Source: an uncultured Pelagibacteraceae bacterium
GTDB lineage: Bacteria > Pseudomonadota > Alphaproteobacteria > Pelagibacterales > Pelagibacteraceae
Length of the DNA: 64,000 nucleotides
NCBI GenBank assembly: GCA_902515985.1
Contig: CABXWY010000003.1
Span: 1-64,000, forward strand
Direction of reading: 5' to 3'
Each line of letters opens with the position of its first letter. The first letter of the stretch is position 1. This document shows positions 1 through 64,000 of this stretch, in pieces. The translations under genes were made by a program, and so were the position numbers. Below the pieces are notes generated by a model. The model made no database searches. It had not been told where the DNA came from and worked only from the letters and a program-made list of their open reading frames with translations.

Positions 1-1
1 T

Positions 2-1720
2 CTAAGACTTTATAAGGGTTATACCAAGCGTTTTATTGGTAAAATAATTACATCTTTTTTACTCTCAATGATAGTTGCAGCATCAACTTCTGCAATTGCA
101 TGGCTTTTAGATCCTGCAATAAAAAAATTGTTTATTGAAAAAGATCAAACACTAATTTTTGTCATTCCCCTAGCTATTATTTTAGCTTTTTCAGCTAAAG
201 GTATATCTTTATATCTCGCAAAAGTTTTAATGATAGGTGTAGCTGAAGATATTAAAAAGGATATTCAAAAAGATATGGTAGCAAGTTTAGTTAAAGCGGA
301 TATTACTGCAATTGATAATAAACATACTGGAAAATTTATTTCTAATTTAACATACGATACTAGTTTAATAGTAAGCCTAATGAGTACTGCCCTTCTAAGT
401 ATTTTTAAAGACTCTGTGACACTAATTGGATTATTAATTGTAATGTTTTATCAAAATTGGAAATTATCACTAATAGCAATTATCATGATACCTCTAGCAT
501 CTGCCGCTGCAAAAACCTTGGGAAAAAGAATTGGAAAAGTTACTACAGAAGCTCAGATAAAATCAGGAGAACTTAACAAACATTTAATGGAAATATTCAA
601 AAACCATAAACTGATTAAGATTTTTCAAAAAGAAAATTATGAAATTGATAGAACAGATAATTTTCTTACTAGTTTAAAGGAGAAAGGAAAAAAAATCTCA
701 ATTGTGTTTGTTAGAGCTTCTCCTATTATGGAAATTTTAACAGGTATCATGATTGCTTTATTAATTTTTTATTCTGGTAAACTAATTATGACCGATGAAC
801 TAGCAATAAATAATTTTTTTTCATTTTTAGCTGCAATGATGCTTGCGTATCAACCTGTTAGGGCCTTGGCAACTTTAAATTTGAGTATAAGTACAGGGTT
901 ATCTGCCGCAAAAAGAATTATACCAATCATTGATACAAGAAATGAGGTTGTGGAAAGTTCAGATACTAAGCAGTTAAAAACGAAAGACTGTACAATAAAA
1001 TTTGAAAATTGTAATTTTAAATATAGCACGTCCAATGATTTGATTATTAACAATTTAAATATGACAATAGAAGGTGGAAGAACTACAGCTCTTGTTGGAT
1101 ATACAGGTGCTGGTAAATCCTCGATATTAAATCTAATTCCAAGATTTTATGACTGTGAAAAAGGGGATATTCAAATTGACAATCAATCTATTTACTCATT
1201 AAAAGTAAAAGATCTAAGAAAAAATATTTCATTAGTAACTCAGGATATAACTTTGTTTGACGATACTATAAAAAATAACATTATTTATGCTAATTCTGAT
1301 GCAACTGATGATGAAATAAATGAAGTTGCAAAAAATTCATATGCGCTAGACTTCATAGAAAAATTGCCCAACAAGTTTGACACTATTATCGGTGAAAATG
1401 GTGTCAGATTATCTGGTGGAGAAAAGCAAAGAATTTCAATAGCTAGAGCTATGCTTAAAAAAACTCCAATAATTTTATTAGATGAAGCAACTTCGTCGCT
1501 AGATGCTGAAACTGAAAGTAAAATTCAAACTGCAATGGACGTACTTACAGAAAATAAAACAACTGTAGTCATCGCACATAGACTATCTACAATTCTTAAT
1601 GCGCATAAAATTTTTGTCATAGATAAAGGATGTATAGTTGCCAACGGAACACATATGGAACTAATTGAAAGCTCAAACATTTATAAAAGTTTTTATCAAA
1701 AACAATTAAAACATAAATAA
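2..1720 (+). CDS. msbA: MsbA-like ABC transporter (5'-partial), lipid A exporter family
   Basis: This is a half-size ABC exporter with an N-terminal transmembrane domain fused to an ATPase. The frame is open to the left edge, so the true start lies outside the window; about 572 codons are visible, and the family is usually near 580-600. The ATPase half shows a Walker A motif (GYTGAGKSS), the signature LSGGEKQRIS, Walker B followed by DEATSS, and an H-loop in VIAHRLST. MsbA-type proteins flip lipid A-core across the inner membrane using ATP. The genes directly after it are waaA, lpxK and lpxL, and the stop overlaps the waaA start as TAATG, so a lipid A role is well supported. Another lipid or multidrug exporter of the same fold cannot be ruled out from sequence alone. 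Confidence 0.88.
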   Translation, partial: LRLYKGYTKRFIGKIITSFLLSMIVAASTSAIAWLLDPAIKKLFIEKDQTLIFVIPLAIILAFSAKGISLYLAKVLMIGVAEDIKKDIQKDMVASLVKADITAIDNKHTGKFISNLTYDTSLIVSLMSTALLSIFKDSVTLIGLLIVMFYQNWKLSLIAIIMIPLASAAAKTLGKRIGKVTTEAQIKSGELNKHLMEIFKNHKLIKIFQKENYEIDRTDNFLTSLKEKGKKISIVFVRASPIMEILTGIMIALLIFYSGKLIMTDELAINNFFSFLAAMMLAYQPVRALATLNLSISTGLSAAKRIIPIIDTRNEVVESSDTKQLKTKDCTIKFENCNFKYSTSNDLIINNLNMTIEGGRTTALVGYTGAGKSSILNLIPRFYDCEKGDIQIDNQSIYSLKVKDLRKNISLVTQDITLFDDTIKNNIIYANSDATDDEINEVAKNSYALDFIEKLPNKFDTIIGENGVRLSGGEKQRISIARAMLKKTPIILLDEATSSLDAETESKIQTAMDVLTENKTTVVIAHRLSTILNAHKIFVIDKGCIVANGTHMELIESSNIYKSFYQKQLKHK

Positions 1721-2970
1721 TGTTGTTGTTTGTATATAGGTTAATCATCAATTTTGTTTTTTTAATTTCACCAATAATAATTTTAATAAGAATTTTAAAA
1801 AAAAAAGAGGATAAATTGAGATTTAAAGAAAAGTTTTGTTTATATTCAAAGAAAAAAATTAAGAAAAATTTAATTTGGTTTCATGGAGCAAGCGTAGGTG
1901 AGATTTCAAGTATTATTCCATTAGTTTTGAAGCTTGAAAAAAATACTGAAATAGATCAAATACTTATAACATCATCAACATTGAGTTCGTCAAATATTTT
2001 TAAACAATTTAAATTTAAAAAGACGGTACATCAATTTTTTCCTATTGATACGAATCAGTTATCCAAAAAATTTTTGAATCATTGGAAGCCATCATTAGCA
2101 ATCTTTATTGATTCAGAAATTTGGCCAAATATGATTTTAAATTTAAAAAAAAAATCTATACCAATTTTACTTTTAAATGCAAGAATTACAAAGAAATCTT
2201 TTAATAGATGGAAAGTGTTGGGTAAATTTAGTAGAGAAATTTTCCAATGTGTAAACAAATCTCTAGTGTCAAATCAAGAGACTATTAAATATCTAAAATA
2301 TTTTGGAGTTAAAAATATTAAATCTATTGGAAATTTAAAATTTATTCAAAATAGACATAAAAATCTTTCTTTACCAAAAAATTTAAGAAAATTTATTTCA
2401 AAAAAAGTTGTTTGGTGTGCATCAAGCACTCATAATGGTGAGGAATTAATTTCAATGAAGGTACATAGGGACCTGAACAAAAAATATAAAAATTTTCTAA
2501 GCATTATTATTCCAAGACATATAAATAGATCAAAAGAACTTTTAGAAATATTTAATCAAAAAAGTTTAAAGGTTCATTGTCATAGTTGGAAAAGCAAAAT
2601 ACCAAAAAAAATTGACATATACCTAGTAGATACTTACGGGGAAACCGAAAAATTTTTTAATTTAATTAAAATAGTTTTTGTTGGTGGTTCTTTGGTAAAT
2701 CATGGTGGACAAAATCCTTTGGAGCCAGCTAGACATGGTTGTAATATTTTATATGGCCCTCACGTAAATAACTTTAAAAATATTTATAATTACCTTGATA
2801 AAATTAAAGTGTCTAAAAAAATACAGGATAATAAAAGCTTGTGTAAAAATATTGAATCATTGATAAGAAATAAAAGTAAAACCAAATCATTCGTAAAAAG
2901 AATAAAAAATTTAGGTGATAAGTTTTTAATTACTACAATAAAAGAAATTGAAAGCATATTAGTAAAATGA
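1720..2970 (+). CDS. waaA: 3-deoxy-D-manno-octulosonic acid (Kdo) transferase
   Basis: WaaA adds Kdo from CMP-Kdo to the lipid A precursor at the inner face of the inner membrane. The protein has an N-terminal membrane anchor (about residues 3-25), then FHGASVGE with the likely catalytic base Glu61, and a C-terminal GT-B donor-site motif VGGSLVNHGGQNPLEPARHG. Its 416 residues match the family length. The start codon overlaps the upstream stop by one base, and the end overlaps lpxK, so it sits in a translationally coupled lipid A operon. Whether it adds one or two Kdo residues cannot be read from the sequence. Confidence 0.95.
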   Translation: MLLFVYRLIINFVFLISPIIILIRILKKKEDKLRFKEKFCLYSKKKIKKNLIWFHGASVGEISSIIPLVLKLEKNTEIDQILITSSTLSSSNIFKQFKFKKTVHQFFPIDTNQLSKKFLNHWKPSLAIFIDSEIWPNMILNLKKKSIPILLLNARITKKSFNRWKVLGKFSREIFQCVNKSLVSNQETIKYLKYFGVKNIKSIGNLKFIQNRHKNLSLPKNLRKFISKKVVWCASSTHNGEELISMKVHRDLNKKYKNFLSIIIPRHINRSKELLEIFNQKSLKVHCHSWKSKIPKKIDIYLVDTYGETEKFFNLIKIVFVGGSLVNHGGQNPLEPARHGCNILYGPHVNNFKNIYNYLDKIKVSKKIQDNKSLCKNIESLIRNKSKTKSFVKRIKNLGDKFLITTIKEIESILVK

Positions 2971-3893
2971 TGATAAAAAAACCAAAATTTTGGGATCAAA
3001 AAAAACCAAACTTTTTTACCTATTTGCTCACCCCAGTATCTAAAATTGTAAGCTTTTTTAATACGCTAAAAAAAGGAGAAAACTTGGAGTTTTCAGGTAT
3101 CAAAGTTATTTGCGTTGGTAATATTTATATAGGTGGTACCGGAAAGACACCGCTATCGATTAAAATTAGTCAGTTGTTAAATAAAAAAAATTTAAAGGCT
3201 TCAGTCTTAAAAAAATTTTACAACGAACAAAATGATGAACAAATATTAATTAAGAATAAAACAAATCTGATAAGTAAAAAAAACAGAAAAACCTGCATAG
3301 AGAATGCGATAAATAACAAATTTAAATATGCAATTTTTGATGATGGCCTCCAAGATAAATCTATAAAATATGATCTTAAAATTTGTTGTTTTAGTTCAAA
3401 CAATTGGATTGGTAATGGTAATGTTATTCCTGCTGGGCCTTTGAGAGAAAAAATTACTTCCTTAAAAAACTTCGATATAGTCTTTCTAAATGGACCAGAT
3501 ATCAATAATAAAGAAATTAAAAAGGAAATTATGAAAATTAACCGTAATATTGAAATATTTGAGGGAAGCTACAAGCCTAAAAATTTAAATAAACTAGACA
3601 ACTCTCAAAATTATATTGCTTTTTCTGGGATAGGAAATCCTGAAAATTTCAATTTTACTTTAAGAGAAAATAACTTCAAAATATTAAAGTATTTTTCTTT
3701 TCCGGACCATTATAATTATAAAAATAATGAATTAAAAAATATAAAAAGGTTTGCTAGTAAAAATAATTCGAAAATTATAACTACCGAGAAAGACTATCTA
3801 AGAATTAATAAGGAATTAAGAAGTGATATTAATTATATAGAAATGGATTTAGAAATAAATGATGAGAATAAATTCTTAAATTTGATTTTTTAA
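2967..3893 (+). CDS. lpxK: Tetraacyldisaccharide 4'-kinase
   Basis: LpxK phosphorylates the 4' position of the lipid A disaccharide using ATP at the inner membrane. A P-loop GNIYIGGTGKT lies at residues 51-61, followed later by the family motif FDDGLQD, which carries acidic catalytic residues. At 308 residues it is slightly short of the usual 320-350. The start overlaps the waaA stop (ATGATG region), and lpxL follows after two bases. The order waaA-lpxK-lpxL supports the call independently of the motifs. Confidence 0.94.
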   Translation: MMIKKPKFWDQKKPNFFTYLLTPVSKIVSFFNTLKKGENLEFSGIKVICVGNIYIGGTGKTPLSIKISQLLNKKNLKASVLKKFYNEQNDEQILIKNKTNLISKKNRKTCIENAINNKFKYAIFDDGLQDKSIKYDLKICCFSSNNWIGNGNVIPAGPLREKITSLKNFDIVFLNGPDINNKEIKKEIMKINRNIEIFEGSYKPKNLNKLDNSQNYIAFSGIGNPENFNFTLRENNFKILKYFSFPDHYNYKNNELKNIKRFASKNNSKIITTEKDYLRINKELRSDINYIEMDLEINDENKFLNLIF

Positions 3894-3895
3894 AA

Positions 3896-4759
3896 ATGAA
3901 AAAGATAAAATATTTGGCTGAATATTTGTTTATTAAATTATTTTTCTTTATATTTAAAATAGTTGGGTATAAGAATGCATCAAATTTAGGTGCTAAAATC
4001 GGCTCAATGTTTGGCCCTCTGTTTAGATCAAAAGACCTTACTACAAAAAATATTAAAAATAGTTTACCAAATATTAACGAGGTAGAGACCCAAATCTTAA
4101 TTCAAAAAATGTGGGAAAATTATGGTAGGATATTTTCTGAATATATGTATATAGAAAAGTTTAGATCTAAAAAACTTGAAAAATATTTAAATATTAATGG
4201 ATTAAAAATTCTAGAAAAAGTTAAAAAAGATGGAAAGCCAGTAGTTTTTATATCGGGGCATTTTAATAATTTTGAATTAATGGCTATGCAACTGGAATTA
4301 TCTGGAATTAAATTATCTGCAGTTTATAGACCCTTAAATAATATTTTTTTAAATCAGACAATGGAAGATTTGAGAAAAAATTTTATTTGTAAAAATCAAA
4401 TAAAAAAAGGACTAGGCGGTGTACGAGAAATTATTAAAGCATTCTCAAACAATAATTCTATAGCAATAATGATTGATCAAAGAGTTTCTGAAGGTGAAAA
4501 ATCATTTTTATTTAATAGGGCTACATATACAACTACGATCCCTGCGCAATTGATTAAAAAGTATAAATGTCCAATTGTCCCTGTTTATATCCAAAGAAAT
4601 AATAACATATTTTTTGATATAACAGTTGAAGACCCAATTTATTTTAATGAATCTGAGGATATCAGTAACATTACTCTTAAACTTAACAAATGGCTTGAAA
4701 ATAAAATATCATTAAACCCAGATCAATGGATCTGGACACATAATAAATGGAAATTATAA
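3896..4759 (+). CDS. lpxL: Lipid A biosynthesis lauroyl-type acyltransferase
   Basis: This is a member of the LpxL/LpxM (HtrB) acyltransferase family, which transfers a secondary acyl chain to Kdo-lipid A. There is an N-terminal membrane helix and the HX4E catalytic motif in SGHFNNFE near residues 120-126. A second conserved block follows around IMIDQRVSEG, and the C-terminus carries the usual WIWTHNKW signature. It is the last gene of the lipid A operon; a minus-strand gene ends one base after it. Family membership is clear, but acyl-chain specificity and the LpxL-versus-LpxM distinction are not. Confidence 0.9.
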   Translation: MKKIKYLAEYLFIKLFFFIFKIVGYKNASNLGAKIGSMFGPLFRSKDLTTKNIKNSLPNINEVETQILIQKMWENYGRIFSEYMYIEKFRSKKLEKYLNINGLKILEKVKKDGKPVVFISGHFNNFELMAMQLELSGIKLSAVYRPLNNIFLNQTMEDLRKNFICKNQIKKGLGGVREIIKAFSNNNSIAIMIDQRVSEGEKSFLFNRATYTTTIPAQLIKKYKCPIVPVYIQRNNNIFFDITVEDPIYFNESEDISNITLKLNKWLENKISLNPDQWIWTHNKWKL

Positions 4760-4760
4760 T

Positions 4761-4949
4761 TTAACTATTGGTAACTTTTTTAGAGGCCTCTAAATAAGAA
4801 AAATATGCCTCTTGTAATTCTACGTTCCAATAATTCAGTTTTTCAAGTTTTATTTTTTTTCCAGATACAGCGCAAATAACATGGTCACCATTTTCTATAA
4901 TTTCAAAGTTATTAGGCAAATATTTTAATTTAGCTAATTTATTTTTCAT
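4761..4949 (-). CDS. DUF2093 domain protein
   Basis: This 62-residue protein matches the small alphaproteobacterial family DUF2093. Recognisable pieces are LKYLPNNFEI, GDHVICAVSGKKI, LNYWNVE and QEAYFSYLEA. There is no signal peptide or membrane segment. The function is unknown to me; the family is small, cytosolic-looking and conserved. It is divergent from purD with only 22 bases between the two starts, so any promoter for one gene must reach into the coding region of the other. Confidence 0.8.
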   Translation of the reverse strand: MKNKLAKLKYLPNNFEIIENGDHVICAVSGKKIKLEKLNYWNVELQEAYFSYLEASKKVTNS

Positions 4950-4971
4950 TATTTAGTTGTATAAAATATAT

Positions 4972-6231
4972 ATGAACATTGGAATTATTGGAAGTGGAGG
5001 AAGAGAACATTCGCTATGTTCTAAACTAAAAGAATCAAGTTTAGTTGATAAAATTTTCTGTTTCCCTGGCAACGCAGGTACTGAAACAATTGCTAAAAAT
5101 ATAAATATTGATATTTTAGATTTTGAAAAAATTAAAATTACATGTGAAGAAAACAACATTGAATTAATCGTTGTTGGACCTGAAAAACCTTTGGTAGATG
5201 GGATTGTTGAATACTTTAAGAAAACAAAAATAAAAATTTTTGGTCCTGATAAAATTAGTTCTCAATTAGAAGGATCAAAAACTTTTACAAAGAAACTTTG
5301 TAAAAAATACAAAATACCTACATCTAATTTTGAAATTTTAAATGATAAAAAATCAGCTTTAAACTATTTGTCATCTACAAAATATCCATTAGTTGTTAAA
5401 GCTGACGGATTGGCGGCAGGAAAGGGTGTTTATATTTGTAAAAATCAAGATGAAGCAAACGAAGCAGTAAAAGAAATATTTGGCGGACGTTTTGGTAAAG
5501 CTGATTGTGTTTTAATTGAAGAGTTTTTAGTTGGAGAAGAAATGAGCTATTTCATTATTTCCGATGGGGTAAGTCACAAATTTTTTCAAACAGCACAAGA
5601 TCATAAACGTGTTGGTGAAAATGATACAGGCAAAAATACAGGTGGCATGGGCGCATACTCACCCTCAAGACTTTATAATACTGATCTAGATAAAAAGATT
5701 AATGATAAAATCATAAGACCAACTTTGGATGGTATTAAAGATCTTGGAACTAATTATTGTGGATTTTTATATATTGGATTGATGATTTTAAATAATGAAC
5801 CTTATCTTATTGAGTTTAATGTAAGAATGGGTGATCCAGAATGTCAAACAATCTTACCAATATTAGAAACAGATTTGGGAGAAATAATTTTAGCTTGCTG
5901 TGATAAAAAATTACTTAACATTAATATTGAATGGAAAGAAAAAAAAAGTGTATGTATAGTTTTATGTTCTAATGGATATCCAGAAAATTATCAAAAAAAC
6001 GTAAATATTGATCAAATAAAAAATATCAAACTCGATAACGATGAATATATATTTCATGCTGGCACAAAAATTGAACATAATGAATATTTAGCTAATGGGG
6101 GAAGGGTATTAAATATAATTGCGACAACAGAAAGTTTTAGAAAATCTAAAGAAAAAGCAATTAAAATTTTAAACAACCTAAATTGGAAACACGGTTTTTA
6201 TAGAAAAGATATTGCTTATAAAGTAACTTAA
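4972..6231 (+). CDS. purD: Phosphoribosylamine-glycine ligase (GAR synthetase)
   Basis: PurD catalyses the second step of de novo purine synthesis, joining phosphoribosylamine and glycine with ATP. The N-terminus MNIGIIGSGGREHSL is diagnostic, and the ATP-grasp region holds VKADGLAAGKGV, NTGGMGAYSP and FNVRMGDPECQ. I chose the ATG at 4972: the frame also opens five codons earlier with TTG at 4957, but family members begin right at the GxxGGREH block. The resulting 419 residues are typical. rsmD follows two bases after the stop. Confidence 0.96.
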   Translation: MNIGIIGSGGREHSLCSKLKESSLVDKIFCFPGNAGTETIAKNINIDILDFEKIKITCEENNIELIVVGPEKPLVDGIVEYFKKTKIKIFGPDKISSQLEGSKTFTKKLCKKYKIPTSNFEILNDKKSALNYLSSTKYPLVVKADGLAAGKGVYICKNQDEANEAVKEIFGGRFGKADCVLIEEFLVGEEMSYFIISDGVSHKFFQTAQDHKRVGENDTGKNTGGMGAYSPSRLYNTDLDKKINDKIIRPTLDGIKDLGTNYCGFLYIGLMILNNEPYLIEFNVRMGDPECQTILPILETDLGEIILACCDKKLLNINIEWKEKKSVCIVLCSNGYPENYQKNVNIDQIKNIKLDNDEYIFHAGTKIEHNEYLANGGRVLNIIATTESFRKSKEKAIKILNNLNWKHGFYRKDIAYKVT

Positions 6232-6233
6232 TT

Positions 6234-6797
6234 ATGAGAATAATTAGTGGTAAATTCAAAAATAAAAAAATTCTTTTGCCAACTGATAAGCTTACAAGGC
6301 CTTTAAAAGATATAGTAAGAGAGTCTATATTTAACATTATCGAACATTCAAATCTTTTAAAAAACGAAATTTTGAATTCAAATGTCCTAGACTTATTCTC
6401 AGGATCGGGCTCTTTTGGCCTTGAGTGTTTATCTAGAGGTGCATCTAGAGTAGATTTTTGTGAAAACTACTTACCAGCTTTACATATATTAAAAAAAAAT
6501 TTAAATAATCTTAATTGCGGTAGTCGAACAGAATTATTTGATGAAACAGTTTTAAACTTTATTGATGGTTCAAGGAAAAATAAAATTAAATATGATATTA
6601 TCTTTATGGATCCTCCTTACAAAGAAAATAACATTAAAGATTTATTAGATTTAATCTTTAAAAAAGAAATTTTTAAAAAAAATGGATTAATTATTTTGCA
6701 CAGAAGTAAGAAAACCAAGGATGACTTACCAAATAATTTTCAGATTATTATGAGTAGAAGCTATGGATTATCTAAGATCCATTTTGGAAAATTTTAG
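6234..6797 (+). CDS. rsmD: 16S rRNA (guanine-N2)-methyltransferase RsmD
   Basis: RsmD uses S-adenosylmethionine to methylate G966 of 16S rRNA in the small subunit. The protein begins MRIISGKFKNKKI, as the family does, then has PLKDIVRESIFNI, the SAM site VLDLFSGSGSFGLE and the catalytic DPPY motif in IFMDPPYK. The length of 187 residues is normal. It is probably cotranscribed with purD. Its end overlaps the convergent pgi gene by four bases. Confidence 0.93.
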   Translation: MRIISGKFKNKKILLPTDKLTRPLKDIVRESIFNIIEHSNLLKNEILNSNVLDLFSGSGSFGLECLSRGASRVDFCENYLPALHILKKNLNNLNCGSRTELFDETVLNFIDGSRKNKIKYDIIFMDPPYKENNIKDLLDLIFKKEIFKKNGLIILHRSKKTKDDLPNNFQIIMSRSYGLSKIHFGKF

Positions 6798-7954
6798 TTT
6801 TTAAGAATTTTCGTTGTCTCGTTTTTAACCAATTCAACTGAGGGTTGGTCAAAAGGATTAATTTTCATTATTTCCCCTAAAAGAATTGTCTCTAACATAA
6901 AAAAAGTAAATAATTCTCCTAACGCTTCTTCTGAGCGCAATAAAACTTTAAAACTTCGAAATGGAATATCTTTTTTTTTAAAAACTATTTCAGTAGCATT
7001 TTTTTGTGCAGATTTAATCTGGTACAAATTTTTGTTTTTTAAATAATTGTGAGAATATAATATTTCAGAATTATTAATTTTTTGAATATCATGATCATTG
7101 ACATCAAAAAAGGTAAAAAAGGAATTTTTGGGACCATCTAAGTATAATTGCATTAAACTATGATTATCTTTTGGCATACTCGAAACTAAAGGTAGAATAC
7201 CTTTTGAGTTTTTTCCTAAACTCTCAGCAATAAGTTGTTGATACCATGCAAATAAATCTAGTGATAGTTCATCATAGTTTAAAATTATAGAATTTAATTT
7301 TTTTTGACTTAAGAAATAAGTAGTAGAAACAACACTATCTATCAATGAATTAAGAAAATTTTTACTTTTGATAAGATTATTTAAATTTTTAAATTTTTCA
7401 GGTTTGAGCCCCATAAAAATTGCTGGCAACATTCCGACTTCAGAAAGCACAGAATATCTTCCACCAATAAAATTTTTATGATTTATAATTTCACAATTAA
7501 GCTTTTTTGCTAAAGATTTTATATAGTTATTAGAATTCTCACATATAAATATATTTTTTTTTTTTCCTTTTATAATTGAGTAATTTGATATTGTTTCAAG
7601 TGTATTTCCTGATTTAGAAATTATAATATTTAAATTCTTGTTTTTTTTTTGATATCTTTTTTTTGAATTTAAATTATCTATGAAAATAAATTCTTTTTTT
7701 ATTTTAGGCCTCAAAAAGTTATAAATAGCTTTAGCACCAAGGGAAGATCCTCCCATGCCAATTAGATTATAACTTCTAAATTTTCTAAATTTTTCAATTT
7801 GAGATTTAGAAAAGTCATAGGAATAATTTTTTGAGAAACTTTTAATTAACTTATGATTTTGATAAAAATTTAAAATCTTTAAAACCTTAGATTTAATTTT
7901 TTTTTTATTTTTTTTTATACCAAATTCTTTTAATCGAATATTTTTAGTTAACAT
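6794..7954 (-). CDS. pgi: Glucose-6-phosphate isomerase, short form
   Basis: Pgi interconverts glucose-6-phosphate and fructose-6-phosphate. SIS-domain sugar-phosphate motifs are present: GMGGSSLGAKA, ISKSGNTLET and GGRYSVLSEVG, then QQLIAESLGK with a likely catalytic Glu and a C-terminal QPSVELVK lysine. At about 386 residues it is much shorter than the roughly 550 of enterobacterial Pgi and nearer to short bacterial forms. I chose the ATG at 7954, which forms TGATG with the upstream lipoprotein stop; a TTG one codon earlier is the alternative. It ends the six-gene minus-strand operon. Confidence 0.88.
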   Translation of the reverse strand: MLTKNIRLKEFGIKKNKKKIKSKVLKILNFYQNHKLIKSFSKNYSYDFSKSQIEKFRKFRSYNLIGMGGSSLGAKAIYNFLRPKIKKEFIFIDNLNSKKRYQKKNKNLNIIISKSGNTLETISNYSIIKGKKKNIFICENSNNYIKSLAKKLNCEIINHKNFIGGRYSVLSEVGMLPAIFMGLKPEKFKNLNNLIKSKNFLNSLIDSVVSTTYFLSQKKLNSIILNYDELSLDLFAWYQQLIAESLGKNSKGILPLVSSMPKDNHSLMQLYLDGPKNSFFTFFDVNDHDIQKINNSEILYSHNYLKNKNLYQIKSAQKNATEIVFKKKDIPFRSFKVLLRSEEALGELFTFFMLETILLGEIMKINPFDQPSVELVKNETTKILKN

Positions 7955-8268
7955 CAATTTTTTTTGATTTGTTTTAGAACAAAATCTTCAGCCGACTTAT
8001 CTTGAGTTTCTGGATCCTTAATAATTTCATCGCTCTGAAATAATTTTTCTATATCCTCGTCTATTTTTTCAGCTTGGTTTGACTCCTCATTCTCATTCTT
8101 TGGTTCTGGGAGCAAACCAAAATCTGGTGGAATTTCTAATGGATTTTTCTTTTCAATTAAAAATTCATCGCTATTTTTATTTTTATTACCAGCAAGTCCA
8201 TCTTGTAGTGTCTGGCAGGCATTTAATAGTAAAAATGTAGAAATTAAAAAAAAATATTTATTTTTCAT
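7954..8268 (-). CDS. Small lipoprotein, DUF3035-like
   Basis: This is a 104-residue predicted lipoprotein. A short signal peptide ends in the lipobox LLNAC at about residue 18. The mature part is acidic and low-complexity and contains NPLEIPPDFGLLP, which resembles the conserved core of DUF3035 outer-membrane-assembly-associated lipoproteins found after lspA in alphaproteobacteria. It overlaps lspA by 11 bases, so it is processed by the product of its own operon neighbour. The lipoprotein call is solid; the DUF3035 link is by motif only, and any role in BAM function is inference. Confidence 0.75.
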   Translation of the reverse strand: MKNKYFFLISTFLLLNACQTLQDGLAGNKNKNSDEFLIEKKNPLEIPPDFGLLPEPKNENEESNQAEKIDEDIEKLFQSDEIIKDPETQDKSAEDFVLKQIKKN

Positions 8269-8758
8269 TTAGTTTTTCCTCTTTATCAAAAAATATTTCA
8301 ACATAAATAAGGCATATAATACCAACTGAAATAAATATATCAGCAACATTAAAAATAAACCAATGAAAACCATTATAATTTATATCTATAAAGTCAGGAA
8401 CCGCTGAATAATAAAGTCTGTCAAAAAGATTTCCAAGAGATCCTCCTAAAATAATAAAAAATAAAAATCCTTTAAAATTATTTGATTTAATACCTAAGTA
8501 CAAAATCACCAAATTAACTAATATTATTATTAGTGTAATTAAATTATATAAGAATTGCTTTTCAAAAGATAAAAGCCCAAATCCAATTCCAGAATTCCAT
8601 ACTAAAATTATGTTTAAAAATTTATTTATATAAATATCTACTTGGCCATATGCTTCAGCAATATTAATTACGTAGATTTTTGAAATTCTATCTAAAGCAA
8701 ATATGGATAATGAGATTAAAAAATAATAAATAATTTTCTTATCTAAAAATCTTATCAT
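8258..8758 (-). CDS. lspA: Lipoprotein signal peptidase (signal peptidase II)
   Basis: LspA is an inner-membrane aspartyl protease that removes signal peptides from prolipoproteins. Four hydrophobic segments are visible in 166 residues. The two catalytic aspartates are in GNLFDR and FNVADIF, and the conserved WNSGIGFG block precedes them. The start overlaps the ileS stop by four bases, and ileS-lspA adjacency is widespread in bacteria, which supports the call. Confidence 0.96.
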   Translation of the reverse strand: MIRFLDKKIIYYFLISLSIFALDRISKIYVINIAEAYGQVDIYINKFLNIILVWNSGIGFGLLSFEKQFLYNLITLIIILVNLVILYLGIKSNNFKGFLFFIILGGSLGNLFDRLYYSAVPDFIDINYNGFHWFIFNVADIFISVGIICLIYVEIFFDKEEKLNEK

Positions 8759-11493
8759 TTAAAATTGGATATTGGGTGCCTTTCACACTCATTTTCTTTA
8801 ATTTTCCAACAAATTGAACATTTTTTTCCCTTTGCTTTTGAAGTTTTAACTTCTATCTGATCTTTTAGTTTTTCATCCAAAACGACATTTGCAAGTGAAG
8901 TAATGCATATTTCTGAAAAATCATAATTTTTTGCAAGGTCATAAAGATCTTTACTTAGTTTAATATCAACTGCTGTTTCTAAACTAGATCCAATTATCTT
9001 CGTTGCTCTTTTTTCCTCAATACTGATATTGGTAATGTCTCTTATTTTATTTATTTTTTCCCAATTTTTATTAAGTTCTTCATTTTTCCAGGATTTTGGA
9101 AATTCTGGAAATTTTTTTAAATGAACACTGTTTTTTTCATCTTGATTTAAAAGGCTAAAAATTTCCTCAGTAGTAAATGATAAAATTGGAGCAAACCATT
9201 TTAATAAAACATCTAAGATTGTATTTAATATTAAAATACAGTTTTGTCTCTTTTCTGAATTTTTATTATCACAATATAAAGTGTCCTTTCTAATATCAAA
9301 ATAAAATGAAGATAAATCTACTGTACAAAAATTTAGTAATTCTTTGTATAAAACATGAAAATTATACTCCTTAAAATTTGCATTGAATTTTTCGTTTAAT
9401 ACATACAATTTATGTAACATTAGTTTTTCAAGTTCTGGGAGTTTGTTTAAATCAATTTTGTTATATTCTTGTTCTAAATAATTATCATTTATATTTCCCA
9501 TTAAATATCTGAATGTATTTCTTATCTTTCTATATGCTTCGGCATGTTGCTCTAAAATAGAATAGTCTATTCGTAAATCTTCTGAATAATCAGATGCAGC
9601 CACCCAAACTCTAAGAATGTCTGCTCCATATTTTTTTAAAATATCTTCAGGGAAGATTTGATTTCCTAAAGACTTTGACATTTTCAAACCCTTGCCATCC
9701 ATTACAAACCCATGAGATAAAATACTTTCATAAGGAGCTCTTCCTCTAGTTCCACAAGATTCTAGTAAAGACGAATGGAACCATCCTCTGTGTTGATCAG
9801 ATCCTTCTAAATACATTGATGCAGGCCATTTTAAATCCTCTCTTTTTTCTAAAACAAATGAATGTGTAGACCCGCTATCAAACCAGACCTCAACAATATC
9901 TTTTAATTGAATATAATCATCTGCTTTATATTTGCTTCCTAAAAATTTTTGAGGTTCATCAGAAAACCAACAATCTGATCCTTCTTTTTCATAAATAGCT
10001 GCAATATTTTCAAACACTTCTTCATCTGCTAAAACTTTACCATCTGATTTGGATATAAATATAGGTAATGGAACTCCCCAAACTCTTTGTCTAGAAACAC
10101 ACCAATCTGGCCGAGTTTCTATCATTGATCTTAATCTCTCCTTACCTTTTGAAGGATAAAATTCTGTATCATCAATTGCCTTTAAAGCTTTATCTCTTAA
10201 TTTATGGCTTTCCATAGAAATAAACCATTGAGGTGTAGCTCTATGAACTAGGGGAGCTTTTGATCTCCAAGAATGAGGATACGAGTGATTTAGTTTTCCA
10301 TTAGCTAGTAAATTTTTTTCATTTTTAAGTTTTTCAATAACAATTGGATTTGCTTTAAAAATATGAATGCCTTCAAAATTTAAAACATGTTTTGTATATT
10401 TTCCGTCATCATCAACTGTTTCAACAGCTTTAATATTATTATTTAAACATAAATTAAAATCATCTGGTCCATGGCTTGGTGCACAATGAACTATACCTGA
10501 GCCCTGTTCCGTAGTAACGAATCTAGCTTCAAGCATTGGTATATCATAGTCATACCCTAATTTATTGAATGGATGTAAACAAATTGTTTCGTGAAAATCA
10601 GATCCTTTAATTTCACTAACAATTTTATAATCTTTAATTTCGCAATCTTCTAAAACACTCTTCAAAAGATCTTTTGCAACAACTATTTTTCTATTTATGA
10701 AATCATTTTTATCGTTTATTTGAACTACAACGTACTTTAAAGCCTGGTTATAAGCCAAAGCTTTATTTGCGGGTATTGTCCATGGAGTAGTTGTCCAAAT
10801 AATAACCTCTGTATTCAAAAGATCTTTTGTTTTTGTTTCTTTTACGGGAAATGAGACATAAATCGTATCTGATGTATGATCCATATACTCAACCTCTGCA
10901 TCAGCAAGAGCAGTTTTTTCTACAGTGGACCATAAAACTGGTTTGTACCCCCTATACAAACTTCCCTCTTTTAAGAATTTTCCTAACTCTCTTACTATTT
11001 GAGCCTCAGCGTCATAACTCATTGTAGAATAGTAATTTTCCCAATCACCAATAACTCCGAGCCTTTTAAATTGCTCTTTATGAACTTTTATCCATTTGTT
11101 TGCAAACTCTCTGCACTCTTTTCTAAATTCGACAATTGGAACATCATTTTTATTTTTTTTATTTTTTTTATATTGCTCCTCTATCTTCCATTCAATAGGT
11201 AAGCCGTGACAATCCCATCCTGGTACATAAACTGAGTCTTTACCGTCCATTTGATGAAATTTTGTAATTATATCTTTTAAAATTTTATTAAACGCAGTAC
11301 CCATGTGAATATTTCCATTTGCGTATGGGGGTCCATCATGAAGAACGAATTTTTCTTTACCCTTATTATTTTTTCTTAATAACTTATACAGATCGATTTT
11401 GTTCCAATGCTCCATGATTTTAGGTTCTTTCACTGGCAGATTTGCTTTCATTGAAAAAGCGGTTTTAGGTAAATTTATCTGATCTTTGCTCAT
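8755..11493 (-). CDS. ileS: Isoleucyl-tRNA synthetase
   Basis: IleS charges tRNA-Ile and edits misactivated valine. It is a class I synthetase: the HIGH-type motif HMGT lies near residue 63, the KMSKS loop (KMSKSLGN) near residue 597, and the editing domain (TTTPWTIP and HCAPSHGPDD) lies in between. At 912 residues it is of bacterial type. The C-terminal zinc-knuckle is shortened: CSICW and one further Cys in ECERHP are present, but the protein ends soon after, without the usual final Cys pair. It overlaps ribF upstream and lspA downstream by four bases each. Confidence 0.97.
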   Translation of the reverse strand: MSKDQINLPKTAFSMKANLPVKEPKIMEHWNKIDLYKLLRKNNKGKEKFVLHDGPPYANGNIHMGTAFNKILKDIITKFHQMDGKDSVYVPGWDCHGLPIEWKIEEQYKKNKKNKNDVPIVEFRKECREFANKWIKVHKEQFKRLGVIGDWENYYSTMSYDAEAQIVRELGKFLKEGSLYRGYKPVLWSTVEKTALADAEVEYMDHTSDTIYVSFPVKETKTKDLLNTEVIIWTTTPWTIPANKALAYNQALKYVVVQINDKNDFINRKIVVAKDLLKSVLEDCEIKDYKIVSEIKGSDFHETICLHPFNKLGYDYDIPMLEARFVTTEQGSGIVHCAPSHGPDDFNLCLNNNIKAVETVDDDGKYTKHVLNFEGIHIFKANPIVIEKLKNEKNLLANGKLNHSYPHSWRSKAPLVHRATPQWFISMESHKLRDKALKAIDDTEFYPSKGKERLRSMIETRPDWCVSRQRVWGVPLPIFISKSDGKVLADEEVFENIAAIYEKEGSDCWFSDEPQKFLGSKYKADDYIQLKDIVEVWFDSGSTHSFVLEKREDLKWPASMYLEGSDQHRGWFHSSLLESCGTRGRAPYESILSHGFVMDGKGLKMSKSLGNQIFPEDILKKYGADILRVWVAASDYSEDLRIDYSILEQHAEAYRKIRNTFRYLMGNINDNYLEQEYNKIDLNKLPELEKLMLHKLYVLNEKFNANFKEYNFHVLYKELLNFCTVDLSSFYFDIRKDTLYCDNKNSEKRQNCILILNTILDVLLKWFAPILSFTTEEIFSLLNQDEKNSVHLKKFPEFPKSWKNEELNKNWEKINKIRDITNISIEEKRATKIIGSSLETAVDIKLSKDLYDLAKNYDFSEICITSLANVVLDEKLKDQIEVKTSKAKGKKCSICWKIKENECERHPISNFK

Positions 11494-12422
11494 TTAAAAT
11501 TTTTTGCTTGTATAACGTCTTTTTTAATTTGTTTTTTTAATTCTTCTATACTTTTAAATTTTTTCTCACCTCTTATAAAATTTAAAAACTCAACAGTTAG
11601 CTGTTTATTATAAAGATTTCTTTTAAAATTAAAAATGTTTACTTCTAAAAGAATTTTTTTTTGATTAAATGTTGGCCTAAAACCTAAATTTGCAATACCT
11701 TTTAAATTTTTCTTAGTTTTATTTATAAAAATTTTTACTGCATACACTCCTGGTTTAGCTATAACATAATTTTTAATATCTATATTGCAAGTTGGGAAAC
11801 CAATAGTCTTACCTAATCTTCTTCCGTATTGTACAATTCCCTGAATGGACCAATTTCTATCTAAGTATTTATTGGCAGTAGAGATTTGTCCTTTCTCTAA
11901 AAGTTTCCTTATAGATGTTGAAGATATAATCTTTTTCTTTTTTTTTAAAGGTGATGGATTTATTATTCTATATTTAAATTTTTTTTCGAAAAATTTTAAT
12001 AATTTTACATCTCCCTCACGCTTATTTCCAAATCGAAAATTATTACTTACAAAAATTAATTTTGCAGATAATTTTTTATAAAGGAATTTTTCAATAAATT
12101 GATTACATTTTATCTTTGAAAATTTTAAGTCAAATTTCTTGTTAATAACAAAATCAACCTTAAATTTTTTTAAAATATCTAACTTTTGATCAAAGTTGGA
12201 TATTCTATAATTTTTAATTTTTTTAAAAAAAAACATTTTAGGGATTGGATCAAATGTCACTACCCCAATTTTATATTTTTTTCTTTTTTTTAATATCAAC
12301 GCTTTTTTAAATAATTTTTGATGTCCTAAATGAACGCCATCAAAATTACCAATTAATATAATTGAGTTTTTGTGTTTTTTTTGTACGTCAAAATTTTTGT
12401 AATATTTTATTTTATTTACCAT
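11490..12422 (-). CDS. ribF: Bifunctional riboflavin kinase / FAD synthetase
   Basis: RibF converts riboflavin to FMN and then FAD. The N-terminal nucleotidyltransferase domain shows IGNFDGVHLGHQKL and a SSTSIRKLL block. The C-terminal kinase domain shows GRRLGKTIGFPTCNI, and the family's usual Glu-rich strand is visible near LEVNIFNF. The 310 residues match the family. The middle is unusually lysine-rich, as expected from the base composition. It overlaps the HAD gene by seven bases and ileS by four. Confidence 0.95.
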   Translation of the reverse strand: MVNKIKYYKNFDVQKKHKNSIILIGNFDGVHLGHQKLFKKALILKKRKKYKIGVVTFDPIPKMFFFKKIKNYRISNFDQKLDILKKFKVDFVINKKFDLKFSKIKCNQFIEKFLYKKLSAKLIFVSNNFRFGNKREGDVKLLKFFEKKFKYRIINPSPLKKKKKIISSTSIRKLLEKGQISTANKYLDRNWSIQGIVQYGRRLGKTIGFPTCNIDIKNYVIAKPGVYAVKIFINKTKKNLKGIANLGFRPTFNQKKILLEVNIFNFKRNLYNKQLTVEFLNFIRGEKKFKSIEELKKQIKKDVIQAKNFK

Positions 12423-13231
12423 TTTAAGTGTGATTGATAATAATTAATCTTTACATTGTATTTTAATTGAACTTTTTCAATATTTTTATCTATTTCTTTT
12501 TTATGTATACCCGACGATATTAGCATAGAGTCGAAATTTTGAATATTAGCTCCTTTGATATCCGTATTAAGATTATCTCCAATACACAATATATTTTTAT
12601 TTTTTATGTCTGCAGCTTGTTGATATACTGGTGGATAAGGTTTGCCAAAATATTCAACCTTTCCTCCAAGATCTTCGAATATTTTTGCTACCGAGCCTGC
12701 ACAATATTCTGTAACATTGCCTCTATCTACAATTAAATCAGGGTTTGTACATATCATTATTTTACCAATTACATTTTTAAATATTTCTTTATAATATTTT
12801 AAGTCCTCTTCATATTCTTCGAAAAGTCCTGTGCACAATATAAAATTAGATTGTTCTAAATTATCAGTTTTATTTTTTTCAAACAGTTTAAAAAGATCAA
12901 AATCTCTTGGGGGTCCAATATGATAAAATTTCTTTTCTTTATAATTTTTTTCTAAATGTTTTAGTGCAGATTCCCCAGATGTATAAACTTTGCTACATTT
13001 ATTTTTATCTAATCCCATCTTTTTTAAGAATTCAATTACTGTTTTATTTGGTCTTGGTGCATTAGTTAGCAAAATATATTTCTTATTTAATTTTTCTAAT
13101 TCGTCTAAAACATTAACAGAATTTTGATGAAGACTTATTCCGTTATGAAGCACTCCCCAAATATCAATAAAGAAGACATCGTAGCTGTTCGCTACTGACT
13201 TCAGTCCTAAATCATCTAAATTTTTCGGCAT
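12416..13231 (-). CDS. HAD-superfamily hydrolase, subfamily IIA (TIGR01459-like)
   Basis: This predicted phosphatase has the HAD motifs FFIDIWGVLHNG (nucleophile Asp), LLTNAPRP (motif II), a lysine in GKPYPPVYQ and CIGDNLNTDIKGA (motif IV). The arrangement is the NagD/4-nitrophenylphosphatase-like class IIA type, and the FIDIWGVLH variant is typical of the alphaproteobacterial TIGR01459 family. The substrate is unknown. It is the first gene of the minus-strand ribF-ileS-lspA-pgi operon, starting about 120 bases from the divergent groES start. Confidence 0.82.
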   Translation of the reverse strand: MPKNLDDLGLKSVANSYDVFFIDIWGVLHNGISLHQNSVNVLDELEKLNKKYILLTNAPRPNKTVIEFLKKMGLDKNKCSKVYTSGESALKHLEKNYKEKKFYHIGPPRDFDLFKLFEKNKTDNLEQSNFILCTGLFEEYEEDLKYYKEIFKNVIGKIMICTNPDLIVDRGNVTEYCAGSVAKIFEDLGGKVEYFGKPYPPVYQQAADIKNKNILCIGDNLNTDIKGANIQNFDSMLISSGIHKKEIDKNIEKVQLKYNVKINYYQSHLKW

Positions 13232-13298
13232 TTAGGAGATATAGCTTAAAAAAATCAATATTTCTTGGTTTTTTAAGGTTTAAATTGCTTGATGATAT

Positions 13299-13330
13299 CT
13301 TGAAATAATAGCAAAGCATCTTTATATGAT
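13299..13330 (+). promoter_or_regulatory. Candidate heat-shock (RpoH/sigma-32) promoter of groESL
   Basis: CTTGAAA at 13299-13305 is a perfect sigma-32-type -35 element. After a 14-base spacer it is followed by CTTTATATGAT beginning at 13320, an A/T-rich -10. The groES start is 33 bases downstream of the -10 start. The same -35 and the same 14-base spacer occur upstream of hsp20 at 30586. No CIRCE-like inverted repeat was seen here. Confidence 0.55.
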
Positions 13331-13352
13331 CCACATATTTATAGGAGTTTTT

Positions 13353-13646
13353 ATGAAATTTAAACCTTTGCACGATAGAGTGCTTATTGAAGTTCTAGAT
13401 GGCAGTGAAAAAACTGCGGGTGGAATAATCATACCAGACACGGCTCAGGAAAAACCACAAGAAGGTAAAGTTGTTGCTGTAGGAGGAGGAGCTAAAACTG
13501 AAGACGGAAAAATAATCCCAATGGATGTTAAAGTTGGAGATAAAGTTCTTTTCGGCAAATGGTCTGGTACAGAAGTTAAAATTGATGGAAAAGAGTACAG
13601 CATAATGAAAGAGTCAGACATTATGGGTATTTCAACAGGAAAATAA
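13353..13646 (+). CDS. groES: Co-chaperonin GroES
   Basis: GroES is the lid of the GroEL folding chamber. The protein [11 protein letters not shown]...GGIIIPDTA...[11 protein letters not shown] is typical, including the mobile loop [14 protein letters not shown] chose the ATG at 13353 because a strong ribosome site AGGAG lies at 13343-13347 and the family begins at this point; the longer frame from 13326 adds nine unlikely residues. groEL follows 15 bases after the stop, as in nearly all bacteria. A heat-shock-type promoter candidate lies upstream. Confidence 0.97.
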
Positions 13647-15317
<1,671 letters not shown>

Positions 15318-15343
15318 TCCCCATTGTTCTCAAACAAAAATTC

Positions 15344-15375
15344 AAAAAGGGCAGTTTTTACTGCCCTTTTTTTTT
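15344..15375 (+). terminator. Rho-independent terminator of groESL
   Basis: AAAAAGGGCAG (15344-15354) pairs perfectly with CTGCCCTTTTT (15361-15371) around a six-base loop, and the T-run continues to 15375. It lies 27 bases after the groEL stop. Confidence 0.93.
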
Positions 15376-15442
15376 ATCTGTACTAAAATCATTAGTGATG
15401 AAGGAATGATGAAGGATTTGGAATATCTTGTTAAACTATAAT

Positions 15443-16579
15443 ATGAAAGAAAAAATTTATCATTTCAAATCAGACAAATATATTTCTGGAAGAAATAATC
15501 CAGACGCAAAAAAACTGATAAAAATTTGGAATTTAATTCATAAAAAGTCTGATTTAGATTTAACCCCTGAACCAATAGATAATTACAATAAGTATTGCTT
15601 ACCCTTTAAAGGTATTTCAAAATTTAAGGATGGAACAACCGAATATGATGGAGAAATGTTGGGATATCTAAATCGTAAAAATAAAATAGAAAGATATTTT
15701 GATTGCCCTCATGGAAAAGGAATTAATTTTTCCTTACATGGATTTAAATTTATATTTAATGGTTATTGGAAGTACGGTTTTGCTCATGGCAAAGGTATTT
15801 TTTTGAATAGTTATGGTGAATTTTTTGTTGGTATTTGGAAAAAAGGTTATTTTAGCAAACTTATACATGAGTTTAAATGGTCACCAGGAATAAATGATAA
15901 AAAATTCCATTTAGGAAAACTTACAAAAGTTAAAAAACCAAAAAAAAATGAATCTATGAATTGTTATTATCCTTTTAGAGTAAAACCAGGAGAAAGTAAT
16001 TTGTATAGTAACTTTGGTGTTAATGCGAATTTTGAAGTTTTAGATCTTAATGCCAATTATTGTTTAAGTAGAGGAGGAGTAACAGATGGCATCCCAGATC
16101 CTGAACAAAGTGTGGAGGAATTGATGGAAATTCATTCAGATGAAGAGTTTTTTAGAGATAATTATATTTTAGGAAAAAAAAATAATATTATAAATTTAAA
16201 AACCCCTAGAATAAAAGAATTAACTACCGAGGATTATTATCCCGATAAACACAAAAAAAATTTTGATGAAACTCAAATTATTGAGGAAATCGGTCATAGA
16301 GGTTTTTTAGTATTGTGTGATTATTCAAAAAAAGAGGATTTTAAAGTTTATAAAAATGGAAAATTACTAAAGATTTATAATAAAAAATATGACCATAAAA
16401 ATTTGGAATTATTTACTAATAAATTCAATTCTTACTGCGTTATTGAAAAAGACGGTGCTCATTTAGCAGTAAAAGATAAAACTATACCTTATGGTGTCAA
16501 TTTTATTCTTCTGGGTGAAAGATCTAATTTGAAACCTGGTGGAAGAGTTAGATTCGTAAGAAAATTTAAAAAAAAATAA
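15443..16579 (+). CDS. MORN-repeat-like protein of unknown function
   Basis: I do not recognise a named family for this 378-residue protein. Residues around 90-130 contain at least one clear MORN-type unit, FNGYWKYGFAHGKGIF followed by GEFFVGIWKKG, and a degenerate one before it (YDGEMLGYL, then CPHGKGINF). The C-terminal third ends in a basic beta-rich segment (GGRVRFVRKFKKK). There is no signal peptide or membrane helix. I chose the ATG at 15443; the frame extends to a TTG at 15428. It sits between the groEL terminator and a sulfotransferase cassette, in a region that looks accessory. MORN motifs are usually tied to membrane or protein contacts, but no function can be assigned. Confidence 0.65.
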   Translation: MKEKIYHFKSDKYISGRNNPDAKKLIKIWNLIHKKSDLDLTPEPIDNYNKYCLPFKGISKFKDGTTEYDGEMLGYLNRKNKIERYFDCPHGKGINFSLHGFKFIFNGYWKYGFAHGKGIFLNSYGEFFVGIWKKGYFSKLIHEFKWSPGINDKKFHLGKLTKVKKPKKNESMNCYYPFRVKPGESNLYSNFGVNANFEVLDLNANYCLSRGGVTDGIPDPEQSVEELMEIHSDEEFFRDNYILGKKNNIINLKTPRIKELTTEDYYPDKHKKNFDETQIIEEIGHRGFLVLCDYSKKEDFKVYKNGKLLKIYNKKYDHKNLELFTNKFNSYCVIEKDGAHLAVKDKTIPYGVNFILLGERSNLKPGGRVRFVRKFKKK

Positions 16580-16601
16580 ATTCAATATCACCCACTTTTC
16601 A

Positions 16602-16803
16602 ATGAAGTCATCTTTTGAATTGCTTTTGAATTCGGTTTGTAAAATGATGAATGATGATGAATGTTTTTCTAATAAGTCAGTAAATAGTAGTATTTTTGAA
16701 ACCAGTATGAGAATGTAATACGGTTCCAGTCCAGAACGCTTCAAAAACAAAAATTATACAAATTAAAAACCCTCAGAGATTAATTTCTGGGGGTTTTTTT
16801 TTT
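16602..16803 (+). repeat. Untranslated module A, related to module B at 19795-19982
   Basis: This stretch and the one at 19795 share GAATTGCTT (16617-16625), a similar GATGAA-rich middle, and an exact 13-base block ATGAGAATGTAAT (16707-16719). These lie 90 bases apart here and 91 bases apart in module B, and each copy ends in a rho-independent terminator. A 38-codon frame (16602-16718) exists here but is not shared in a convincing way by the other copy. It may be a small RNA, a 3' regulatory element or the remnant of a duplicated gene; which one cannot be told from the sequence. Confidence 0.5.
16766..16803 (+). terminator. Rho-independent terminator after module A
   Basis: AACCCTCAGA (16768-16777) pairs with TCTGGGGGTT (16786-16795) with one G-T wobble and an eight-base loop, followed by a run of T to 16803. 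It lies just upstream of the arylsulfotransferase-like gene and separates it from the region before. Confidence 0.85.
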
Positions 16804-16827
16804 AAAGAATTAGTTTATTAATCAATT

Positions 16828-18204
16828 ATGTTTAAAAAGTTTTTTACCTATCCTGTATTTCTAGTCTTGTTTTTGTCTTTTATCGGAGCAATGGGATTTG
16901 GTGCAATTGTGAAATGTAACTATGTCGGTAACTGCGACGGTAATAAGATTTATAAATTTTTGCAAAAACCAGTGATGTTTATTGCTTCAGTTCCAGTAAA
17001 TATTAGAAAAATCATTAAGTTTAGAACCTTTAATCTTGATAAACCCCAAAAATTAACTAAACACAAAGATAAAAAAAGATTTGAACAATTTATTCCAAAT
17101 AAAAGAAACGCTCTTTTAGTATTGCCTCGATATGATCATAGTCTAAGCAGATCAGTCGTTGATATAGTTGATTTAAATAACTTTGAAGTCATACATACAT
17201 ACAAACATGATATCGCGGAAATGAATGATCAAGTTACAAATACTAAAGAATTTCCAAGAATTAAAATTGATAATAGTCCTATAAGATTTTTATATCGTCA
17301 CCCTTTATTATTAAGTGATGGATCATTAATAAGTGATAGTGACTATTCCATAGAGTTCAAAATTGATTTTTGTTCAAATTTAAAATGGATAAACGATCAG
17401 AGGATATTTCACCATAGTAAAATGTTAGATCATGAAGGAAATATTTGGGTAGGAGGTCAAATGAACCCTAAATCTAAATATGTTAAGAAATACCAACCTG
17501 TTGGTTTAAGGGATGATTTTATGGATGATTCTATTGTGAAAATTAATACTGATGGAAAAATACTTTACGAAAAAAGTGTAACGGAAATTTTAATCGAGAA
17601 TAAAATTGTCCCTGAAAAAAACTTTATATTAAACTCTATTAAACATGATTTAGAGGACCCCGTACATCTTAACGATATTGAACCAGCATTAAGTGACACT
17701 AAATATTGGAAAAAAGGTGATGTATTTATAAATAATCTGCACTTTTCTGCTATTATGCACTACAGACCAAGTACCAATAAATTAATTAATTATATTAGCG
17801 GTCCTTTTACATCACAACACGATGTTGATATTATTTCAGATAAAGAAATTTCAATTTTTAATAACAACAATTTTGTTGTTGAAAATCAATATTCAGAAGT
17901 AGTCATTTATAATTTTGAGACAAAAAAATTTAGAACATTATTTAATGATCAATTACAAAAAAATAACTTTAAAACAGCGGCAGGAGGTCTTTCTCATATA
18001 TTTAATGATGGTGCATTAATGGTTGATGAACAATATCACGGAAGGATTATTCTATTTAACAATGAAGGTGAAAAAGAATGGGAATTTGTTAATGTAGACA
18101 AAAATGGAGATATTGGATATATATTTTGGAGTAGAGTCATAGAAGATGTAAGATTTATTAAACAATTTAAATCATTAGTAGAAAATAAAAAATGTACAAA
18201 TTAA
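16828..18204 (+). CDS. Arylsulfotransferase-like (ASST family) membrane-anchored beta-propeller protein
   Basis: The protein resembles the PAPS-independent arylsulfotransferase (ASST) family, which moves sulfate between phenolic esters in the periplasm or at the cell surface. A single N-terminal membrane helix (about residues 8-28) anchors it. The rest is propeller-like with ASST hallmarks: HHSKMLDHEGNIWVGGQ, DPVHLNDIEPA, SQHDVDIIS, and GGLSHIFNDGALMVDEQ. Several conserved His residues are present in these blocks. The next gene overlaps its end by 13 bases, and a P-loop sulfotransferase lies two genes on, so this is a sulfation-themed cassette. Activity and substrate are unknown; some family members may be structural or signalling proteins. 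Confidence 0.72.
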   Translation: MFKKFFTYPVFLVLFLSFIGAMGFGAIVKCNYVGNCDGNKIYKFLQKPVMFIASVPVNIRKIIKFRTFNLDKPQKLTKHKDKKRFEQFIPNKRNALLVLPRYDHSLSRSVVDIVDLNNFEVIHTYKHDIAEMNDQVTNTKEFPRIKIDNSPIRFLYRHPLLLSDGSLISDSDYSIEFKIDFCSNLKWINDQRIFHHSKMLDHEGNIWVGGQMNPKSKYVKKYQPVGLRDDFMDDSIVKINTDGKILYEKSVTEILIENKIVPEKNFILNSIKHDLEDPVHLNDIEPALSDTKYWKKGDVFINNLHFSAIMHYRPSTNKLINYISGPFTSQHDVDIISDKEISIFNNNNFVVENQYSEVVIYNFETKKFRTLFNDQLQKNNFKTAAGGLSHIFNDGALMVDEQYHGRIILFNNEGEKEWEFVNVDKNGDIGYIFWSRVIEDVRFIKQFKSLVENKKCTN

Positions 18205-18404
18205 TTTTAACAACTCTTTTATTTTTTTTTACAACCACTTCGTCTTTTGCCTATTTAGGTGCTGGTATGGGTGGAGGAGCGATTGCAGCAACTATTGGTA
18301 TTATTGTTGCAATTTTTGCTGCACTTTTTGGATTGATTTGGTTTCCAATAAAAAGACTGCTAAAAAAAAGAAAAGAAAATCAACAACAAAATAAGGTTGA
18401 TTAA
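18192..18404 (+). CDS. Small membrane protein with signal peptide
   Basis: This 70-residue protein has an N-terminal signal sequence ending near SSFAYLG, a Gly/Ala-rich segment (GAGMGGGAIAATIG), one strong membrane helix, and a basic tail (WFPIKRLLKKRKE). It overlaps the arylsulfotransferase-like gene by 13 bases, so the two are probably translated together. A short membrane partner would fit this arrangement, but I cannot name a function. The start ATG at 18192 gives the complete signal peptide. Confidence 0.65.
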   Translation: MYKLILTTLLFFFTTTSSFAYLGAGMGGGAIAATIGIIVAIFAALFGLIWFPIKRLLKKRKENQQQNKVD

Positions 18405-18762
18405 TCAATTTTTAATAATTTTTTCTGTAATAATTGTTTATGAATTTATAAGATATGTTAAATTAATAGACATTGTTCGGTCAAACTTAAAAATATATCG
18501 AAAAATACTAAAATTATTTAAATTTAAAAATGTATCTGATTTTAGAAAAGAAAAATTAATACTTAATTATTCAAAATCACTTTTCATAGTATCAATAAAA
18601 ATATTTACTATACTCATCTCTATATTAATTTTTATGTACATATTAGATTTATTATCTCACTCATTTTTAAATTTAGTTATTTCAATTTTGGGCATTATTG
18701 AATTAACTATAGTTTTTATAATTTATCATCTACTTCGAAAAAAATATGATGCAAAACTATAG
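18397..18762 (+). CDS. Small membrane protein of unknown function
   Basis: I do not recognise this 121-residue protein. It has a hydrophobic N-terminus, a basic central stretch rich in Lys and Arg, and two adjacent C-terminal membrane helices. The only plausible start is TTG at 18397, with AAGG directly before it, overlapping the upstream stop by eight bases; the weak start makes the exact N-terminus uncertain. The end overlaps the sulfotransferase start by 17 bases, so it belongs to the same transcription unit. Confidence 0.5.
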   Translation: MINQFLIIFSVIIVYEFIRYVKLIDIVRSNLKIYRKILKLFKFKNVSDFRKEKLILNYSKSLFIVSIKIFTILISILIFMYILDLLSHSFLNLVISILGIIELTIVFIIYHLLRKKYDAKL

Positions 18763-19735
18763 TGGTATTCAAAAGTTTTTACACGACCTTGTATTAAGTA
18801 AAAAGTTTATTAATAAATCATTATTTGAACTTGAAAAAATTATCTATTTAAAAAATAAAGATATAAAAAATCAATCTCATATTTTTATTACTGGCCTTCC
18901 AAGATCAGGTACTACTAGTTTATTAAATTTTATATATTCATCTGATCATTATGCATCTTTAACCTATAAAAATATGCCATTTATACTATCTCCTAATTTT
19001 TCAAAATTATTTAATAAAAAAAATATTTCAAAAAAAGAGAGGTTACATGGTGACGGAATAAGTTATGACATAAATAGTCCAGAAGCATTAGATGAGATAT
19101 TTTTTAATAACGAAGAAGAATTTATAAAAAATGAGTTAGTTAATTATATTCAGTTAATTCTACTTTCAGAAAGCAAAGATAAATATTTAAGTAAAAATAA
19201 TCTTAATTTTAAAAGGATTAATTTAATTAACTCAATACTGCCTAATTCTATATTTTTAATTCCAATACGAGAACCGTTGCAACATACGTATTCTCTTTTA
19301 AATCAACATTTAAATTTTAGTCAATTACAACAAGGCAATGATTTTATTAGACGATATATGAATTATCTTGGTCATAATGAATTTGGTCTTAACCATAAAC
19401 CGTGGAACAACCCTATTAATTTCAAAGATTTAAATGATATTAATTACTGGTTAGAGCAATGGTGTTTATTTTATCAAGATATCTTAAAGAACTATCAATC
19501 TTATGATAATTGTTTTTTTATAATCTACGAAGAATTAACTAATCAAAATTATTTAAAAGTGTTACTAGAAAAAATTTATTTCAACCAAGTTGAAAACTTA
19601 AATTTAAATTATTTTAAAAATTCTAATAAAAAAGAAATAGATATTAATTATGCAAAAGATATCTATGAAAATGCCAAAGACATTTATACAGATTTTAAAT
19701 ATAAATTTATGCATAATAATTCATCGTCTATTTAG
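18746..19735 (+). CDS. P-loop sulfotransferase family protein
   Basis: The N-terminal region carries the PAPS-binding P-loop FITGLPRSGTTSLLNF (about residues 47-62), the hallmark of cytosolic-type and Golgi-type sulfotransferases. The 3'-phosphate-binding region is recognisable around NSIFLIPIREPLQHTYSLL. At 329 residues the length fits. Such enzymes transfer sulfate from PAPS to a hydroxyl or amino group of a carbohydrate or small molecule. The gene ends the cassette that starts with the arylsulfotransferase-like protein. The acceptor is unknown, and whether this organism makes PAPS cannot be seen here. Confidence 0.78.
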   Translation: MMQNYSGIQKFLHDLVLSKKFINKSLFELEKIIYLKNKDIKNQSHIFITGLPRSGTTSLLNFIYSSDHYASLTYKNMPFILSPNFSKLFNKKNISKKERLHGDGISYDINSPEALDEIFFNNEEEFIKNELVNYIQLILLSESKDKYLSKNNLNFKRINLINSILPNSIFLIPIREPLQHTYSLLNQHLNFSQLQQGNDFIRRYMNYLGHNEFGLNHKPWNNPINFKDLNDINYWLEQWCLFYQDILKNYQSYDNCFFIIYEELTNQNYLKVLLEKIYFNQVENLNLNYFKNSNKKEIDINYAKDIYENAKDIYTDFKYKFMHNNSSSI

Positions 19736-19794
19736 GACATGCAGATGAAATATTAGTGAATCTTGTTAAGAGAAGAGGAAGATTAAAGATTGTT

Positions 19795-19982
19795 AAATGA
19801 TTTTATCTTCTGAATTGCTTCAGAATTGGGATACAAAAAAGATGAACTTAAATGAACAAATATCAAAAAGAGTAGATAAACAAATGCTTAATGAACTAGT
19901 GAATGAGAATGTAATCCTTCTCCATTCTAATTTACTAATAAAATTTAAATCCCTCGAAGCGAAAGTTTCGAGGGTTTTTTTT
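19795..19982 (+). repeat. Untranslated module B, related to module A at 16602-16803
   Basis: It shares GAATTGCTT (19812-19820), a similar GATGAA-containing middle and the exact 13-base ATGAGAATGTAAT (19903-19915) with module A, in the same order with 91 rather than 90 bases between the anchors. It also ends in a terminator with an A/T-flanked CCCTC...GAGGG stem. Together the two modules bracket the sulfotransferase cassette as diverged direct repeats. Confidence 0.5.
19951..19982 (+). terminator. Rho-independent terminator before typA
   Basis: CCCTCGAA (19951-19958) pairs with TTCGAGGG (19967-19974) around an eight-base loop, followed by eight T. It closes the sulfotransferase cassette and module B. 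Confidence 0.92.
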
Positions 19983-20020
19983 ATTTGAATTAAATTTTTT
20001 TAATATATAACGACCAAAAA

Positions 20021-21847
20021 ATGACAAATATAATAAGAAATATAACAATAATTGCCCACGTTGATCATGGAAAAACTACTTTAATTGATAATTTAATGAA
20101 ACAAAGTGGTTCATTTAGAGAAAATGAAGTCGTTGACGAAAGATTAATGGACAGTGGTGAACTTGAAAAAGAGAGGGGAATTACAATTTTAGCAAAGCCT
20201 GCCTCGATTAATTGGAAAGATTCAAGAATAAATATTATCGATACTCCTGGTCATAGGGATTTTGCTGCTGAAGTTGAAAGAGTATTGAGTATGGCAGATG
20301 GAGCTTTGTTACTCATAGATTCGGCAGAAGGTGTAATGCCACAAACTAAGTTTGTTTTGGCAAAAGCACTTAAACAAGGTTTAAAACCGATAGTTATTAT
20401 AAATAAGATGGATAAGCCTGATGGGAGGGCAGATGAGGTATTAAATGAAACATTTGATTTATTTGTTAGCTTGGATGCAAGCGAAGAACAATTAGATTTT
20501 CCAGTAATTTATGCAAGTGGTAGATCTGGTTGGGCAGATAAAGAAATAAATGGATCTAGAGAAAATTTAAATCCATTATTAAATCTAGTAATAGAACATG
20601 TAAAACCATCAGACTTTGATAGGACTAAACCATTTGCAATGTTATCTACACTTTTATATGCAGACAGCTATCTTGGTAGAAGTTTAGTGGGAAGGATATC
20701 ACAAGGTACTGCAAAAGCTAATCAACAAATAAAGGCAATTAATCTAAATGGAGAGAAAGTTGATGAAGGAAGACTAACAAAAATTTTTAGGTATGAGGGA
20801 ACAAAAAAAGTTCCTATAGAAATTGGAGAGGCTGGAGATATAGTAATTGTTGCGGGCTTAGAAAAAGCTAATGTAGCAGATACTATTTGTGACCTTGAAA
20901 TAAACGAACCAATTAAAGCAACACCAATAGATCCTCCAACTATGTCTATAAAAGTAACAGTTAATAGCTCTCCCCTTGCAGGAACTGAAGGAAAGAAATT
21001 AACTAGTACACAAATTAGAGAAAGATTAATTCAAGAGTCTGAAAATAATGTTGGGATATCTTTTTCTGAGAACGAGAGTAAAGATGCCTTTGAAATAAGT
21101 GGTAGAGGAGAGCTAATGTTAGAGATACTTCTTACTCAAATGAGACGAGAAGGATTTGAAATGACTGTTAGCCCACCAAAAGTTTTATATAAGAAAAATG
21201 ATAATGGTGAAAAATTAGAACCAATAGAAGAAATTACAATGGATTTAGATGAAGAATATTCTTCAAAAGTTATCGACTCAATTAACAGAAGAAAAGGGAA
21301 ACTAATTGATCTGAAAGATACTGGAAAAAATAAAAAACGATTAATATTTCAAGCACCTACAAGAGGATTGATGGGATACACTAGTAGATTTTTAACATTA
21401 ACAAAAGGTACTGGTATCATTAACAGAATATTTCATTCTTATGGGGCTTTTGAAGGTGAGATGGAAGGTAGAAGAAATGGAGCTTTAATATCAATGGAGC
21501 AAGGAAAAGCAGTAGCATTTGCAATATTTAACTTACAAGCAAGAGGTGAGATGTTTGTAACACATAACGATCCTGTCTATACTGGTATGATAGTTGGTTT
21601 AGCTCCAAAACCAGGTGATATGATAATAAATGTTATGAAGGGAAAGAAATTAACAAATATGAGAACACAAGGCACTGATGAGAATGTAGTTCTCACGCCA
21701 GTTAGAAAAATGTCAATTGCTGAACAATTAAGTATTCTTAATACTGATGAAGCATTAGAAATAACCCCTAAATCATGTAGATTAAGAAAAGCAATACTTG
21801 ACCCCCACGATAGAAAAAAAAGTGAAAAATTAATTTCTAATTCTTAA
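20021..21847 (+). CDS. typA: Ribosome-associated GTPase TypA/BipA
   Basis: TypA is a translation-factor GTPase related to EF-G that assists ribosome assembly and stress adaptation. GTPase motifs are present: G1 AHVDHGKTTLID, a G2 region ERGITILAKP, G3 DTPGHRDF and G4 NKMDKPDG. Later domains include the conserved YTSRFLTLTKGTG and NLQARGEMFV blocks. At 608 residues it is full length. It follows the module B terminator and so starts its own transcription unit. Confidence 0.97.
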   Translation: MTNIIRNITIIAHVDHGKTTLIDNLMKQSGSFRENEVVDERLMDSGELEKERGITILAKPASINWKDSRINIIDTPGHRDFAAEVERVLSMADGALLLIDSAEGVMPQTKFVLAKALKQGLKPIVIINKMDKPDGRADEVLNETFDLFVSLDASEEQLDFPVIYASGRSGWADKEINGSRENLNPLLNLVIEHVKPSDFDRTKPFAMLSTLLYADSYLGRSLVGRISQGTAKANQQIKAINLNGEKVDEGRLTKIFRYEGTKKVPIEIGEAGDIVIVAGLEKANVADTICDLEINEPIKATPIDPPTMSIKVTVNSSPLAGTEGKKLTSTQIRERLIQESENNVGISFSENESKDAFEISGRGELMLEILLTQMRREGFEMTVSPPKVLYKKNDNGEKLEPIEEITMDLDEEYSSKVIDSINRRKGKLIDLKDTGKNKKRLIFQAPTRGLMGYTSRFLTLTKGTGIINRIFHSYGAFEGEMEGRRNGALISMEQGKAVAFAIFNLQARGEMFVTHNDPVYTGMIVGLAPKPGDMIINVMKGKKLTNMRTQGTDENVVLTPVRKMSIAEQLSILNTDEALEITPKSCRLRKAILDPHDRKKSEKLISNS

Positions 21848-21848
21848 A

Positions 21849-22232
21849 CTATTTACTTATTTTTTTTTTTGAAATCCCTAATTTTTCACTATGACGTAAT
21901 CTTAAAATTACAATTGCTCCAGCAATTAATACAATTGCAACAGCTTCATAAACTAGTGCTGAAGGATCCATTTCTTTTCCTTGTAAAATAATAAACCGGG
22001 ATAAAGCAGTAATTGCTATTAAAAGTGGCAAGGTAATACTTATAGATTGTTGATCCCAAAAAACCCTCACCATTGCCATAACCTCTAGGTAAAGGAACAT
22101 TAGTAAAAGGTCTGCTAAAGTTACAGATTTATTAGAAATCATAAGATTAATTTCTAACATTACGGCAATTACAGTGCTTATTAAGATTATACCAAGTAAC
22201 CCAAGCTGAAGATATTTTACTATGTCTTTCAT
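21849..22232 (-). CDS. psiE: PsiE-family membrane protein
   Basis: The 127-residue protein has four hydrophobic helices and matches the phosphate-starvation-inducible PsiE family: FLYLEVMAMVRVFW, ITALSRFIILQGKEMDP and a basic tail. The role of PsiE is not established; it is induced by phosphate limitation in E. coli. It converges on typA with one base between the stops and lies 33 bases downstream of the YczE-like gene on the same strand. Confidence 0.8.
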   Translation of the reverse strand: MKDIVKYLQLGLLGIILISTVIAVMLEINLMISNKSVTLADLLLMFLYLEVMAMVRVFWDQQSISITLPLLIAITALSRFIILQGKEMDPSALVYEAVAIVLIAGAIVILRLRHSEKLGISKKKISK

Positions 22233-22265
22233 ATTAATTCGAATCGAATATTAAAGTACTAAAAT

Positions 22266-22913
22266 TTAACGAAAAATTCTACCAACAATATAAAGGCTAA
22301 AAGCAACAGCTGGCCCTATCCCAAAGGCAAATAAAAGTGTGCCAATGCCTACTGTGCCACCTAAATACCATCCGATACTAACTACCGTCACTTCTAATAA
22401 AACTCTGACTGTTGCAATTGGTAGATTTGTTTTTTTTTGTAAACCTGTCATCAAGCCATCTCTTGGACCGGGTCCTAAGTTTGCAACGAGATAAATACCG
22501 CTGCCTACTCCTACTAACATAACTGCAAATACTGCTAAAATTATTTTTGGAATAAAACTTTCAGGAGTTGATACATATTTTAAACACAAATCAATCATCA
22601 CAGCTATAATCAGTGCATTTAATATTGTACCGATTCCTGGTTTTTGTTTTAAAAAAATCCAAAGTGAAATTACAAAGATACTTATAGAAAATGTTATTAC
22701 ACCAATTGAATAATTAATTTTTAAAGATATCCCTTGTGCTAAAACACTCCAAGGGGAAGCTCCTGTATATGACACCAACAATAAACCCTCACCTATTCCA
22801 AATAAACTGAGTCCAAAACATAAAAAAAAAAAAGTAGATAATCTTGGTTTTAAATTAAGGGGTTTTTTAGAGCTCCATGAAACTTTTGGTATATTTTTGA
22901 TTTTAAGAAACAT
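22266..22913 (-). CDS. YczE/YitT-family integral membrane protein
   Basis: This 215-residue protein has about five to six membrane helices. It carries the conserved blocks GASPWSVLAQG and NLGPGPRDGLMTGL, which mark the YczE/YyaS (COG2364) family. The family's function is unclear. Another short minus-strand membrane gene (psiE) follows, and the pair may be cotranscribed. The start at 22913 lies about 100 bases from the divergent DUF6134-like gene. Confidence 0.78.
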   Translation of the reverse strand: MFLKIKNIPKVSWSSKKPLNLKPRLSTFFFLCFGLSLFGIGEGLLLVSYTGASPWSVLAQGISLKINYSIGVITFSISIFVISLWIFLKQKPGIGTILNALIIAVMIDLCLKYVSTPESFIPKIILAVFAVMLVGVGSGIYLVANLGPGPRDGLMTGLQKKTNLPIATVRVLLEVTVVSIGWYLGGTVGIGTLLFAFGIGPAVAFSLYIVGRIFR

Positions 22914-23016
22914 TTATTAATTTAGTTATGAAACTTACTAAATCCTAATAAAAAATAATATGCAAATAAATAATAATCTTATTTTAGTAACAAAAAAAAT
23001 CTGTAAACTTAGATTT

Positions 23017-23694
23017 ATGAAAAAAATATTCATAATAATAATCTTTACCGTTGGTTTATTTGAACCTTCTCTTTGTAAAGATCTTAAAAATTTAAAATCT
23101 ATAGAAATGGATGTACTTAGAAATGGTGAGATAATTGGTTTCTCGAATTACAAGTTTAAGAAAGAAAATAATTTTTTTAAAGTGAAAAATATAACAAGTT
23201 TTAATGTTGAAATTTTAGGCGTTAATTTATTATCAATTAATAGTTCAGGAACTGAGGTTTATAAAAATAATAAATTAATTTCATTCAATTCTAAAACATT
23301 TCAAAATAAAAAAATTAAGTATGTTAATTTAAAGCTTTCAAATGATAAGAAACAATATTCTATTGATGGTTCGTCATACAAAGGCAATGCTTCTTTAAAA
23401 AATGTTGTCGGAAATTGGTGGAATTATGAAATCTTAAAAACGAATAGTCAAATAAGTCCTCTATCTGGAAGTATCAAAAAACAAAAAGTGAAATATTTAG
23501 GAGATGAGGTATTTAATTTTTCTGGAAAAAATATAAAGACACAAAAATTTAGTCTTAAATCGGAAGATGAAAAAATATCTGATGATAAAAAGCTCAATTT
23601 CACTGTGTGGATTGAACCAAATAGCAAAGTAATTTTTAAGGTTGCATATGAGAGAATGGGCAATTGGGAATACAAATTAAAAAACTATAACTAA
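23017..23694 (+). CDS. Exported DUF6134-like protein
   Basis: The protein begins with a signal peptide (MKKIFIIIIF...LFEPSLCKD), so it is predicted to be periplasmic. The mature part is beta-rich and includes GFSNYKFKKENN, VVGNWWNYEIL and FNFSGKNIKTQ, resembling the small family DUF6134. I chose the ATG at 23017 because it produces the signal peptide; the frame opens at 22960. Function is unknown, although the fold of this family resembles lipocalin-like or outer-membrane-protein-like barrels. It converges on a coiled-coil gene four bases away. Confidence 0.62.
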   Translation: MKKIFIIIIFTVGLFEPSLCKDLKNLKSIEMDVLRNGEIIGFSNYKFKKENNFFKVKNITSFNVEILGVNLLSINSSGTEVYKNNKLISFNSKTFQNKKIKYVNLKLSNDKKQYSIDGSSYKGNASLKNVVGNWWNYEILKTNSQISPLSGSIKKQKVKYLGDEVFNFSGKNIKTQKFSLKSEDEKISDDKKLNFTVWIEPNSKVIFKVAYERMGNWEYKLKNYN

Positions 23695-23698
23695 ATAA

Positions 23699-24865
23699 TC
23701 AATTTTCCTTTTTTTTTCTAACACGCGCAATTAATTGAGTTAACGAATCAACCATTTGATCTGATGCTTTAAATATTTCATTAGTCTTATATTCGTAAGA
23801 TAAGTTTTTCTCAGGATTTGTTTTATCTTCAATTATTATCCCTTCATTTGGAGAATTATTTTTAATATATATTAATATTAACCATTTATCATCCTCACTT
23901 TCGTCCCATTTTATAAAAATTTCTCCTGTTTCAAATCTTCGATCAATGCATCTCAGAATAGACATTTGTCTAGTTATGTGTCTTTTATTTAATTGGAAGA
24001 CTAAACTGCTTGCACTTCTGTAAAAACTCTCAAGAGCAAACTCTATTTTTTGTCTTGCTAAAGTGTAATCTTTTTCTTTTTGAAGTAATGTTTCTCGATC
24101 CTCATCACCTTGTATTTTAACACCTAACGCTTCTACTCTTTCTCTTATTTTTTGATCTCTTATAATTCTATATTTTTCTCTAAGTTTATCTATTCTATCT
24201 TGCAAACCTGCATAGTCTTCCCTCTTTTCTTTTAAAGATATTTTTTCTAATTGTTCTAATTCTTTAATTTCTCTAATTCTGAATTTTTCTATTTGTTTTT
24301 CTAATTTGAGTTGTTCAAGAAACTTTCTTTGTTTTTCTGCTTGCTCTTGTCTAATTATTGCTTGTTCTTTCCTTAAAAAGGATTTTATATCTTTTACTCT
24401 TTCTCTCTCTAATCTTATTTCATCTTTTAATAATTGTTCTTTTAGCTTTAAATTGATTTCTTTTTCTTCTTGTAATCTTATTTTTTTATCTATTTTCTCT
24501 TTCTCAATTCTTTCCATTTCTTCTATTTTTTTTTTTCGTGTTTCATCTTTTTGAATAATTTTATATTCACTAATAGTATTAGAAATTTTTGAAAAGAAGT
24601 TTTGAAGGAAATTTTCAATAACTTTAAAAGGGTTAAATTTAATTTTTATTTCTGGTTTTAATGAACTTTGGAATTGAGCTATTCTTACTAAAATTTTTTT
24701 TTCTTTATTGATTTTTTTAATATTTACAGATTTTGAAGATTTAACTTTATTTCTTTTAAATTTTTTTCGTTTCCTAGATTTGACAATAGATTTTTTTATC
24801 TTTTTATTTTTAGTTTTTTTTTTAACTTTTTTTGGTTTTTTTGATTTTTTATTCTTTTTTTTCAT
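23699..24865 (-). CDS. Lys-rich coiled-coil protein of unknown function
   Basis: I do not recognise this 388-residue protein. It has three parts: an extremely basic N-terminus (roughly residues 1-60, mostly Lys with Arg and Ser), a long charged coiled coil (about 100-270, rich in Glu, Lys, Arg and Gln), and a folded-looking C-terminal domain of about 120 residues around SSLVFQLNKRH, DRRFETGEIFIKW and KWLILIYIKNNS. There is no signal peptide. The basic tail suggests nucleic-acid or membrane-surface binding, and the coiled coil suggests oligomerisation, but this is inference. Its start codon directly follows an inverted repeat that overlaps the end of cfa. Confidence 0.6.
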   Translation of the reverse strand: MKKKNKKSKKPKKVKKKTKNKKIKKSIVKSRKRKKFKRNKVKSSKSVNIKKINKEKKILVRIAQFQSSLKPEIKIKFNPFKVIENFLQNFFSKISNTISEYKIIQKDETRKKKIEEMERIEKEKIDKKIRLQEEKEINLKLKEQLLKDEIRLERERVKDIKSFLRKEQAIIRQEQAEKQRKFLEQLKLEKQIEKFRIREIKELEQLEKISLKEKREDYAGLQDRIDKLREKYRIIRDQKIRERVEALGVKIQGDEDRETLLQKEKDYTLARQKIEFALESFYRSASSLVFQLNKRHITRQMSILRCIDRRFETGEIFIKWDESEDDKWLILIYIKNNSPNEGIIIEDKTNPEKNLSYEYKTNEIFKASDQMVDSLTQLIARVRKKKEN

Positions 24866-24866
24866 T

Positions 24867-24917
24867 CAAGAGACAATAAAGATTTATCAATTTATTTTTG
24901 ATAAATATAGTCTCTTG
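24867..24917 (-). repeat. Long imperfect inverted repeat at the cfa end / coiled-coil gene start
   Basis: CAAGAGAC (24867-24874) pairs with GTCTCTTG (24910-24917), and inside it TTTATCAA (24883-24890) pairs with TTGATAAA (24898-24905), separated by an internal loop. On the minus strand one arm ends two bases before the ATG of the Lys-rich protein, and the hairpin includes the cfa stop. There is no T-run, so a simple terminator is unlikely; a translational-control or mRNA-stability hairpin is possible. Confidence 0.55.
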
Positions 24918-26085
24918 TGTTCGGAACTGAACCTAATTTTTTTGATAATTGAAATTGAAATACAACCTGGTCACCCCATTTGAAAGCCATTTCACAACTT
25001 GTAAGATAAAATTCCCACATTCTAAAAAATTTTTCATCAAACATTTGTAAAACATCACTTTTTTTACTTAAAAAACGTTTTTTCCAATGCCTCAATGTAT
25101 GTGCGTAGTGCTTTCTTAACACTTCAATATCTGAGATTACTAAACCTGATTTTTCAATGGGAGAAATAACTTCACTTAAGCTAGGTGTGTACCCTCCAGG
25201 AAAAATATATTTATTTATCCAAGGTTGTGGATCTCTTGGTGGGTTTGTTGACCCTATAGCATGTATTAGGGCAACTCCATTTTCGGAAAGAAGTTTTGAT
25301 ACAGTATTAAAATATTTCATGTAAAATTCCTTACCCACATGCTCAAACATCCCAACACTCACAATTCTATCAAATTTCTCATTTAAATTTCTGTAATCAG
25401 TAAGTCGAAAATCTACCTGATTTTCTAGATTCATTTCTTTAGCCTTCTGTTTACTGTATTGAAGTTGATTTTCAGATAGTGTAATACCTAATACTGAACA
25501 CTTAGTTTTTTTAGCTATATCTAAAGCTAATGTTCCCCAGCCACTTCCAATATCTAAAACTCTTAAATCATTTTTTAAATTAAGTTTCTTTATTATGTGG
25601 TTAATTTTATTATTTTGTGCCTCTTCTAAAGTGTTTTTATCATCTTCAAAATACGCACAAGAATATTGTCTTTTTTCATCTAAAAATAAATCATATAATT
25701 TTTCTGATATATCATAGTGATGTGCAACATTTTTCCTTGAGTTTTTAACGAAATTAAAATTTGTTAACTTTTTATATATTCCTTTCAACTTATTCATCAG
25801 CATTCCATAATTATTTATCTCTCCTCTTCCAATATTTTCAAATGCAATTTCCAGAAAATCTGTCAAAGTTCCATTCTCTATTAATATAGATCCATTTGTA
25901 TATGCTTCGCCAAAGTATAAGTCAGGATGATATAATAATTTAAAATGTAGACTTTTATCTAATATTTTTAATGTGATAGGATTTTCTTTAACTGGGTTTC
26001 CAATTTTAAACTTATTGCCATTTGCATCAATTAGTATGAATCCATTTTTGGTAAACAGACTATTTAAAAATTTTGCTAACTTCAT
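24892..26085 (-). CDS. cfa: Cyclopropane-fatty-acyl-phospholipid synthase family methyltransferase
   Basis: The enzyme transfers a methylene group from S-adenosylmethionine to an unsaturated phospholipid acyl chain. The SAM motif VLDIGSGWGTLALDIA is clear, preceded by the HHYDISEKLY block and followed by MFEHVGKEFY and FPGGYTPSL, all typical of Cfa. An N-terminal domain of about 110 residues fits the family. I chose the ATG at 26085, one base after the upstream stop; a TTG at 26094 is the alternative. The upstream dapA-like gene is probably cotranscribed. Confidence 0.9.
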   Translation of the reverse strand: MKLAKFLNSLFTKNGFILIDANGNKFKIGNPVKENPITLKILDKSLHFKLLYHPDLYFGEAYTNGSILIENGTLTDFLEIAFENIGRGEINNYGMLMNKLKGIYKKLTNFNFVKNSRKNVAHHYDISEKLYDLFLDEKRQYSCAYFEDDKNTLEEAQNNKINHIIKKLNLKNDLRVLDIGSGWGTLALDIAKKTKCSVLGITLSENQLQYSKQKAKEMNLENQVDFRLTDYRNLNEKFDRIVSVGMFEHVGKEFYMKYFNTVSKLLSENGVALIHAIGSTNPPRDPQPWINKYIFPGGYTPSLSEVISPIEKSGLVISDIEVLRKHYAHTLRHWKKRFLSKKSDVLQMFDEKFFRMWEFYLTSCEMAFKWGDQVVFQFQLSKKLGSVPNTRDYIYQK

Positions 26086-26086
26086 C

Positions 26087-26971
26087 TCAATCAATCTTTA
26101 AAAAATTATAATTAAAATCTAATTTAGTTAATTCATCAAGTAATTTTTTTTCGTTATTTTTGCTTAGCAACGATAGTGGCGGTAACAAATTTATATACGA
26201 GTTATGAGAGGAAGATAAAAAAGTATGTATGCCAGATATTAAATTAAATTTATCAAAAGCCTCTCTTACATTACAGAGTTTTTCAATTTGAGCTTGTTTT
26301 TTTTTATTAATAAAATCATCAAAAATATTTCTTGATAATTCTGCAGTTATATTACATGTAGCAGTAATTATACCTGAACACCCTAATTCTAGACCACTAA
26401 CTAATTTTGACTCTGATCCAGGAAGAATTGAAAAGTTTTTTAACTTTAAATCTTTATACAAATTATATGAACTGTCTTTAACGCCTATAATTTGATCAGG
26501 ATACTTTTTAACAAGCTCCTCCACGCATGCAATTGAAAATTTATATCCACATAATTTTTCAAAATTATACAAAATAATCTGAGACCAAGGATGTTGTTTG
26601 ATTATTTCAGAGTAGAAATTAATTACATCCTTGTCCTCGTAATTATAATAAGCAGGCGGCATTATAAGAAAATTTTTAAAATTAAAATTTTTACATGCCT
26701 TAAGAAAAAGAAGACTTTCTTTCAAAGAGTTAAAACCTGTGCCAATTATAAATTTGTTATTAAATTTACTCTTTGAAAGTTTCTCAACAAGCTTTATTTT
26801 TTCTGATGAAGAAATTAACTGAGCTTGCCCGGTACTGCCAAAAATTACTACCCCATGACATCCTTGAGTAATTAAATTTTCAGCATGTTTGATGGTTTTA
26901 TCAATATCTAAATTTAATTCTTTATCTAGGATAGATACTGAGGCCGCATAAATGCCATTAATTTTACTCAT
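26087..26971 (-). CDS. Dihydrodipicolinate synthase / N-acetylneuraminate lyase family aldolase
   Basis: This is a class I aldolase of the DapA/NanA TIM-barrel family. The Schiff-base lysine is in IIGVKDSSYN, the tyrosine in IILYNFE, and the early GxxGSTGQAQ block corresponds to the pyruvate-binding GTTGE site. The change from the usual GTTGE to GSTGQ, and its context beside cfa and GT9 rather than lysine genes, make it more likely a paralogue acting on another 2-oxo acid than the lysine-pathway DapA, but this is inference. Length is 294 residues, which is normal. Confidence 0.75.
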   Translation of the reverse strand: MSKINGIYAASVSILDKELNLDIDKTIKHAENLITQGCHGVVIFGSTGQAQLISSSEKIKLVEKLSKSKFNNKFIIGTGFNSLKESLLFLKACKNFNFKNFLIMPPAYYNYEDKDVINFYSEIIKQHPWSQIILYNFEKLCGYKFSIACVEELVKKYPDQIIGVKDSSYNLYKDLKLKNFSILPGSESKLVSGLELGCSGIITATCNITAELSRNIFDDFINKKKQAQIEKLCNVREAFDKFNLISGIHTFLSSSHNSYINLLPPLSLLSKNNEKKLLDELTKLDFNYNFLKID

Positions 26972-27019
26972 AATAAAAACTTATAAAAAAAGAAAAATTT
27001 AGTAAAGTTTATAAAAGAA

Positions 27020-27985
27020 ATGAAAATATTGGCTATTCAGAACAGGATGGGAATTGGGGATATGATCATTTATTTGCCATTTATAGAGGCGATATCTAAA
27101 AAATTTAATACCAAAGTTGATATTTTAGTAAAAGATAGTTCCAAAGCATCAGAAATTTTGAAAGAAAATAAATTTATAAATGAAATTATAAATTTAGATA
27201 GGAATAATAGTAATAGAAAAGGAGTTCATGATGGTATTTTCGGATCCTTCAGCTTAGCAAGTCAATTAAAAACTTATAAATTCCAAAAAGTTTTTATATT
27301 TAATTCATCACTAAGATACAAACTAATTTGTAACTTTGCCTCTATTAAAGAGATATACCAATATCCTTTATTTAAAAAAAAAAAACAACATATAATATTA
27401 GCTGCGCAAAATTTTGTTAAGAATTCAATAGGTGAAACAGTAGAAAGCGAACCTATCATTAATATAAATGAGAGGAGTAAGATTGATGCTGCCAGCAAAT
27501 ATAAAATTACAAAAAAAGAAAAAAACATAATTTTGGGTATTGGAGGTTCTGGAGATACAAAAAGAATACCTTCGAGCATCTTCTTAAAATTTATGGAAAA
27601 GTGTAATCATGAATATGATTGTAGATTTTTTTTAGCTACAGGAAATAAAGTTGCAGAACAAAGTATTTTAAAGGATATTCTAAATTCAAAATTCAAATCG
27701 AAATGCCTCCCTTTAGATCAAATGAGTTTATTGCAAACATTTCCTTTAATTGCTAATTGTGATGTCGCAATTTGTAACGATTCTAGTTTTAGTCACTTAT
27801 CAGCTGCAATAAGAATACCAACGATAGTTTTAATGGCTGATACACCATTACTTTACGGAAGCTATAGTTCAAAAATGTTTCCAATTATTCCCGAGGGAGA
27901 AACTACAGTATATCATGATACTCTAGGCAAATATAAAATTGATCCCCAAAAAATTTTTAACAAATTTAAAGATTTAATTAACTAA
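27020..27985 (+). CDS. Glycosyltransferase family 9 (heptosyltransferase-like)
   Basis: The protein resembles ADP-heptose:LPS heptosyltransferases of family GT9. The N-terminus MKILAIQNRMGIGDMIIYLP corresponds to the acceptor-site block, and CDVAICNDSSFSHLSAAI matches the donor-binding GNDSGxxHLAAA region. At 321 residues it fits. It probably extends lipopolysaccharide or another surface glycan, but the sugar donor is unknown. It ends eight bases inside the convergent DnaJ-domain gene. Confidence 0.78.
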   Translation: MKILAIQNRMGIGDMIIYLPFIEAISKKFNTKVDILVKDSSKASEILKENKFINEIINLDRNNSNRKGVHDGIFGSFSLASQLKTYKFQKVFIFNSSLRYKLICNFASIKEIYQYPLFKKKKQHIILAAQNFVKNSIGETVESEPIININERSKIDAASKYKITKKEKNIILGIGGSGDTKRIPSSIFLKFMEKCNHEYDCRFFLATGNKVAEQSILKDILNSKFKSKCLPLDQMSLLQTFPLIANCDVAICNDSSFSHLSAAIRIPTIVLMADTPLLYGSYSSKMFPIIPEGETTVYHDTLGKYKIDPQKIFNKFKDLIN

Positions 27986-28487
27986 TATCTTTTAAAACTA
28001 CTTCCTTAGCTTCATTTACTATCGATGCCAACCTTGATAACTCTGGGCTGACATCTGGGTGAATTTTTTTCATAATATTTTTATAAGATTTCATAACTTC
28101 TTCTTTGGAATATTTTTTTTTTGTATTCAAATTAAGTATTTTGTAAGCCTCATCCAAGGATATTGATTGGCTATTATTAGCGGATCCCATGTTATTAAAG
28201 TTAAATCTACCTGAATTTCTCAAAAATCTTAATAAACCCCAAATTCTCAAAATTTGAAGCAAAGTGAGCCCTGCTTTAGTCTTTATAAGAGGTAAAATCA
28301 TTAATAAAAAAGGTAGTGAAAATATGTATCTGCCTGCAAAAGCCATTATAACTGCAAGCAATATTGATAAAATAATAGTGAAAGTTCTTATTCCCTTTGA
28401 GATTTTAGCGCTTGAGGTTTTAACAAACCAATTAAGTAGTAAATAAACTAGGACAAAAATAATAAGTGTTAAGAAAAAAATATTCAT
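27978..28487 (-). CDS. Membrane-anchored DnaJ-domain protein
   Basis: This 169-residue protein has two or three N-terminal hydrophobic segments, a basic linker, and a C-terminal J-domain with the HPD motif (KKIHPDVSPE) near residue 145. J-domains stimulate the ATPase of DnaK-type chaperones. The layout (membrane segments first, J-domain at the C-terminus) is that of mitochondrial-import Tim14/Pam18-like and bacterial DjlA-like proteins. The partner and role are not known. It is divergent from ptrB with seven bases between starts. Confidence 0.75.
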   Translation of the reverse strand: MNIFFLTLIIFVLVYLLLNWFVKTSSAKISKGIRTFTIILSILLAVIMAFAGRYIFSLPFLLMILPLIKTKAGLTLLQILRIWGLLRFLRNSGRFNFNNMGSANNSQSISLDEAYKILNLNTKKKYSKEEVMKSYKNIMKKIHPDVSPELSRLASIVNEAKEVVLKDIS

Positions 28488-28494
28488 GTATTAA

Positions 28495-30579
28495 ATGTTG
28501 AAGATGAAAATACCACAATTAGATAAAAAACCAGAACTAAAAACTTGTCACAATGTGACATGGGAGGATAATTATAGCTGGATTCATCAAAAAAATATTT
28601 TAGAAGTTTTAAAAGATAGTTCTAAGCTATTACCAGAGATTCGGAAATATCTAGAGGATGAAAATAGTTATACTGAAAATAATTTAAAAGATACCAAACA
28701 AACTCAAAAGATACTTTTTGACGAAATCAAAGGTAGAATAAAATTAGACGATGAGTCACTTCCATTTAAGGATAAAAATTATGAATATTGGACTAAAACA
28801 ACTACAAAAGGGAATTACTCGATAAAATTAAGAAAAAAAATTGGATCTGAAGACATTGAGGAAATCTGGAATGGAGACAAAGAAAAAGAAAAAGTAAAAG
28901 CAGAATATTTTGGGGTTGGTGATTTAGATGTAAGCCATAACGATAAATATCTAGCATACTCATTAGATTTAAAAGGATCAGAATATTTTACTATCTATAT
29001 AAAAGAAATTAAAACAGACAAATTTATTACTGAAAAAATAGAAAATACCTCTGGCTCAGTTTTATTTAGTTTAGATGATAATTATATTTTTTACTCAAAG
29101 CTTGATGAAAACCATAGACCGAGACAAATCTTTAGACATGAAATTGGAAAATCAATTAAAGATGATCTTTTAATTTTTGAGGAAAAAACTCCGGCATTTA
29201 CAGTGAGTATAGGTATAAGCGCTGATGAAAAATATTATTTTATTAGTTCATCTGATCATAATACATCTGAAAAATATTTTTTTAAAACTGATGAAAAAAT
29301 ACCTATTCCAAAATTAGTCAGAAAAAGAGAAAAAGGAATAATTTACAGTATTAATTCTTGGGGGAATTATTTTTATATTCATACTAATAAAGATGCTGAA
29401 GATTTTAAAATAGAAAGATCAAAAAATATAGAATCAACAGAATGGGAAATATTTATTCCTGCAAAAAATGAAACTATGGTTGGTGGTCTTACATTTTTAA
29501 ATAATTGGATTATTAGATCTGAACTTACAAATGCTTTAGATAAAATTTTTGTGAGGGACATTAAATCAAACAAAGAGGAAGAAATTATTTTTACAGAAGA
29601 AGGTGTTTATGATGCAAATATATCGCTAATACAAAAGGATAAAAAAACTGACTTAATTTATATATCTTACTCAACACCAAAAACTCAATCTAGGACATAT
29701 TTATACAACTTAAAAACTAAAGAAAAAAAATTAGTAAAAGAACAAATAATTCCTTCTGGTCACGATCCAAATAATTATATAGTTGAAAGACTAGAATGTA
29801 GCTCCAACGATGGAAGAAAAGTTCCATTAACTATAACTAGACATAAGGATACACCTATTGATGGATCAGCAAATCTTCTTTTGTATGGATATGGTTCATA
29901 TGGTGCTTCAATGTCTCCATCTTTTTCTACTACTAGATTGAGTCTAATAAATCGAGATATCATTTGGGTGACTGCACATATTCGTGGGGGCATGGAAAGA
30001 GGAATGAAGTGGTGGAAAGAAGGTAAGCTACTGAATAAAAAAAATACCTTCAATGATTATATAGCTGTTGCTAATTTTTTAATCCAAAAAAAATATACGT
30101 CAAAAGGAAAAATTATTGGTATGGGGGGATCTGCTGGTGGATTACTTATGGGAGCAGTTGTGAATAAATCTCCAGATTTATTTTTAGGGATAATAATGGC
30201 TGTTCCTTTCGTTGATAGTTTAACAACTAACTTGGATCATTCTTTACCATTAACAATCGGAGAATTTGATGAATTTGGAAATGCTAAGGATAATAAAGAT
30301 CATTTTGATTATATCTATTCTTACGCTCCCTATAATAATATTAAGAAAATGGATTACCCTAATATTTTAATTACTACCAGCTTAAGTGATAATAGAGTTT
30401 TATTTGACGAACCAGCAAAGTTCACTGCGAAACTCAGAGAATATAAAACTGATACAAATCTTTTGCTTCTAAAGACTGAAATGAATGCGGGCCATGGGGG
30501 TAAATCTGGTCGAGATGGTGCAATTGAGGAAATAGCTTTCGACTATGCATTTATTTTAAAAATATCAGGAAAAATTTAA
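28495..30579 (+). CDS. ptrB: Oligopeptidase B (prolyl oligopeptidase family)
   Basis: This is a serine peptidase of family S9A that cleaves short peptides, in oligopeptidase B after basic residues. The catalytic Ser is in GMGGSAGGLLMG, the Asp in SLSDNRVLFDEP and the His in NAGHGGKSGRDG. A beta-propeller gate precedes the hydrolase domain. The 694 residues are normal. It is cytosolic, with no signal peptide. An ATG three codons downstream (28504) is an alternative start. Basic-residue preference is inferred from the family. Confidence 0.92.
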   Translation: MLKMKIPQLDKKPELKTCHNVTWEDNYSWIHQKNILEVLKDSSKLLPEIRKYLEDENSYTENNLKDTKQTQKILFDEIKGRIKLDDESLPFKDKNYEYWTKTTTKGNYSIKLRKKIGSEDIEEIWNGDKEKEKVKAEYFGVGDLDVSHNDKYLAYSLDLKGSEYFTIYIKEIKTDKFITEKIENTSGSVLFSLDDNYIFYSKLDENHRPRQIFRHEIGKSIKDDLLIFEEKTPAFTVSIGISADEKYYFISSSDHNTSEKYFFKTDEKIPIPKLVRKREKGIIYSINSWGNYFYIHTNKDAEDFKIERSKNIESTEWEIFIPAKNETMVGGLTFLNNWIIRSELTNALDKIFVRDIKSNKEEEIIFTEEGVYDANISLIQKDKKTDLIYISYSTPKTQSRTYLYNLKTKEKKLVKEQIIPSGHDPNNYIVERLECSSNDGRKVPLTITRHKDTPIDGSANLLLYGYGSYGASMSPSFSTTRLSLINRDIIWVTAHIRGGMERGMKWWKEGKLLNKKNTFNDYIAVANFLIQKKYTSKGKIIGMGGSAGGLLMGAVVNKSPDLFLGIIMAVPFVDSLTTNLDHSLPLTIGEFDEFGNAKDNKDHFDYIYSYAPYNNIKKMDYPNILITTSLSDNRVLFDEPAKFTAKLREYKTDTNLLLLKTEMNAGHGGKSGRDGAIEEIAFDYAFILKISGKI

Positions 30580-30585
30580 TTGTAT

Positions 30586-30615
30586 CTTGAAAAAACAAAC
30601 TTGATACCTACATAA
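30586..30615 (+). promoter_or_regulatory. Candidate heat-shock (RpoH/sigma-32) promoter of hsp20
   Basis: CTTGAAA at 30586-30592, a 14-base spacer, then CCTACATAA from 30607, which fits the sigma-32 -10 consensus better than the housekeeping one. The start of hsp20 is 66 bases after the -10 start. The match in -35 and spacing with the groESL candidate at 13299 strengthens both. Confidence 0.65.
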
Positions 30616-30672
30616 CTCGAGTAAGTTGCCTAAATGGGGCTTACATTAAACCTTGCTAACAAAGGAGGAAAT

Positions 30673-31119
30673 ATGACAAGTAAGGATCTATCTATATTTA
30701 ACTCTCTCAGACCTTTTTCAATTGGTTTTGATGATATGTTTGATCAATTTGAAAATATGCTGGGTAATGGTGGTTTGACAATGCAATCTAACTATCCACC
30801 TTACAACATCAGAAAAACAGGGAAAGACAAATATTCAATTGAAGTCGCTCTTGCAGGTTTTTCAAAAAAAGATGTAGAAGTAGAGTTTGAAGATAATTTA
30901 TTAACAGTTAGAACAAAACAAGTTGATAAATCTGAAGATAAAACTGAAGATGGTGAGATTATTCATAAGGGAATTTCTCAAAGGCAATTTGCAAGATCAT
31001 TTACTATAGCAGACGATGTTAAAGTGAATGGTGCTGAGCTTAAAGATGGTCTTTTAACAATTCCTTGTGAAAGAATTGTACCAGATTATAAAAAAAAAAA
31101 ACTTATTGAGATAAAATAA
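30673..31119 (+). CDS. Small heat-shock protein Hsp20 (IbpA-like)
   Basis: This is a small ATP-independent chaperone that holds unfolding proteins. The alpha-crystallin domain spans roughly residues 40-130, with VALAGFSKKDVEVEF, GISQRQFARSF and the closing GLLTIPCER motif. I chose the ATG at 30673, preceded by the strong site AAAGGAGG at 30661-30668; the longer frame from 30634 would bury this site. The resulting 148 residues fit class A Hsp20. A heat-shock-type promoter candidate lies upstream and a strong hairpin downstream. Confidence 0.94.
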   Translation: MTSKDLSIFNSLRPFSIGFDDMFDQFENMLGNGGLTMQSNYPPYNIRKTGKDKYSIEVALAGFSKKDVEVEFEDNLLTVRTKQVDKSEDKTEDGEIIHKGISQRQFARSFTIADDVKVNGAELKDGLLTIPCERIVPDYKKKKLIEIK

Positions 31120-31131
31120 GTATTAACCTTG

Positions 31132-31155
31132 CTTGTGGGGATCTATCCCCACAAG
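31132..31155. terminator. Perfect hairpin between hsp20 and a convergent lipoprotein gene
   Basis: CTTGTGGGGA (31132-31141) and TCCCCACAAG (31146-31155) form a perfect ten-base-pair stem with loop TCTA. It abuts the stop of the lipoprotein gene at 31156. There is no T-run on either side, so it may act as a bidirectional mRNA 3' end stabiliser or a weak terminator. Confidence 0.65.
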
Positions 31156-31461
31156 TTAAAAACACCCTTTTGAAACAAAACCAATCACCATATCGTTATT
31201 ACTAATTTCAAATTTTCTTTCACACGGAATTCCATATTTTTTTGTTTTATATACAAAAACTTTTGTACCTGTATCTGACCTCTCCTCTTTATTAGGTAAA
31301 CCCATAACAATTTTTAGTTCAGAAACAGGCTGGCCAATAAATTTGCTTAATTTTTCATTTTCTTTTTTAACAATTTGATCTGTTTTATTCTTTACAGTTT
31401 GGCAACCTGTCAGGTTGATCAAGAGAAGAGTTAAGACAAATAATAGCGTTATAGATCGCAC
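31156..31461 (-). CDS. Small lipoprotein of unknown function
   Basis: The 101-residue protein begins with a signal peptide ending in the lipobox LTGC near residue 20, so it is predicted to be lipid-anchored. The mature part contains FIGQPVSELKIVMGLPNKEE and ends with VIGFVSKGCF, reminiscent of small SmpA/BamE-like folds in which a G-x-P-x-x-E/D motif is followed by a beta-sheet; that link is weak. Two Cys in the mature part (CERKF and GCF) may pair in the periplasm. It is convergent with hsp20. Confidence 0.62.
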   Translation of the reverse strand: MRSITLLFVLTLLLINLTGCQTVKNKTDQIVKKENEKLSKFIGQPVSELKIVMGLPNKEERSDTGTKVFVYKTKKYGIPCERKFEISNNDMVIGFVSKGCF

Positions 31462-31590
31462 TTGGTCACTTTAGCAGATTTGTTTTAATAAAATATTAAA
31501 TTCTAAGTTGTAAAATGTTAATAAACCTTTCAATTCATAAGAATTTTTTAAAAAAATCGTTTATTGTCCAAGCTTATTTGGAGGATTTAA

Positions 31591-32901
31591 ATGTTAGATA
31601 AATATTTTAATTACAAAAAACATAAGACAAATTTTAAAACCGAAGTAATTGCCGGGGTTACTACTTTCTTAACAATGGCATATATCATGTTTTTAAATCC
31701 CTTTATTCTGTCAGGAGAATTTGCAGGACCAGAAAAAGGTTTCTTTGATTTCGGGGCTGTTTTCACAGCAACAATTTTAGCTACATCTTTGGCATGTTTT
31801 ATCATGGCTTTCTATGGAAAAACCTGGCCGATAGGTTTAGCTCCAGGAATGGGTATTAATGCATTTGTTGCTTTTGGTGTTGTTGCAGGAATGGGCTACA
31901 CACCTCAAGAAGCGCTCGGAGCTGTTCTGGTAGCTGGTGTATTATTTTTAATTATATCCTTAACGCCAATAAGATCTTGGTTAATTAATTCTATACCTAA
32001 GAGTTTAAAATTAGGAATAGGAGCTGGTATAGGATTATTTTTAGCAATTATTGGATTAGAAATTATGGGGGTAGTAGGCGATCATCCAGTTACGCTTGTT
32101 ACTTTAGGAGATATAAAAAATCCACTAGTTATTCTTGGTTGTCTGACTTTTGTGGCAATTATTGTTATGGAAAAACTAAATATTAAAGGAAATATAATAA
32201 TTGGAATTATTGCTTTTAGTATTATTGCTTGGTTAAGTGGACTAGCTAAATTTAATGGAGTTGTAGGAAGTATACCTCCGATGACATATCTATTTGATTT
32301 TGATTTATCAGCTGCTTTGACTGCGAGCATGTCTACAGTTGTATTTACGTTACTATTTATAGATTTTTTTGATACTGCTGGAACTTTAACTTCGGTGGCA
32401 AATGTTGCGGGCAAGGTTGATAATAAAGGTAGAGTCCAAGACATTAATAAAGCTATGATGGCAGATAGCGTTGGAACAGTAGCAGGAGCTTTTATGGGAA
32501 CCACAACTGTAACAAGCTATGTTGAGTCTGGAGCTGGTGTAAAAGCTGGAGGCAGAACTGGAATGACATCTTTAGTAATTGGTGTTTTGTTTCTTGCATG
32601 TTTATTTTTTGCACCTCTTGCAACAAGTTTACCAAAAGAAATTGATGGAGCGGCTTTATTATATGTAGCTGTTTTATTCGTAAGAAATATTACTGATATA
32701 GAATGGGATGACATTGCAGAATCAGCTCCCGCTGTACTTGCCATGATAGCAATGCCTTTAACATACAGTATAAGCAATGGTATAGCGTTAGCTTTTATTT
32801 CTTATGCTTTAATAAAAATATTCACAGGTAAATTTTCTACGACTTCCCCTGCCATATGGGTAATTGCAGTTCTTAGTGCGATAAGTTTTGCTGTAGCTTA
32901 A
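31591..32901 (+). CDS. NCS2-family purine permease (AzgA/PbuG type)
   Basis: This is a proton-coupled importer of hypoxanthine, guanine or adenine. The 436-residue protein has about 12-14 hydrophobic helices and family motifs including GVTTFLTMAYIMFLNP at the N-terminus, LAPGMGINAFVAF, and a downstream FFDTAGTL block followed by TTTVTSYVESGAGVKAGGRTG. A good ribosome site GGAGG lies just upstream. It is convergent with a purine phosphoribosyltransferase, so the two form a salvage pair. The exact base transported is not determined by these motifs. Confidence 0.92.
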   Translation: MLDKYFNYKKHKTNFKTEVIAGVTTFLTMAYIMFLNPFILSGEFAGPEKGFFDFGAVFTATILATSLACFIMAFYGKTWPIGLAPGMGINAFVAFGVVAGMGYTPQEALGAVLVAGVLFLIISLTPIRSWLINSIPKSLKLGIGAGIGLFLAIIGLEIMGVVGDHPVTLVTLGDIKNPLVILGCLTFVAIIVMEKLNIKGNIIIGIIAFSIIAWLSGLAKFNGVVGSIPPMTYLFDFDLSAALTASMSTVVFTLLFIDFFDTAGTLTSVANVAGKVDNKGRVQDINKAMMADSVGTVAGAFMGTTTVTSYVESGAGVKAGGRTGMTSLVIGVLFLACLFFAPLATSLPKEIDGAALLYVAVLFVRNITDIEWDDIAESAPAVLAMIAMPLTYSISNGIALAFISYALIKIFTGKFSTTSPAIWVIAVLSAISFAVA

Positions 32902-32914
32902 ATTTATTTAAAAA

Positions 32915-32940
32915 TAAGGCCAGATTTAATTCTGGCCTTA
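32915..32940. terminator. Bidirectional terminator between purine permease and phosphoribosyltransferase
   Basis: TAAGGCCAGA (32915-32924) pairs perfectly with TCTGGCCTTA (32931-32940), with A-rich bases before and T-rich bases after, so the stem can terminate both strands. The phosphoribosyltransferase stop lies inside its right arm. Confidence 0.82.
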
Positions 32941-33459
32941 CTTATTTCTCTCTTTTATTTTATCAATAGATATTTCCTCATAATGTTCAGTTGGTTGAAC
33001 AATCCAAGGATCTCCATCTAATTTAATAGGACAAAAATCTGGGTTAAATTTAGAAGATTTTTTTTTCCATAAACAAGCAGTTTTAATTTCTTTTATGTAA
33101 CTTTTTACCGGTTCATAATTTTTTAACCAATCAATACTTCTGTTTAAAGTAAGCCCAGTATCTGATAAGTCATCAACCAGCAGAACTCTTTCAAAGTCTT
33201 TTTGTTGAGCTATTGAGCTTATGTCTCTTGCAAAAGTAAGATCTCCCTGCTTATCCTCTAATCCTTTTCCTGAATAGCTTTGTATAACAATATAAGCTGT
33301 GGGTAATTTAAATATTCTTGATAAAATATCTATTATAGGTGCTGCTCCTCTCATAATACCAACAAGCACAGTTGGTTTGAATTTTTTATCTACCTCTATT
33401 GCAAGCTTTTCAACAGTATCTAGGTATTCCTGAAAATTTATTATTAATTTTTTTTCCAT
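32938..33459 (-). CDS. Purine phosphoribosyltransferase (xanthine/guanine/hypoxanthine type)
   Basis: The protein joins a purine base to PRPP. The PRPP-binding motif VLLVDDLSDTGLTL is clear, and the loop VGIMRGAAPI precedes it. At 173 residues it is closest in size and layout to Gpt/hypoxanthine phosphoribosyltransferases. A C-terminal WIVQPTEHYEE block carries acidic residues. It faces the purine permease, which supports purine salvage. Base specificity cannot be read with confidence, so no symbol is given. Confidence 0.82.
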   Translation of the reverse strand: MEKKLIINFQEYLDTVEKLAIEVDKKFKPTVLVGIMRGAAPIIDILSRIFKLPTAYIVIQSYSGKGLEDKQGDLTFARDISSIAQQKDFERVLLVDDLSDTGLTLNRSIDWLKNYEPVKSYIKEIKTACLWKKKSSKFNPDFCPIKLDGDPWIVQPTEHYEEISIDKIKERNK

Positions 33460-33501
33460 TTATAATTATTATTATAGTATTAGATTTAATTAAATATATT
33501 T

Positions 33502-34392
33502 ATGAAAATATTTGACTGTTTTATGTATTTTGATGAAGATTTAGTTTTGGATTTAAGACTTAATCTTTTGGATGATCAAGTAGATTATTTTGTAATAGTT
33601 GAAAGTAAATTCAATCACAAAGGTGAAAAAAGAGACTTAAAATTTGATATTGATAGATACCAAAGTTTCAAAAAAAAAATTCTCTATTTGGTTTACGATC
33701 AAATACCAAATAATTTAGATATTATTAAAGAAGATGAGGATAAGGATATTACAATTAGCAAATACATGTTTAATGCAGGAAAAAGAGAAAATAGCCAAAG
33801 AAACTTCATTCTAAATGGATTAGCAGAGGCTGATAATGAAGATTTAATTTTAATCTCCGATGTAGATGAAATACCTAATCTTAAAAATCTAGATTTTTCC
33901 AAAATTAATAAAAAAATTATAATGTTCAAACAAGAAATGTTTTATTATAAATTTAACTTAAAATTACCTAATTTTTCATGGATAGGAACAAAAGCTTGCA
34001 AGAAAAAGAATTTAAAAAGTCCTCAGTGGTTAAGAAACATAAAAGATAGGAAGTTTCCTTTTTATAGGTTAGATACTTTTTTTTCAGACAATAAATACTC
34101 AAGTATTAAATTCATAGATGACGGAGGGTGGCATTTTACAAATATTAAAACTCCTGAAGAAATTTATCACAAACTAAAGTCTTACCTTCATCACATTGAA
34201 TTTGAACTAGAACCTTTAACAATTAAACAAATTACAGAAATAATGAATGAAAAACGTGCAATATATAATTTAAATGTTGATCAAAGAACAAAAAAATTTG
34301 GTAAAGGAGAAAAGCTTTTGAAATATGATTTTCAGAAATTACCTGATTATATCAAAAACAACAAATCAAAATATGAAAGGTGGTTAGACTAA
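33502..34392 (+). CDS. Glycosyltransferase family 17 protein
   Basis: The protein fits family GT17, whose eukaryotic members add bisecting N-acetylglucosamine to N-glycans. Visible features are the start KIFDCFMYFDEDLVLDLRL, then VIVESKFNHKGEKR, a DXD-like ISDVDEIP metal site near residue 118, and GGWHFTNI toward the C-terminus. Bacterial members are thought to act on surface polysaccharides. It is 296 residues with no signal peptide. Its stop overlaps the next ATG (TAATG), so a DUF1330 protein is translated with it. Donor and acceptor are unknown. Confidence 0.8.
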   Translation: MKIFDCFMYFDEDLVLDLRLNLLDDQVDYFVIVESKFNHKGEKRDLKFDIDRYQSFKKKILYLVYDQIPNNLDIIKEDEDKDITISKYMFNAGKRENSQRNFILNGLAEADNEDLILISDVDEIPNLKNLDFSKINKKIIMFKQEMFYYKFNLKLPNFSWIGTKACKKKNLKSPQWLRNIKDRKFPFYRLDTFFSDNKYSSIKFIDDGGWHFTNIKTPEEIYHKLKSYLHHIEFELEPLTIKQITEIMNEKRAIYNLNVDQRTKKFGKGEKLLKYDFQKLPDYIKNNKSKYERWLD

Positions 34393-34679
34393 TGAAAGGT
34401 TACTGGGTATGTATATATGAAAAAATTGATAATCCTGAAAAATTAAAAGATTATGCCTCAAAGGCTAAGCCAGCCGTCGAAAAGTTTTCAGGAAAATTCA
34501 TTGTAAGAGGAGGAAAAAATAGAACTACTGAAGGTATTAATTCTCCACGCACTGTTGTTGTTGAATTCCCTGATTATAATTCAGCTATAGAATGTTATAA
34601 CTCGAAGGAATACCAAGATGCTCATGAAGTACTTAATGGACATGTTGTAAGACATCACCAAATAGTAGAAGGAATCTAA
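34392..34679 (+). CDS. DUF1330 domain protein
   Basis: This 95-residue protein matches DUF1330, a small alpha/beta-barrel dimer family: KGYWVCIYEKI, SGKFIVRGGK, RTVVVEFPDYNSAIECYNS and YQDAHEVLNGHVVR. I chose the ATG at 34392, which forms TAATG with the GT17 stop; the frame extends to 34380. The biochemical function of DUF1330 is not established. The position suggests cotranscription with the glycosyltransferase. Confidence 0.82.
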   Translation: MKGYWVCIYEKIDNPEKLKDYASKAKPAVEKFSGKFIVRGGKNRTTEGINSPRTVVVEFPDYNSAIECYNSKEYQDAHEVLNGHVVRHHQIVEGI

Positions 34680-35302
34680 TACTGAATAGGTTCATCATCT
34701 ATAGATCTCCACAAATACCAAGTAGCAACCGAACAGTAGGGTGAAAATTTTTTATATAATTTATCAACAAAATTTTTCGGTGGTAAATATTTTTTTTTAT
34801 AATTGTTAGATATCGCTCTTAAAAGGCCTATATCCTGCAAAGGCCAGATATTTTGTCTGTTAAAAGTGAAAAGCAAAATCATTTCAGCAGACCACCTACC
34901 GATCTGTCTTAAAGTTGATAGATATGCTATCGCATCTTCGTCATTCATATTCTTAATAATATTAGGATTAAAACTTTTATTATAAAACTTTCTAGCTAGT
35001 TCTTTAATACCTTTAACTTTTTGACGACTTAATCCACATTTTTTTAGCTGTTGTGAACTTAATTTATTTACTGTTTTTGGGTTTATTTTATTTTTACAAA
35101 GCTTTTTAAATTTTATAAATACAGAGTTTGCCGCAGCAACACTGATCTGTTGGCCTATAATGCTTTTACATAGAGAAAAAAAAACATCCTTTCTGGTAGT
35201 TAAAAATGTGTCATCATACTTTTTTATTAGTGACCTCATAATCTTATCTTTCGAAGATAAATAACTGATTGCTTTATTCCAGTATTTAGGTGGTTTAGTC
35301 AT
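34676..35302 (-). CDS. DNA-3-methyladenine glycosylase II-like (HhH-GPD) protein
   Basis: The enzyme excises alkylated bases and begins base-excision repair. It carries the HhH-GPD fold: SIIGQQISVAAAN near the start, a hairpin LRQIGRWSAEMIL, and the catalytic Asp in WPLQDIGLL. At 208 residues it is like short AlkA/MAG-type glycosylases. There is no Fe-S cluster motif, which argues against endonuclease III. It overlaps the EamA transporter gene by eight bases and is probably cotranscribed. Confidence 0.88.
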   Translation of the reverse strand: MTKPPKYWNKAISYLSSKDKIMRSLIKKYDDTFLTTRKDVFFSLCKSIIGQQISVAAANSVFIKFKKLCKNKINPKTVNKLSSQQLKKCGLSRQKVKGIKELARKFYNKSFNPNIIKNMNDEDAIAYLSTLRQIGRWSAEMILLFTFNRQNIWPLQDIGLLRAISNNYKKKYLPPKNFVDKLYKKFSPYCSVATWYLWRSIDDEPIQY

Positions 35303-36176
35303 GTCTTGCAGTTGAAATTTGTTTTTTTAGTAAAATTTCTCTCCTAAATATAATTATTGAAGATACAATAACTAGAGTTGCGCCTATCAAAGTTTTTATT
35401 GTGGGTATTTCGTCCCAAATAAGGTAACCAAAAATTATTGCAAAAACTAAGGCTAAATATTTTAACGGTGTAACTAATGACACCTCTGCAAATTTATATG
35501 ATTGGCTCAACCATAAATTTGCAACGCCTCCAAAAATTCCCATGAATGATAAAAGTATTAGGTCTTTTAAATTTGGCATTAACCACCCATAAGGTATAGT
35601 GAATAAACCCGCTAATGTAATTGCTACAGAAAAATATAATGATATTAACCAAACTGGTTCGGTAGAAGATAATTGTCTGATCGAAATGGCAACATAAGAC
35701 AAACCTAGGACAAAAATAAATGGAAAAATGTAATAAATATTTAATGCGCTCAACCCAGGCTCAGATATAACTACAATTCCAATAAACCCAACAATAACTG
35801 CTAACCACCTAAAGAAACCCACTTTCTCGCTCAAAAATAAAATTGAAAAAATCGTTGTAAATATTGGTACAGCAAATGTAATACTTACAACAGTAGCCAA
35901 TGGAAGATTTCTCAGTGCTATAAATATTGATAGTAACGCTATAAGTCCAAAAAAGCATCTTGAAAAGTGCAAGATTGGCCTTTTTGTATAGTAAAAATCT
36001 TTAAGCCTTTCTTTAGGGATCACAAAATAATAAAGGACTAAGCCAAAAAAACCTCTAAAAAAGATTACCTGACCTAAAGGATAGCTATCTGACCATTTTA
36101 CAATAAGATCCATTACCGAAAATGCACACACAGACAAGAACATGTACAAAAAACCTAATTGATTTTTAGAAAGCAT
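35295..36176 (-). CDS. EamA/DMT-family transporter
   Basis: The 293-residue protein has ten hydrophobic helices arranged as two EamA halves. The N-terminal GFLYMFLSVCAFSVMDLIVK segment, the ILHFSRCFFGLIALL region and the C-terminal SLVTPLKYLALVFAIIFGY are typical. Members export or import small metabolites such as amino acids, nucleosides or S-adenosylmethionine; the substrate here is unknown. It lies upstream of and overlaps the glycosylase gene, and is divergent from msrA with 34 bases between starts. Confidence 0.85.
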   Translation of the reverse strand: MLSKNQLGFLYMFLSVCAFSVMDLIVKWSDSYPLGQVIFFRGFFGLVLYYFVIPKERLKDFYYTKRPILHFSRCFFGLIALLSIFIALRNLPLATVVSITFAVPIFTTIFSILFLSEKVGFFRWLAVIVGFIGIVVISEPGLSALNIYYIFPFIFVLGLSYVAISIRQLSSTEPVWLISLYFSVAITLAGLFTIPYGWLMPNLKDLILLSFMGIFGGVANLWLSQSYKFAEVSLVTPLKYLALVFAIIFGYLIWDEIPTIKTLIGATLVIVSSIIIFRREILLKKQISTARHD

Positions 36177-36210
36177 AAGATTAACTTTAGTTTAATAAAC
36201 TTAATAATCA

Positions 36211-36654
36211 ATGGAAATAGCAGTATTAGCTTGTGGATGTTTTTGGGGACCTGAAATAAAGTTCAGTAGATTAGACGGTGTTTTTAAAACCGAAGTAGGT
36301 TATTGCGGAGGTAAAACAAGTAAAACAAGTTATCAAGAAGTTTGTGAAGGGGATACTAATCATGCTGAAGTTGTTAAATTAGACTTTGATCCAAACATAA
36401 TTTCCTATGAAAAAATTTTAGATTATTTTTTTGAAATACATGATCCTACAACCTTAAATTCTCAAGGACCAGACTTTGGTACACAGTATAGAAGTGAAAT
36501 TTTTTATCTTAATGACGAGCAAAAAAATATTGCAAAAAAAATAACAGAAAAATACAACAAAAAATATTCCGGGAAAGTGGTTACTAAAATTTCACAAATA
36601 AAAAATTATTGTATAGCTGAGGAATATCATCAAAAATATCTGGAAAAAAGATAA
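36211..36654 (+). CDS. msrA: Peptide methionine sulfoxide reductase MsrA
   Basis: MsrA reduces the S-form of methionine sulfoxide in proteins. The catalytic Cys is at residue 10 in CGCFWGPE, followed by VGYCGGK, YQEVCEGDTNHAE and YRSEIFY, with the resolving Cys134 in KNYCIAEEYHQKY. At 147 residues it is shorter than the usual 170 or more, mostly at the N-terminus. The sulfurtransferase start codon follows the stop directly. Confidence 0.95.
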   Translation: MEIAVLACGCFWGPEIKFSRLDGVFKTEVGYCGGKTSKTSYQEVCEGDTNHAEVVKLDFDPNIISYEKILDYFFEIHDPTTLNSQGPDFGTQYRSEIFYLNDEQKNIAKKITEKYNKKYSGKVVTKISQIKNYCIAEEYHQKYLEKR

Positions 36655-37470
36655 ATGTCTTTAGTAGAAACTGCTTGGGTTGAAAACAATTTAAGTAATA
36701 TAAAATTAATTGATTGTTCTTGGCATCTTCCTAATGCTTCAAGAAATCCATATCAAGAATATTTAAATCAGCATTTACCAAATGCATTGTTTTTTGACTT
36801 AGATAAAAATTCTGACAAGAATACAGAATTACCACATATGTTGCCAACTTATAACAAGTGGAATGAAATTGTTTCAGGTTATGGTATAAAAAATGAAGAT
36901 AGAATTATTGTTTATGATAATTCTGATTTAATCAGCTCTTGTAGATTATGGTACACTTTTATCTATTTTGGACATGACCCTAAGCTTGTAAGTGTAATGA
37001 ATGGTGGCTTTGAAAAATGGCAATCAGAAAAAAGACAGGTTACAAAAGAAGTAATAGTTTTTCCCAAATCGCATTACATATCAAAAGAAAAAAAAGATTT
37101 AGTTAAATCAAAGATGCAAATTGAACAAAATATTATTAATCAGGAATTTAAAATTCTTGATGCAAGAAGTAAAGAAAGATTTGAGGGAAAAGAAAAAGAG
37201 CCAAGAAAAGGTTTAAGAAGTGGATCTATACCAAATTCTTTATGCTTGCCATTCAAGCAATTAATAGAAAAGGATAAAACATTCAAATCTAAAGAAGAAT
37301 TGTTAGAAATTTTTAAATCAGTTTTAAAACATGATTTTTCATTAAAAGTTGTGTTTTCATGCGGCTCTGGAGTTACAGCAGCAGTTTTAGCACTTGCATA
37401 TTCCTTAATTGATAATAAATATAATCCTGTCATTTATGATGGCTCTTGGTCAGAGTATGGCAGAATATAA
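36655..37470 (+). CDS. sseA: 3-mercaptopyruvate sulfurtransferase (rhodanese family)
   Basis: The enzyme has two rhodanese domains, of which only the second is catalytic. The active-site loop is CGSGVTA with Cys236, a pattern linked to 3-mercaptopyruvate rather than thiosulfate as donor. Other features are LIDCSWHLPNASRNP and LDARSKERFEGKEKEPR in the two halves. It starts right after msrA, and the pair suggests sulfur or redox handling. The donor assignment is from the loop motif and remains tentative. Confidence 0.9.
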   Translation: MSLVETAWVENNLSNIKLIDCSWHLPNASRNPYQEYLNQHLPNALFFDLDKNSDKNTELPHMLPTYNKWNEIVSGYGIKNEDRIIVYDNSDLISSCRLWYTFIYFGHDPKLVSVMNGGFEKWQSEKRQVTKEVIVFPKSHYISKEKKDLVKSKMQIEQNIINQEFKILDARSKERFEGKEKEPRKGLRSGSIPNSLCLPFKQLIEKDKTFKSKEELLEIFKSVLKHDFSLKVVFSCGSGVTAAVLALAYSLIDNKYNPVIYDGSWSEYGRI

Positions 37471-37473
37471 TTT

Positions 37474-38343
37474 ATGAAAACCTCAAAAAAAGTTTTAATC
37501 GGTGTTACTATTTTTTTTATAATTATTGCTTTAGTAGTAATTGGAAGAACAATGGTTGGAAACCATTTTAAAAAAAAATTTAGTAAGAGACCACCACCTG
37601 GCATAATAGTAAAACTAGTTTCTGAAAAGATTTTTTCAGAGAAAATTGAAAGTTTCGGGACTGCTATTTCAAAAAAAACTAAATCATATAGAATTCAAAA
37701 AAGTGATTTAATTTCTGAGTTAAAATTAGATAGTTATGTTGAAAAAGGATCTTTAATAATAAAATTAAAAGATAAAGATATTATAGCACCTTTCAATGGT
37801 ATTTTAGGTTATAGAGGTATTACAGAGGATGTACTTGGCTCTGATAATTCTTTAATTATAACCTTAGATGATAGTTCAGTAATTTATGCTGACTTAAAAA
37901 TACCTGAATCTTTTGCGCCTGCAATAAAGAAAAACTTACCAGTTGAAGTTAAGTTTTCAGGTCTAAAAGATAAAATTTTTTCAGGTTTAGTAGATGGATT
38001 CTCAAGTAGAATTAGTGCTGACACGAGGAGTTTACTTACAAGAATTAAAATAGATAACAAAAATTATGAATTGATACCAGGATCGCTACTTGAAGTAAGT
38101 GTTAAGTTTAATGAACGAAGCTCTTTATCGATACCTGATACAAGTGTAATGTTAGAGGGAGAGAATACTTTTGTTTATAAAGTCCTAGAAGATAACAGTT
38201 TAAATAAAATTCAGATACAAATAGGAAATAGAGATAAAGGATTTATAGAAGTAATATCAGGATTGAATAAAGATGATCTGATTGTTGCTGAAGGTCTTAA
38301 AAAAGTAAATCCAAAAGGAAAAATTAAACCAATTAAAAAATAA
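37474..38343 (+). CDS. RND efflux periplasmic adaptor lacking the helical hairpin
   Basis: This is a membrane fusion protein with an N-terminal membrane anchor (about residues 7-25), a barrel-sandwich lipoyl domain and a beta-barrel domain. The two lipoyl halves normally flank a long alpha-helical hairpin, but here YVEKGSLIIK (88-97) is followed almost at once by IIAPFNGILGY (103-113), so the hairpin is missing. Total length is 289 residues against about 360-400 in typical adaptors. The gene directly precedes an RND permease. No outer-membrane TolC-like partner lies in this window. The function may be a hairpin-less adaptor or a specialised periplasmic partner. Confidence 0.85.
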   Translation: MKTSKKVLIGVTIFFIIIALVVIGRTMVGNHFKKKFSKRPPPGIIVKLVSEKIFSEKIESFGTAISKKTKSYRIQKSDLISELKLDSYVEKGSLIIKLKDKDIIAPFNGILGYRGITEDVLGSDNSLIITLDDSSVIYADLKIPESFAPAIKKNLPVEVKFSGLKDKIFSGLVDGFSSRISADTRSLLTRIKIDNKNYELIPGSLLEVSVKFNERSSLSIPDTSVMLEGENTFVYKVLEDNSLNKIQIQIGNRDKGFIEVISGLNKDDLIVAEGLKKVNPKGKIKPIKK

Positions 38344-41300
38344 ATGTTTATAACTGATATAAGTATAAGAAGACCGGTAGTATCTTGGGTAATGTCACTT
38401 ATTTTAGTTTTATTCGGTTTATTTGTATTTTGGAAGTTACCAGTAAGGGAGTTACCATCAGGACTTCAGCCTCCAGTTGTTCAAGTAAAAGTAGATTATA
38501 AGTCCGCATCGGCACCAATAGTTAATCAAGAGGTTACTCAAGTTTTAGAAGATGTAATCGGTGGTGCAGAAGGAATAAAAAATATCGACTCTGTTTCTGA
38601 AAATGGACGCAGCACAATAAATATAGAGTTTGATACAGAAATGAATTTAGATAATGCTGCAAATGATATTAGAGAAAGAGTTGCTAGAGTTGCGGATAAC
38701 CTACCAACTGAAGCAGAACCTCCTCAAATCTTAAAACAAGCTGCGGGTTTTACTACTACTATGTGGATAGCTCTATCCTCTTCTACTTGGAGTGACTTGG
38801 AATTAGGAGACTATGCAGAGAGATATCTGGTTGACAGATTTTCAAGTATAAAAAATGTAGGAAGAATTTTAGTTGGAGGACTAAGAGAGTTAAGTGTTAG
38901 GATTTGGATAGATCCAATAAAATTAGCAGCTAATGATTTAACTATACAAGAATTAGAAAATGCATTAAGAAATGAAAATGTCAGCCTCCCAGCTGGAACT
39001 TTAGAGGCTACTAATGTCGATCTAACTCTTAATCTAGATAAATCTTACACAACTATTGATGAACTAAAAAGTTTACCTATCAAGAAAAATAAGGACAATG
39101 TAGTAAAATTATCTGATGTTGCTGAAGTTAAATTTGGGCCTGTATCAGAAAAAACATTATTCAAAGCACAAAGAAAAGATAATCTTAACTTAAAGACAGT
39201 AGGAATAGGTATATATGCTAGAAGCGGCGCATCGACCGTTGAACTTTCAAATGATATCAAAAAAAAATTAAAAGAAGTAAGAAAGTCCTTACCAGATGGC
39301 TTAAATATAGAAGTAGCATTTAATAGAGCAAACTATGTTGGTGCAGCAATTAATGAGGTATATAAAACTCTTGTTATAGCTTTTATTTTAGTGGTTATAA
39401 TTATCTATCTTTTTCTAGGTAATTTAAAAGCAGTAATAGTTCCAGCAGTAGCGCTACCTGTTAGTCTTATTGCATCTTTTTTAGGAATTTATATTTTTGA
39501 TCTATCTATAAATATTTTTGTTTTACTCTCATTTATTCTAGCAATTGGAATAATTACAGATGACTCTGTAATTATGACTGATGCAATTTATAGAAGAATA
39601 GAAAAAGGAGAAAAGCCACTTGTGGCAGCTTACAAGGGTTCAAAACAAATTACCTTTGCAATTATTGCAACTACTTTAATATTAGTGGCTGTATTTTTGC
39701 CACTTATTTTTATCCAAGGTATTTCAGGAACTTTATTTAAAGAAACTGCAATAGCATTATCTTTTTCTGTTGTTGTGTCATCTTTTGTTGCCTTAACATT
39801 ATCACCCATGCTTGGTAGTAGATTTCTTAGTCTCAAATCAAAACAAAATAAAATTATAATAAAATTTAACAATTTTTTTAGATCATTTCTTAAATTTTAT
39901 AAAGAAAGTCTTATATATTTCCTAGACAAGCAAAAACTAATTATTTCTTTTATGATAATTATAATTATTTCTTCAGTTTTACTATTTAATTTTTCTAAAA
40001 AAGAACTTCTCCCACTTGAGGATAGAGGAGCATATTTAATAATTGGTATGACTGATGAAGGTAGCTCTTTTGAGTACACACAAGAAAGAGCTCAAGAAAT
40101 AGAATCTAAATTAATTCCATTGTTACAGAAAGAAGATAGTCCTTACAGGCGATTTATTATGAGAGTCCCTGGTTTTGGAAGATCGAGTAATTCCTTTAAT
40201 ACTTTTATAATTATAGCTCTACTTAATCACTGGGATGAAAGAGGTAAAAACACTCAATCCGTTATGAGAGAAGCTATTGGAAAAATAGTAACTAATCCTC
40301 AAGCAATTGCTTTTCCTATCTCACCTCAATCGATAAGAGTCTCAAATTATAACAAACCTGTTCAGATGGTAATTTTGGGTACATCTTATGAAGAACTTGA
40401 ACAAATACAAAATAATCTTATTTCTGAGTTAAGAAAAAATAAAAATTTATCTAGAATTGAGTCGGATTATTCCAAAAATAAACCAGAGGTAAAGTTAATA
40501 ATTAATAAAAATAAAGCAAAAGATTTAGGTGTATCTACAGATCAAATAGGTAAAACTTTAGAAACTCTTTACGGTGGGAAAACTGTGACTACATTTAATA
40601 AACTTGGTAAAGAGTATCCAATAATTTTACAAAAATATCTATCTGATAGGAGAAGCAAAGAAAGTTTAGCAAAAATATTCGTAAGATCTGAAAATAATTC
40701 AAAACTTATATCATTGGCAAACTTGGTTGATTTCAAAGAAGAAGGATCAGCGAAAATACTCTCGAGATACAATAGACAAAGAGCGGTTACAATATCTGCT
40801 AATATTAATGAAGGCTATTCATTAAGTGAAGCAATTAATTATCTTGAAAAAACTATGGAAAATATAGCACCTCAAAATCAAATTTCATGGAAAGGTAAAT
40901 CAGAAGAGTTAAAAGAAACTTCTAATGAGTTATTTATAATATTCACTTTAGCTTTGATAACCGCATACCTTGTAATGGCTGCTACTTTTAATTCTTTTAT
41001 TCATCCATTCATAATAATTATGACTGTTCCATTGGCTGTGTTTGGTGGTTTAGTATTTATACTTTTTTTAAATAGTTCAATTAATATTTTTTCTCAAATT
41101 GCACTTGTTATTTTGATTGGTATATCAACAAAGAATAGTATCTTAATTGTAGATTTTGCAAATCAGCTGAGAGCATCTGGAAAAAATATAGAGAATGCAA
41201 TTAAAGAAGCATGTGATATGAGGTTTAGACCAATAATCATGACCTCCCTAAGTACAATGATAGCAATGGTTCCTTTGGTAATAGGTAATATTGGACCTGG

Positions 41301-41466
41301 AGCTGGGGAAGGTTCTAGACTCGCAGTAGGATCAACAATTTTGGGTGGTATGATTATATCTACTTTTTTTACTCTTTATGTAACACCAACTATGTATTTA
41401 ATGTTAGCAAAAAACACAAAAAGAATTGATGCCGTTGATATTGAGCTTAAAAAACAACTTAATTAA
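38344..41466 (+). CDS. RND-family efflux permease (AcrB/HAE1-like)
   Basis: This is an inner-membrane proton-driven pump of the resistance-nodulation-division superfamily. The 1040 residues hold twelve predicted helices and two large periplasmic loops. The proton-relay aspartates lie in GIITDDSVIMTDA (about residues 405-410), and the partner lysine in GISTKNSILIVDF in TM10. The N-terminus FITDISIRRPVVSWVM is typical of this group. It directly follows the adaptor gene. Substrates are unknown. Confidence 0.95.
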   Translation: MFITDISIRRPVVSWVMSLILVLFGLFVFWKLPVRELPSGLQPPVVQVKVDYKSASAPIVNQEVTQVLEDVIGGAEGIKNIDSVSENGRSTINIEFDTEMNLDNAANDIRERVARVADNLPTEAEPPQILKQAAGFTTTMWIALSSSTWSDLELGDYAERYLVDRFSSIKNVGRILVGGLRELSVRIWIDPIKLAANDLTIQELENALRNENVSLPAGTLEATNVDLTLNLDKSYTTIDELKSLPIKKNKDNVVKLSDVAEVKFGPVSEKTLFKAQRKDNLNLKTVGIGIYARSGASTVELSNDIKKKLKEVRKSLPDGLNIEVAFNRANYVGAAINEVYKTLVIAFILVVIIIYLFLGNLKAVIVPAVALPVSLIASFLGIYIFDLSINIFVLLSFILAIGIITDDSVIMTDAIYRRIEKGEKPLVAAYKGSKQITFAIIATTLILVAVFLPLIFIQGISGTLFKETAIALSFSVVVSSFVALTLSPMLGSRFLSLKSKQNKIIIKFNNFFRSFLKFYKESLIYFLDKQKLIISFMIIIIISSVLLFNFSKKELLPLEDRGAYLIIGMTDEGSSFEYTQERAQEIESKLIPLLQKEDSPYRRFIMRVPGFGRSSNSFNTFIIIALLNHWDERGKNTQSVMREAIGKIVTNPQAIAFPISPQSIRVSNYNKPVQMVILGTSYEELEQIQNNLISELRKNKNLSRIESDYSKNKPEVKLIINKNKAKDLGVSTDQIGKTLETLYGGKTVTTFNKLGKEYPIILQKYLSDRRSKESLAKIFVRSENNSKLISLANLVDFKEEGSAKILSRYNRQRAVTISANINEGYSLSEAINYLEKTMENIAPQNQISWKGKSEELKETSNELFIIFTLALITAYLVMAATFNSFIHPFIIIMTVPLAVFGGLVFILFLNSSINIFSQIALVILIGISTKNSILIVDFANQLRASGKNIENAIKEACDMRFRPIIMTSLSTMIAMVPLVIGNIGPGAGEGSRLAVGSTILGGMIISTFFTLYVTPTMYLMLAKNTKRIDAVDIELKKQLN

Positions 41467-42062
41467 AAAATAATATATTTCCTTGTTCTAAGAGAACTTT
41501 GACAACTTAATAGCTGCGATTTATATTTTTTAGATTGCTTTTGCACCCTCTTTGCTAGAGATATAACTTTTGTATTCTTTTTGTAGTTCTTGTAATTTCC
41601 CCATCCTTCATGATAAGCAATATATTGTCTGAATGAGTCTTTTTTGGAAATTTTTAAAATTTTCTCGGTTTTATTAGTATACCATCCTATAAAATCTACA
41701 CTATCTTTAAATCTTGTTCTTGTTGCTAGAGGATTATTGGTTTCTTTCTTATATTGCTTCCATGTTCCTTTAACAGCTTGGGAGTATCCAAAAGAAGAGG
41801 AAGGTCTTTTATAAGGAATAACTTTAAAAATTTTATTTCTTTTAGGCTTTGCAAGCCAATCAAAATCTGACTCCATTTTTATTATTGCTAGCTGTAAATA
41901 TATTGGTGTTCCCCACTTTTTCTCAGTATTTTTTGCATGTTTATACCAAAGATATCTCTCAGAAAATATAGAACATCCATCCGAAGTATTCTTTGGAACA
42001 GATGAACAAGAAATAAGAAAAAAAAACAAAACTAAATATAAAGTATTATTTTTTTTTAACAT
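41463..42062 (-). CDS. Lytic-transglycosylase-like lipoprotein
   Basis: The protein has a lipoprotein signal with lipobox LISC and a SLT-like domain: the catalytic-Glu-like IIKMESDFDW, then SSFGYSQAVKGTWKQY and AYHEGWGNYKN. These correspond to the ES, GLMQ-like and AYNAG motifs of lytic transglycosylases, in variant form (FGYSQ, YHEGWG). I chose ATG 42062, which gives a proper signal; a longer start at 42089 is open. It may cleave peptidoglycan, but the variant motifs leave some doubt. It overlaps the upstream nuclease gene. Confidence 0.78.
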   Translation of the reverse strand: MLKKNNTLYLVLFFFLISCSSVPKNTSDGCSIFSERYLWYKHAKNTEKKWGTPIYLQLAIIKMESDFDWLAKPKRNKIFKVIPYKRPSSSFGYSQAVKGTWKQYKKETNNPLATRTRFKDSVDFIGWYTNKTEKILKISKKDSFRQYIAYHEGWGNYKNYKKNTKVISLAKRVQKQSKKYKSQLLSCQSSLRTRKYIIF

Positions 42063-42555
42063 TCTTCCTCCAATCCCAAGGATTTTCAAATGTTCCTTGC
42101 CAAATACCTAGTTGATCTCTTTTTGCCTCTTTTTCCTGTAAAACATATTTTTTTGAATATTTAATATAAGCTAAGGCATATCCATTCCTAACAAGCCAAG
42201 AATTAATATTTAATTTATTTTTATAGCAAGTTGCAAGTTTTCTTTTATACCTATCTATATTTTCAACTTTACACAAAATAATTTTGTTTTTTAACAATCT
42301 TTTTAATTTTTCAGTTGAGATTTTTCCACAGGAATATTTTTTATTAAAGGATATAAAGGAAAGACTCAAAAAAACCTTGCTACATAATTGATTTAATTCA
42401 GGTGCATCAATACCCGAAAGTCTAATTTTATTATTTTTAATTTTAACTGTATCACCATCAATAACTTTAACTTTTCCTTGAATTATCTCGGCATTTATAA
42501 AATTCGGCATAAAAATAAGTAATATTAAAACAATGCTAAACTTTTTTTTTAACAT
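42046..42555 (-). CDS. Exported thermonuclease-like (SNase family) protein
   Basis: The protein has a signal peptide (MLKKKFSIVLILLIF...NAE) and a staphylococcal-nuclease-type domain: KVKVIDGDTVKIKNNKIRLSG, GIDAPELNQ, and ENIDRYKRKLATC with the conserved Arg. The C-terminus has RNGYALAYIKYSKKY and LGIWQGTF, as in bacterial YncB-like proteins. It is predicted to be a periplasmic nuclease. The stop overlaps the transglycosylase-like start, and the start overlaps the VanZ-like gene by 20 bases. Confidence 0.87.
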   Translation of the reverse strand: MLKKKFSIVLILLIFMPNFINAEIIQGKVKVIDGDTVKIKNNKIRLSGIDAPELNQLCSKVFLSLSFISFNKKYSCGKISTEKLKRLLKNKIILCKVENIDRYKRKLATCYKNKLNINSWLVRNGYALAYIKYSKKYVLQEKEAKRDQLGIWQGTFENPWDWRKNVKKK

Positions 42556-42922
42556 AATAAAAACATAAAAATAGTATTAGTGATATTAATACACCTAAAA
42601 CATTTCCATATAAATCGGATATTTGAAAACTCCTATTTGGGATAATTATATGAAATAATTCATATAAAAACGATATTGAAAAAAAATAAATTAGAATACT
42701 CTTTTTTTTTTCTTTTAAAAAAACAAGAAAACCAAAGAGTGATAAGGCTAAAAATGCATAGACATGATTTGATGAGAAACTAAATAAGAAAAAATTGAAA
42801 TCATCTGTTAACTGAGGCTGCTTATTGAAGTTTTTATATAATATAAAACCTAATATGCTCCCTGGGTACAAATAGAAAATTGCAAATATTGTATTTATTA
42901 AATAAAATAATAATTTAAACAT
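42536..42922 (-). CDS. VanZ-like membrane protein
   Basis: The 128-residue protein has about four hydrophobic helices with a FLYELFH segment and SDLYGNVLGVLISL, which correspond to the acidic-helix and D-x-x-x-N-x-x-G features of VanZ-like proteins. Function is not established beyond a loose link to teicoplanin resistance in the namesake. It is the first gene of a three-gene minus-strand cluster and is divergent from gpmA. Confidence 0.65.
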   Translation of the reverse strand: MFKLLFYLINTIFAIFYLYPGSILGFILYKNFNKQPQLTDDFNFFLFSFSSNHVYAFLALSLFGFLVFLKEKKKSILIYFFSISFLYELFHIIIPNRSFQISDLYGNVLGVLISLILFLCFYYVKKKV

Positions 42923-42953
42923 GATACACTTTTCTTATATTTAAATTTTTTAT

Positions 42954-43670
42954 ATGAGTCATTTATTTTTAGTTAGACATGGTCAAAGTGAGTGGAATTT
43001 ACAAAAAAAATTTACCGGATGGGTTAATGTTGACTTAACTCCTGAAGGAAAGCTAGAAGCTTGTAAGGCAGGAGAAGTAATAAAATCAACAAATATTAAA
43101 ATTGATTTATTTTTTAGTTCCTATCAGCTAAGAGCAATAAATACCTTAAAGTTAATAAAGAATACTATTAGAAATAATTCAGAATTTACGAAAGCATGGG
43201 AACTTAACGAAAGACATTATGGATCACTAACTGGTCTTAATAAGGATGAAATGAAAAAGAAGCTTGGAGAAAAAAAAATTCATGAATTTAGACGTTCATG
43301 GGACTTGAGGCCAGAACCTTTAAATAAAAATAATCCCTACCATCCAATAAACATAGATATTTATAAAGATATTCCAAATAAAAATATTCCAGATACAGAG
43401 TCTCTTAAAGATACTTACAGTAGAGTTGTCAAATATTTTAAAAACAAAATTCGTCATGAGCTTGAAAATGAAAAAAATATTTTAATATCAGCACATGGAA
43501 ATTCTGTAAGAGCATTGTGTAAATTTTTATTTAAATTAGATGAAAAACAAATTCCTATGCTTGAAATACCAACAGGAAATCCACTTCATATAGAATTAGA
43601 TAAAAAACTTAATATAGAAAAATGCAGATATCTTGATCAAGAAAGAGCTCAAGATTTATTAGTTTTTTAA
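42954..43670 (+). CDS. gpmA: 2,3-bisphosphoglycerate-dependent phosphoglycerate mutase
   Basis: The enzyme interconverts 3- and 2-phosphoglycerate in glycolysis and gluconeogenesis. The phosphohistidine motif LVRHGQSEWN lies at residues 6-15, the second conserved block ELNERHYGSLTGLNK follows, and the second histidine is in SAHGNSVRAL. At 238 residues it fits the dPGM family. It ends 12 bases inside the convergent murU gene. Confidence 0.94.
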   Translation: MSHLFLVRHGQSEWNLQKKFTGWVNVDLTPEGKLEACKAGEVIKSTNIKIDLFFSSYQLRAINTLKLIKNTIRNNSEFTKAWELNERHYGSLTGLNKDEMKKKLGEKKIHEFRRSWDLRPEPLNKNNPYHPINIDIYKDIPNKNIPDTESLKDTYSRVVKYFKNKIRHELENEKNILISAHGNSVRALCKFLFKLDEKQIPMLEIPTGNPLHIELDKKLNIEKCRYLDQERAQDLLVF

Positions 43671-44348
43671 TAATTTATTATAAATATTTAAATCAGTAAT
43701 GTGTAAAAATTTATTTTTACTTTCATATCCGAACAACTTCGAGTTTTTAATTTGTTCATTCCATACTTCATTCATTGAAAAATTTTTTTTTTGAATTTTT
43801 GAAAAAATATTTTTGTTAATAATCTGACATCCAGTGTAAACAAAATTTCTATTATTTTGTCTGTTAAGTTTTCCATCAACTAGATTAAAATCACCATTTA
43901 ATCTTTCGTCAAAACTTGAATCTTTATTAACAACCAATAAAATATTTTCCATTTTTTGTTTAAAATATAAATCAATCATTTCCTGAACATATTTTATGTA
44001 ATTATCCTCCCAAATAGTATCTGGATTAAAAACTAAAAAATTTTTTTCTGAAGTATTTCTAACCATATTAAGAATTCCTCCACCTGTATCAAGAATCTCA
44101 TTGCCGTCATTAATTAATTCTATTTTTATTTTCGTATTTATCTTACTTACAAATTCTTCAATTTTATTTGAAAGATGAAAAGTATTTAACATTATTTTAT
44201 TTATTTTAAGCTTTTCAATTAAACTCATTGTTTTTTCTAATAACGTTATTTCTTTTATTTTTAATAAAGGTTTTGGTATTTCTTGGGTCAAGGGATGTAA
44301 TCTTTTTCCAAAACCTGCACATAATATTAGCGCTGTATTAATTTGCAT
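43659..44348 (-). CDS. murU: N-acetylmuramate 1-phosphate uridylyltransferase-like (MurU)
   Basis: The protein is a sugar-phosphate nucleotidyltransferase with the signature ALILCAGFGKRLHPLT and KPLLKI at the N-terminus and LDTGGGILN and FNPDTIWE further in. In the peptidoglycan-recycling bypass found in many alphaproteobacteria and pseudomonads, MurU makes UDP-MurNAc from the MurNAc-1-phosphate produced by AmgK. Here it directly follows the TsaE-AmgK fusion with an 11-base overlap, which supports the role. Another sugar nucleotidyltransferase cannot be fully excluded. Confidence 0.87.
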   Translation of the reverse strand: MQINTALILCAGFGKRLHPLTQEIPKPLLKIKEITLLEKTMSLIEKLKINKIMLNTFHLSNKIEEFVSKINTKIKIELINDGNEILDTGGGILNMVRNTSEKNFLVFNPDTIWEDNYIKYVQEMIDLYFKQKMENILLVVNKDSSFDERLNGDFNLVDGKLNRQNNRNFVYTGCQIINKNIFSKIQKKNFSMNEVWNEQIKNSKLFGYESKNKFLHITDLNIYNKLLKN

Positions 44349-45780
44349 GTTTTTTTCTTAATTTAGTTGAAAAATTTTTATTTAAAAAAAATTTAAGATC
44401 TTTAAGCACTGGTTTATCTTTAATTCTGTTCTCAATTAGTTTCCAAGTATATGGAATAAGTTTTAAATATTGTTTCTTTTGATCTCTAATAGAAAGTCTT
44501 GTAAAAATTCCAATAATTTTTAAATTTCGAAGCACAGACAAAATATAAAAATCATTTTCAAATTCTTTTTTATTAATTTGATTTTTATCAAATTTTAAAT
44601 AATAATCTAAAAGTTTTATTTTATCTTTTTCACTAGTTTTAAATCTAACATCGTCAACAATCGAGGCCAAATCATATGCCTTATTGCCGATAACCGCATC
44701 TTGACTATCTAAAAGACCAAATGAATTTTTGTAAGGAACTATATTAGATATATGAAAATCTCTATGGACAAAAATACGATTTTTCATTTTAATTTTTTCG
44801 GTCAGTAATTTTATTAATTTTTTAAGTTCTGAATTTATTCTTTTAACATCTTCCTTTTTTTTTACATTTGGTACATACCAATCACAAAAAAGCTTTGCCT
44901 CATTAAAAATTTTAACTTTAGTATATTTAGGAATTTTATAATTCTTGCCCATAAAGTTTTTAATATTTGAGTGTTTTACCTTTTGAATTTTTAATAAAAA
45001 TAAAATAATTTTTTTATAAATTGAAAAATTTTTATTACTTTTCCTTTTAGAAAAAATGTCAAAAACAGTATTATTTCCTAAATCTTCTATTTCTATATAA
45101 TTATTTTTATAATTTTGATTATATAACTTTGGAGCAATAATTTTATTTTTAATTAAAATTTTATTTATTGCATCATAATTTAAAAGATTTTTTTTCTTGT
45201 CTTTTTTGCTGTAAACAATAATTGAACTTTTTTTAACTTTATGCTTTCTATAAAAAATTCTTGATGATGCATCTCCTTTAACCTTGATATAACGATTTTC
45301 TCCAAGTTTTTCATTAATATCTATTCCGAACATTTTTTTTTTAATTTTTAAAAATCTTTTATTTGATTGTTTCTTATATTCAAAAAACAGTTCATACCTG
45401 TTATGAGGTTTAAATTTAACTTTTTCAGGCCATTCAACTATTGTAAGGCAATTTTTATAATCATTAAATAGCCCAATATTATTAAGATCTATTGTTTTAT
45501 CTATTCTGAATAAATCAAAATGGTTGATATTTAAATTTTTTGCTTGATATTCATTCATAATACTAAAAGTTGGACTAGTAATCTCACTTAAATATTCTTT
45601 TTTCTTTTTTTGAATAGAATTGATCAAATATTTTACGAATGTAGTTTTGCCTACACCTATTTCTCCGTAAAGAAAAATCACATCTCCTTCAGTGATAAAA
45701 TTTGCGAAAAAATTAGCTAAATTGAAAGTTTTGTCTTCTTTGGAAATATCTATTTTGCCACTATTAGTAGCGATACGCAT
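44338..45780 (-). CDS. TsaE-AmgK fusion: tRNA t6A ATPase plus aminoglycoside-phosphotransferase-like anomeric sugar kinase
   Basis: This 480-residue protein joins two domains. The N-terminal part (about 1-145) is TsaE, with a P-loop GEIGVGKTT (39-47), [10 protein letters not shown] and HFDLFRI, needed for t6A37 tRNA modification. The C-terminal part (from about 150) is a phosphotransferase with the kinase motif [11 protein letters not shown] and a DXD-like LLDSQD, as in the MurNAc/GlcNAc anomeric kinase AmgK. This fusion is known in alphaproteobacteria. It overlaps ahcY by 17 bases and leads into murU, linking it to cell-wall recycling. Confidence 0.9.
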
Positions 45781-47050
45781 GGGGTTTGTATGGTCCCTCT
45801 GGCGTTACACTTATATAATCAGCTTGCTCTTTTGATAATGGTGTCAGTTTTGCACCAACTTTATCTAGGTGAAGTCTAGCAACTTTTTCATCCAAGTGTT
45901 TAGGGAGCACATAAACTTTATTTTCATAATTTTTTGAGTTATTCCATAACTCTATTTGAGCAATAACTTGATTTGTAAATGATGCGCTCATAACAAAACT
46001 AGGGTGACCAGTTCCGCAACCTAAATTTACAAGTCTTCCCTCTGCTAACAATATTAATCTTTTTTCATCTGGAAATGTTATTTCGTGAACTTGAGGTTTT
46101 ACTTCATCCCATTTATAATTTTTTAATGCATCAACCTGAATTTCATTATCAAAGTGTCCAATATTACATAAAATTGATCTATCTTTCATAGCCCTCATAT
46201 GATCAGCTGTTACTACATCTTTATTTCCAGTTGCAGTTACAACTATATCTGCCTGACCTATCATTTCGTCCATTAAAACAACTTCATAACCTTCCATGGC
46301 AGCTTGAAGTGCACAAATCGGGTCTGTTTCTGTTACTAAAACTCTTGCACCACTTTGTCTTAAAGAAGCAGCACTACCTTTTCCGACATCGCCAAAACCA
46401 GCAACAATCGCGACTTTTCCTGACATCATTACATCAGTGGCTCTTTTTATTCCATCAACTAAACTTTCTCTACATCCATATAAGTTATCAAATTTTGATT
46501 TTGTAACTGAATCGTTTACATTAATTGCTGGTACTAAAAGGGTTCCTTGCTCTTCCATTTTTTTAAGTGCTAAAACACCTGTTGTTGTCTCTTCACTTAA
46601 ACCTTTAACATTTTTTAATAATTCTTTGTAATCCTTATGCATCAGTGCAGTAAGATCCCCTCCATCATCTAAAATCATATTAGGAATCCAGTCTTTTTTT
46701 CCTTCAATAGTTTGCTTAACACACCACCAATATTCTTCCTCGGTCTCGCCCTTCCAGGCAAACACTGGTATACCTGCTTTAGCGATTGCAGCTGCAGCAT
46801 GGTCTTGAGTTGAAAATATATTACATGAAGACCATCTAACTTCTGCTCCAAGATCGACTAAAGTTTCAATCAAAACTGCAGTTTGAATTGTCATATGCAG
46901 ACAACCTAAAATTCTCGCACCTTTAAGAGGGTTTTTACCTTTATATTCAGCTCTTACTGCCATTAATCCTGGCATTTCTGTTTCTGCTAATGAAATTTCT
47001 TTTCTTCCAAAATCTGCTTGCGATAAGTCTTTTACTTTATAATCTTGCAT
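45764..47050 (-). CDS. ahcY: S-adenosylhomocysteine hydrolase
   Basis: AhcY splits S-adenosylhomocysteine into adenosine and homocysteine, removing a methylation inhibitor. The protein is 428 residues with [29 protein letters not shown], the NAD-binding [13 protein letters not shown] and the C-terminal [13 protein letters not shown]. It lies 45 bases after chvG. Association with chvI-chvG is a common alphaproteobacterial arrangement. No S-adenosylhomocysteine or SAM riboswitch was recognised in the short upstream gap. Confidence 0.97.
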
Positions 47051-47095
47051 AAGAGCGATCTTTTAGCAGTATAATTTTAAATAATCAACTTTTCA

Positions 47096-48622
47096 TTAGG
47101 CTGAAGGAAAAATAATTTCAATTTTTGCTCCTTTTCCTTTGGAAATATTACTAGCGCTAATTGTACCACCATGTAGATCAATCAAATTTTTGACTATATT
47201 TAGACCAAGACCTGAATGTTCGCCAAATTTTCCAGGTCTATTACTATAAAATCTCTTAAATATTTTTTTTGTATCATTTTCCTTAAAGCCTGAACCTTCA
47301 TCTAATACATTAAGCATCACAAATTTATTTTTTTTATAAAGTTTCACAGTAACCATCTTATTATCACCGCTAAAGGAAATAGAATTTTCAAGTAGGTTTG
47401 CTAGAATTTGCTCAATTCTATTTTCAATTCCCATAATTTCGATCTTGTTACCATCTTGATTTGAGTTGAGTGAAATTTTTATTCCTCTTTTTGACATATA
47501 AATACCATTAAAATCATCTACAACCGAAGTTACTATTGGCGTTAAGTCAATTTTTTTCATCTGCTCTTTCGTTATTGCTACTTCATCTTTAAGCATCTGG
47601 GAATAGTCTGTAATTAGTCTTTCTATTCTCTCGACATCATGACTTAAAATTTTTACTAGTTTATTTCTCTGATTTTTATCCTCTGTTTCTGAAATAATTT
47701 CAGATGCACTTTTTAATGATGCAAGTGGATTTCGTATTTCATGAACAAGATCGGTAGAAAAATTTTCTGCATTATCTGCCCTCTTTTGAAGTTCGTGCGT
47801 CATGTCATCTAGTGAGTTTGATAAAACACCTAGTTCATCATCTCTTTTTTTAAGACTTTGTATATTAGTCTTTCTTTCACTTTTATCTTTTATAATTTTT
47901 GTATAATCCACAAGATTTCTAATCGGTTTTAAAAAATATCTATTTAATACAAAAGAAAAAACAAAAATTACTAATGTAACAACTAAAGCTGTTCTAATTA
48001 CAAAATTCTTTCTTTCATCAATTGCCGTTTTGATATCATTTGCTCTTTCAACTACTAAAATGTAACCAACATTTTCATCATTAATCATAAAATTTTTTAA
48101 TGTACTCAAAATAAATTTATTGTAAGTTTCATCAGTAAAAGTAAATGGTTTTCCATACTCTGTTGAGATTGAATATTCTTTTGTAATATTGCTAATATTT
48201 TTCTCATCATCCTTTTTATTAATATTTTTTATTTGTTCATCTATATTGTTATCTAAATTTTCAAATTGTATCTGGTCTGTTCTTTGAGAAAAAGATCTTG
48301 GATCTAAATCTAAGGTATCTGTATCAGCAATTATATTAAATTCTGAGTCTAAAAAAATTACTCTATCTAAACTTTGAAATAAAAAACCTGTTGAAAATAA
48401 AAACTTTCTCAAATCGTCCTCATTAAAATTAATTTTAAGCCTTCTTATATGATCAATCGTGTTATTTATTACTGCTATATGATTTGAAGTTTTTTTATAA
48501 ATTAAATTTGGTTTGGAAAAGTTTAAATATAAAACTGTTAATATTCCAATTACAATAAATATTATGAGATTTATGAATAGGAATTTTTTTAAAATTGAGA
48601 AATTCTTAAGAAGCGAACCCAT
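47096..48622 (-). CDS. chvG: Sensor histidine kinase, ChvG-like
   Basis: This is a membrane sensor kinase with two transmembrane helices around a periplasmic domain of about 170 residues, a HAMP linker, a dimerisation domain with the phosphohistidine in DLVHEIRNPLASL, and an ATPase with the N-box and G-box (DEGSGF, GLGLNIVKNL). The periplasmic part has the LDSEFNIIADTDTLDLDPR block seen in ChvG/ExoS proteins. ChvG-ChvI respond to envelope and acid stress in other alphaproteobacteria. The response regulator gene precedes it by three bases. Confidence 0.88.
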   Translation of the reverse strand: MGSLLKNFSILKKFLFINLIIFIVIGILTVLYLNFSKPNLIYKKTSNHIAVINNTIDHIRRLKINFNEDDLRKFLFSTGFLFQSLDRVIFLDSEFNIIADTDTLDLDPRSFSQRTDQIQFENLDNNIDEQIKNINKKDDEKNISNITKEYSISTEYGKPFTFTDETYNKFILSTLKNFMINDENVGYILVVERANDIKTAIDERKNFVIRTALVVTLVIFVFSFVLNRYFLKPIRNLVDYTKIIKDKSERKTNIQSLKKRDDELGVLSNSLDDMTHELQKRADNAENFSTDLVHEIRNPLASLKSASEIISETEDKNQRNKLVKILSHDVERIERLITDYSQMLKDEVAITKEQMKKIDLTPIVTSVVDDFNGIYMSKRGIKISLNSNQDGNKIEIMGIENRIEQILANLLENSISFSGDNKMVTVKLYKKNKFVMLNVLDEGSGFKENDTKKIFKRFYSNRPGKFGEHSGLGLNIVKNLIDLHGGTISASNISKGKGAKIEIIFPSA

Positions 48623-48625
48623 TAA

Positions 48626-49327
48626 TTAACTTACATTCCATCTATAACCGCTACCATATCTTGTTTCTATAGCAGAGAAGTTTTGGTCAACTTTTTTAAA
48701 TTTCTTTCTAATTCTTTTTACATGACTGTCTATTGTCCTATCTTCAATATCTGTGTCTTCTCTATAAGCGATATCCATTAATTGCGATCTTTCTTTGATT
48801 ATTCCAGGTCGTTTAGCTAACTCTTGGACAATTAAAAATTCGGTAGTTGTGAGTTTATCAGGTAGTTGTTTTCCATCCCATTCACATTCTAATTGAGAAG
48901 GGTCTAATTTTAATTTTCCATGAGAAATTACGTTTTTGGTCTCCTCTGTGGGACTAAGATTTTTCTTTCTTAATTGTACCCTTATTCTCTCGATAAGAAC
49001 TTTTATTGAAAAACCCCCTGACTTCTTAACAAAGTCATCCGCACCTAGCTTAAGTCCTAAAAGCTCATCAATCTCATCATCTTTAGATGTTAAAAAAATA
49101 ACTGGCAAAGTTGTTTTTTTTCTTAATTTTTTTAGAAGTTCTTCTCCATCCATCTTGGGCATTTTAATATCAATTATTGCTAAATCTGGTGGCTGTCTTG
49201 TTAAGCCAATTAGGGCACTCTCTCCATCTAAGTAAGTTTGTACATTAAACCCCTCTTTTTCTAGGGCGATGCTTATACTTGTCAAAATATTTCTATCGTC
49301 ATCAATTAATGCGATTGTTTGTTTCAT
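48626..49327 (-). CDS. chvI: Response regulator, ChvI-like
   Basis: The protein is an OmpR-class regulator: a receiver domain with phospho-acceptor Asp53 in IIDIKMPKMD and the switch Lys in ADDFVKKSGGFS, followed by a winged-helix DNA-binding domain (about residues 130-233) with SHVKRIRKKFK. The extra KSGGFS piece after the switch lysine is typical of ChvI. It lies upstream of chvG and is likely cotranscribed. Targets are not visible here. Confidence 0.9.
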   Translation of the reverse strand: MKQTIALIDDDRNILTSISIALEKEGFNVQTYLDGESALIGLTRQPPDLAIIDIKMPKMDGEELLKKLRKKTTLPVIFLTSKDDEIDELLGLKLGADDFVKKSGGFSIKVLIERIRVQLRKKNLSPTEETKNVISHGKLKLDPSQLECEWDGKQLPDKLTTTEFLIVQELAKRPGIIKERSQLMDIAYREDTDIEDRTIDSHVKRIRKKFKKVDQNFSAIETRYGSGYRWNVS

Positions 49328-49380
49328 ATATACTTATACAAATACTAAATTGTTCTTAATTGGGCAAGGATACTGGAAAA

Positions 49381-52155
49381 TTAATGAAGTAAACCCCAAT
49401 TATCTCCACTATTCACATCTACCGTTAAAGGTGTTGAAAATGAGTGAAGATCACTATCTTTTACACTTACCATCTCATCTTTAATTAAACTCGTAAATTT
49501 CTTTTCAGCTACTTTTGGAACTTCAAATATAAGTTCATCATGAATTTGTAGCAACATTTTACATTTTCTCTCGTTATTCTCATTCATTTTTTTGTTAATT
49601 CTTATCATTGCTAGTCTCATTATTTCTGCAGCTGATCCTTGGATTGGCGCATTTATTGCTGCTCTCTCTTGAAAATTTCTTATATTAAAATTTTTATCAT
49701 TAATCCCAGTTATATGGCTTCTTCGACCAAATATATTATTTACATATCCACTTTTTCTACAAAATTTTATAGTTTCATTCATATAATCTTTAATTTCTGG
49801 AAATCTCTTAAAGTAAGAGTTCAAAAAATCTGCCGCCTCATTGTTGGAGACCATAATTTGCTTTGCTAATCCATATTGGGAAATTCCATAAATAATTCCA
49901 AAGTTAATTGCCTTTGCTTTTCGCCTCATGTCAGAATTAATTTCACTAATTTTTACGTTAAAAACTTGGCTTGCAGTAAGTGAATGGATATCTTGATCAT
50001 TGTTAAAAGCTTTTTTAAGTTCTTTTACATCTGCTAGATCTGCTAAAATTCTCATTTCGATTTGATTATAGTCAGCTGATATAAGAATATTTCCTGTTTC
50101 AGAGACGAAGGATTTTCTAATATCTTTTCCATCATCAGTTTTTATTGGAATATTTTGTAAATTTGGATCACTAGATGCAAGTCTGCCGGTCGTTGTTGCG
50201 GCAAGTAAAAAGGATGTATGTACTCTTTTTGTTTTAGGATTAATATGTTCTTGTAAAGAATCTGAATATGTATTTTTTAGTTTTGAAAGCTGTCTCCATT
50301 CTAAAATAAGTTTAGGAAATTTATTACCTTTGAAAGCTAGATCTTCTAAAACAGAGGCGCTAGTTGCATAACTACCTTTTTTTGTTTTTTTTAGAGAAGC
50401 TATCTTTAGATCCTCATACATAATTTGTCCTAGTTGTTTGGTTGATGCAATATTAAATTTTTTTTGTGAAATTTTGTAAATTTTTTCCTCTATCAAAGAA
50501 ATTTTTTTTCCAAATTTTTTTGACAAAATATTTAAGAATTTATCATCTACTTTTACTCCTTGAATTTCCATTTTAGCTAATATTTCAACTAAAGGTTTTT
50601 CAAATATTTCGTAAATATTCTCGAGTTTCTCATTTACTAAATTTTTTTTTAGAATTTTATATAACCTAAAAGTTATATCTGCATCTTCTGCCGCATATTC
50701 TGTAGCTTTTTTAATATCAACTTGATCAAATGTAAGTTGTTTTTTTCCTGAACCTACTAAATCTTTGTAAGAGATAGTTTTGTGTCCTAAATGAATCTCA
50801 GATAATGTATCCATATTATGTCTATTTTTACCGGCATCAAGTACATAAGACATGAGCATAGTATCTTCCATAGTATTCATTGTGATACCGCGATGGTAAA
50901 AAATTATATAATCAAATTTAATATTTTGACCTATTTTTTTAATCGATTTATCCTCTAAAATTGGTTTTATTTTTTGGAGAACCTTAGTTGTATCTAAGGT
51001 AACTTTGTTAATATGCTTAAGTGGTATATAGCAAGCTTTACCAATATTTGTTGCTAATGATATTCCAACTAATTCTGCTAAATGAGGATTAAGAGAATTT
51101 GTTTCGGTATCAATTGATAATTCTCCTTTCTCTTCAGCTTCTTTGAGCCACACATCGATATCATTTAATTTTTCGACTAACTGATATTTTTTTCTATCAA
51201 TACTTAAGGTCTTTTCACCTTTTTTATGTGATTTTTCCTTCTCGGAAAATTGAGGTTCTCCATAATGTGATATGACACTGCTTAAAAGTCTATTAAACTC
51301 CATTAGTCTTAAAAATTCATATAATTTATCTTTTTCGATATCTTTTAATATAAATTCATTTAGATTTATTTTGACAGGAACATCTTTTTTTAATGTTACT
51401 AATTTTTTACTTATAAATGCTTTATCTTTATTTTCGAGAATTGTTTCTCTTCTCTTATTTTGTTTAATTTCATGAGCATTAGATAAAAGTTTTTCTAGAT
51501 TTCCATATTTATTTATTAACTCTGCAGCAGTTTTTACACCAATACCTGGCACTCCAGGAACATTATCACTAGTATCTCCTGCTAAGGATTGAACATCTAT
51601 AACTTTATCAGATTTTACTCCAAATTTTTTGATTACATCATCCTCTACTATGAATTTATTTTTCATAGGATCATAAATTCTTACGTTTTTTTTATATAAC
51701 TGCATCAAATCCTTATCAGAGGAAACAATGGTAACTTTAGCTCCTATTGTTAAGATTTGTTCTACATAAGTTGCTATTAAATCATCGGCTTCGTAATTAA
51801 TAAGTTCTACAGACGGTAAATTAAATGCCTTTACCGATTTTCTTATGAAGTCGAATTGAGGAATTAAATCATCAGGTGCATCCGACCTATTTGCTTTATA
51901 ATCTTTATATATCTCGTTCCTAAAATTTTTTCTTGCAGAGTCAAATATTACCGCAAAGTGTGTTGGCTTTTCTAAATTTTCTCTAGACTTAGAGTCTTCA
52001 AGTAACTTATACAACATGTTGCAAAAACCATTAACAGCCCCTGTTGGCATTCCATCACTTTTCCTACTTAAAGGTGGCAAGGCGTAATATGCTCTAAAGA
52101 TATATCCGGAGCCATCAATTAAATAAAAATGATCACTTTTTTTAATTTTATCCAT
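49381..52155 (-). CDS. polA: DNA polymerase I
   Basis: PolA fills gaps in repair and removes Okazaki primers. The 924 residues hold a 5'-nuclease domain (LIDGSGYIFRAYYALP), a 3'-5' exonuclease domain with DTETNSL, QNIKFDY and EDADITFRL, so proofreading residues look intact, and the polymerase with motif A DYNQIEMRILA, motif B RRKAKAINFGIIYGIS and motif C QIHDELIFEVP. The Phe in the O-helix (AINFG) is the form that discriminates against dideoxynucleotides. It is divergent from the ABC ATPase gene. Confidence 0.97.
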   Translation of the reverse strand: MDKIKKSDHFYLIDGSGYIFRAYYALPPLSRKSDGMPTGAVNGFCNMLYKLLEDSKSRENLEKPTHFAVIFDSARKNFRNEIYKDYKANRSDAPDDLIPQFDFIRKSVKAFNLPSVELINYEADDLIATYVEQILTIGAKVTIVSSDKDLMQLYKKNVRIYDPMKNKFIVEDDVIKKFGVKSDKVIDVQSLAGDTSDNVPGVPGIGVKTAAELINKYGNLEKLLSNAHEIKQNKRRETILENKDKAFISKKLVTLKKDVPVKINLNEFILKDIEKDKLYEFLRLMEFNRLLSSVISHYGEPQFSEKEKSHKKGEKTLSIDRKKYQLVEKLNDIDVWLKEAEEKGELSIDTETNSLNPHLAELVGISLATNIGKACYIPLKHINKVTLDTTKVLQKIKPILEDKSIKKIGQNIKFDYIIFYHRGITMNTMEDTMLMSYVLDAGKNRHNMDTLSEIHLGHKTISYKDLVGSGKKQLTFDQVDIKKATEYAAEDADITFRLYKILKKNLVNEKLENIYEIFEKPLVEILAKMEIQGVKVDDKFLNILSKKFGKKISLIEEKIYKISQKKFNIASTKQLGQIMYEDLKIASLKKTKKGSYATSASVLEDLAFKGNKFPKLILEWRQLSKLKNTYSDSLQEHINPKTKRVHTSFLLAATTTGRLASSDPNLQNIPIKTDDGKDIRKSFVSETGNILISADYNQIEMRILADLADVKELKKAFNNDQDIHSLTASQVFNVKISEINSDMRRKAKAINFGIIYGISQYGLAKQIMVSNNEAADFLNSYFKRFPEIKDYMNETIKFCRKSGYVNNIFGRRSHITGINDKNFNIRNFQERAAINAPIQGSAAEIMRLAMIRINKKMNENNERKCKMLLQIHDELIFEVPKVAEKKFTSLIKDEMVSVKDSDLHSFSTPLTVDVNSGDNWGLLH

Positions 52156-52205
52156 TAATAAATGTTAACTTAATTTATACGAATGTTATAATTGTATAAA
52201 TCATT

Positions 52206-53135
52206 ATGAAAAAAAAAAATGTATTGTCCGTAAAAAATTTGAGCAAATATTACTCCAAAAACAATCCTAAACCAATAAATGCACTAAAAAATTTAAACTT
52301 AGACGTGCAACAAGGAGAAATTTTTGGTTTATTAGGTCCTAATGGTGCAGGTAAATCAACATTCATAAATATACTAGGTGGAACTGTTATTAAATCAGAA
52401 GGTAGTGTTAATGTTTGGGGCTACGATATAGATAAAGACCCAAGGCAAGTCAGAGCTTCATTGGGAATAGTTCCACAGGAAGTAAATTTGGATCCATTTT
52501 TTAATCCAAGAAGACTTCTTGAACTGCAAGCAGGTATGTATGGAGTAAAAAAAGCAGACCGTATAACTGACGAAATTTTAAAACTTGTTTCTCTTGAAAA
52601 TAACGCTGACAGTTATGCAAGAAGTCTATCAGGTGGTATGAAAAGAAGACTTTTAATAGCTAAAGCTTTAGTACATAAACCTCCAATTTTAATACTTGAT
52701 GAACCAACTGCAGGGGTAGATGTCGAGCTTAGAAAAAACCTTTGGGATAATGTAAAGCTTTTAAATAATATAGGTGTAACAATTATTTTAACAACGCACT
52801 ATCTAATAGAGGCAGAACAAATGTGTGATAGAATTGGAATTTTGAATCAAGGTAATATAGTGGCTTTAGATACAACTAAAAATTTATTAAATAAAATACA
52901 AACAAAAATTGTTACATTTACTATTAGTGAAAAGGCTAAAATAGATAATATACCACTCAATTCTTTAAAAATAATATCCCAAAATGAGAATCAAATAACA
53001 GTGTCCTATGAAAAAAACAGTCTCAAAATAGATGAAATTATCTCTCACTTTTTAAAAAAAAATATAAATATTTTAGATATTTCAACTGATGATGCTGATA
53101 TTGAAGACGTCTATACAAATTTAACAAAAAACTAG
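52206..53135 (+). CDS. ABC transporter ATP-binding protein
   Basis: This is a single ATPase domain with Walker A GPNGAGKST, signature LSGGMKRR and Walker B LILDEPTAGVD, plus a C-terminal extension of about 80 residues. It is most like the DrrA/YadG exporter ATPases. No permease gene is adjacent: the next gene is bioY. It may pair with a permease elsewhere. A link to BioY as an energising ATPase is possible but not supported by its DrrA-like sequence. Confidence 0.85.
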   Translation: MKKKNVLSVKNLSKYYSKNNPKPINALKNLNLDVQQGEIFGLLGPNGAGKSTFINILGGTVIKSEGSVNVWGYDIDKDPRQVRASLGIVPQEVNLDPFFNPRRLLELQAGMYGVKKADRITDEILKLVSLENNADSYARSLSGGMKRRLLIAKALVHKPPILILDEPTAGVDVELRKNLWDNVKLLNNIGVTIILTTHYLIEAEQMCDRIGILNQGNIVALDTTKNLLNKIQTKIVTFTISEKAKIDNIPLNSLKIISQNENQITVSYEKNSLKIDEIISHFLKKNINILDISTDDADIEDVYTNLTKN

Positions 53136-53167
53136 CATAAATCATCAGGAAATTGTAATGTAAAGTA

Positions 53168-53719
53168 ATGGAAAATATAAGTATTTCTTACAGTCAAAAA
53201 TTACTAAAATATTTTTTAATCGTTATTTTGGGTTCGGTGTTATTAACTTTATCAGCAAAAATAAAAATACCTTTTTATCCAGTGCCAATGACTATGCAAA
53301 CTTTCGTAGTTCTTTTTTTAGGAATTTCTTTAGGCTATAAAATTGCCGTGGCTACAGTTTTTATTTATCTTTTAGAGGGTTTATTAGGAATCCCAGTTTT
53401 CTCAAACTCTCCAGAAAAAGGCGTTGGTTTAGTTTATTTTACAGGTCCAACTATGGGATATTTGATCGGTTTTTTATTTGCAGCTTTTATTTCAGGTTAT
53501 TTAAATTTTCAAACAAATATAATATTAATTTTTTTCAAACTTGTATTATCTGTTTTCTTTATTTATTTATTTGGAGTAGTTTGGTTGGGTATTTTAATTG
53601 GATGGGAAAAACCAATATTCCAGCTTGGAGTTGCCCCTTTTATTTATGCTGAATTATTTAAAATCTTGCTGCTCACTTTTTTAGCAACCAATATTATTAA
53701 AATTAGAAAAGTTATTTAG
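53168..53719 (+). CDS. bioY: Biotin transporter BioY
   Basis: BioY is the substrate-binding membrane subunit of a biotin importer and in some organisms works alone. The 183 residues hold about six helices and the conserved FYPVPMTMQTFVVLFLG, GIPVF and TGPTMGYLIGF blocks. No bioM or bioN lies beside it. Biotin import would fit a streamlined marine genome, but dependence on external biotin is inference. It overlaps the convergent regA by eight bases. Confidence 0.92.
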   Translation: MENISISYSQKLLKYFLIVILGSVLLTLSAKIKIPFYPVPMTMQTFVVLFLGISLGYKIAVATVFIYLLEGLLGIPVFSNSPEKGVGLVYFTGPTMGYLIGFLFAAFISGYLNFQTNIILIFFKLVLSVFFIYLFGVVWLGILIGWEKPIFQLGVAPFIYAELFKILLLTFLATNIIKIRKVI

Positions 53720-54269
53720 GTGATCTTTTATACAAAATTCTTTGTAATGTACGTCTGTGCATTTTGAGTCTTCTAGCTGTTTCAGAAACATTTCTATTGC
53801 ATAGCTCAAATACCCTGTGAATATGCTCCCATTTTACTCTATCCGCAGACATCGGATTTTCGGGTGGTTGAGCTTTATTTTTTGGATCAGCTAAAAGAGC
53901 TTTTTCGATATCATCAGCATCTGCCGGTTTTGCAAGATAATCAATTGCACCTTGTTTTATTGCAGCAACCGCAGTTGGTATATTTCCATATCCAGTTAAC
54001 ATTATAATTTTGCTGCTAGAATTTTTTTTTTGCAATTCCTTTACAACTTCAAGTCCATTTCCATCTCCAAGTCTTAAGTCAACAACTGCAAATGCAGGAT
54101 TCTTGCTATTTAACGAGGCAATACCTGATTTTACACCCTCAGCTTGAGAAACTACGAAGCCTTTTTTCTCCATCGCTCTTGATAGTCTTTCCCTAAAGGT
54201 ATTATCATCATCAACTATTAATAGCGATTTATCGGCTAAATTAGCAATATTTTGAGCACTTTCTGTCAT
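53712..54269 (-). CDS. regA: Response regulator RegA/ActR-like
   Basis: The 185-residue protein has a receiver domain (phospho-acceptor Asp64 in AVVDLRLGDGNG, switch Lys in LAKPADADD) and a Fis-type helix-turn-helix at the C-terminus, NVSETARRLKMHRRTLQRIL, almost unchanged from RegA/PrrA/ActR proteins. That family controls redox-responsive energy and carbon genes in alphaproteobacteria. No RegB-type sensor kinase gene is present beside it. Confidence 0.92.
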   Translation of the reverse strand: MTESAQNIANLADKSLLIVDDDNTFRERLSRAMEKKGFVVSQAEGVKSGIASLNSKNPAFAVVDLRLGDGNGLEVVKELQKKNSSSKIIMLTGYGNIPTAVAAIKQGAIDYLAKPADADDIEKALLADPKNKAQPPENPMSADRVKWEHIHRVFELCNRNVSETARRLKMHRRTLQRILYKRSPK

Positions 54270-54354
54270 ACGGGCTATATAGGTTTGATGTCAGATTTTT
54301 CAATAGTCCAAAAATTCCAAAATTAAAGGCTTGTTTATTAAGGGGAAAATTACT

Positions 54355-54381
54355 TTGACAATACCTTTCATTTCTCATAAT
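54355..54381 (+). promoter_or_regulatory. Candidate promoter of the polyamine operon
   Basis: TTGACA (54355-54360) is a perfect -35 element, followed after 15 bases by CATAAT (54376-54381). The short spacer lowers confidence. A second -10-like GATAAT lies at 54387. The leader to the first gene would be about 70 bases. Confidence 0.4.
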
Positions 54382-54401
54382 TAGGGGATAATTACAAAAG
54401 T

Positions 54402-54427
54402 GCATACTAGTTATGCTAATTTTTTTT
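54402..54427 (+). other. Hairpin and T-run in the leader of the polyamine operon
   Basis: GCATA (54402-54406) and TATGC (54412-54416) form a five-base-pair stem, followed after three bases by eight T (54420-54427). It sits between the candidate promoter and the ribosome site GAGGGG (54443-54448). It could be an attenuator, or only A/T-rich leader. Confidence 0.35.
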
Positions 54428-54455
54428 GTTAAATTTTTTTTCGAGGGGCTATTAA

Positions 54456-55634
54456 ATGGAAAAATTTAAAAGTGTTGACCAACTTGTGAGTCAACTAAAA
54501 CCTGTTGAGCCGATATATTGTATCAGAAAAGATTCGATACAATTGGCATCTAAAACTTTCCAAAAAAAATTTCCAGGTATAATTTTATACGCTGTAAAAA
54601 CTAATCCACATCCGTTAGTTGTAAATACTATTATTGAAAGTGGTATTAAAAATTTTGATGTAGCATCGCTCAAAGAAATAGAACAAATCAAAAAAATAAA
54701 TCCAGAACTTAAATGTTCTTTTATGCATACTGTTAAAAGCAGAGAAAGCATAAGTGAAGCTTACTTTAAATATGGTGTTAAAACTTTTTCTTTAGATACG
54801 AAGGAAGAATTAATAAAAATCATAGAAGCAACAAATCAAGCTAAAGATCTAGAGTTGTTTGTGAGAGTTGCAGTTTCAAATGAACACGCAGAAATAGATT
54901 TATCTAAAAAGTTTGGTGCATTACACAGTGAGGCTTTAGGGCTCCTTAGGTTAACTAAACAGTATGCAAAAAAAATTGGATTAAGTTTTCACGTTGGTTC
55001 ACAATGTATGCATCCAATATCTTATTCTAAAGGAATTTCAGAAATTGGAAATATAATTAAAAAAACTAAAATTTCACCAGACTATATTAATGTTGGCGGT
55101 GGATTTCCTACAATTTATCCAGATTTAGTCCCTCAGACTTTAGATAACTATTTTGATGAAATTAAAACTTCTTTAGAAAAACTCAAATTAAATAAAAAAA
55201 CCCAAATTATTTGTGAACCTGGTAGAGCTATTGTAGCTGAAAGTGGCTCAACAATTGTAAGAGTAGATTTAAGAAAAAAACAAAAACTATATATAAATGA
55301 TGGAACTTACGGAACTTTATTTGATGCAGGTGTCCCGAATATTGTTTACCCTTCAAGAATGATCTCTAATGGAAGACTGATTTCAAAAAAATTAACATCA
55401 TTTGATTTTTATGGACCAACATGTGATAGCATGGATTATATGAAAGGACCGTTTATTTTACCTAACAACATTAAAGAAAATGATTACATTGAACTTGGTC
55501 AATTAGGTGCATATGGACTGACTTTCAGAACTAAATTTAATGGTTTCTATTCAGATAGTATCTTCGAAGTACAAGACCAACCTATAATGAGTATGTACGA
55601 CAGAGAAAAAGATAAAGCATTCCTTGTCGCTTAA
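54456..55634 (+). CDS. Ornithine/arginine decarboxylase-like PLP enzyme (alanine-racemase fold)
   Basis: This fold-type III PLP decarboxylase has the PLP lysine in YAVKTNPHP (Lys48), the binding blocks FHVGSQC and NVGGGFPTIYP, CEPGRAIVAESG, and the C-terminal GPTCDSMDYM whose Cys belongs to the active site. These features match eukaryotic-type ornithine decarboxylases. The 392 residues fit. However, the operon encodes the agmatine-to-putrescine enzymes AguB and AguA, so arginine is also a reasonable substrate. The strong ribosome site GAGGGG precedes the ATG. The stop overlaps the next start (TAATG). Confidence 0.82.
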   Translation: MEKFKSVDQLVSQLKPVEPIYCIRKDSIQLASKTFQKKFPGIILYAVKTNPHPLVVNTIIESGIKNFDVASLKEIEQIKKINPELKCSFMHTVKSRESISEAYFKYGVKTFSLDTKEELIKIIEATNQAKDLELFVRVAVSNEHAEIDLSKKFGALHSEALGLLRLTKQYAKKIGLSFHVGSQCMHPISYSKGISEIGNIIKKTKISPDYINVGGGFPTIYPDLVPQTLDNYFDEIKTSLEKLKLNKKTQIICEPGRAIVAESGSTIVRVDLRKKQKLYINDGTYGTLFDAGVPNIVYPSRMISNGRLISKKLTSFDFYGPTCDSMDYMKGPFILPNNIKENDYIELGQLGAYGLTFRTKFNGFYSDSIFEVQDQPIMSMYDREKDKAFLVA

Positions 55635-56674
55635 TGTCTGATAAAAAAAATCTAGGTCATAATAGTAAAAAAGACTTTTTAAATAAACCTGTCGAACATA
55701 TTGATATTACAAAGTTTGATAGCAGAAAAATTATATCCTCAATGGAAAAAATGTCTTTTGTTTCAAGAGAAACTGCCAATGCAACAAAAATATATAACGA
55801 AATGCTTAAGGATAAAAATTGTACTATTTTTTTAACATTAGCTGGTTCCACATCTGCAGCCGGCTGTATGCATATTTACAGAGACTTAGTTAAATACAAT
55901 ATGGTAGATGCTATTGTAGCAACAGGAGCATCAATAATTGATATGGATTTCTTTGAGGCTCTTGGATTTAAACATTATCAGGGCTCACAATTTCAAAATG
56001 ATGATGAGTTGAGGAAGAATTATATAGATAGAATTTATGATACTTACATCGATGAAGACGAACTTCAAATGTGTGATAAAACTATTGGAGAAATTGCAGA
56101 TAAGTTAGAACCAAAGGCTTATACTTCTAGAGAATTTATAAAAGAAATTGGCAAATATTTAAAAATAAATTCTAAAAAAAAAGGCTCATTAATAGAAACT
56201 GCATACGATAATAATGTTCCAATATTTTGTCCTGCTTTTACAGATTCAAGTGCAGGGTTTGGATTAGTAATGCATCAAGAGAGAAACCCAAAAAAGCATA
56301 TTACAATAGACTCAATTAGAGAATTTAGAGAATTAACAGAAATTAAAATAAGATCTAAAGGATCGGGTTTATTCATGATAGGGGGAGGAGTTCCAAAAAA
56401 TTTCATTCAAGACACAGTTATATGTGCTGAGCTTTTAGGTAAAGATGTTGATATGCACAAATACGCAATCCAAATTACTGTTGCCGACTCTAGGGATGGA
56501 GCATGTAGTAGTTCAACGCTTAAAGAAGCAAGCTCATGGGGTAAAGTTGATACATCAAAAGAACAAATGGTTTTTGCAGAAGCAACAAGTGTGTTACCTT
56601 TAATTGCAAGTGACGCATACCATACTGGGGAATGGAAAAGTAGAGAAAGAAAAAACTTTTCAGAAATATTTTGA
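55634..56674 (+). CDS. Deoxyhypusine-synthase-like protein
   Basis: The 346-residue protein belongs to the deoxyhypusine synthase family. Key features: TLAGSTSAAGCM, IVATGASIIDMD, CPAFTDSSAGFG and the catalytic-lysine loop GGGVPKNF (Lys255), equivalent to GGGVxKHH of the eukaryotic enzyme. Deoxyhypusine synthase modifies eIF5A, which bacteria lack, so here it probably makes a polyamine such as homospermidine or a related aminobutyl/aminopropyl product from putrescine. It is translationally coupled to the decarboxylase and followed by aguB and aguA. The catalytic loop ending in KNF instead of KHH is a difference worth noting. Confidence 0.85.
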   Translation: MSDKKNLGHNSKKDFLNKPVEHIDITKFDSRKIISSMEKMSFVSRETANATKIYNEMLKDKNCTIFLTLAGSTSAAGCMHIYRDLVKYNMVDAIVATGASIIDMDFFEALGFKHYQGSQFQNDDELRKNYIDRIYDTYIDEDELQMCDKTIGEIADKLEPKAYTSREFIKEIGKYLKINSKKKGSLIETAYDNNVPIFCPAFTDSSAGFGLVMHQERNPKKHITIDSIREFRELTEIKIRSKGSGLFMIGGGVPKNFIQDTVICAELLGKDVDMHKYAIQITVADSRDGACSSSTLKEASSWGKVDTSKEQMVFAEATSVLPLIASDAYHTGEWKSRERKNFSEIF

Positions 56675-56678
56675 TTGA

Positions 56679-57560
56679 ATGCCTAAAAAAACAATTATTG
56701 GTATCATACAGGGTAAGATTTCAAGTAGTTATAATTCTAATCTAAGTATTGCAATAAAAAATATTAAAAAAGCTGCAAATAAAAATGCAAAGATAATTTG
56801 TCTACCCGAGCTTTTTTTAACAAATTATTTCTGTCAAACAGAAAGTCATTCAAATTTTAAATTTGCAGAAAAAATACCAGGCAAAACTTCAAAGATTTTT
56901 AGTGACTTGTCAAAAGAATTGAATGTTGTTTTAATGATTTCTATGTTTGAGAAAAAAACTAGGGGTTTTTATCATAACACAAGTATTGTTATAAATGAAA
57001 AAGGTAAAATTTTATCAAAGTATAGAAAAATGCATATTCCTGACGATCCTGGATATTATGAAAAATTTTATTTCACCCCAGGTGATCTTGGTTTTAAATC
57101 TATTAAAACTAAATATGGAAATTTAGGTCCCTTAATATGTTGGGATCAATGGTTTCCTGAAGCTGCTAGACTTACTGCTTTAAAAGGGGCGCAAATAATT
57201 TTTTATCCTACTGCAATTGGATGGCACCCCAAAGAAAAAAAAAAATTTGGAAAAGCACAATTAGATTCTTGGATCACTATGCAAAAATCACATGCTATAG
57301 CCAATGGGACTTATGTTGTTGCAGTTAATAGAGTTGGTACTGAAAAAAAAGGAAATAAAAAAATTGAATTTTGGGGAAATTCTATGATCATTGATCCGAA
57401 TGGAAAGATAATTGGTAAATTGGGAAACAAAAAAGAGGGTATTTTAATTCGTGAGATCAATTATAATAAAATTGATACTGCTAGAGAGCATTGGCCGTTT
57501 TTAAGAGATAGACGAGTAGATTTCTATAAAGGAATATTAAAGAATCCAGAAGATGATTGA
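56679..57560 (+). CDS. aguB: N-carbamoylputrescine amidase
   Basis: This nitrilase-family enzyme hydrolyses N-carbamoylputrescine to putrescine, CO2 and ammonia. The Glu-Lys-Cys triad is visible: Glu44 in CLPELFL, Lys117 in YRKMHIPDD and Cys154 in LICWDQWFPE. The 293 residues and the WDQWFPEAAR block are diagnostic of AguB within the superfamily. The downstream gene, aguA, overlaps its end by eight bases. Confidence 0.93.
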   Translation: MPKKTIIGIIQGKISSSYNSNLSIAIKNIKKAANKNAKIICLPELFLTNYFCQTESHSNFKFAEKIPGKTSKIFSDLSKELNVVLMISMFEKKTRGFYHNTSIVINEKGKILSKYRKMHIPDDPGYYEKFYFTPGDLGFKSIKTKYGNLGPLICWDQWFPEAARLTALKGAQIIFYPTAIGWHPKEKKKFGKAQLDSWITMQKSHAIANGTYVVAVNRVGTEKKGNKKIEFWGNSMIIDPNGKIIGKLGNKKEGILIREINYNKIDTAREHWPFLRDRRVDFYKGILKNPEDD

Positions 57561-58611
57561 AAAACTTGATGGATTTAGGATGCCTGCCGAGTGGGAACCT
57601 CAAAAATCAATTTGGATAGCATGGCCCTATAATAAAAAAGATTGGCCAGATCTTTTTTATTTTATTCCAGAAGTAGTTGTGAAAATTGTTAAAGCCATTT
57701 CAGAAGAACAGAAAGTTGATTTGTTAATTAATAAGGATAAACAACAAGTTTTAAAAGCGTTAAAATCTTATAAAGCTAAAATAAAAAATATTAGTTTTCA
57801 TAAAATTAAAACTGATAGAATATGGTTGCGGGACTCAGGACCAATTTTCTTAATTAATAGGACAATAAAAAAAAAAGTGATATTAAATTTTAAATTTAAC
57901 GCATGGGCGAAATATCATAATTTTAGTAACGATAATAAAATTAATAATAATATAAGCAAAGTTACAAAAATCCGAACAATTAAACCAAAAATTAAACTTG
58001 GTAAAAAGATTAGATCAATAGTTATGGAAGGCGGAGCATTTGATACAAATGGAGATAAATCTTTGCTTCTTACTGAAGAGTGCTTGCTCAGTAAAGTACA
58101 AGAAAGAAATAAGGGTTTCAAAAAAAAAGATTATGAGGATATCTTTTCAAAATATTTAGGTATCAATAATTTTATTTGGCTGAAAAAGGGGATATCAGGA
58201 GATGATACTCATGGACATGTTGATGATATTGCTCGATTTGTAAACAAAAATACAATAATGACTGCAGTAGAAAATAATAAAAAAGACGCAAATTTTAAAA
58301 ACTTAAAACAAAATTTAAAAATATTATCTAAAAGTAAAAATAATAAAAAAAAAAAATTTAAAATAATTAAAATCCCAATGCCCTCGCCTATATTTATTAA
58401 GAATATAAGGGTTCCCGCTAGTTACTTAAATTTTTTAATTACTAATAAAAAAGTTTTGTTACCTATTTTTAATGTGAAAGAAGATAAAAAAGTTATCAAA
58501 ATATTTAGTAATTTTTTTAAAAGTAAAAAAATAATACCAGTAGACTGTAGTAAATTAATCTGGGGTTTCGGTGCAATACATTGTATGACACAGCAGCAAC
58601 CAAAATTTTAA
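57553..58611 (+). CDS. aguA: Agmatine deiminase
   Basis: AguA converts agmatine to N-carbamoylputrescine and ammonia. It is a guanidine-modifying pentein enzyme: WIAWPYNKKDWP near the start, DRIWLRDSGPIF, EGGAFDTNGD, the GDDTHGHVDDIARF block with catalytic Asp and His, and the nucleophile Cys344 in GFGAIHCMTQQQP. Length 352 is typical. With aguB it forms the two-step agmatine-to-putrescine route. It ends one base before the convergent queuosine-precursor transporter gene. Confidence 0.95.
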   Translation: MIEKLDGFRMPAEWEPQKSIWIAWPYNKKDWPDLFYFIPEVVVKIVKAISEEQKVDLLINKDKQQVLKALKSYKAKIKNISFHKIKTDRIWLRDSGPIFLINRTIKKKVILNFKFNAWAKYHNFSNDNKINNNISKVTKIRTIKPKIKLGKKIRSIVMEGGAFDTNGDKSLLLTEECLLSKVQERNKGFKKKDYEDIFSKYLGINNFIWLKKGISGDDTHGHVDDIARFVNKNTIMTAVENNKKDANFKNLKQNLKILSKSKNNKKKKFKIIKIPMPSPIFIKNIRVPASYLNFLITNKKVLLPIFNVKEDKKVIKIFSNFFKSKKIIPVDCSKLIWGFGAIHCMTQQQPKF

Positions 58612-59160
58612 TTAGGCAGATTTGAATGTACTAAGTAACAATCTAAACGGGATAAGCATTAATAACGCTACAAATATTTTAACTGCCAAATCTCCTAATG
58701 ATAATGTTACCCAAGGTATTCCCGTTCCATAAAATGAAATCGAGAAAAATAAAAATGTATCAACAGTTGAACCTACTAACGAAGATGTTAAAGGAGCAAT
58801 AAACCACTTCTTTTGCCTTAATTGATCAAAAATTTGCACATCTAGTAACTGCGCAATTATGAAGGCAGTGCCTGAACCAATAGCAATTCTTACAGAAATT
58901 AGGTCAGCAAAATTTGTAGAAAATATTAAAGTGAATAAAATTCCAATCGTAAACCCTATATAAACTATTTTTCTTGCAACTATTTTACCAAATGATCTGT
59001 TCGCAAGATCAGTTATTAAAAAAGCTATGGGATAGCTAAAGGCACCATAAGTTAAAATTTCCTCTAATCCATAATGTTTAATTGGAAACTGAACAAGATA
59101 ATTAGACAATAAAACAACTAAACCCATCAAAAACGCGAGGGAAATAAATACTTTGTTCAT
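58612..59160 (-). CDS. Queuosine precursor transporter (YhhQ/VUT family)
   Basis: The 182-residue protein has about six hydrophobic helices and the family features YGAFSYPIAFLITDLANR, RKIVYIGFTIGIL, and LTSSLVGSTVDTFLFFSISF. YhhQ-type proteins import queuosine precursors such as preQ0 and preQ1 for tRNA modification. The single base shared with rpmB at 59160 suggests cotranscription. The specific precursor is not known. Confidence 0.87.
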   Translation of the reverse strand: MNKVFISLAFLMGLVVLLSNYLVQFPIKHYGLEEILTYGAFSYPIAFLITDLANRSFGKIVARKIVYIGFTIGILFTLIFSTNFADLISVRIAIGSGTAFIIAQLLDVQIFDQLRQKKWFIAPLTSSLVGSTVDTFLFFSISFYGTGIPWVTLSLGDLAVKIFVALLMLIPFRLLLSTFKSA

Positions 59161-59441
59161 TAAACTGATTTATTTAATAGAGTTTTCTTAATTTTTTTTA
59201 ATCTAAAAGATAAGTTTTTACTTTTTGCTGATTTTATAAATTGGTCAAAACTTCCTTTTTTATCAACAGAACGGATACCAGAGTTAGAAACAGTCAATTT
59301 TAAACTTTTATTTAACGTTTCACTCTTAAATCTTACTTTCTTTAAATTTGGTAAAAATCTTCTTTTAGTTTTATTATTCGCATGACTTACCTTATGACCT
59401 TTTAAAGGTATTTTTCCAGTTAATTCACATTTTTTTGACAT
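59160..59441 (-). CDS. rpmB: 50S ribosomal protein L28
   Basis: RpmB is a component of the large ribosomal subunit. The N-terminus [10 protein letters not shown], then [19 protein letters not shown], and the C-terminal lysine-rich tail match L28. Cys5 is the only Cys, so this is a zinc-free form. Length 93 is normal for alphaproteobacteria. A close-lying promoter candidate gives a very short leader. Confidence 0.95.
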
Positions 59442-59453
59442 AAATTTTAAGAA

Positions 59454-59482
59454 TGTATATTCGTAGAAAATTACTACGTCAA
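59454..59482 (-). promoter_or_regulatory. Candidate housekeeping promoter of rpmB, with a small inverted repeat
   Basis: On the minus strand, TTGACG (59482-59477), a 17-base spacer, then TATACA (59459-59454). The rpmB ATG is only 12 bases after the -10, so the transcript would be nearly leaderless. In the spacer, CGTAG (59462-59466 on plus) mirrors CTACG (59474-59478). Confidence 0.6.
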
Positions 59483-59484
59483 GG

Positions 59485-60525
59485 TTATTTTTTAGAACCT
59501 ATTAGTTCTGAAATATTATTTACACCAGTTTTTTTTATAATATCTATCAATTCATTATTTATTTTAGATACAATATTAGGACCTTTAAAAACCATTCCTG
59601 TGTAAAGTTGAACAAGCTTTGCTCCATTAATTATTTTTTCATAAACTGATCTGCCACTATCAATACCACCAACACCTATTATTGTAATATCTGATTTAAA
59701 ACTTTTATAAAATTCATTTATTAAAAAATTTGACTTATTTTCTAGAGGTTTTCCTGACAATCCCCCTTTTTCTAATTTATTAATATTTTTTAAATTTTCT
59801 CTAGTTCTATCAGTAGAATTTGAAATAATTACTGTAGAAATTTTATTTTTAGTCAAAATTTCGCATATTTTATCAATGCTTTTTAGCTCCAAATCAGGAG
59901 AAATTTTTATTGCAATAGGAATATTTGTTTTCAGTTTATCTTTTTCAATTTGTATTTCTTGAAGCAGTTCACCCATCTCCTCGTCGTTATGAAAATTTCT
60001 TAAATTTTCAGTATTTGGTGATGAAATATTTATTGTTAAATAGTCTCCAATATCATGGAATTTTCTTAAACCTACTAAAAAATCTTTTACTCTATCTTTT
60101 GTGTCTTTATTGGGTCCTATATTTATTCCTAAAAGACCAGTAGGTGGACTGGATAATATTCTAGATCTTACTTTATCTGAACCTGAATTATTAAATCCCA
60201 ATCTATTTATTAATGCTTCGTCCTCCTCAAGTCTGAAAACTCTAGGTTTAGGATTACCATACTGCTTGAGTGGCGTTATAGTGCCAACCTCGACATAGCC
60301 AAATCCTAATTTAAATAAGGAATTATATACTTCAGCATCTTTATCAAAGCCAGCCGCAATTCCAATAGGGTTTGGTATTTTTTTACCAAAGATTTTAGTT
60401 TCTAAAAGTTTATTTTGTTGAACTTTTTTTTTTGGGATAAAGTTAAACTTTAATGTTTTAATTGCTAAATTATGCGCTGTCTCTGGATCTAATTTAAATA
60501 TTAGACCTCTAATTTTTTCAAACAT
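59485..60525 (-). CDS. pyrD: Dihydroorotate dehydrogenase (quinone), class 2
   Basis: PyrD oxidises dihydroorotate to orotate in pyrimidine synthesis and passes electrons to quinone at the inner membrane. The 346 residues show [43 protein letters not shown] with the catalytic Ser, and IGVGGIDSG near the end. The N-terminal helices are those of the class 2 membrane-associated type. It overlaps the lysS stop by eight bases and so is cotranscribed with it. Confidence 0.95.
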
Positions 60526-62086
60526 TGTTTAACTTTTCTTTTATTAAAATTTTAGTTTCTTTAACACCAAAAAAACTTATAAAAAAACCAATTCTTGGAC
60601 CATTTTCAACTCCAAAAACAACTTCATAAATTAACTTAAACCAATCTCGCAAATTTTTTTCATAACCATTTTCTTTTCCAACAGAATAAATTTTTGTTTG
60701 AATATCTTCTGGTTTCATTTCATCATTACAATCGTCAAGAGCATTTATTAAAGCTTCCAAAGCTTTTTTTTCATCATTATTTGGTTTTTTATATTTTTTT
60801 GTCTTTTTTATTACGTCATTAAAATATTTAATTGCATATCCAATTAAACTATCAAATATAGGTTGTTTGTTTTCTGAAATGTCTGTTTTATATTTTTTAA
60901 CAAACTTCCATAACAAATCTTTATTATCAGCATTGCTAGTTTCAACTAAATTTAAAAGCATAGAAAAGCTCATTATATAATTTTCCTTAGGCATATTTGA
61001 ACTATGAACATGCCAAGCTGGATTCATAAGGAGTTGAAGATCATCCTGAGATTTACCTTTTTCAATAAAATCTAAGTATTCATCAACAGATTTTGGTATT
61101 ATTTCTTTATAAAGTTTTTTTGCTCTCTTTGGATTTTGATACATAAACAAAGATAAACTTTCTGGAGAAGCATATTCTAGCCATTGATCAATCGTTATTC
61201 CATTACCTTTTGATTTTGAAATTTTTTCTCCCTTTTCGTCTAAGAACAGTTCATAGGAAAATCCACTCGGATTTTGTTTTCCTAACAGTTTAATAATTTT
61301 TGTTGATAGTATTGCACTTTCGATAAGATCTTTTCCATACATCTCAAAATCAATATCTAATGCATACCATCTCATTGCCCAGTCAACTTTCCATTGCAGC
61401 TTGCAATTTCCATCTAAAATACTTGCTTCAAGTTTTTGACCACTATTATCAAAAATAATTTTTGATTTTTTTTCATCTATCTCTAAAACTGGTATTTCCA
61501 AAACCTTATTTGTATAAGGACAAATTGGAAGAAATGGTGAGTAAGTTTTTTGTCTTTCCTTTCCAAGGGTTGGGATTATTATATTCATTATTCCATTATA
61601 ATTTTTTAATATATGATTTAGTGTTTCGTTAAAAAAACCAGCTTTATAGAGTTTTGTTGAGCTTTTAAAAGAATATTTAAAATTAAAACTATCTAAAAAT
61701 TTTTTAAGCATTTCATTATTATGTTCACCAAAACTGTTAAATTTTTCAAAAGGGTCTGGGACGGAAGTAAGTGGTTTGTGTAAATTCTCCTCTAATCTTT
61801 TTTGATTAGGAACATTATCTGGAATCTTTCTTAATCCATCCATATCGTCAGAAAAAGTGATTATTTCTTTAGGTATATCTGTAATATAGTTTAAAGCATT
61901 AACAATCATGCTGGTTCTCGCAACCTCTCCAAAGGTTCCTATATGCGGAAGTCCGCTAGGACCATATCCTGTTTGAAGAGTAATTTTACCTTTGCTTTTT
62001 ATTGATTTGTTTCTTTCTTTAAGTATTTTCTTGGCTTCAACAAAAGGCCAAGAGTTTGTCTTATCTATATTAGCTTTATCGATCAC
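60518..62086 (-). CDS. lysS: Lysyl-tRNA synthetase, class I
   Basis: This is the archaeal-type class I LysRS, unrelated to the usual bacterial class II enzyme. The HIGH-type motif is in GPSGLPHIGTFGE, and the KMSKS loop is EKISKSKGNG. At 522 residues it has the class I catalytic and alpha-helix-bundle domains. Class I LysRS is known in several alphaproteobacteria. The symbol lysK is also used for this form. pyrD follows with an overlap. Confidence 0.93.
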   Translation of the reverse strand: MIDKANIDKTNSWPFVEAKKILKERNKSIKSKGKITLQTGYGPSGLPHIGTFGEVARTSMIVNALNYITDIPKEIITFSDDMDGLRKIPDNVPNQKRLEENLHKPLTSVPDPFEKFNSFGEHNNEMLKKFLDSFNFKYSFKSSTKLYKAGFFNETLNHILKNYNGIMNIIIPTLGKERQKTYSPFLPICPYTNKVLEIPVLEIDEKKSKIIFDNSGQKLEASILDGNCKLQWKVDWAMRWYALDIDFEMYGKDLIESAILSTKIIKLLGKQNPSGFSYELFLDEKGEKISKSKGNGITIDQWLEYASPESLSLFMYQNPKRAKKLYKEIIPKSVDEYLDFIEKGKSQDDLQLLMNPAWHVHSSNMPKENYIMSFSMLLNLVETSNADNKDLLWKFVKKYKTDISENKQPIFDSLIGYAIKYFNDVIKKTKKYKKPNNDEKKALEALINALDDCNDEMKPEDIQTKIYSVGKENGYEKNLRDWFKLIYEVVFGVENGPRIGFFISFFGVKETKILIKEKLNNV

Positions 62087-62173
62087 TAGTTTTCAAAAAT
62101 TCATATATTTGGTTGTTTTTGTTAATTCTTATAGTGTTGAAATTTATTTACCATAAAATAATGTTCAAACAAA

Positions 62174-63619
62174 ATGTCCAATTATAAAACAGTTTTTTTC
62201 ATCATTGGTGTACTACAAATAATTCTTGGGATATTTATGGCTATTCCAATTTTCTCGCAATTTATATTTAGTGAAATTGATTCTTCGTTTATAACATCTT
62301 CAGCAATTACATTAGTATTTGGAGTGTTGTTTGTTTTATCAAATCTCGATTATGAGAAGAAAATTAACTTAAAACAGGCATTTCTGCTCACTACACTCTC
62401 TTGGTTAACAATAGCGATTTTTGGGTCATTGCCATTTTATTTCTCTGATCTAAATATATCATTTACAGATTCATTTTTTGAAAGTATGTCAGGTTTAACC
62501 ACCACTGGTTCTACAATAATTTCTAATTTAGAATTAGCTCCAAAAAGTGTTTTGCTTTGGAGAGCCCTGCTTCAGTGGCTTGGAGGTATAGGAATTATTG
62601 TAATGGCAATCACCTTAATGCCAATTATGAATATTGGTGGTATGCTTTTATTTAAGGTCTTAAATACAGACTCTTCTGAGGAAATATTACCATCATCTAA
62701 AGAAATCTCTTTAAAATTAATTTTAATCTATTTTGTTTTAACTTTTTTATGTGCACTCGCATACAAAATTTTTGGAATGGGTTATTTTGATAGTTTAACT
62801 CATTCTATGACTACAATAGCAACAGGGGGATTTTCAAATTATAATGAGTCTATAGGTCATTTTAATAATGTTAAAATAGAAATCACCGCGATGTTATTTA
62901 TAATTTTGGGAAGTTTGCCGTTTATTGCATATATTAAGTTTTTAAATGGAAATAGAAAAGTTTTTTTAAACGATTCACAGATTAAAACTTTTATAAAATT
63001 AATTATATTTTCTATTTTAATTCTCTTCTTTTATTTATTTATTAAAATTGAGGATTTCAGTTTAAGTGATTTTAGGTATATAAGTTTTAACTCAATTTCA
63101 ATTTTAACTGGTACAGGTTATGTTACTGGTAAATTTGATCAATGGGGAAGTTTCTCATTATTTTTCTTTTTAATTTTAATGTTTATTGGTGGGTGTGCGG
63201 GATCTACCACATGTGGGGTAAAAATATTTAGAATACAAATTTTATATAAATTTATAATTAATCAATTAAAAAAAATTATTTTTCCAAGAGGAATTTTTGT
63301 AATCAAATATGAAGATAACAATGTTAATGATAAGTTTTTAGCTTCGATTATATCTTTTATATATTTATACATTTTACTTTTCTTTTTAATTACAGCTCTC
63401 TTGTCTTTGAGTGGTCTAGATTTTATTACTTCAATTTCTGGTGCAGCTACATCAATATCTAATGTAGGCCCAGGCCTCGGCTCAGTAATTGGTTCAAGTG
63501 GAAATTTCTCAACTTTATCAGATTTTTCTAAATGGATACTAAGCGCAGGAATGTTATTAGGTAGACTTGAGCTATTTGCTATATTAGTTTTATTTTTACC
63601 CTCTTTTTGGAAAAAATGA
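62174..63619 (+). CDS. trkH: Trk-type potassium uptake protein TrkH
   Basis: TrkH is the membrane channel of a potassium importer whose gating subunit TrkA lies elsewhere. Of the four pore loops, SGLTTTGST, TIATGGFSN, LTGTGYVTG and SNVGPGLG are visible, giving the expected selectivity-filter glycines. The 481 residues are normal for the family. Its stop overlaps the ampG-like start (ATGA), suggesting cotranscription. Confidence 0.93.
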   Translation: MSNYKTVFFIIGVLQIILGIFMAIPIFSQFIFSEIDSSFITSSAITLVFGVLFVLSNLDYEKKINLKQAFLLTTLSWLTIAIFGSLPFYFSDLNISFTDSFFESMSGLTTTGSTIISNLELAPKSVLLWRALLQWLGGIGIIVMAITLMPIMNIGGMLLFKVLNTDSSEEILPSSKEISLKLILIYFVLTFLCALAYKIFGMGYFDSLTHSMTTIATGGFSNYNESIGHFNNVKIEITAMLFIILGSLPFIAYIKFLNGNRKVFLNDSQIKTFIKLIIFSILILFFYLFIKIEDFSLSDFRYISFNSISILTGTGYVTGKFDQWGSFSLFFFLILMFIGGCAGSTTCGVKIFRIQILYKFIINQLKKIIFPRGIFVIKYEDNNVNDKFLASIISFIYLYILLFFLITALLSLSGLDFITSISGAATSISNVGPGLGSVIGSSGNFSTLSDFSKWILSAGMLLGRLELFAILVLFLPSFWKK

Positions 63620-64000
63620 TTGAAATTAAAAAAGAAAAAACATTTTTAAGTAGTATAAAATTTTACCAAGATATAAGAATGTTAAAAATTTTACTACTTG
63701 GCGCTATAAGTGGTTTTCCTTGGGTAATTATCGGAAGTAGTTTAAGTTTATGGTTAAAAGAAGAAGGCTTATCAAGATCTACAATTGGATGGGCTGGTTT
63801 AATTTTTGCTGTCTATGCTTTTAATTATTTCTGGGCGCCATTAATTGACAGAATCCGGATACCTATTTTAACAAAAAAAATCGGCCATAGAAAATCTTGG
63901 ATTTTTTTAATGCAAATAATAATTTTACTTGGATTAATATTCTGGAGCTTTATAAATCCTTTGCAGAATTTAAACTTGGTCATTGGGGCGGGATTAATAA
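63616..64000 (+). CDS. AmpG-like MFS permease (3'-partial)
   Basis: The frame starts at ATG 63616, overlapping the trkH stop, and is open to the right edge; about 128 codons are visible. The sequence has ISGFPWVIIGSSLSLWLKEEG and FNYFWAPLIDRI, which match the N-terminal helices of AmpG-family muropeptide or related permeases. AmpG imports GlcNAc-anhydro-muropeptides in peptidoglycan recycling, which would fit the AmgK/MurU genes in this window. Only the first part can be judged. Confidence 0.75.
   Translation, partial: MIEIKKEKTFLSSIKFYQDIRMLKILLLGAISGFPWVIIGSSLSLWLKEEGLSRSTIGWAGLIFAVYAFNYFWAPLIDRIRIPILTKKIGHRKSWIFLMQIIILLGLIFWSFINPLQNLNLVIGAGLI

Follow-up and report, generated by a model that had tools for sequence, protein, structure and literature searches.

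What places a four-gene sulfotransferase unit between groEL and typA in an uncultured member of the Pelagibacteraceae (SAR11), and why is it bracketed by two related untranslated modules? For the 64,000-nucleotide stretch of DNA analyzed here (the window), the original prediction had these modules, A and B, as diverged direct repeats around a cassette possibly inserted by homologous recombination, making the interval a hot spot for gene exchange. The hot spot and the bounded cassette stand, but the mechanism and the unit of insertion do not. Instead, the 3′ end of groEL in Pelagibacteraceae is very probably the attachment site of integrase-less tandem cassettes. Comparison among genomes demonstrates how these cassettes are built and where they lie, their exact junctions and empty sites, their arrangement in tandem arrays, and their transfer between species.

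The groEL-typA interval of the window holds two tandem cassettes, one of 1.4 kb with a single gene and one of 3.2 kb with the four-gene sulfotransferase unit (Table 1). Modules A and B are hybrid junctions in which one cassette contributes its L arm and the next unit its 3′UTR, with a core between the two. The nonamer core GAATGTAAT has three copies in the window, namely in A, in B, and at the groEL stop codon, such that a core lies at both ends with one copy completing groEL; cores are likewise present in the arrays of other genomes. The R end of cassette 1 is shared, identically or almost so, by cassettes in other genomes, where it is linked to L2 arms, and in G010 an R end like that of cassette 2 starts a cassette that ends in the L arm of module A. 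The first reading had overlooked that the core also builds the groEL stop, and that the gene 5′ of module A is itself within a cassette.

Table 1. Features of the groEL-typA interval, in window coordinates
Feature	Coordinates	Strand	Remarks
groEL	13662..15317	+	3′ end GGGAATGTAATC (15308-15319), putative insertion target; core GAATGTAAT at 15310
R (proximal) end of cassette 1: TCCCCATTGTTCTCAAACAAAAATTC and terminator	15318..15373	+	Type R2a; 3′UTR of groEL
Cassette 1 cargo, 378-aa protein	15443..16579	+	No Pfam match; MORN-like by eye
L arm of cassette 1 (left half of module A)	16602..16712	+	Model R1, E 2.8e-13 (seed); direct repeats TTTTGAATTGC/TTTTGAATTCG
Core junction ATGAGAATGTAAT (module A)	16707..16719	+	Sequence match
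R end of cassette 2, with terminator (right half of module A)	16719..16803	+	Like an R end in G010
Cassette 2 cargo, arylsulfotransferase-like protein	16828..18204	+	PF14269, E 1.5e-29
Cassette 2 cargo, 70-aa protein	18192..18404	+	Hydrophobic stretches by eye; none above Pfam cut-off
Cassette 2 cargo, 121-aa protein	18397..18762	+	Hydrophobic stretches by eye; no Pfam match
Cassette 2 cargo, sulfotransferase	18746..19735	+	PF13469, E 6e-13
L arm of cassette 2 (left half of module B)	19797..19908	+	Model R1, E 7.6e-14 (seed)
Core junction ATGAGAATGTAAT (module B)	19903..19915	+	Sequence match
Displaced host groEL 3′UTR and terminator (right half of module B)	19915..20020	+	Matches G143 spacer
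typA/bipA, downstream flank	20021..21847	+	
Cassette core (G)AATGTAA(T)			Follows the L arm (AATGTAAT core)

The similarity claimed for the two modules survives a statistical alignment test: they are alignable across ~155 bases with a local alignment score of 45, whereas 3000 Markov-shuffled pairs gave at best 42 and 43, depending on which of two scorings was used, and among 2547 windows of the 64-kb sequence the best unrelated place for A scored 30 vs 43 for B. A search of the window's own genome from A retrieved B as a weak match, with E 0.06 and 67% identity across 123 bases. Model R1 gives E 1e-13 for both modules by construction, because A and B are among its 17 seeds; non-seed relatives in other genomes have the same arm design and are counted as support. 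The other shared features that had been pointed out are also confirmed: GAATTGCTT (16617 and 19812, plus a third copy at 8552) and the exact 13-mer ATGAGAATGTAAT (16707 and 19903, with no other copy on either strand of the 64 kb) are spaced by 90 and 91 bases in A and B, both cores are followed by hairpins with T runs that resemble terminators (by eye), and the four genes in between form a unit with overlaps of 13, 8, and 17 bases.

Across genomes, the L arm constitutes the distal end of the cassette, ~105 bp in length, with direct repeats 10-12 bp apart: at lags of 9-13, 10 or 11 of 11 matches occur in 83% of the 65 arms tested vs 2.7% of shuffles, the commonest lag being 11. The two cassette ends also appear to be linked, with L2 arms in 17 of 21 cassettes with R2a ends vs 7 of 48 others (Fisher p 2e-7), a statistic in which related cassettes are not independent and for which the R and L classes were drawn up after the data had been seen; coarser classes give 30 of 46 concordant (p 0.028). 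Since R ends of types R1 and R2a are present in 6 of 44 unfilled spacers as well, such ends are not specific to cassettes.

Because many of the pieces in our local-profile set had been fetched around groEL, the independent test of location is provided by genome-wide model searches, which gave 36 matches in 30 of 201 genomes of the same genus and, at the level of the order, 50 matches in 34 of 347 genomes, 11 genomes being common to both. Weak matches in G081 and G006, located inside a coding gene, were dropped as false; the remainder lie 3′ of groEL and share its strand, or their contigs end before groEL is reached. A search of 289 genomes of the class returned a match in the window's own genome only, and a 39-base arm pattern recovered 25 stretches from the genome collection, all from Pelagibacterales, Pelagibacteraceae, or Pelagibacter, with groEL or typA on 21 of the 25 pieces; groEL was found upstream of the arms in G190, G224, and G347. 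The local profile detects 71 arms in 52 genomes, 69 of them sharing a piece with groEL, downstream of it in the same orientation, and none upstream of it, with two at contig ends; tandem arms number up to six (G290), with five in G338. In genomes that by completeness figures are mostly partial, many-contig assemblies, 44 of 103 groEL-typA intervals span 98-308 bp and 59 span 627-6746 bp with differing gene content. The presence-absence variation anticipated for a hot spot of gene exchange is thereby borne out, forms without a cassette and forms with other genes both being present. The window's sulfotransferase unit itself recurs in one other interval only (G005), which has no recognized arm.

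A cassette runs from an R end (the rest of the stop-codon core, a groEL-type 3′UTR, and a terminator) through the cargo to the L arm, with its helically phased direct repeats, and the core. We propose that recombination in the core would set the new R end right behind the last codons of groEL, so that groEL would retain its stop and acquire a terminator, with older cassettes or the old 3′UTR shifted downstream; new cassettes would probably enter adjacent to groEL. The overlap of 6-8 bases and the arm-type repeats suggest a tyrosine recombinase, which may be encoded by a phage, a plasmid, or the host and act in trans, and the moving form may be a circle with L, core, and R joined. Among the matches listed, PF00589 had none in any groEL array, and no autonomous relative was seen at groEL in the genomes searched. 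A profile built from 34 SAR11 recombinases found none in 4394 six-frame segments of 152 pieces; it recovers 34 of 34 seeds and, of two held-out integrases, finds one and misses one, so its reach is limited. The serine recombinase PF00239 was found in 0 of 31 genomes, and a Pfam scan covering 45 of 67 cargo clusters brought up no integrase or conjugation family. Neither a circular form nor an excision product was seen, and six scans of viral contigs for a carrier gave 0 matches. A phage carrier was set aside for lack of a credible match; two Acinetobacter phage records agree over 38 bases, which was taken as chance.

One version of this mechanism assigns the trans role to the host's conserved single HxLRSG tyrosine recombinase (~318-325 aa), which would account for integrase-less cassettes and is found at 32 of 37 inspected integrase-bearing loci, that of the window's genome (L321) included. 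Its scores far under the NCBIfam XerC/XerD cut-offs (XerD 79.5 vs 329.6 bits) also speak for this role; together with its HxLRSG box, they led us to reject the 325-aa integrase as a Xer. However, at 31 of the 32 loci the recombinase gene is directly preceded by a palindrome, GATAA...TTATC, that is absent from all 65 arm junctions compared (G290 excluded) and from all 103 groEL ends, so the likely site of this recombinase differs from the cassette core. Moreover, any PF00589 match at all is found in 20 of 28 array-bearing genomes searched, not in every one, and we regard this version as unlikely. The window's genome has a second integrase (L262) that sits away from groEL, and two further integrases (L189, L218) adjoin tRNA-Leu.

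A second version, to which we give a slightly smaller chance, holds that the arrays are fossil islands, that is, immobile remains of integrative elements (decayed CIMEs). The absence of an integrase among the matches listed would agree with this, as would the 43 of 103 intervals that are filled without a recognized arm and the existence of some old cassette pairs. Also counting against the attachment-site reading as a whole, 7 of the 19 cassette stretches listed have a lower identity than the groEL genes of the genomes that carry them (e.g., G331/G467, 75.8 vs 92.7). Against the fossil version, arms are still recognizable in the 52 genomes, and comparison of cassette with groEL identity, covering 24 of these, yielded seven genome pairs with cassette stretches 91-96% identical and groEL DNA 79-85% identical. 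Cassettes 95-96% identical reside in hosts whose groEL genes are 79-81% identical. The first cassette of G307 further matches the second cassette of G458.

In 8 of 16 arm-bearing intervals, the stretch from the last core to typA corresponds to the whole spacer of an unfilled relative, with matching length and an identity of 0.93-0.98, vs no more than 0.60 among 27 control segments. In the window's own genome (G000), the displaced 3′UTR is the counterpart of the entire groEL-typA spacer of the unfilled G143 (106 vs 122 bp, identity 0.75), and in 7 of the 16 array intervals the last arm is separated from typA by extra DNA without a recognized arm. Seven related pairs show a change of identity at the core, beyond which the sequence is again that of the respective host. 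Along with the alike cassettes in distant species, these flanks and switches argue for site-specific insertion at the groEL 3′ end, as opposed to homologous recombination between the modules. As predicted, A and B bound a cassette; however, rather than diverged repeats flanking a homologous insertion, they comprise an L arm, the core, and the next 3′UTR, and the third core copy is the groEL stop.

More broadly, homologous recombination following natural uptake could replace the interval between conserved flanks or modules with no site-specific enzyme, and frequent recombination in SAR11 (PMC12374537), the great variation in interval content, and arrays with no recombinase found among the matches listed are compatible with it. 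We nevertheless consider it improbable, given the resumption of host-specific sequence precisely at the core, the arms in tandem, the units of 125-175 bp that consist of an arm only (G163, G113, G061, G028), and arrays at the groEL end on pieces where typA was not found (G061, G147, G463). A role of the modules as structured RNAs, as attenuators, or as genes for small peptides is highly improbable, for although terminators end both and short ORFs of 38 and 63 codons traverse A and B, the frame is lost between them (spacing 90 vs 91) with no Pfam match, and a small structured RNA with covariation was rejected on RNAalifold's 0 pairs in 17 aligned arms and on the window yielding nothing in Rfam at gathering scores.

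Site-specific cassettes at groEL share features with several known systems. Staphylococcal SCC elements likewise target a housekeeping gene at its 3′ end and form composite tandem islands with recombinase-less forms, but use ccr serine recombinases, whereas no recombinase was found in the groEL arrays among the matches listed. Prochlorococcus tycheposons are small cargo elements of a marine streamlined host, but integrate at tRNA genes, and some carry a tyrosine recombinase. Integrons too have arrays of small cassettes and an enzyme acting in trans. Unlike their attC sites, the groEL arms have no conserved folding (0 pairs in 17 arms), and groEL flanks the array, with its stop codon as the putative receptor site; no intI with attI was found beside the array, nor an integrase in the arrays among the matches listed. 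An earlier study reported finding no attC sites in SAR11 islands (PMC2217521).

The closest known counterparts are tandem cis-mobilizable elements such as the Dehalococcoides ssrA islands. These similarly stack in tandem after a single housekeeping gene, copies of whose 3′ end mark their boundaries, and have strain-specific cargo, a conserved motif beside the repeat, and some units without integration genes (PMC3146451). They differ in their target, tmRNA as against a protein gene in SAR11, and in that sixteen of the islands have an integration module with a recombinase likened to Ccr, whereas none was found in the SAR11 cassettes, most of which are 0.4-7 kb; the same paper names the staphylococcal SCC elements as a comparison (PMC3146451). 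CIMEs also keep both att sites, lack integration and transfer genes, and grow by tandem accretion (PMC5704250). Correspondingly, arms and cores are retained in the groEL arrays, with no integration or transfer genes found in the cargo clusters scanned and no cognate recombinase among the matches listed. CIMEs are described as decayed ICEs or IMEs (PMC5704250), whereas here no autonomous parent was found among the matches listed, and SAR11 cargo is often one to four genes.

We found no description in the literature of groEL-end cassette arrays as a route of gene exchange in SAR11. These bacteria are among the commonest cells of the ocean, with small genomes and few mobile elements. A defined attachment site with exchangeable tandem cassettes would offer them a possible route to defense (restriction-modification) and surface-modification genes, make part of their accessory genome predictable from sequence, and raise the question of which recombinase moves the cassettes; the short, precise sites could become a genetic tool in hard-to-manipulate bacteria. 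A broader proposal, which we advance tentatively and at somewhat less than even chances, is that SAR11 possesses an integron-like cassette-capture platform of a different build, in which the groEL stop codon is the receptor, cassettes bring groEL its terminators and enter beside it, and a trans-acting recombinase moves single restriction-modification and surface-modification genes between species. If true, this would be a principal site of defense-gene turnover in a bacterium thought poor in mobile elements. Restriction-modification genes are found in at least 11 of the 52 arm-bearing genomes.

The two untranslated modules bracketing the sulfotransferase unit between groEL and typA had been described as having two motifs in common, almost equally spaced in each, and both motifs are present at the stated places. 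The alignment of the two modules scores 45, which none of 3000 shuffled pairs reached, and the best unrelated place among 2547 windows of this sequence scores at most 30 against a module. The decisive fact beyond these motifs is a third copy of the nonamer GAATGTAAT: with both strands counted, the 64 kb contain three copies, one where groEL ends and one in each module. In the comparison genome G010, a cassette starts with a relative of A's right half and ends with a relative of its left half; as the halves thus occupy opposite ends of one cassette, they are separable. We interpret modules A and B as junctions between units, each comprised of an R end (groEL-type 3'UTR and terminator), cargo, an L arm of ~105 bp, and then the core, the short sequence shared by the groEL stop codon and the cassette junctions. 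The four overlapping genes of cassette 2 (overlaps of 13, 8, and 17 bases) begin with an arylsulfotransferase (PF14269) and end with a Sulfotransfer_3 protein (PF13469).

At the thresholds used, groEL was found in 161 and typA in 131 of 201 same-genus genomes; in 103 genomes among the matches listed, the two genes share a contig and a strand. The presence-absence variation anticipated for a hot spot of gene exchange is indeed seen in this interval, which is empty or filled and differs in gene content among relatives: among the matches listed, the spacer measures 98-139 bp in 14, 263-308 bp in 30, and 627-6746 bp in 59 of the 103. By eye, groEL in the shortest class leads directly into a single terminator and then typA, and most of the intermediate class have an additional small lysine-rich ORF. 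The spacer is 124 bp in G143, whose GroEL is 99% identical to that of the window. The lysine-rich ORF, read by eye in unfilled intervals such as L092, L098, and L112, is conserved, ~40 residues long, lies 5' of typA, and reads MSKRYSGKSFKDSS.... In 14 of the 59 filled intervals (e.g., L141 of G085 and L172 of G166), the gene before typA is a minus-strand, DEAD-box-helicase-like one (by eye), which may be a long-standing resident and not a cassette. typA/bipA was not found (E <= 1e-150) in 70 of the 201 same-genus genomes, including 5 of the 29 with a completeness of 90% or more, and may have been lost or relocated in one SAR11 lineage; examples are G009, G165, and G192, each ~92-93% complete.

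The original prediction further suggested homologous recombination between A and B; insertion at the locus is borne out, but this mechanism is not, as identity breaks sharply at the core. When the last core-to-typA stretch of the 16 arm-bearing intervals among the 103 was compared with the complete spacers of 44 unfilled genomes, eight agreed with an unfilled spacer in length and at 0.93-0.98 identity (e.g., 273 bp in both G121 and G106, identity 0.96), whereas no random segment of the same arrays exceeded 0.60 (n = 27). The window's genome gave 0.75 against G143, and in the other seven intervals DNA with no recognised arm follows the last arm. The core itself was examined in seven genome pairs with related cassettes, boundaries being listed if the 80 bases on either side exceeded 0.85 identity. 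At the groEL core, identity is 0.89-0.96 on the right in six pairs and 0.72-0.79 on the left in five, G314/G467 having 0.89 on the left and hence little contrast. At the distal core, it is 0.90-1.0 on the left and 0.53-0.75 on the right in six pairs. G321/G386 display the distal switch only and G307/G458 the proximal one only, the second G458 arm lacking the usual core. As R ends and L arms resemble one another in many cassettes, high identity beside the core is on its own no proof of the same cassette; the telling signal is the sharp drop in identity across the core, located at ATGTAA, a plausible candidate for the overlap region of a tyrosine recombinase. In some L1 arms (L178, L252, L256, L285), the terminal core is doubled (e.g., GCGAATGTAGGCGAATGTAA), giving an 11-base direct repeat that is possibly the trace of two successive insertions.

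A profile of the module left halves (model R1; 17 seeds including A and B), run over whole genomes, gave 36 matches in 30 of the 201 same-genus genomes and, when 347 genomes of the order were searched, 50 in 34 genomes, every one of them from the window's family (11 genomes are common to both sets). Weak matches inside a coding gene in G081 and G006 were dropped as false; the remainder lie 3' of groEL on the same strand or on contigs ending before groEL (G083, G140). Across 289 genomes drawn from the class, no arm was matched except in the window's own genome. A local profile on fetched pieces recovered 71 arms in 52 genomes, with a groEL end upstream on the same piece for 69, many pieces having been centred on groEL, so that the independent test of location is the whole-genome R1 searches (201 + 347 genomes).

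Direct repeats with a helical period (10-11 matches per 11-base window, lag 9-13, peak lag 11) occur in 83% of 65 of the 71 arms, partial or weak ones being left out, versus 2.7% of shuffles, and resemble arm-type sites at which an integrase or excisionase might bind. The R ends group into recurring types, cassette 1 of the window, which has one gene, being R2a; R2a is paired with an L2 arm at the opposite cassette end in 17 of 21 cases versus 7 of 48 among the remaining R ends, in classes set after data inspection and among non-independent cassettes. R1/R2a ends also stand behind groEL in 13 of 43 filled armless and 6 of 44 unfilled intervals, as either remnants of older insertions or ordinary host 3'UTRs.

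Up to six (G290) or five (G338) arms occur in tandem, gene-free units exist (125 bp in G163, 138 bp in G113, 164 bp in G061, 175 bp in G028), and arrays behind groEL are also found on pieces with no detected typA (G061, G147, G463). Different species have cassettes in common. In a comparison covering 24 of the 52 genomes, cassette versus groEL identity is 96.3% (1012 bases) versus 81.0% in G321/G386, 95.7% (768 bases) versus 81.0% in G270/G272, 95.2% (560 bases) versus 79.3% in G350/G412, and 92.4% (3074 bases) versus 80.8% in G290/G350. The first cassette of G307 and the second of G458 are 91.1% identical. Among 19 listed shared stretches, identity exceeds that of the hosts' groEL in 12 and falls below it in seven (e.g., 75.8% versus 92.7% in G331/G467).

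Among the matches listed, no PF00589 domain lies inside an array (201 + 28 genomes searched); no integrase was found in the Pfam-scanned cargo (45 of 67 clusters), nor any serine resolvase (PF00239) in 31 genomes, and searches of viral collections for the elements returned nothing. A 34-seed SAR11 recombinase profile matched none of 4394 six-frame segments from 152 array or interval pieces, though it recovers one of two held-out integrases (L205/L263, not L262), so distant families could escape it. Our first guess for the mover is a phage- or plasmid-borne recombinase. The second is a host enzyme acting in trans, an obvious candidate being a tyrosine recombinase that is conserved, is not of the Xer type, and has an HxLRSG box; it is found in 32 of 37 integrase loci inspected, the window's genome included. 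However, the palindrome GATAA...TTATC, which lies just 5' of its gene in 31 of 32 loci, is seen at none of 65 arm junctions and none of 103 groEL ends. DNA right behind its stop codon varies by genome and, by eye, includes sugar-transferase or FkbM-like genes. According to PMC2217521, hypervariable region 2 contains SAR11_0551, a probable phage integrase, which may be this recombinase gene. A second tyrosine recombinase of the window's genome, a 365-aa open frame near a contig end, lies outside the window and away from groEL, and is followed by phage-like ORFs (by eye).

Positions of the modules, recombinases, and cargo protein
Feature	Position	Character or further occurrence
Module A	16602-16803	untranslated; one flank of the sulfotransferase cassette
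Module B	19795-19982	untranslated; other flank of the sulfotransferase cassette
Conserved HxLRSG recombinase	G000:C1:91880-92419 (window's genome)	L190, L194, L321 and others
Stretch with second tyrosine recombinase	G000:C2:150000-160128 (L262)	
110-aa MQQLELFDF protein	L249:6339-6671	also G290, G347, G350, G412

Searches of the open-licence literature yielded nothing recognisable as insertion at the SAR11 groEL end, an absence that is not proof. In PMC2217521, SAR11 is described as having four hypervariable regions, and attC sites are reported not to have been found. By anatomy, the groEL cassettes fit the definition of cis-mobilizable elements (PMC5704250) as far as it was tested and resemble the Dehalococcoides ssrA islands (PMC3146451); they differ in target, small size, and the absence of a detected autonomous parent. 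Since the anatomy fits while target, size, and parentage differ, we regard them as a variant of a known element type.

Between groEL and the last arm, there are 113 ORFs of at least 60 aa (78 minus strand, 35 plus) in 67 clusters, and representatives of 45 of these (40 from other genomes and the window's five) were scanned with Pfam. Among the families matched are type I restriction-modification subunits, HaeII and CfrBI endonucleases, C5, D12, and N6/N4 DNA methylases, an HNH protein with a weak PtuB match too, FkbM and other methyltransferases, MORN and DUF4116 repeats, tautomerase, GNAT, and HIT; 16 of the 40 lack a match. PADLOC matched eight of ten proteins picked as restriction, methylation, or PtuB-like, and restriction-modification genes occur in at least 11 of 52 arrays (Pfam matches and clusters). 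A 110-aa protein starting MQQLELFDF, with no Pfam or PADLOC match, is encoded beside the L arm in five cassettes with type I restriction-modification genes.
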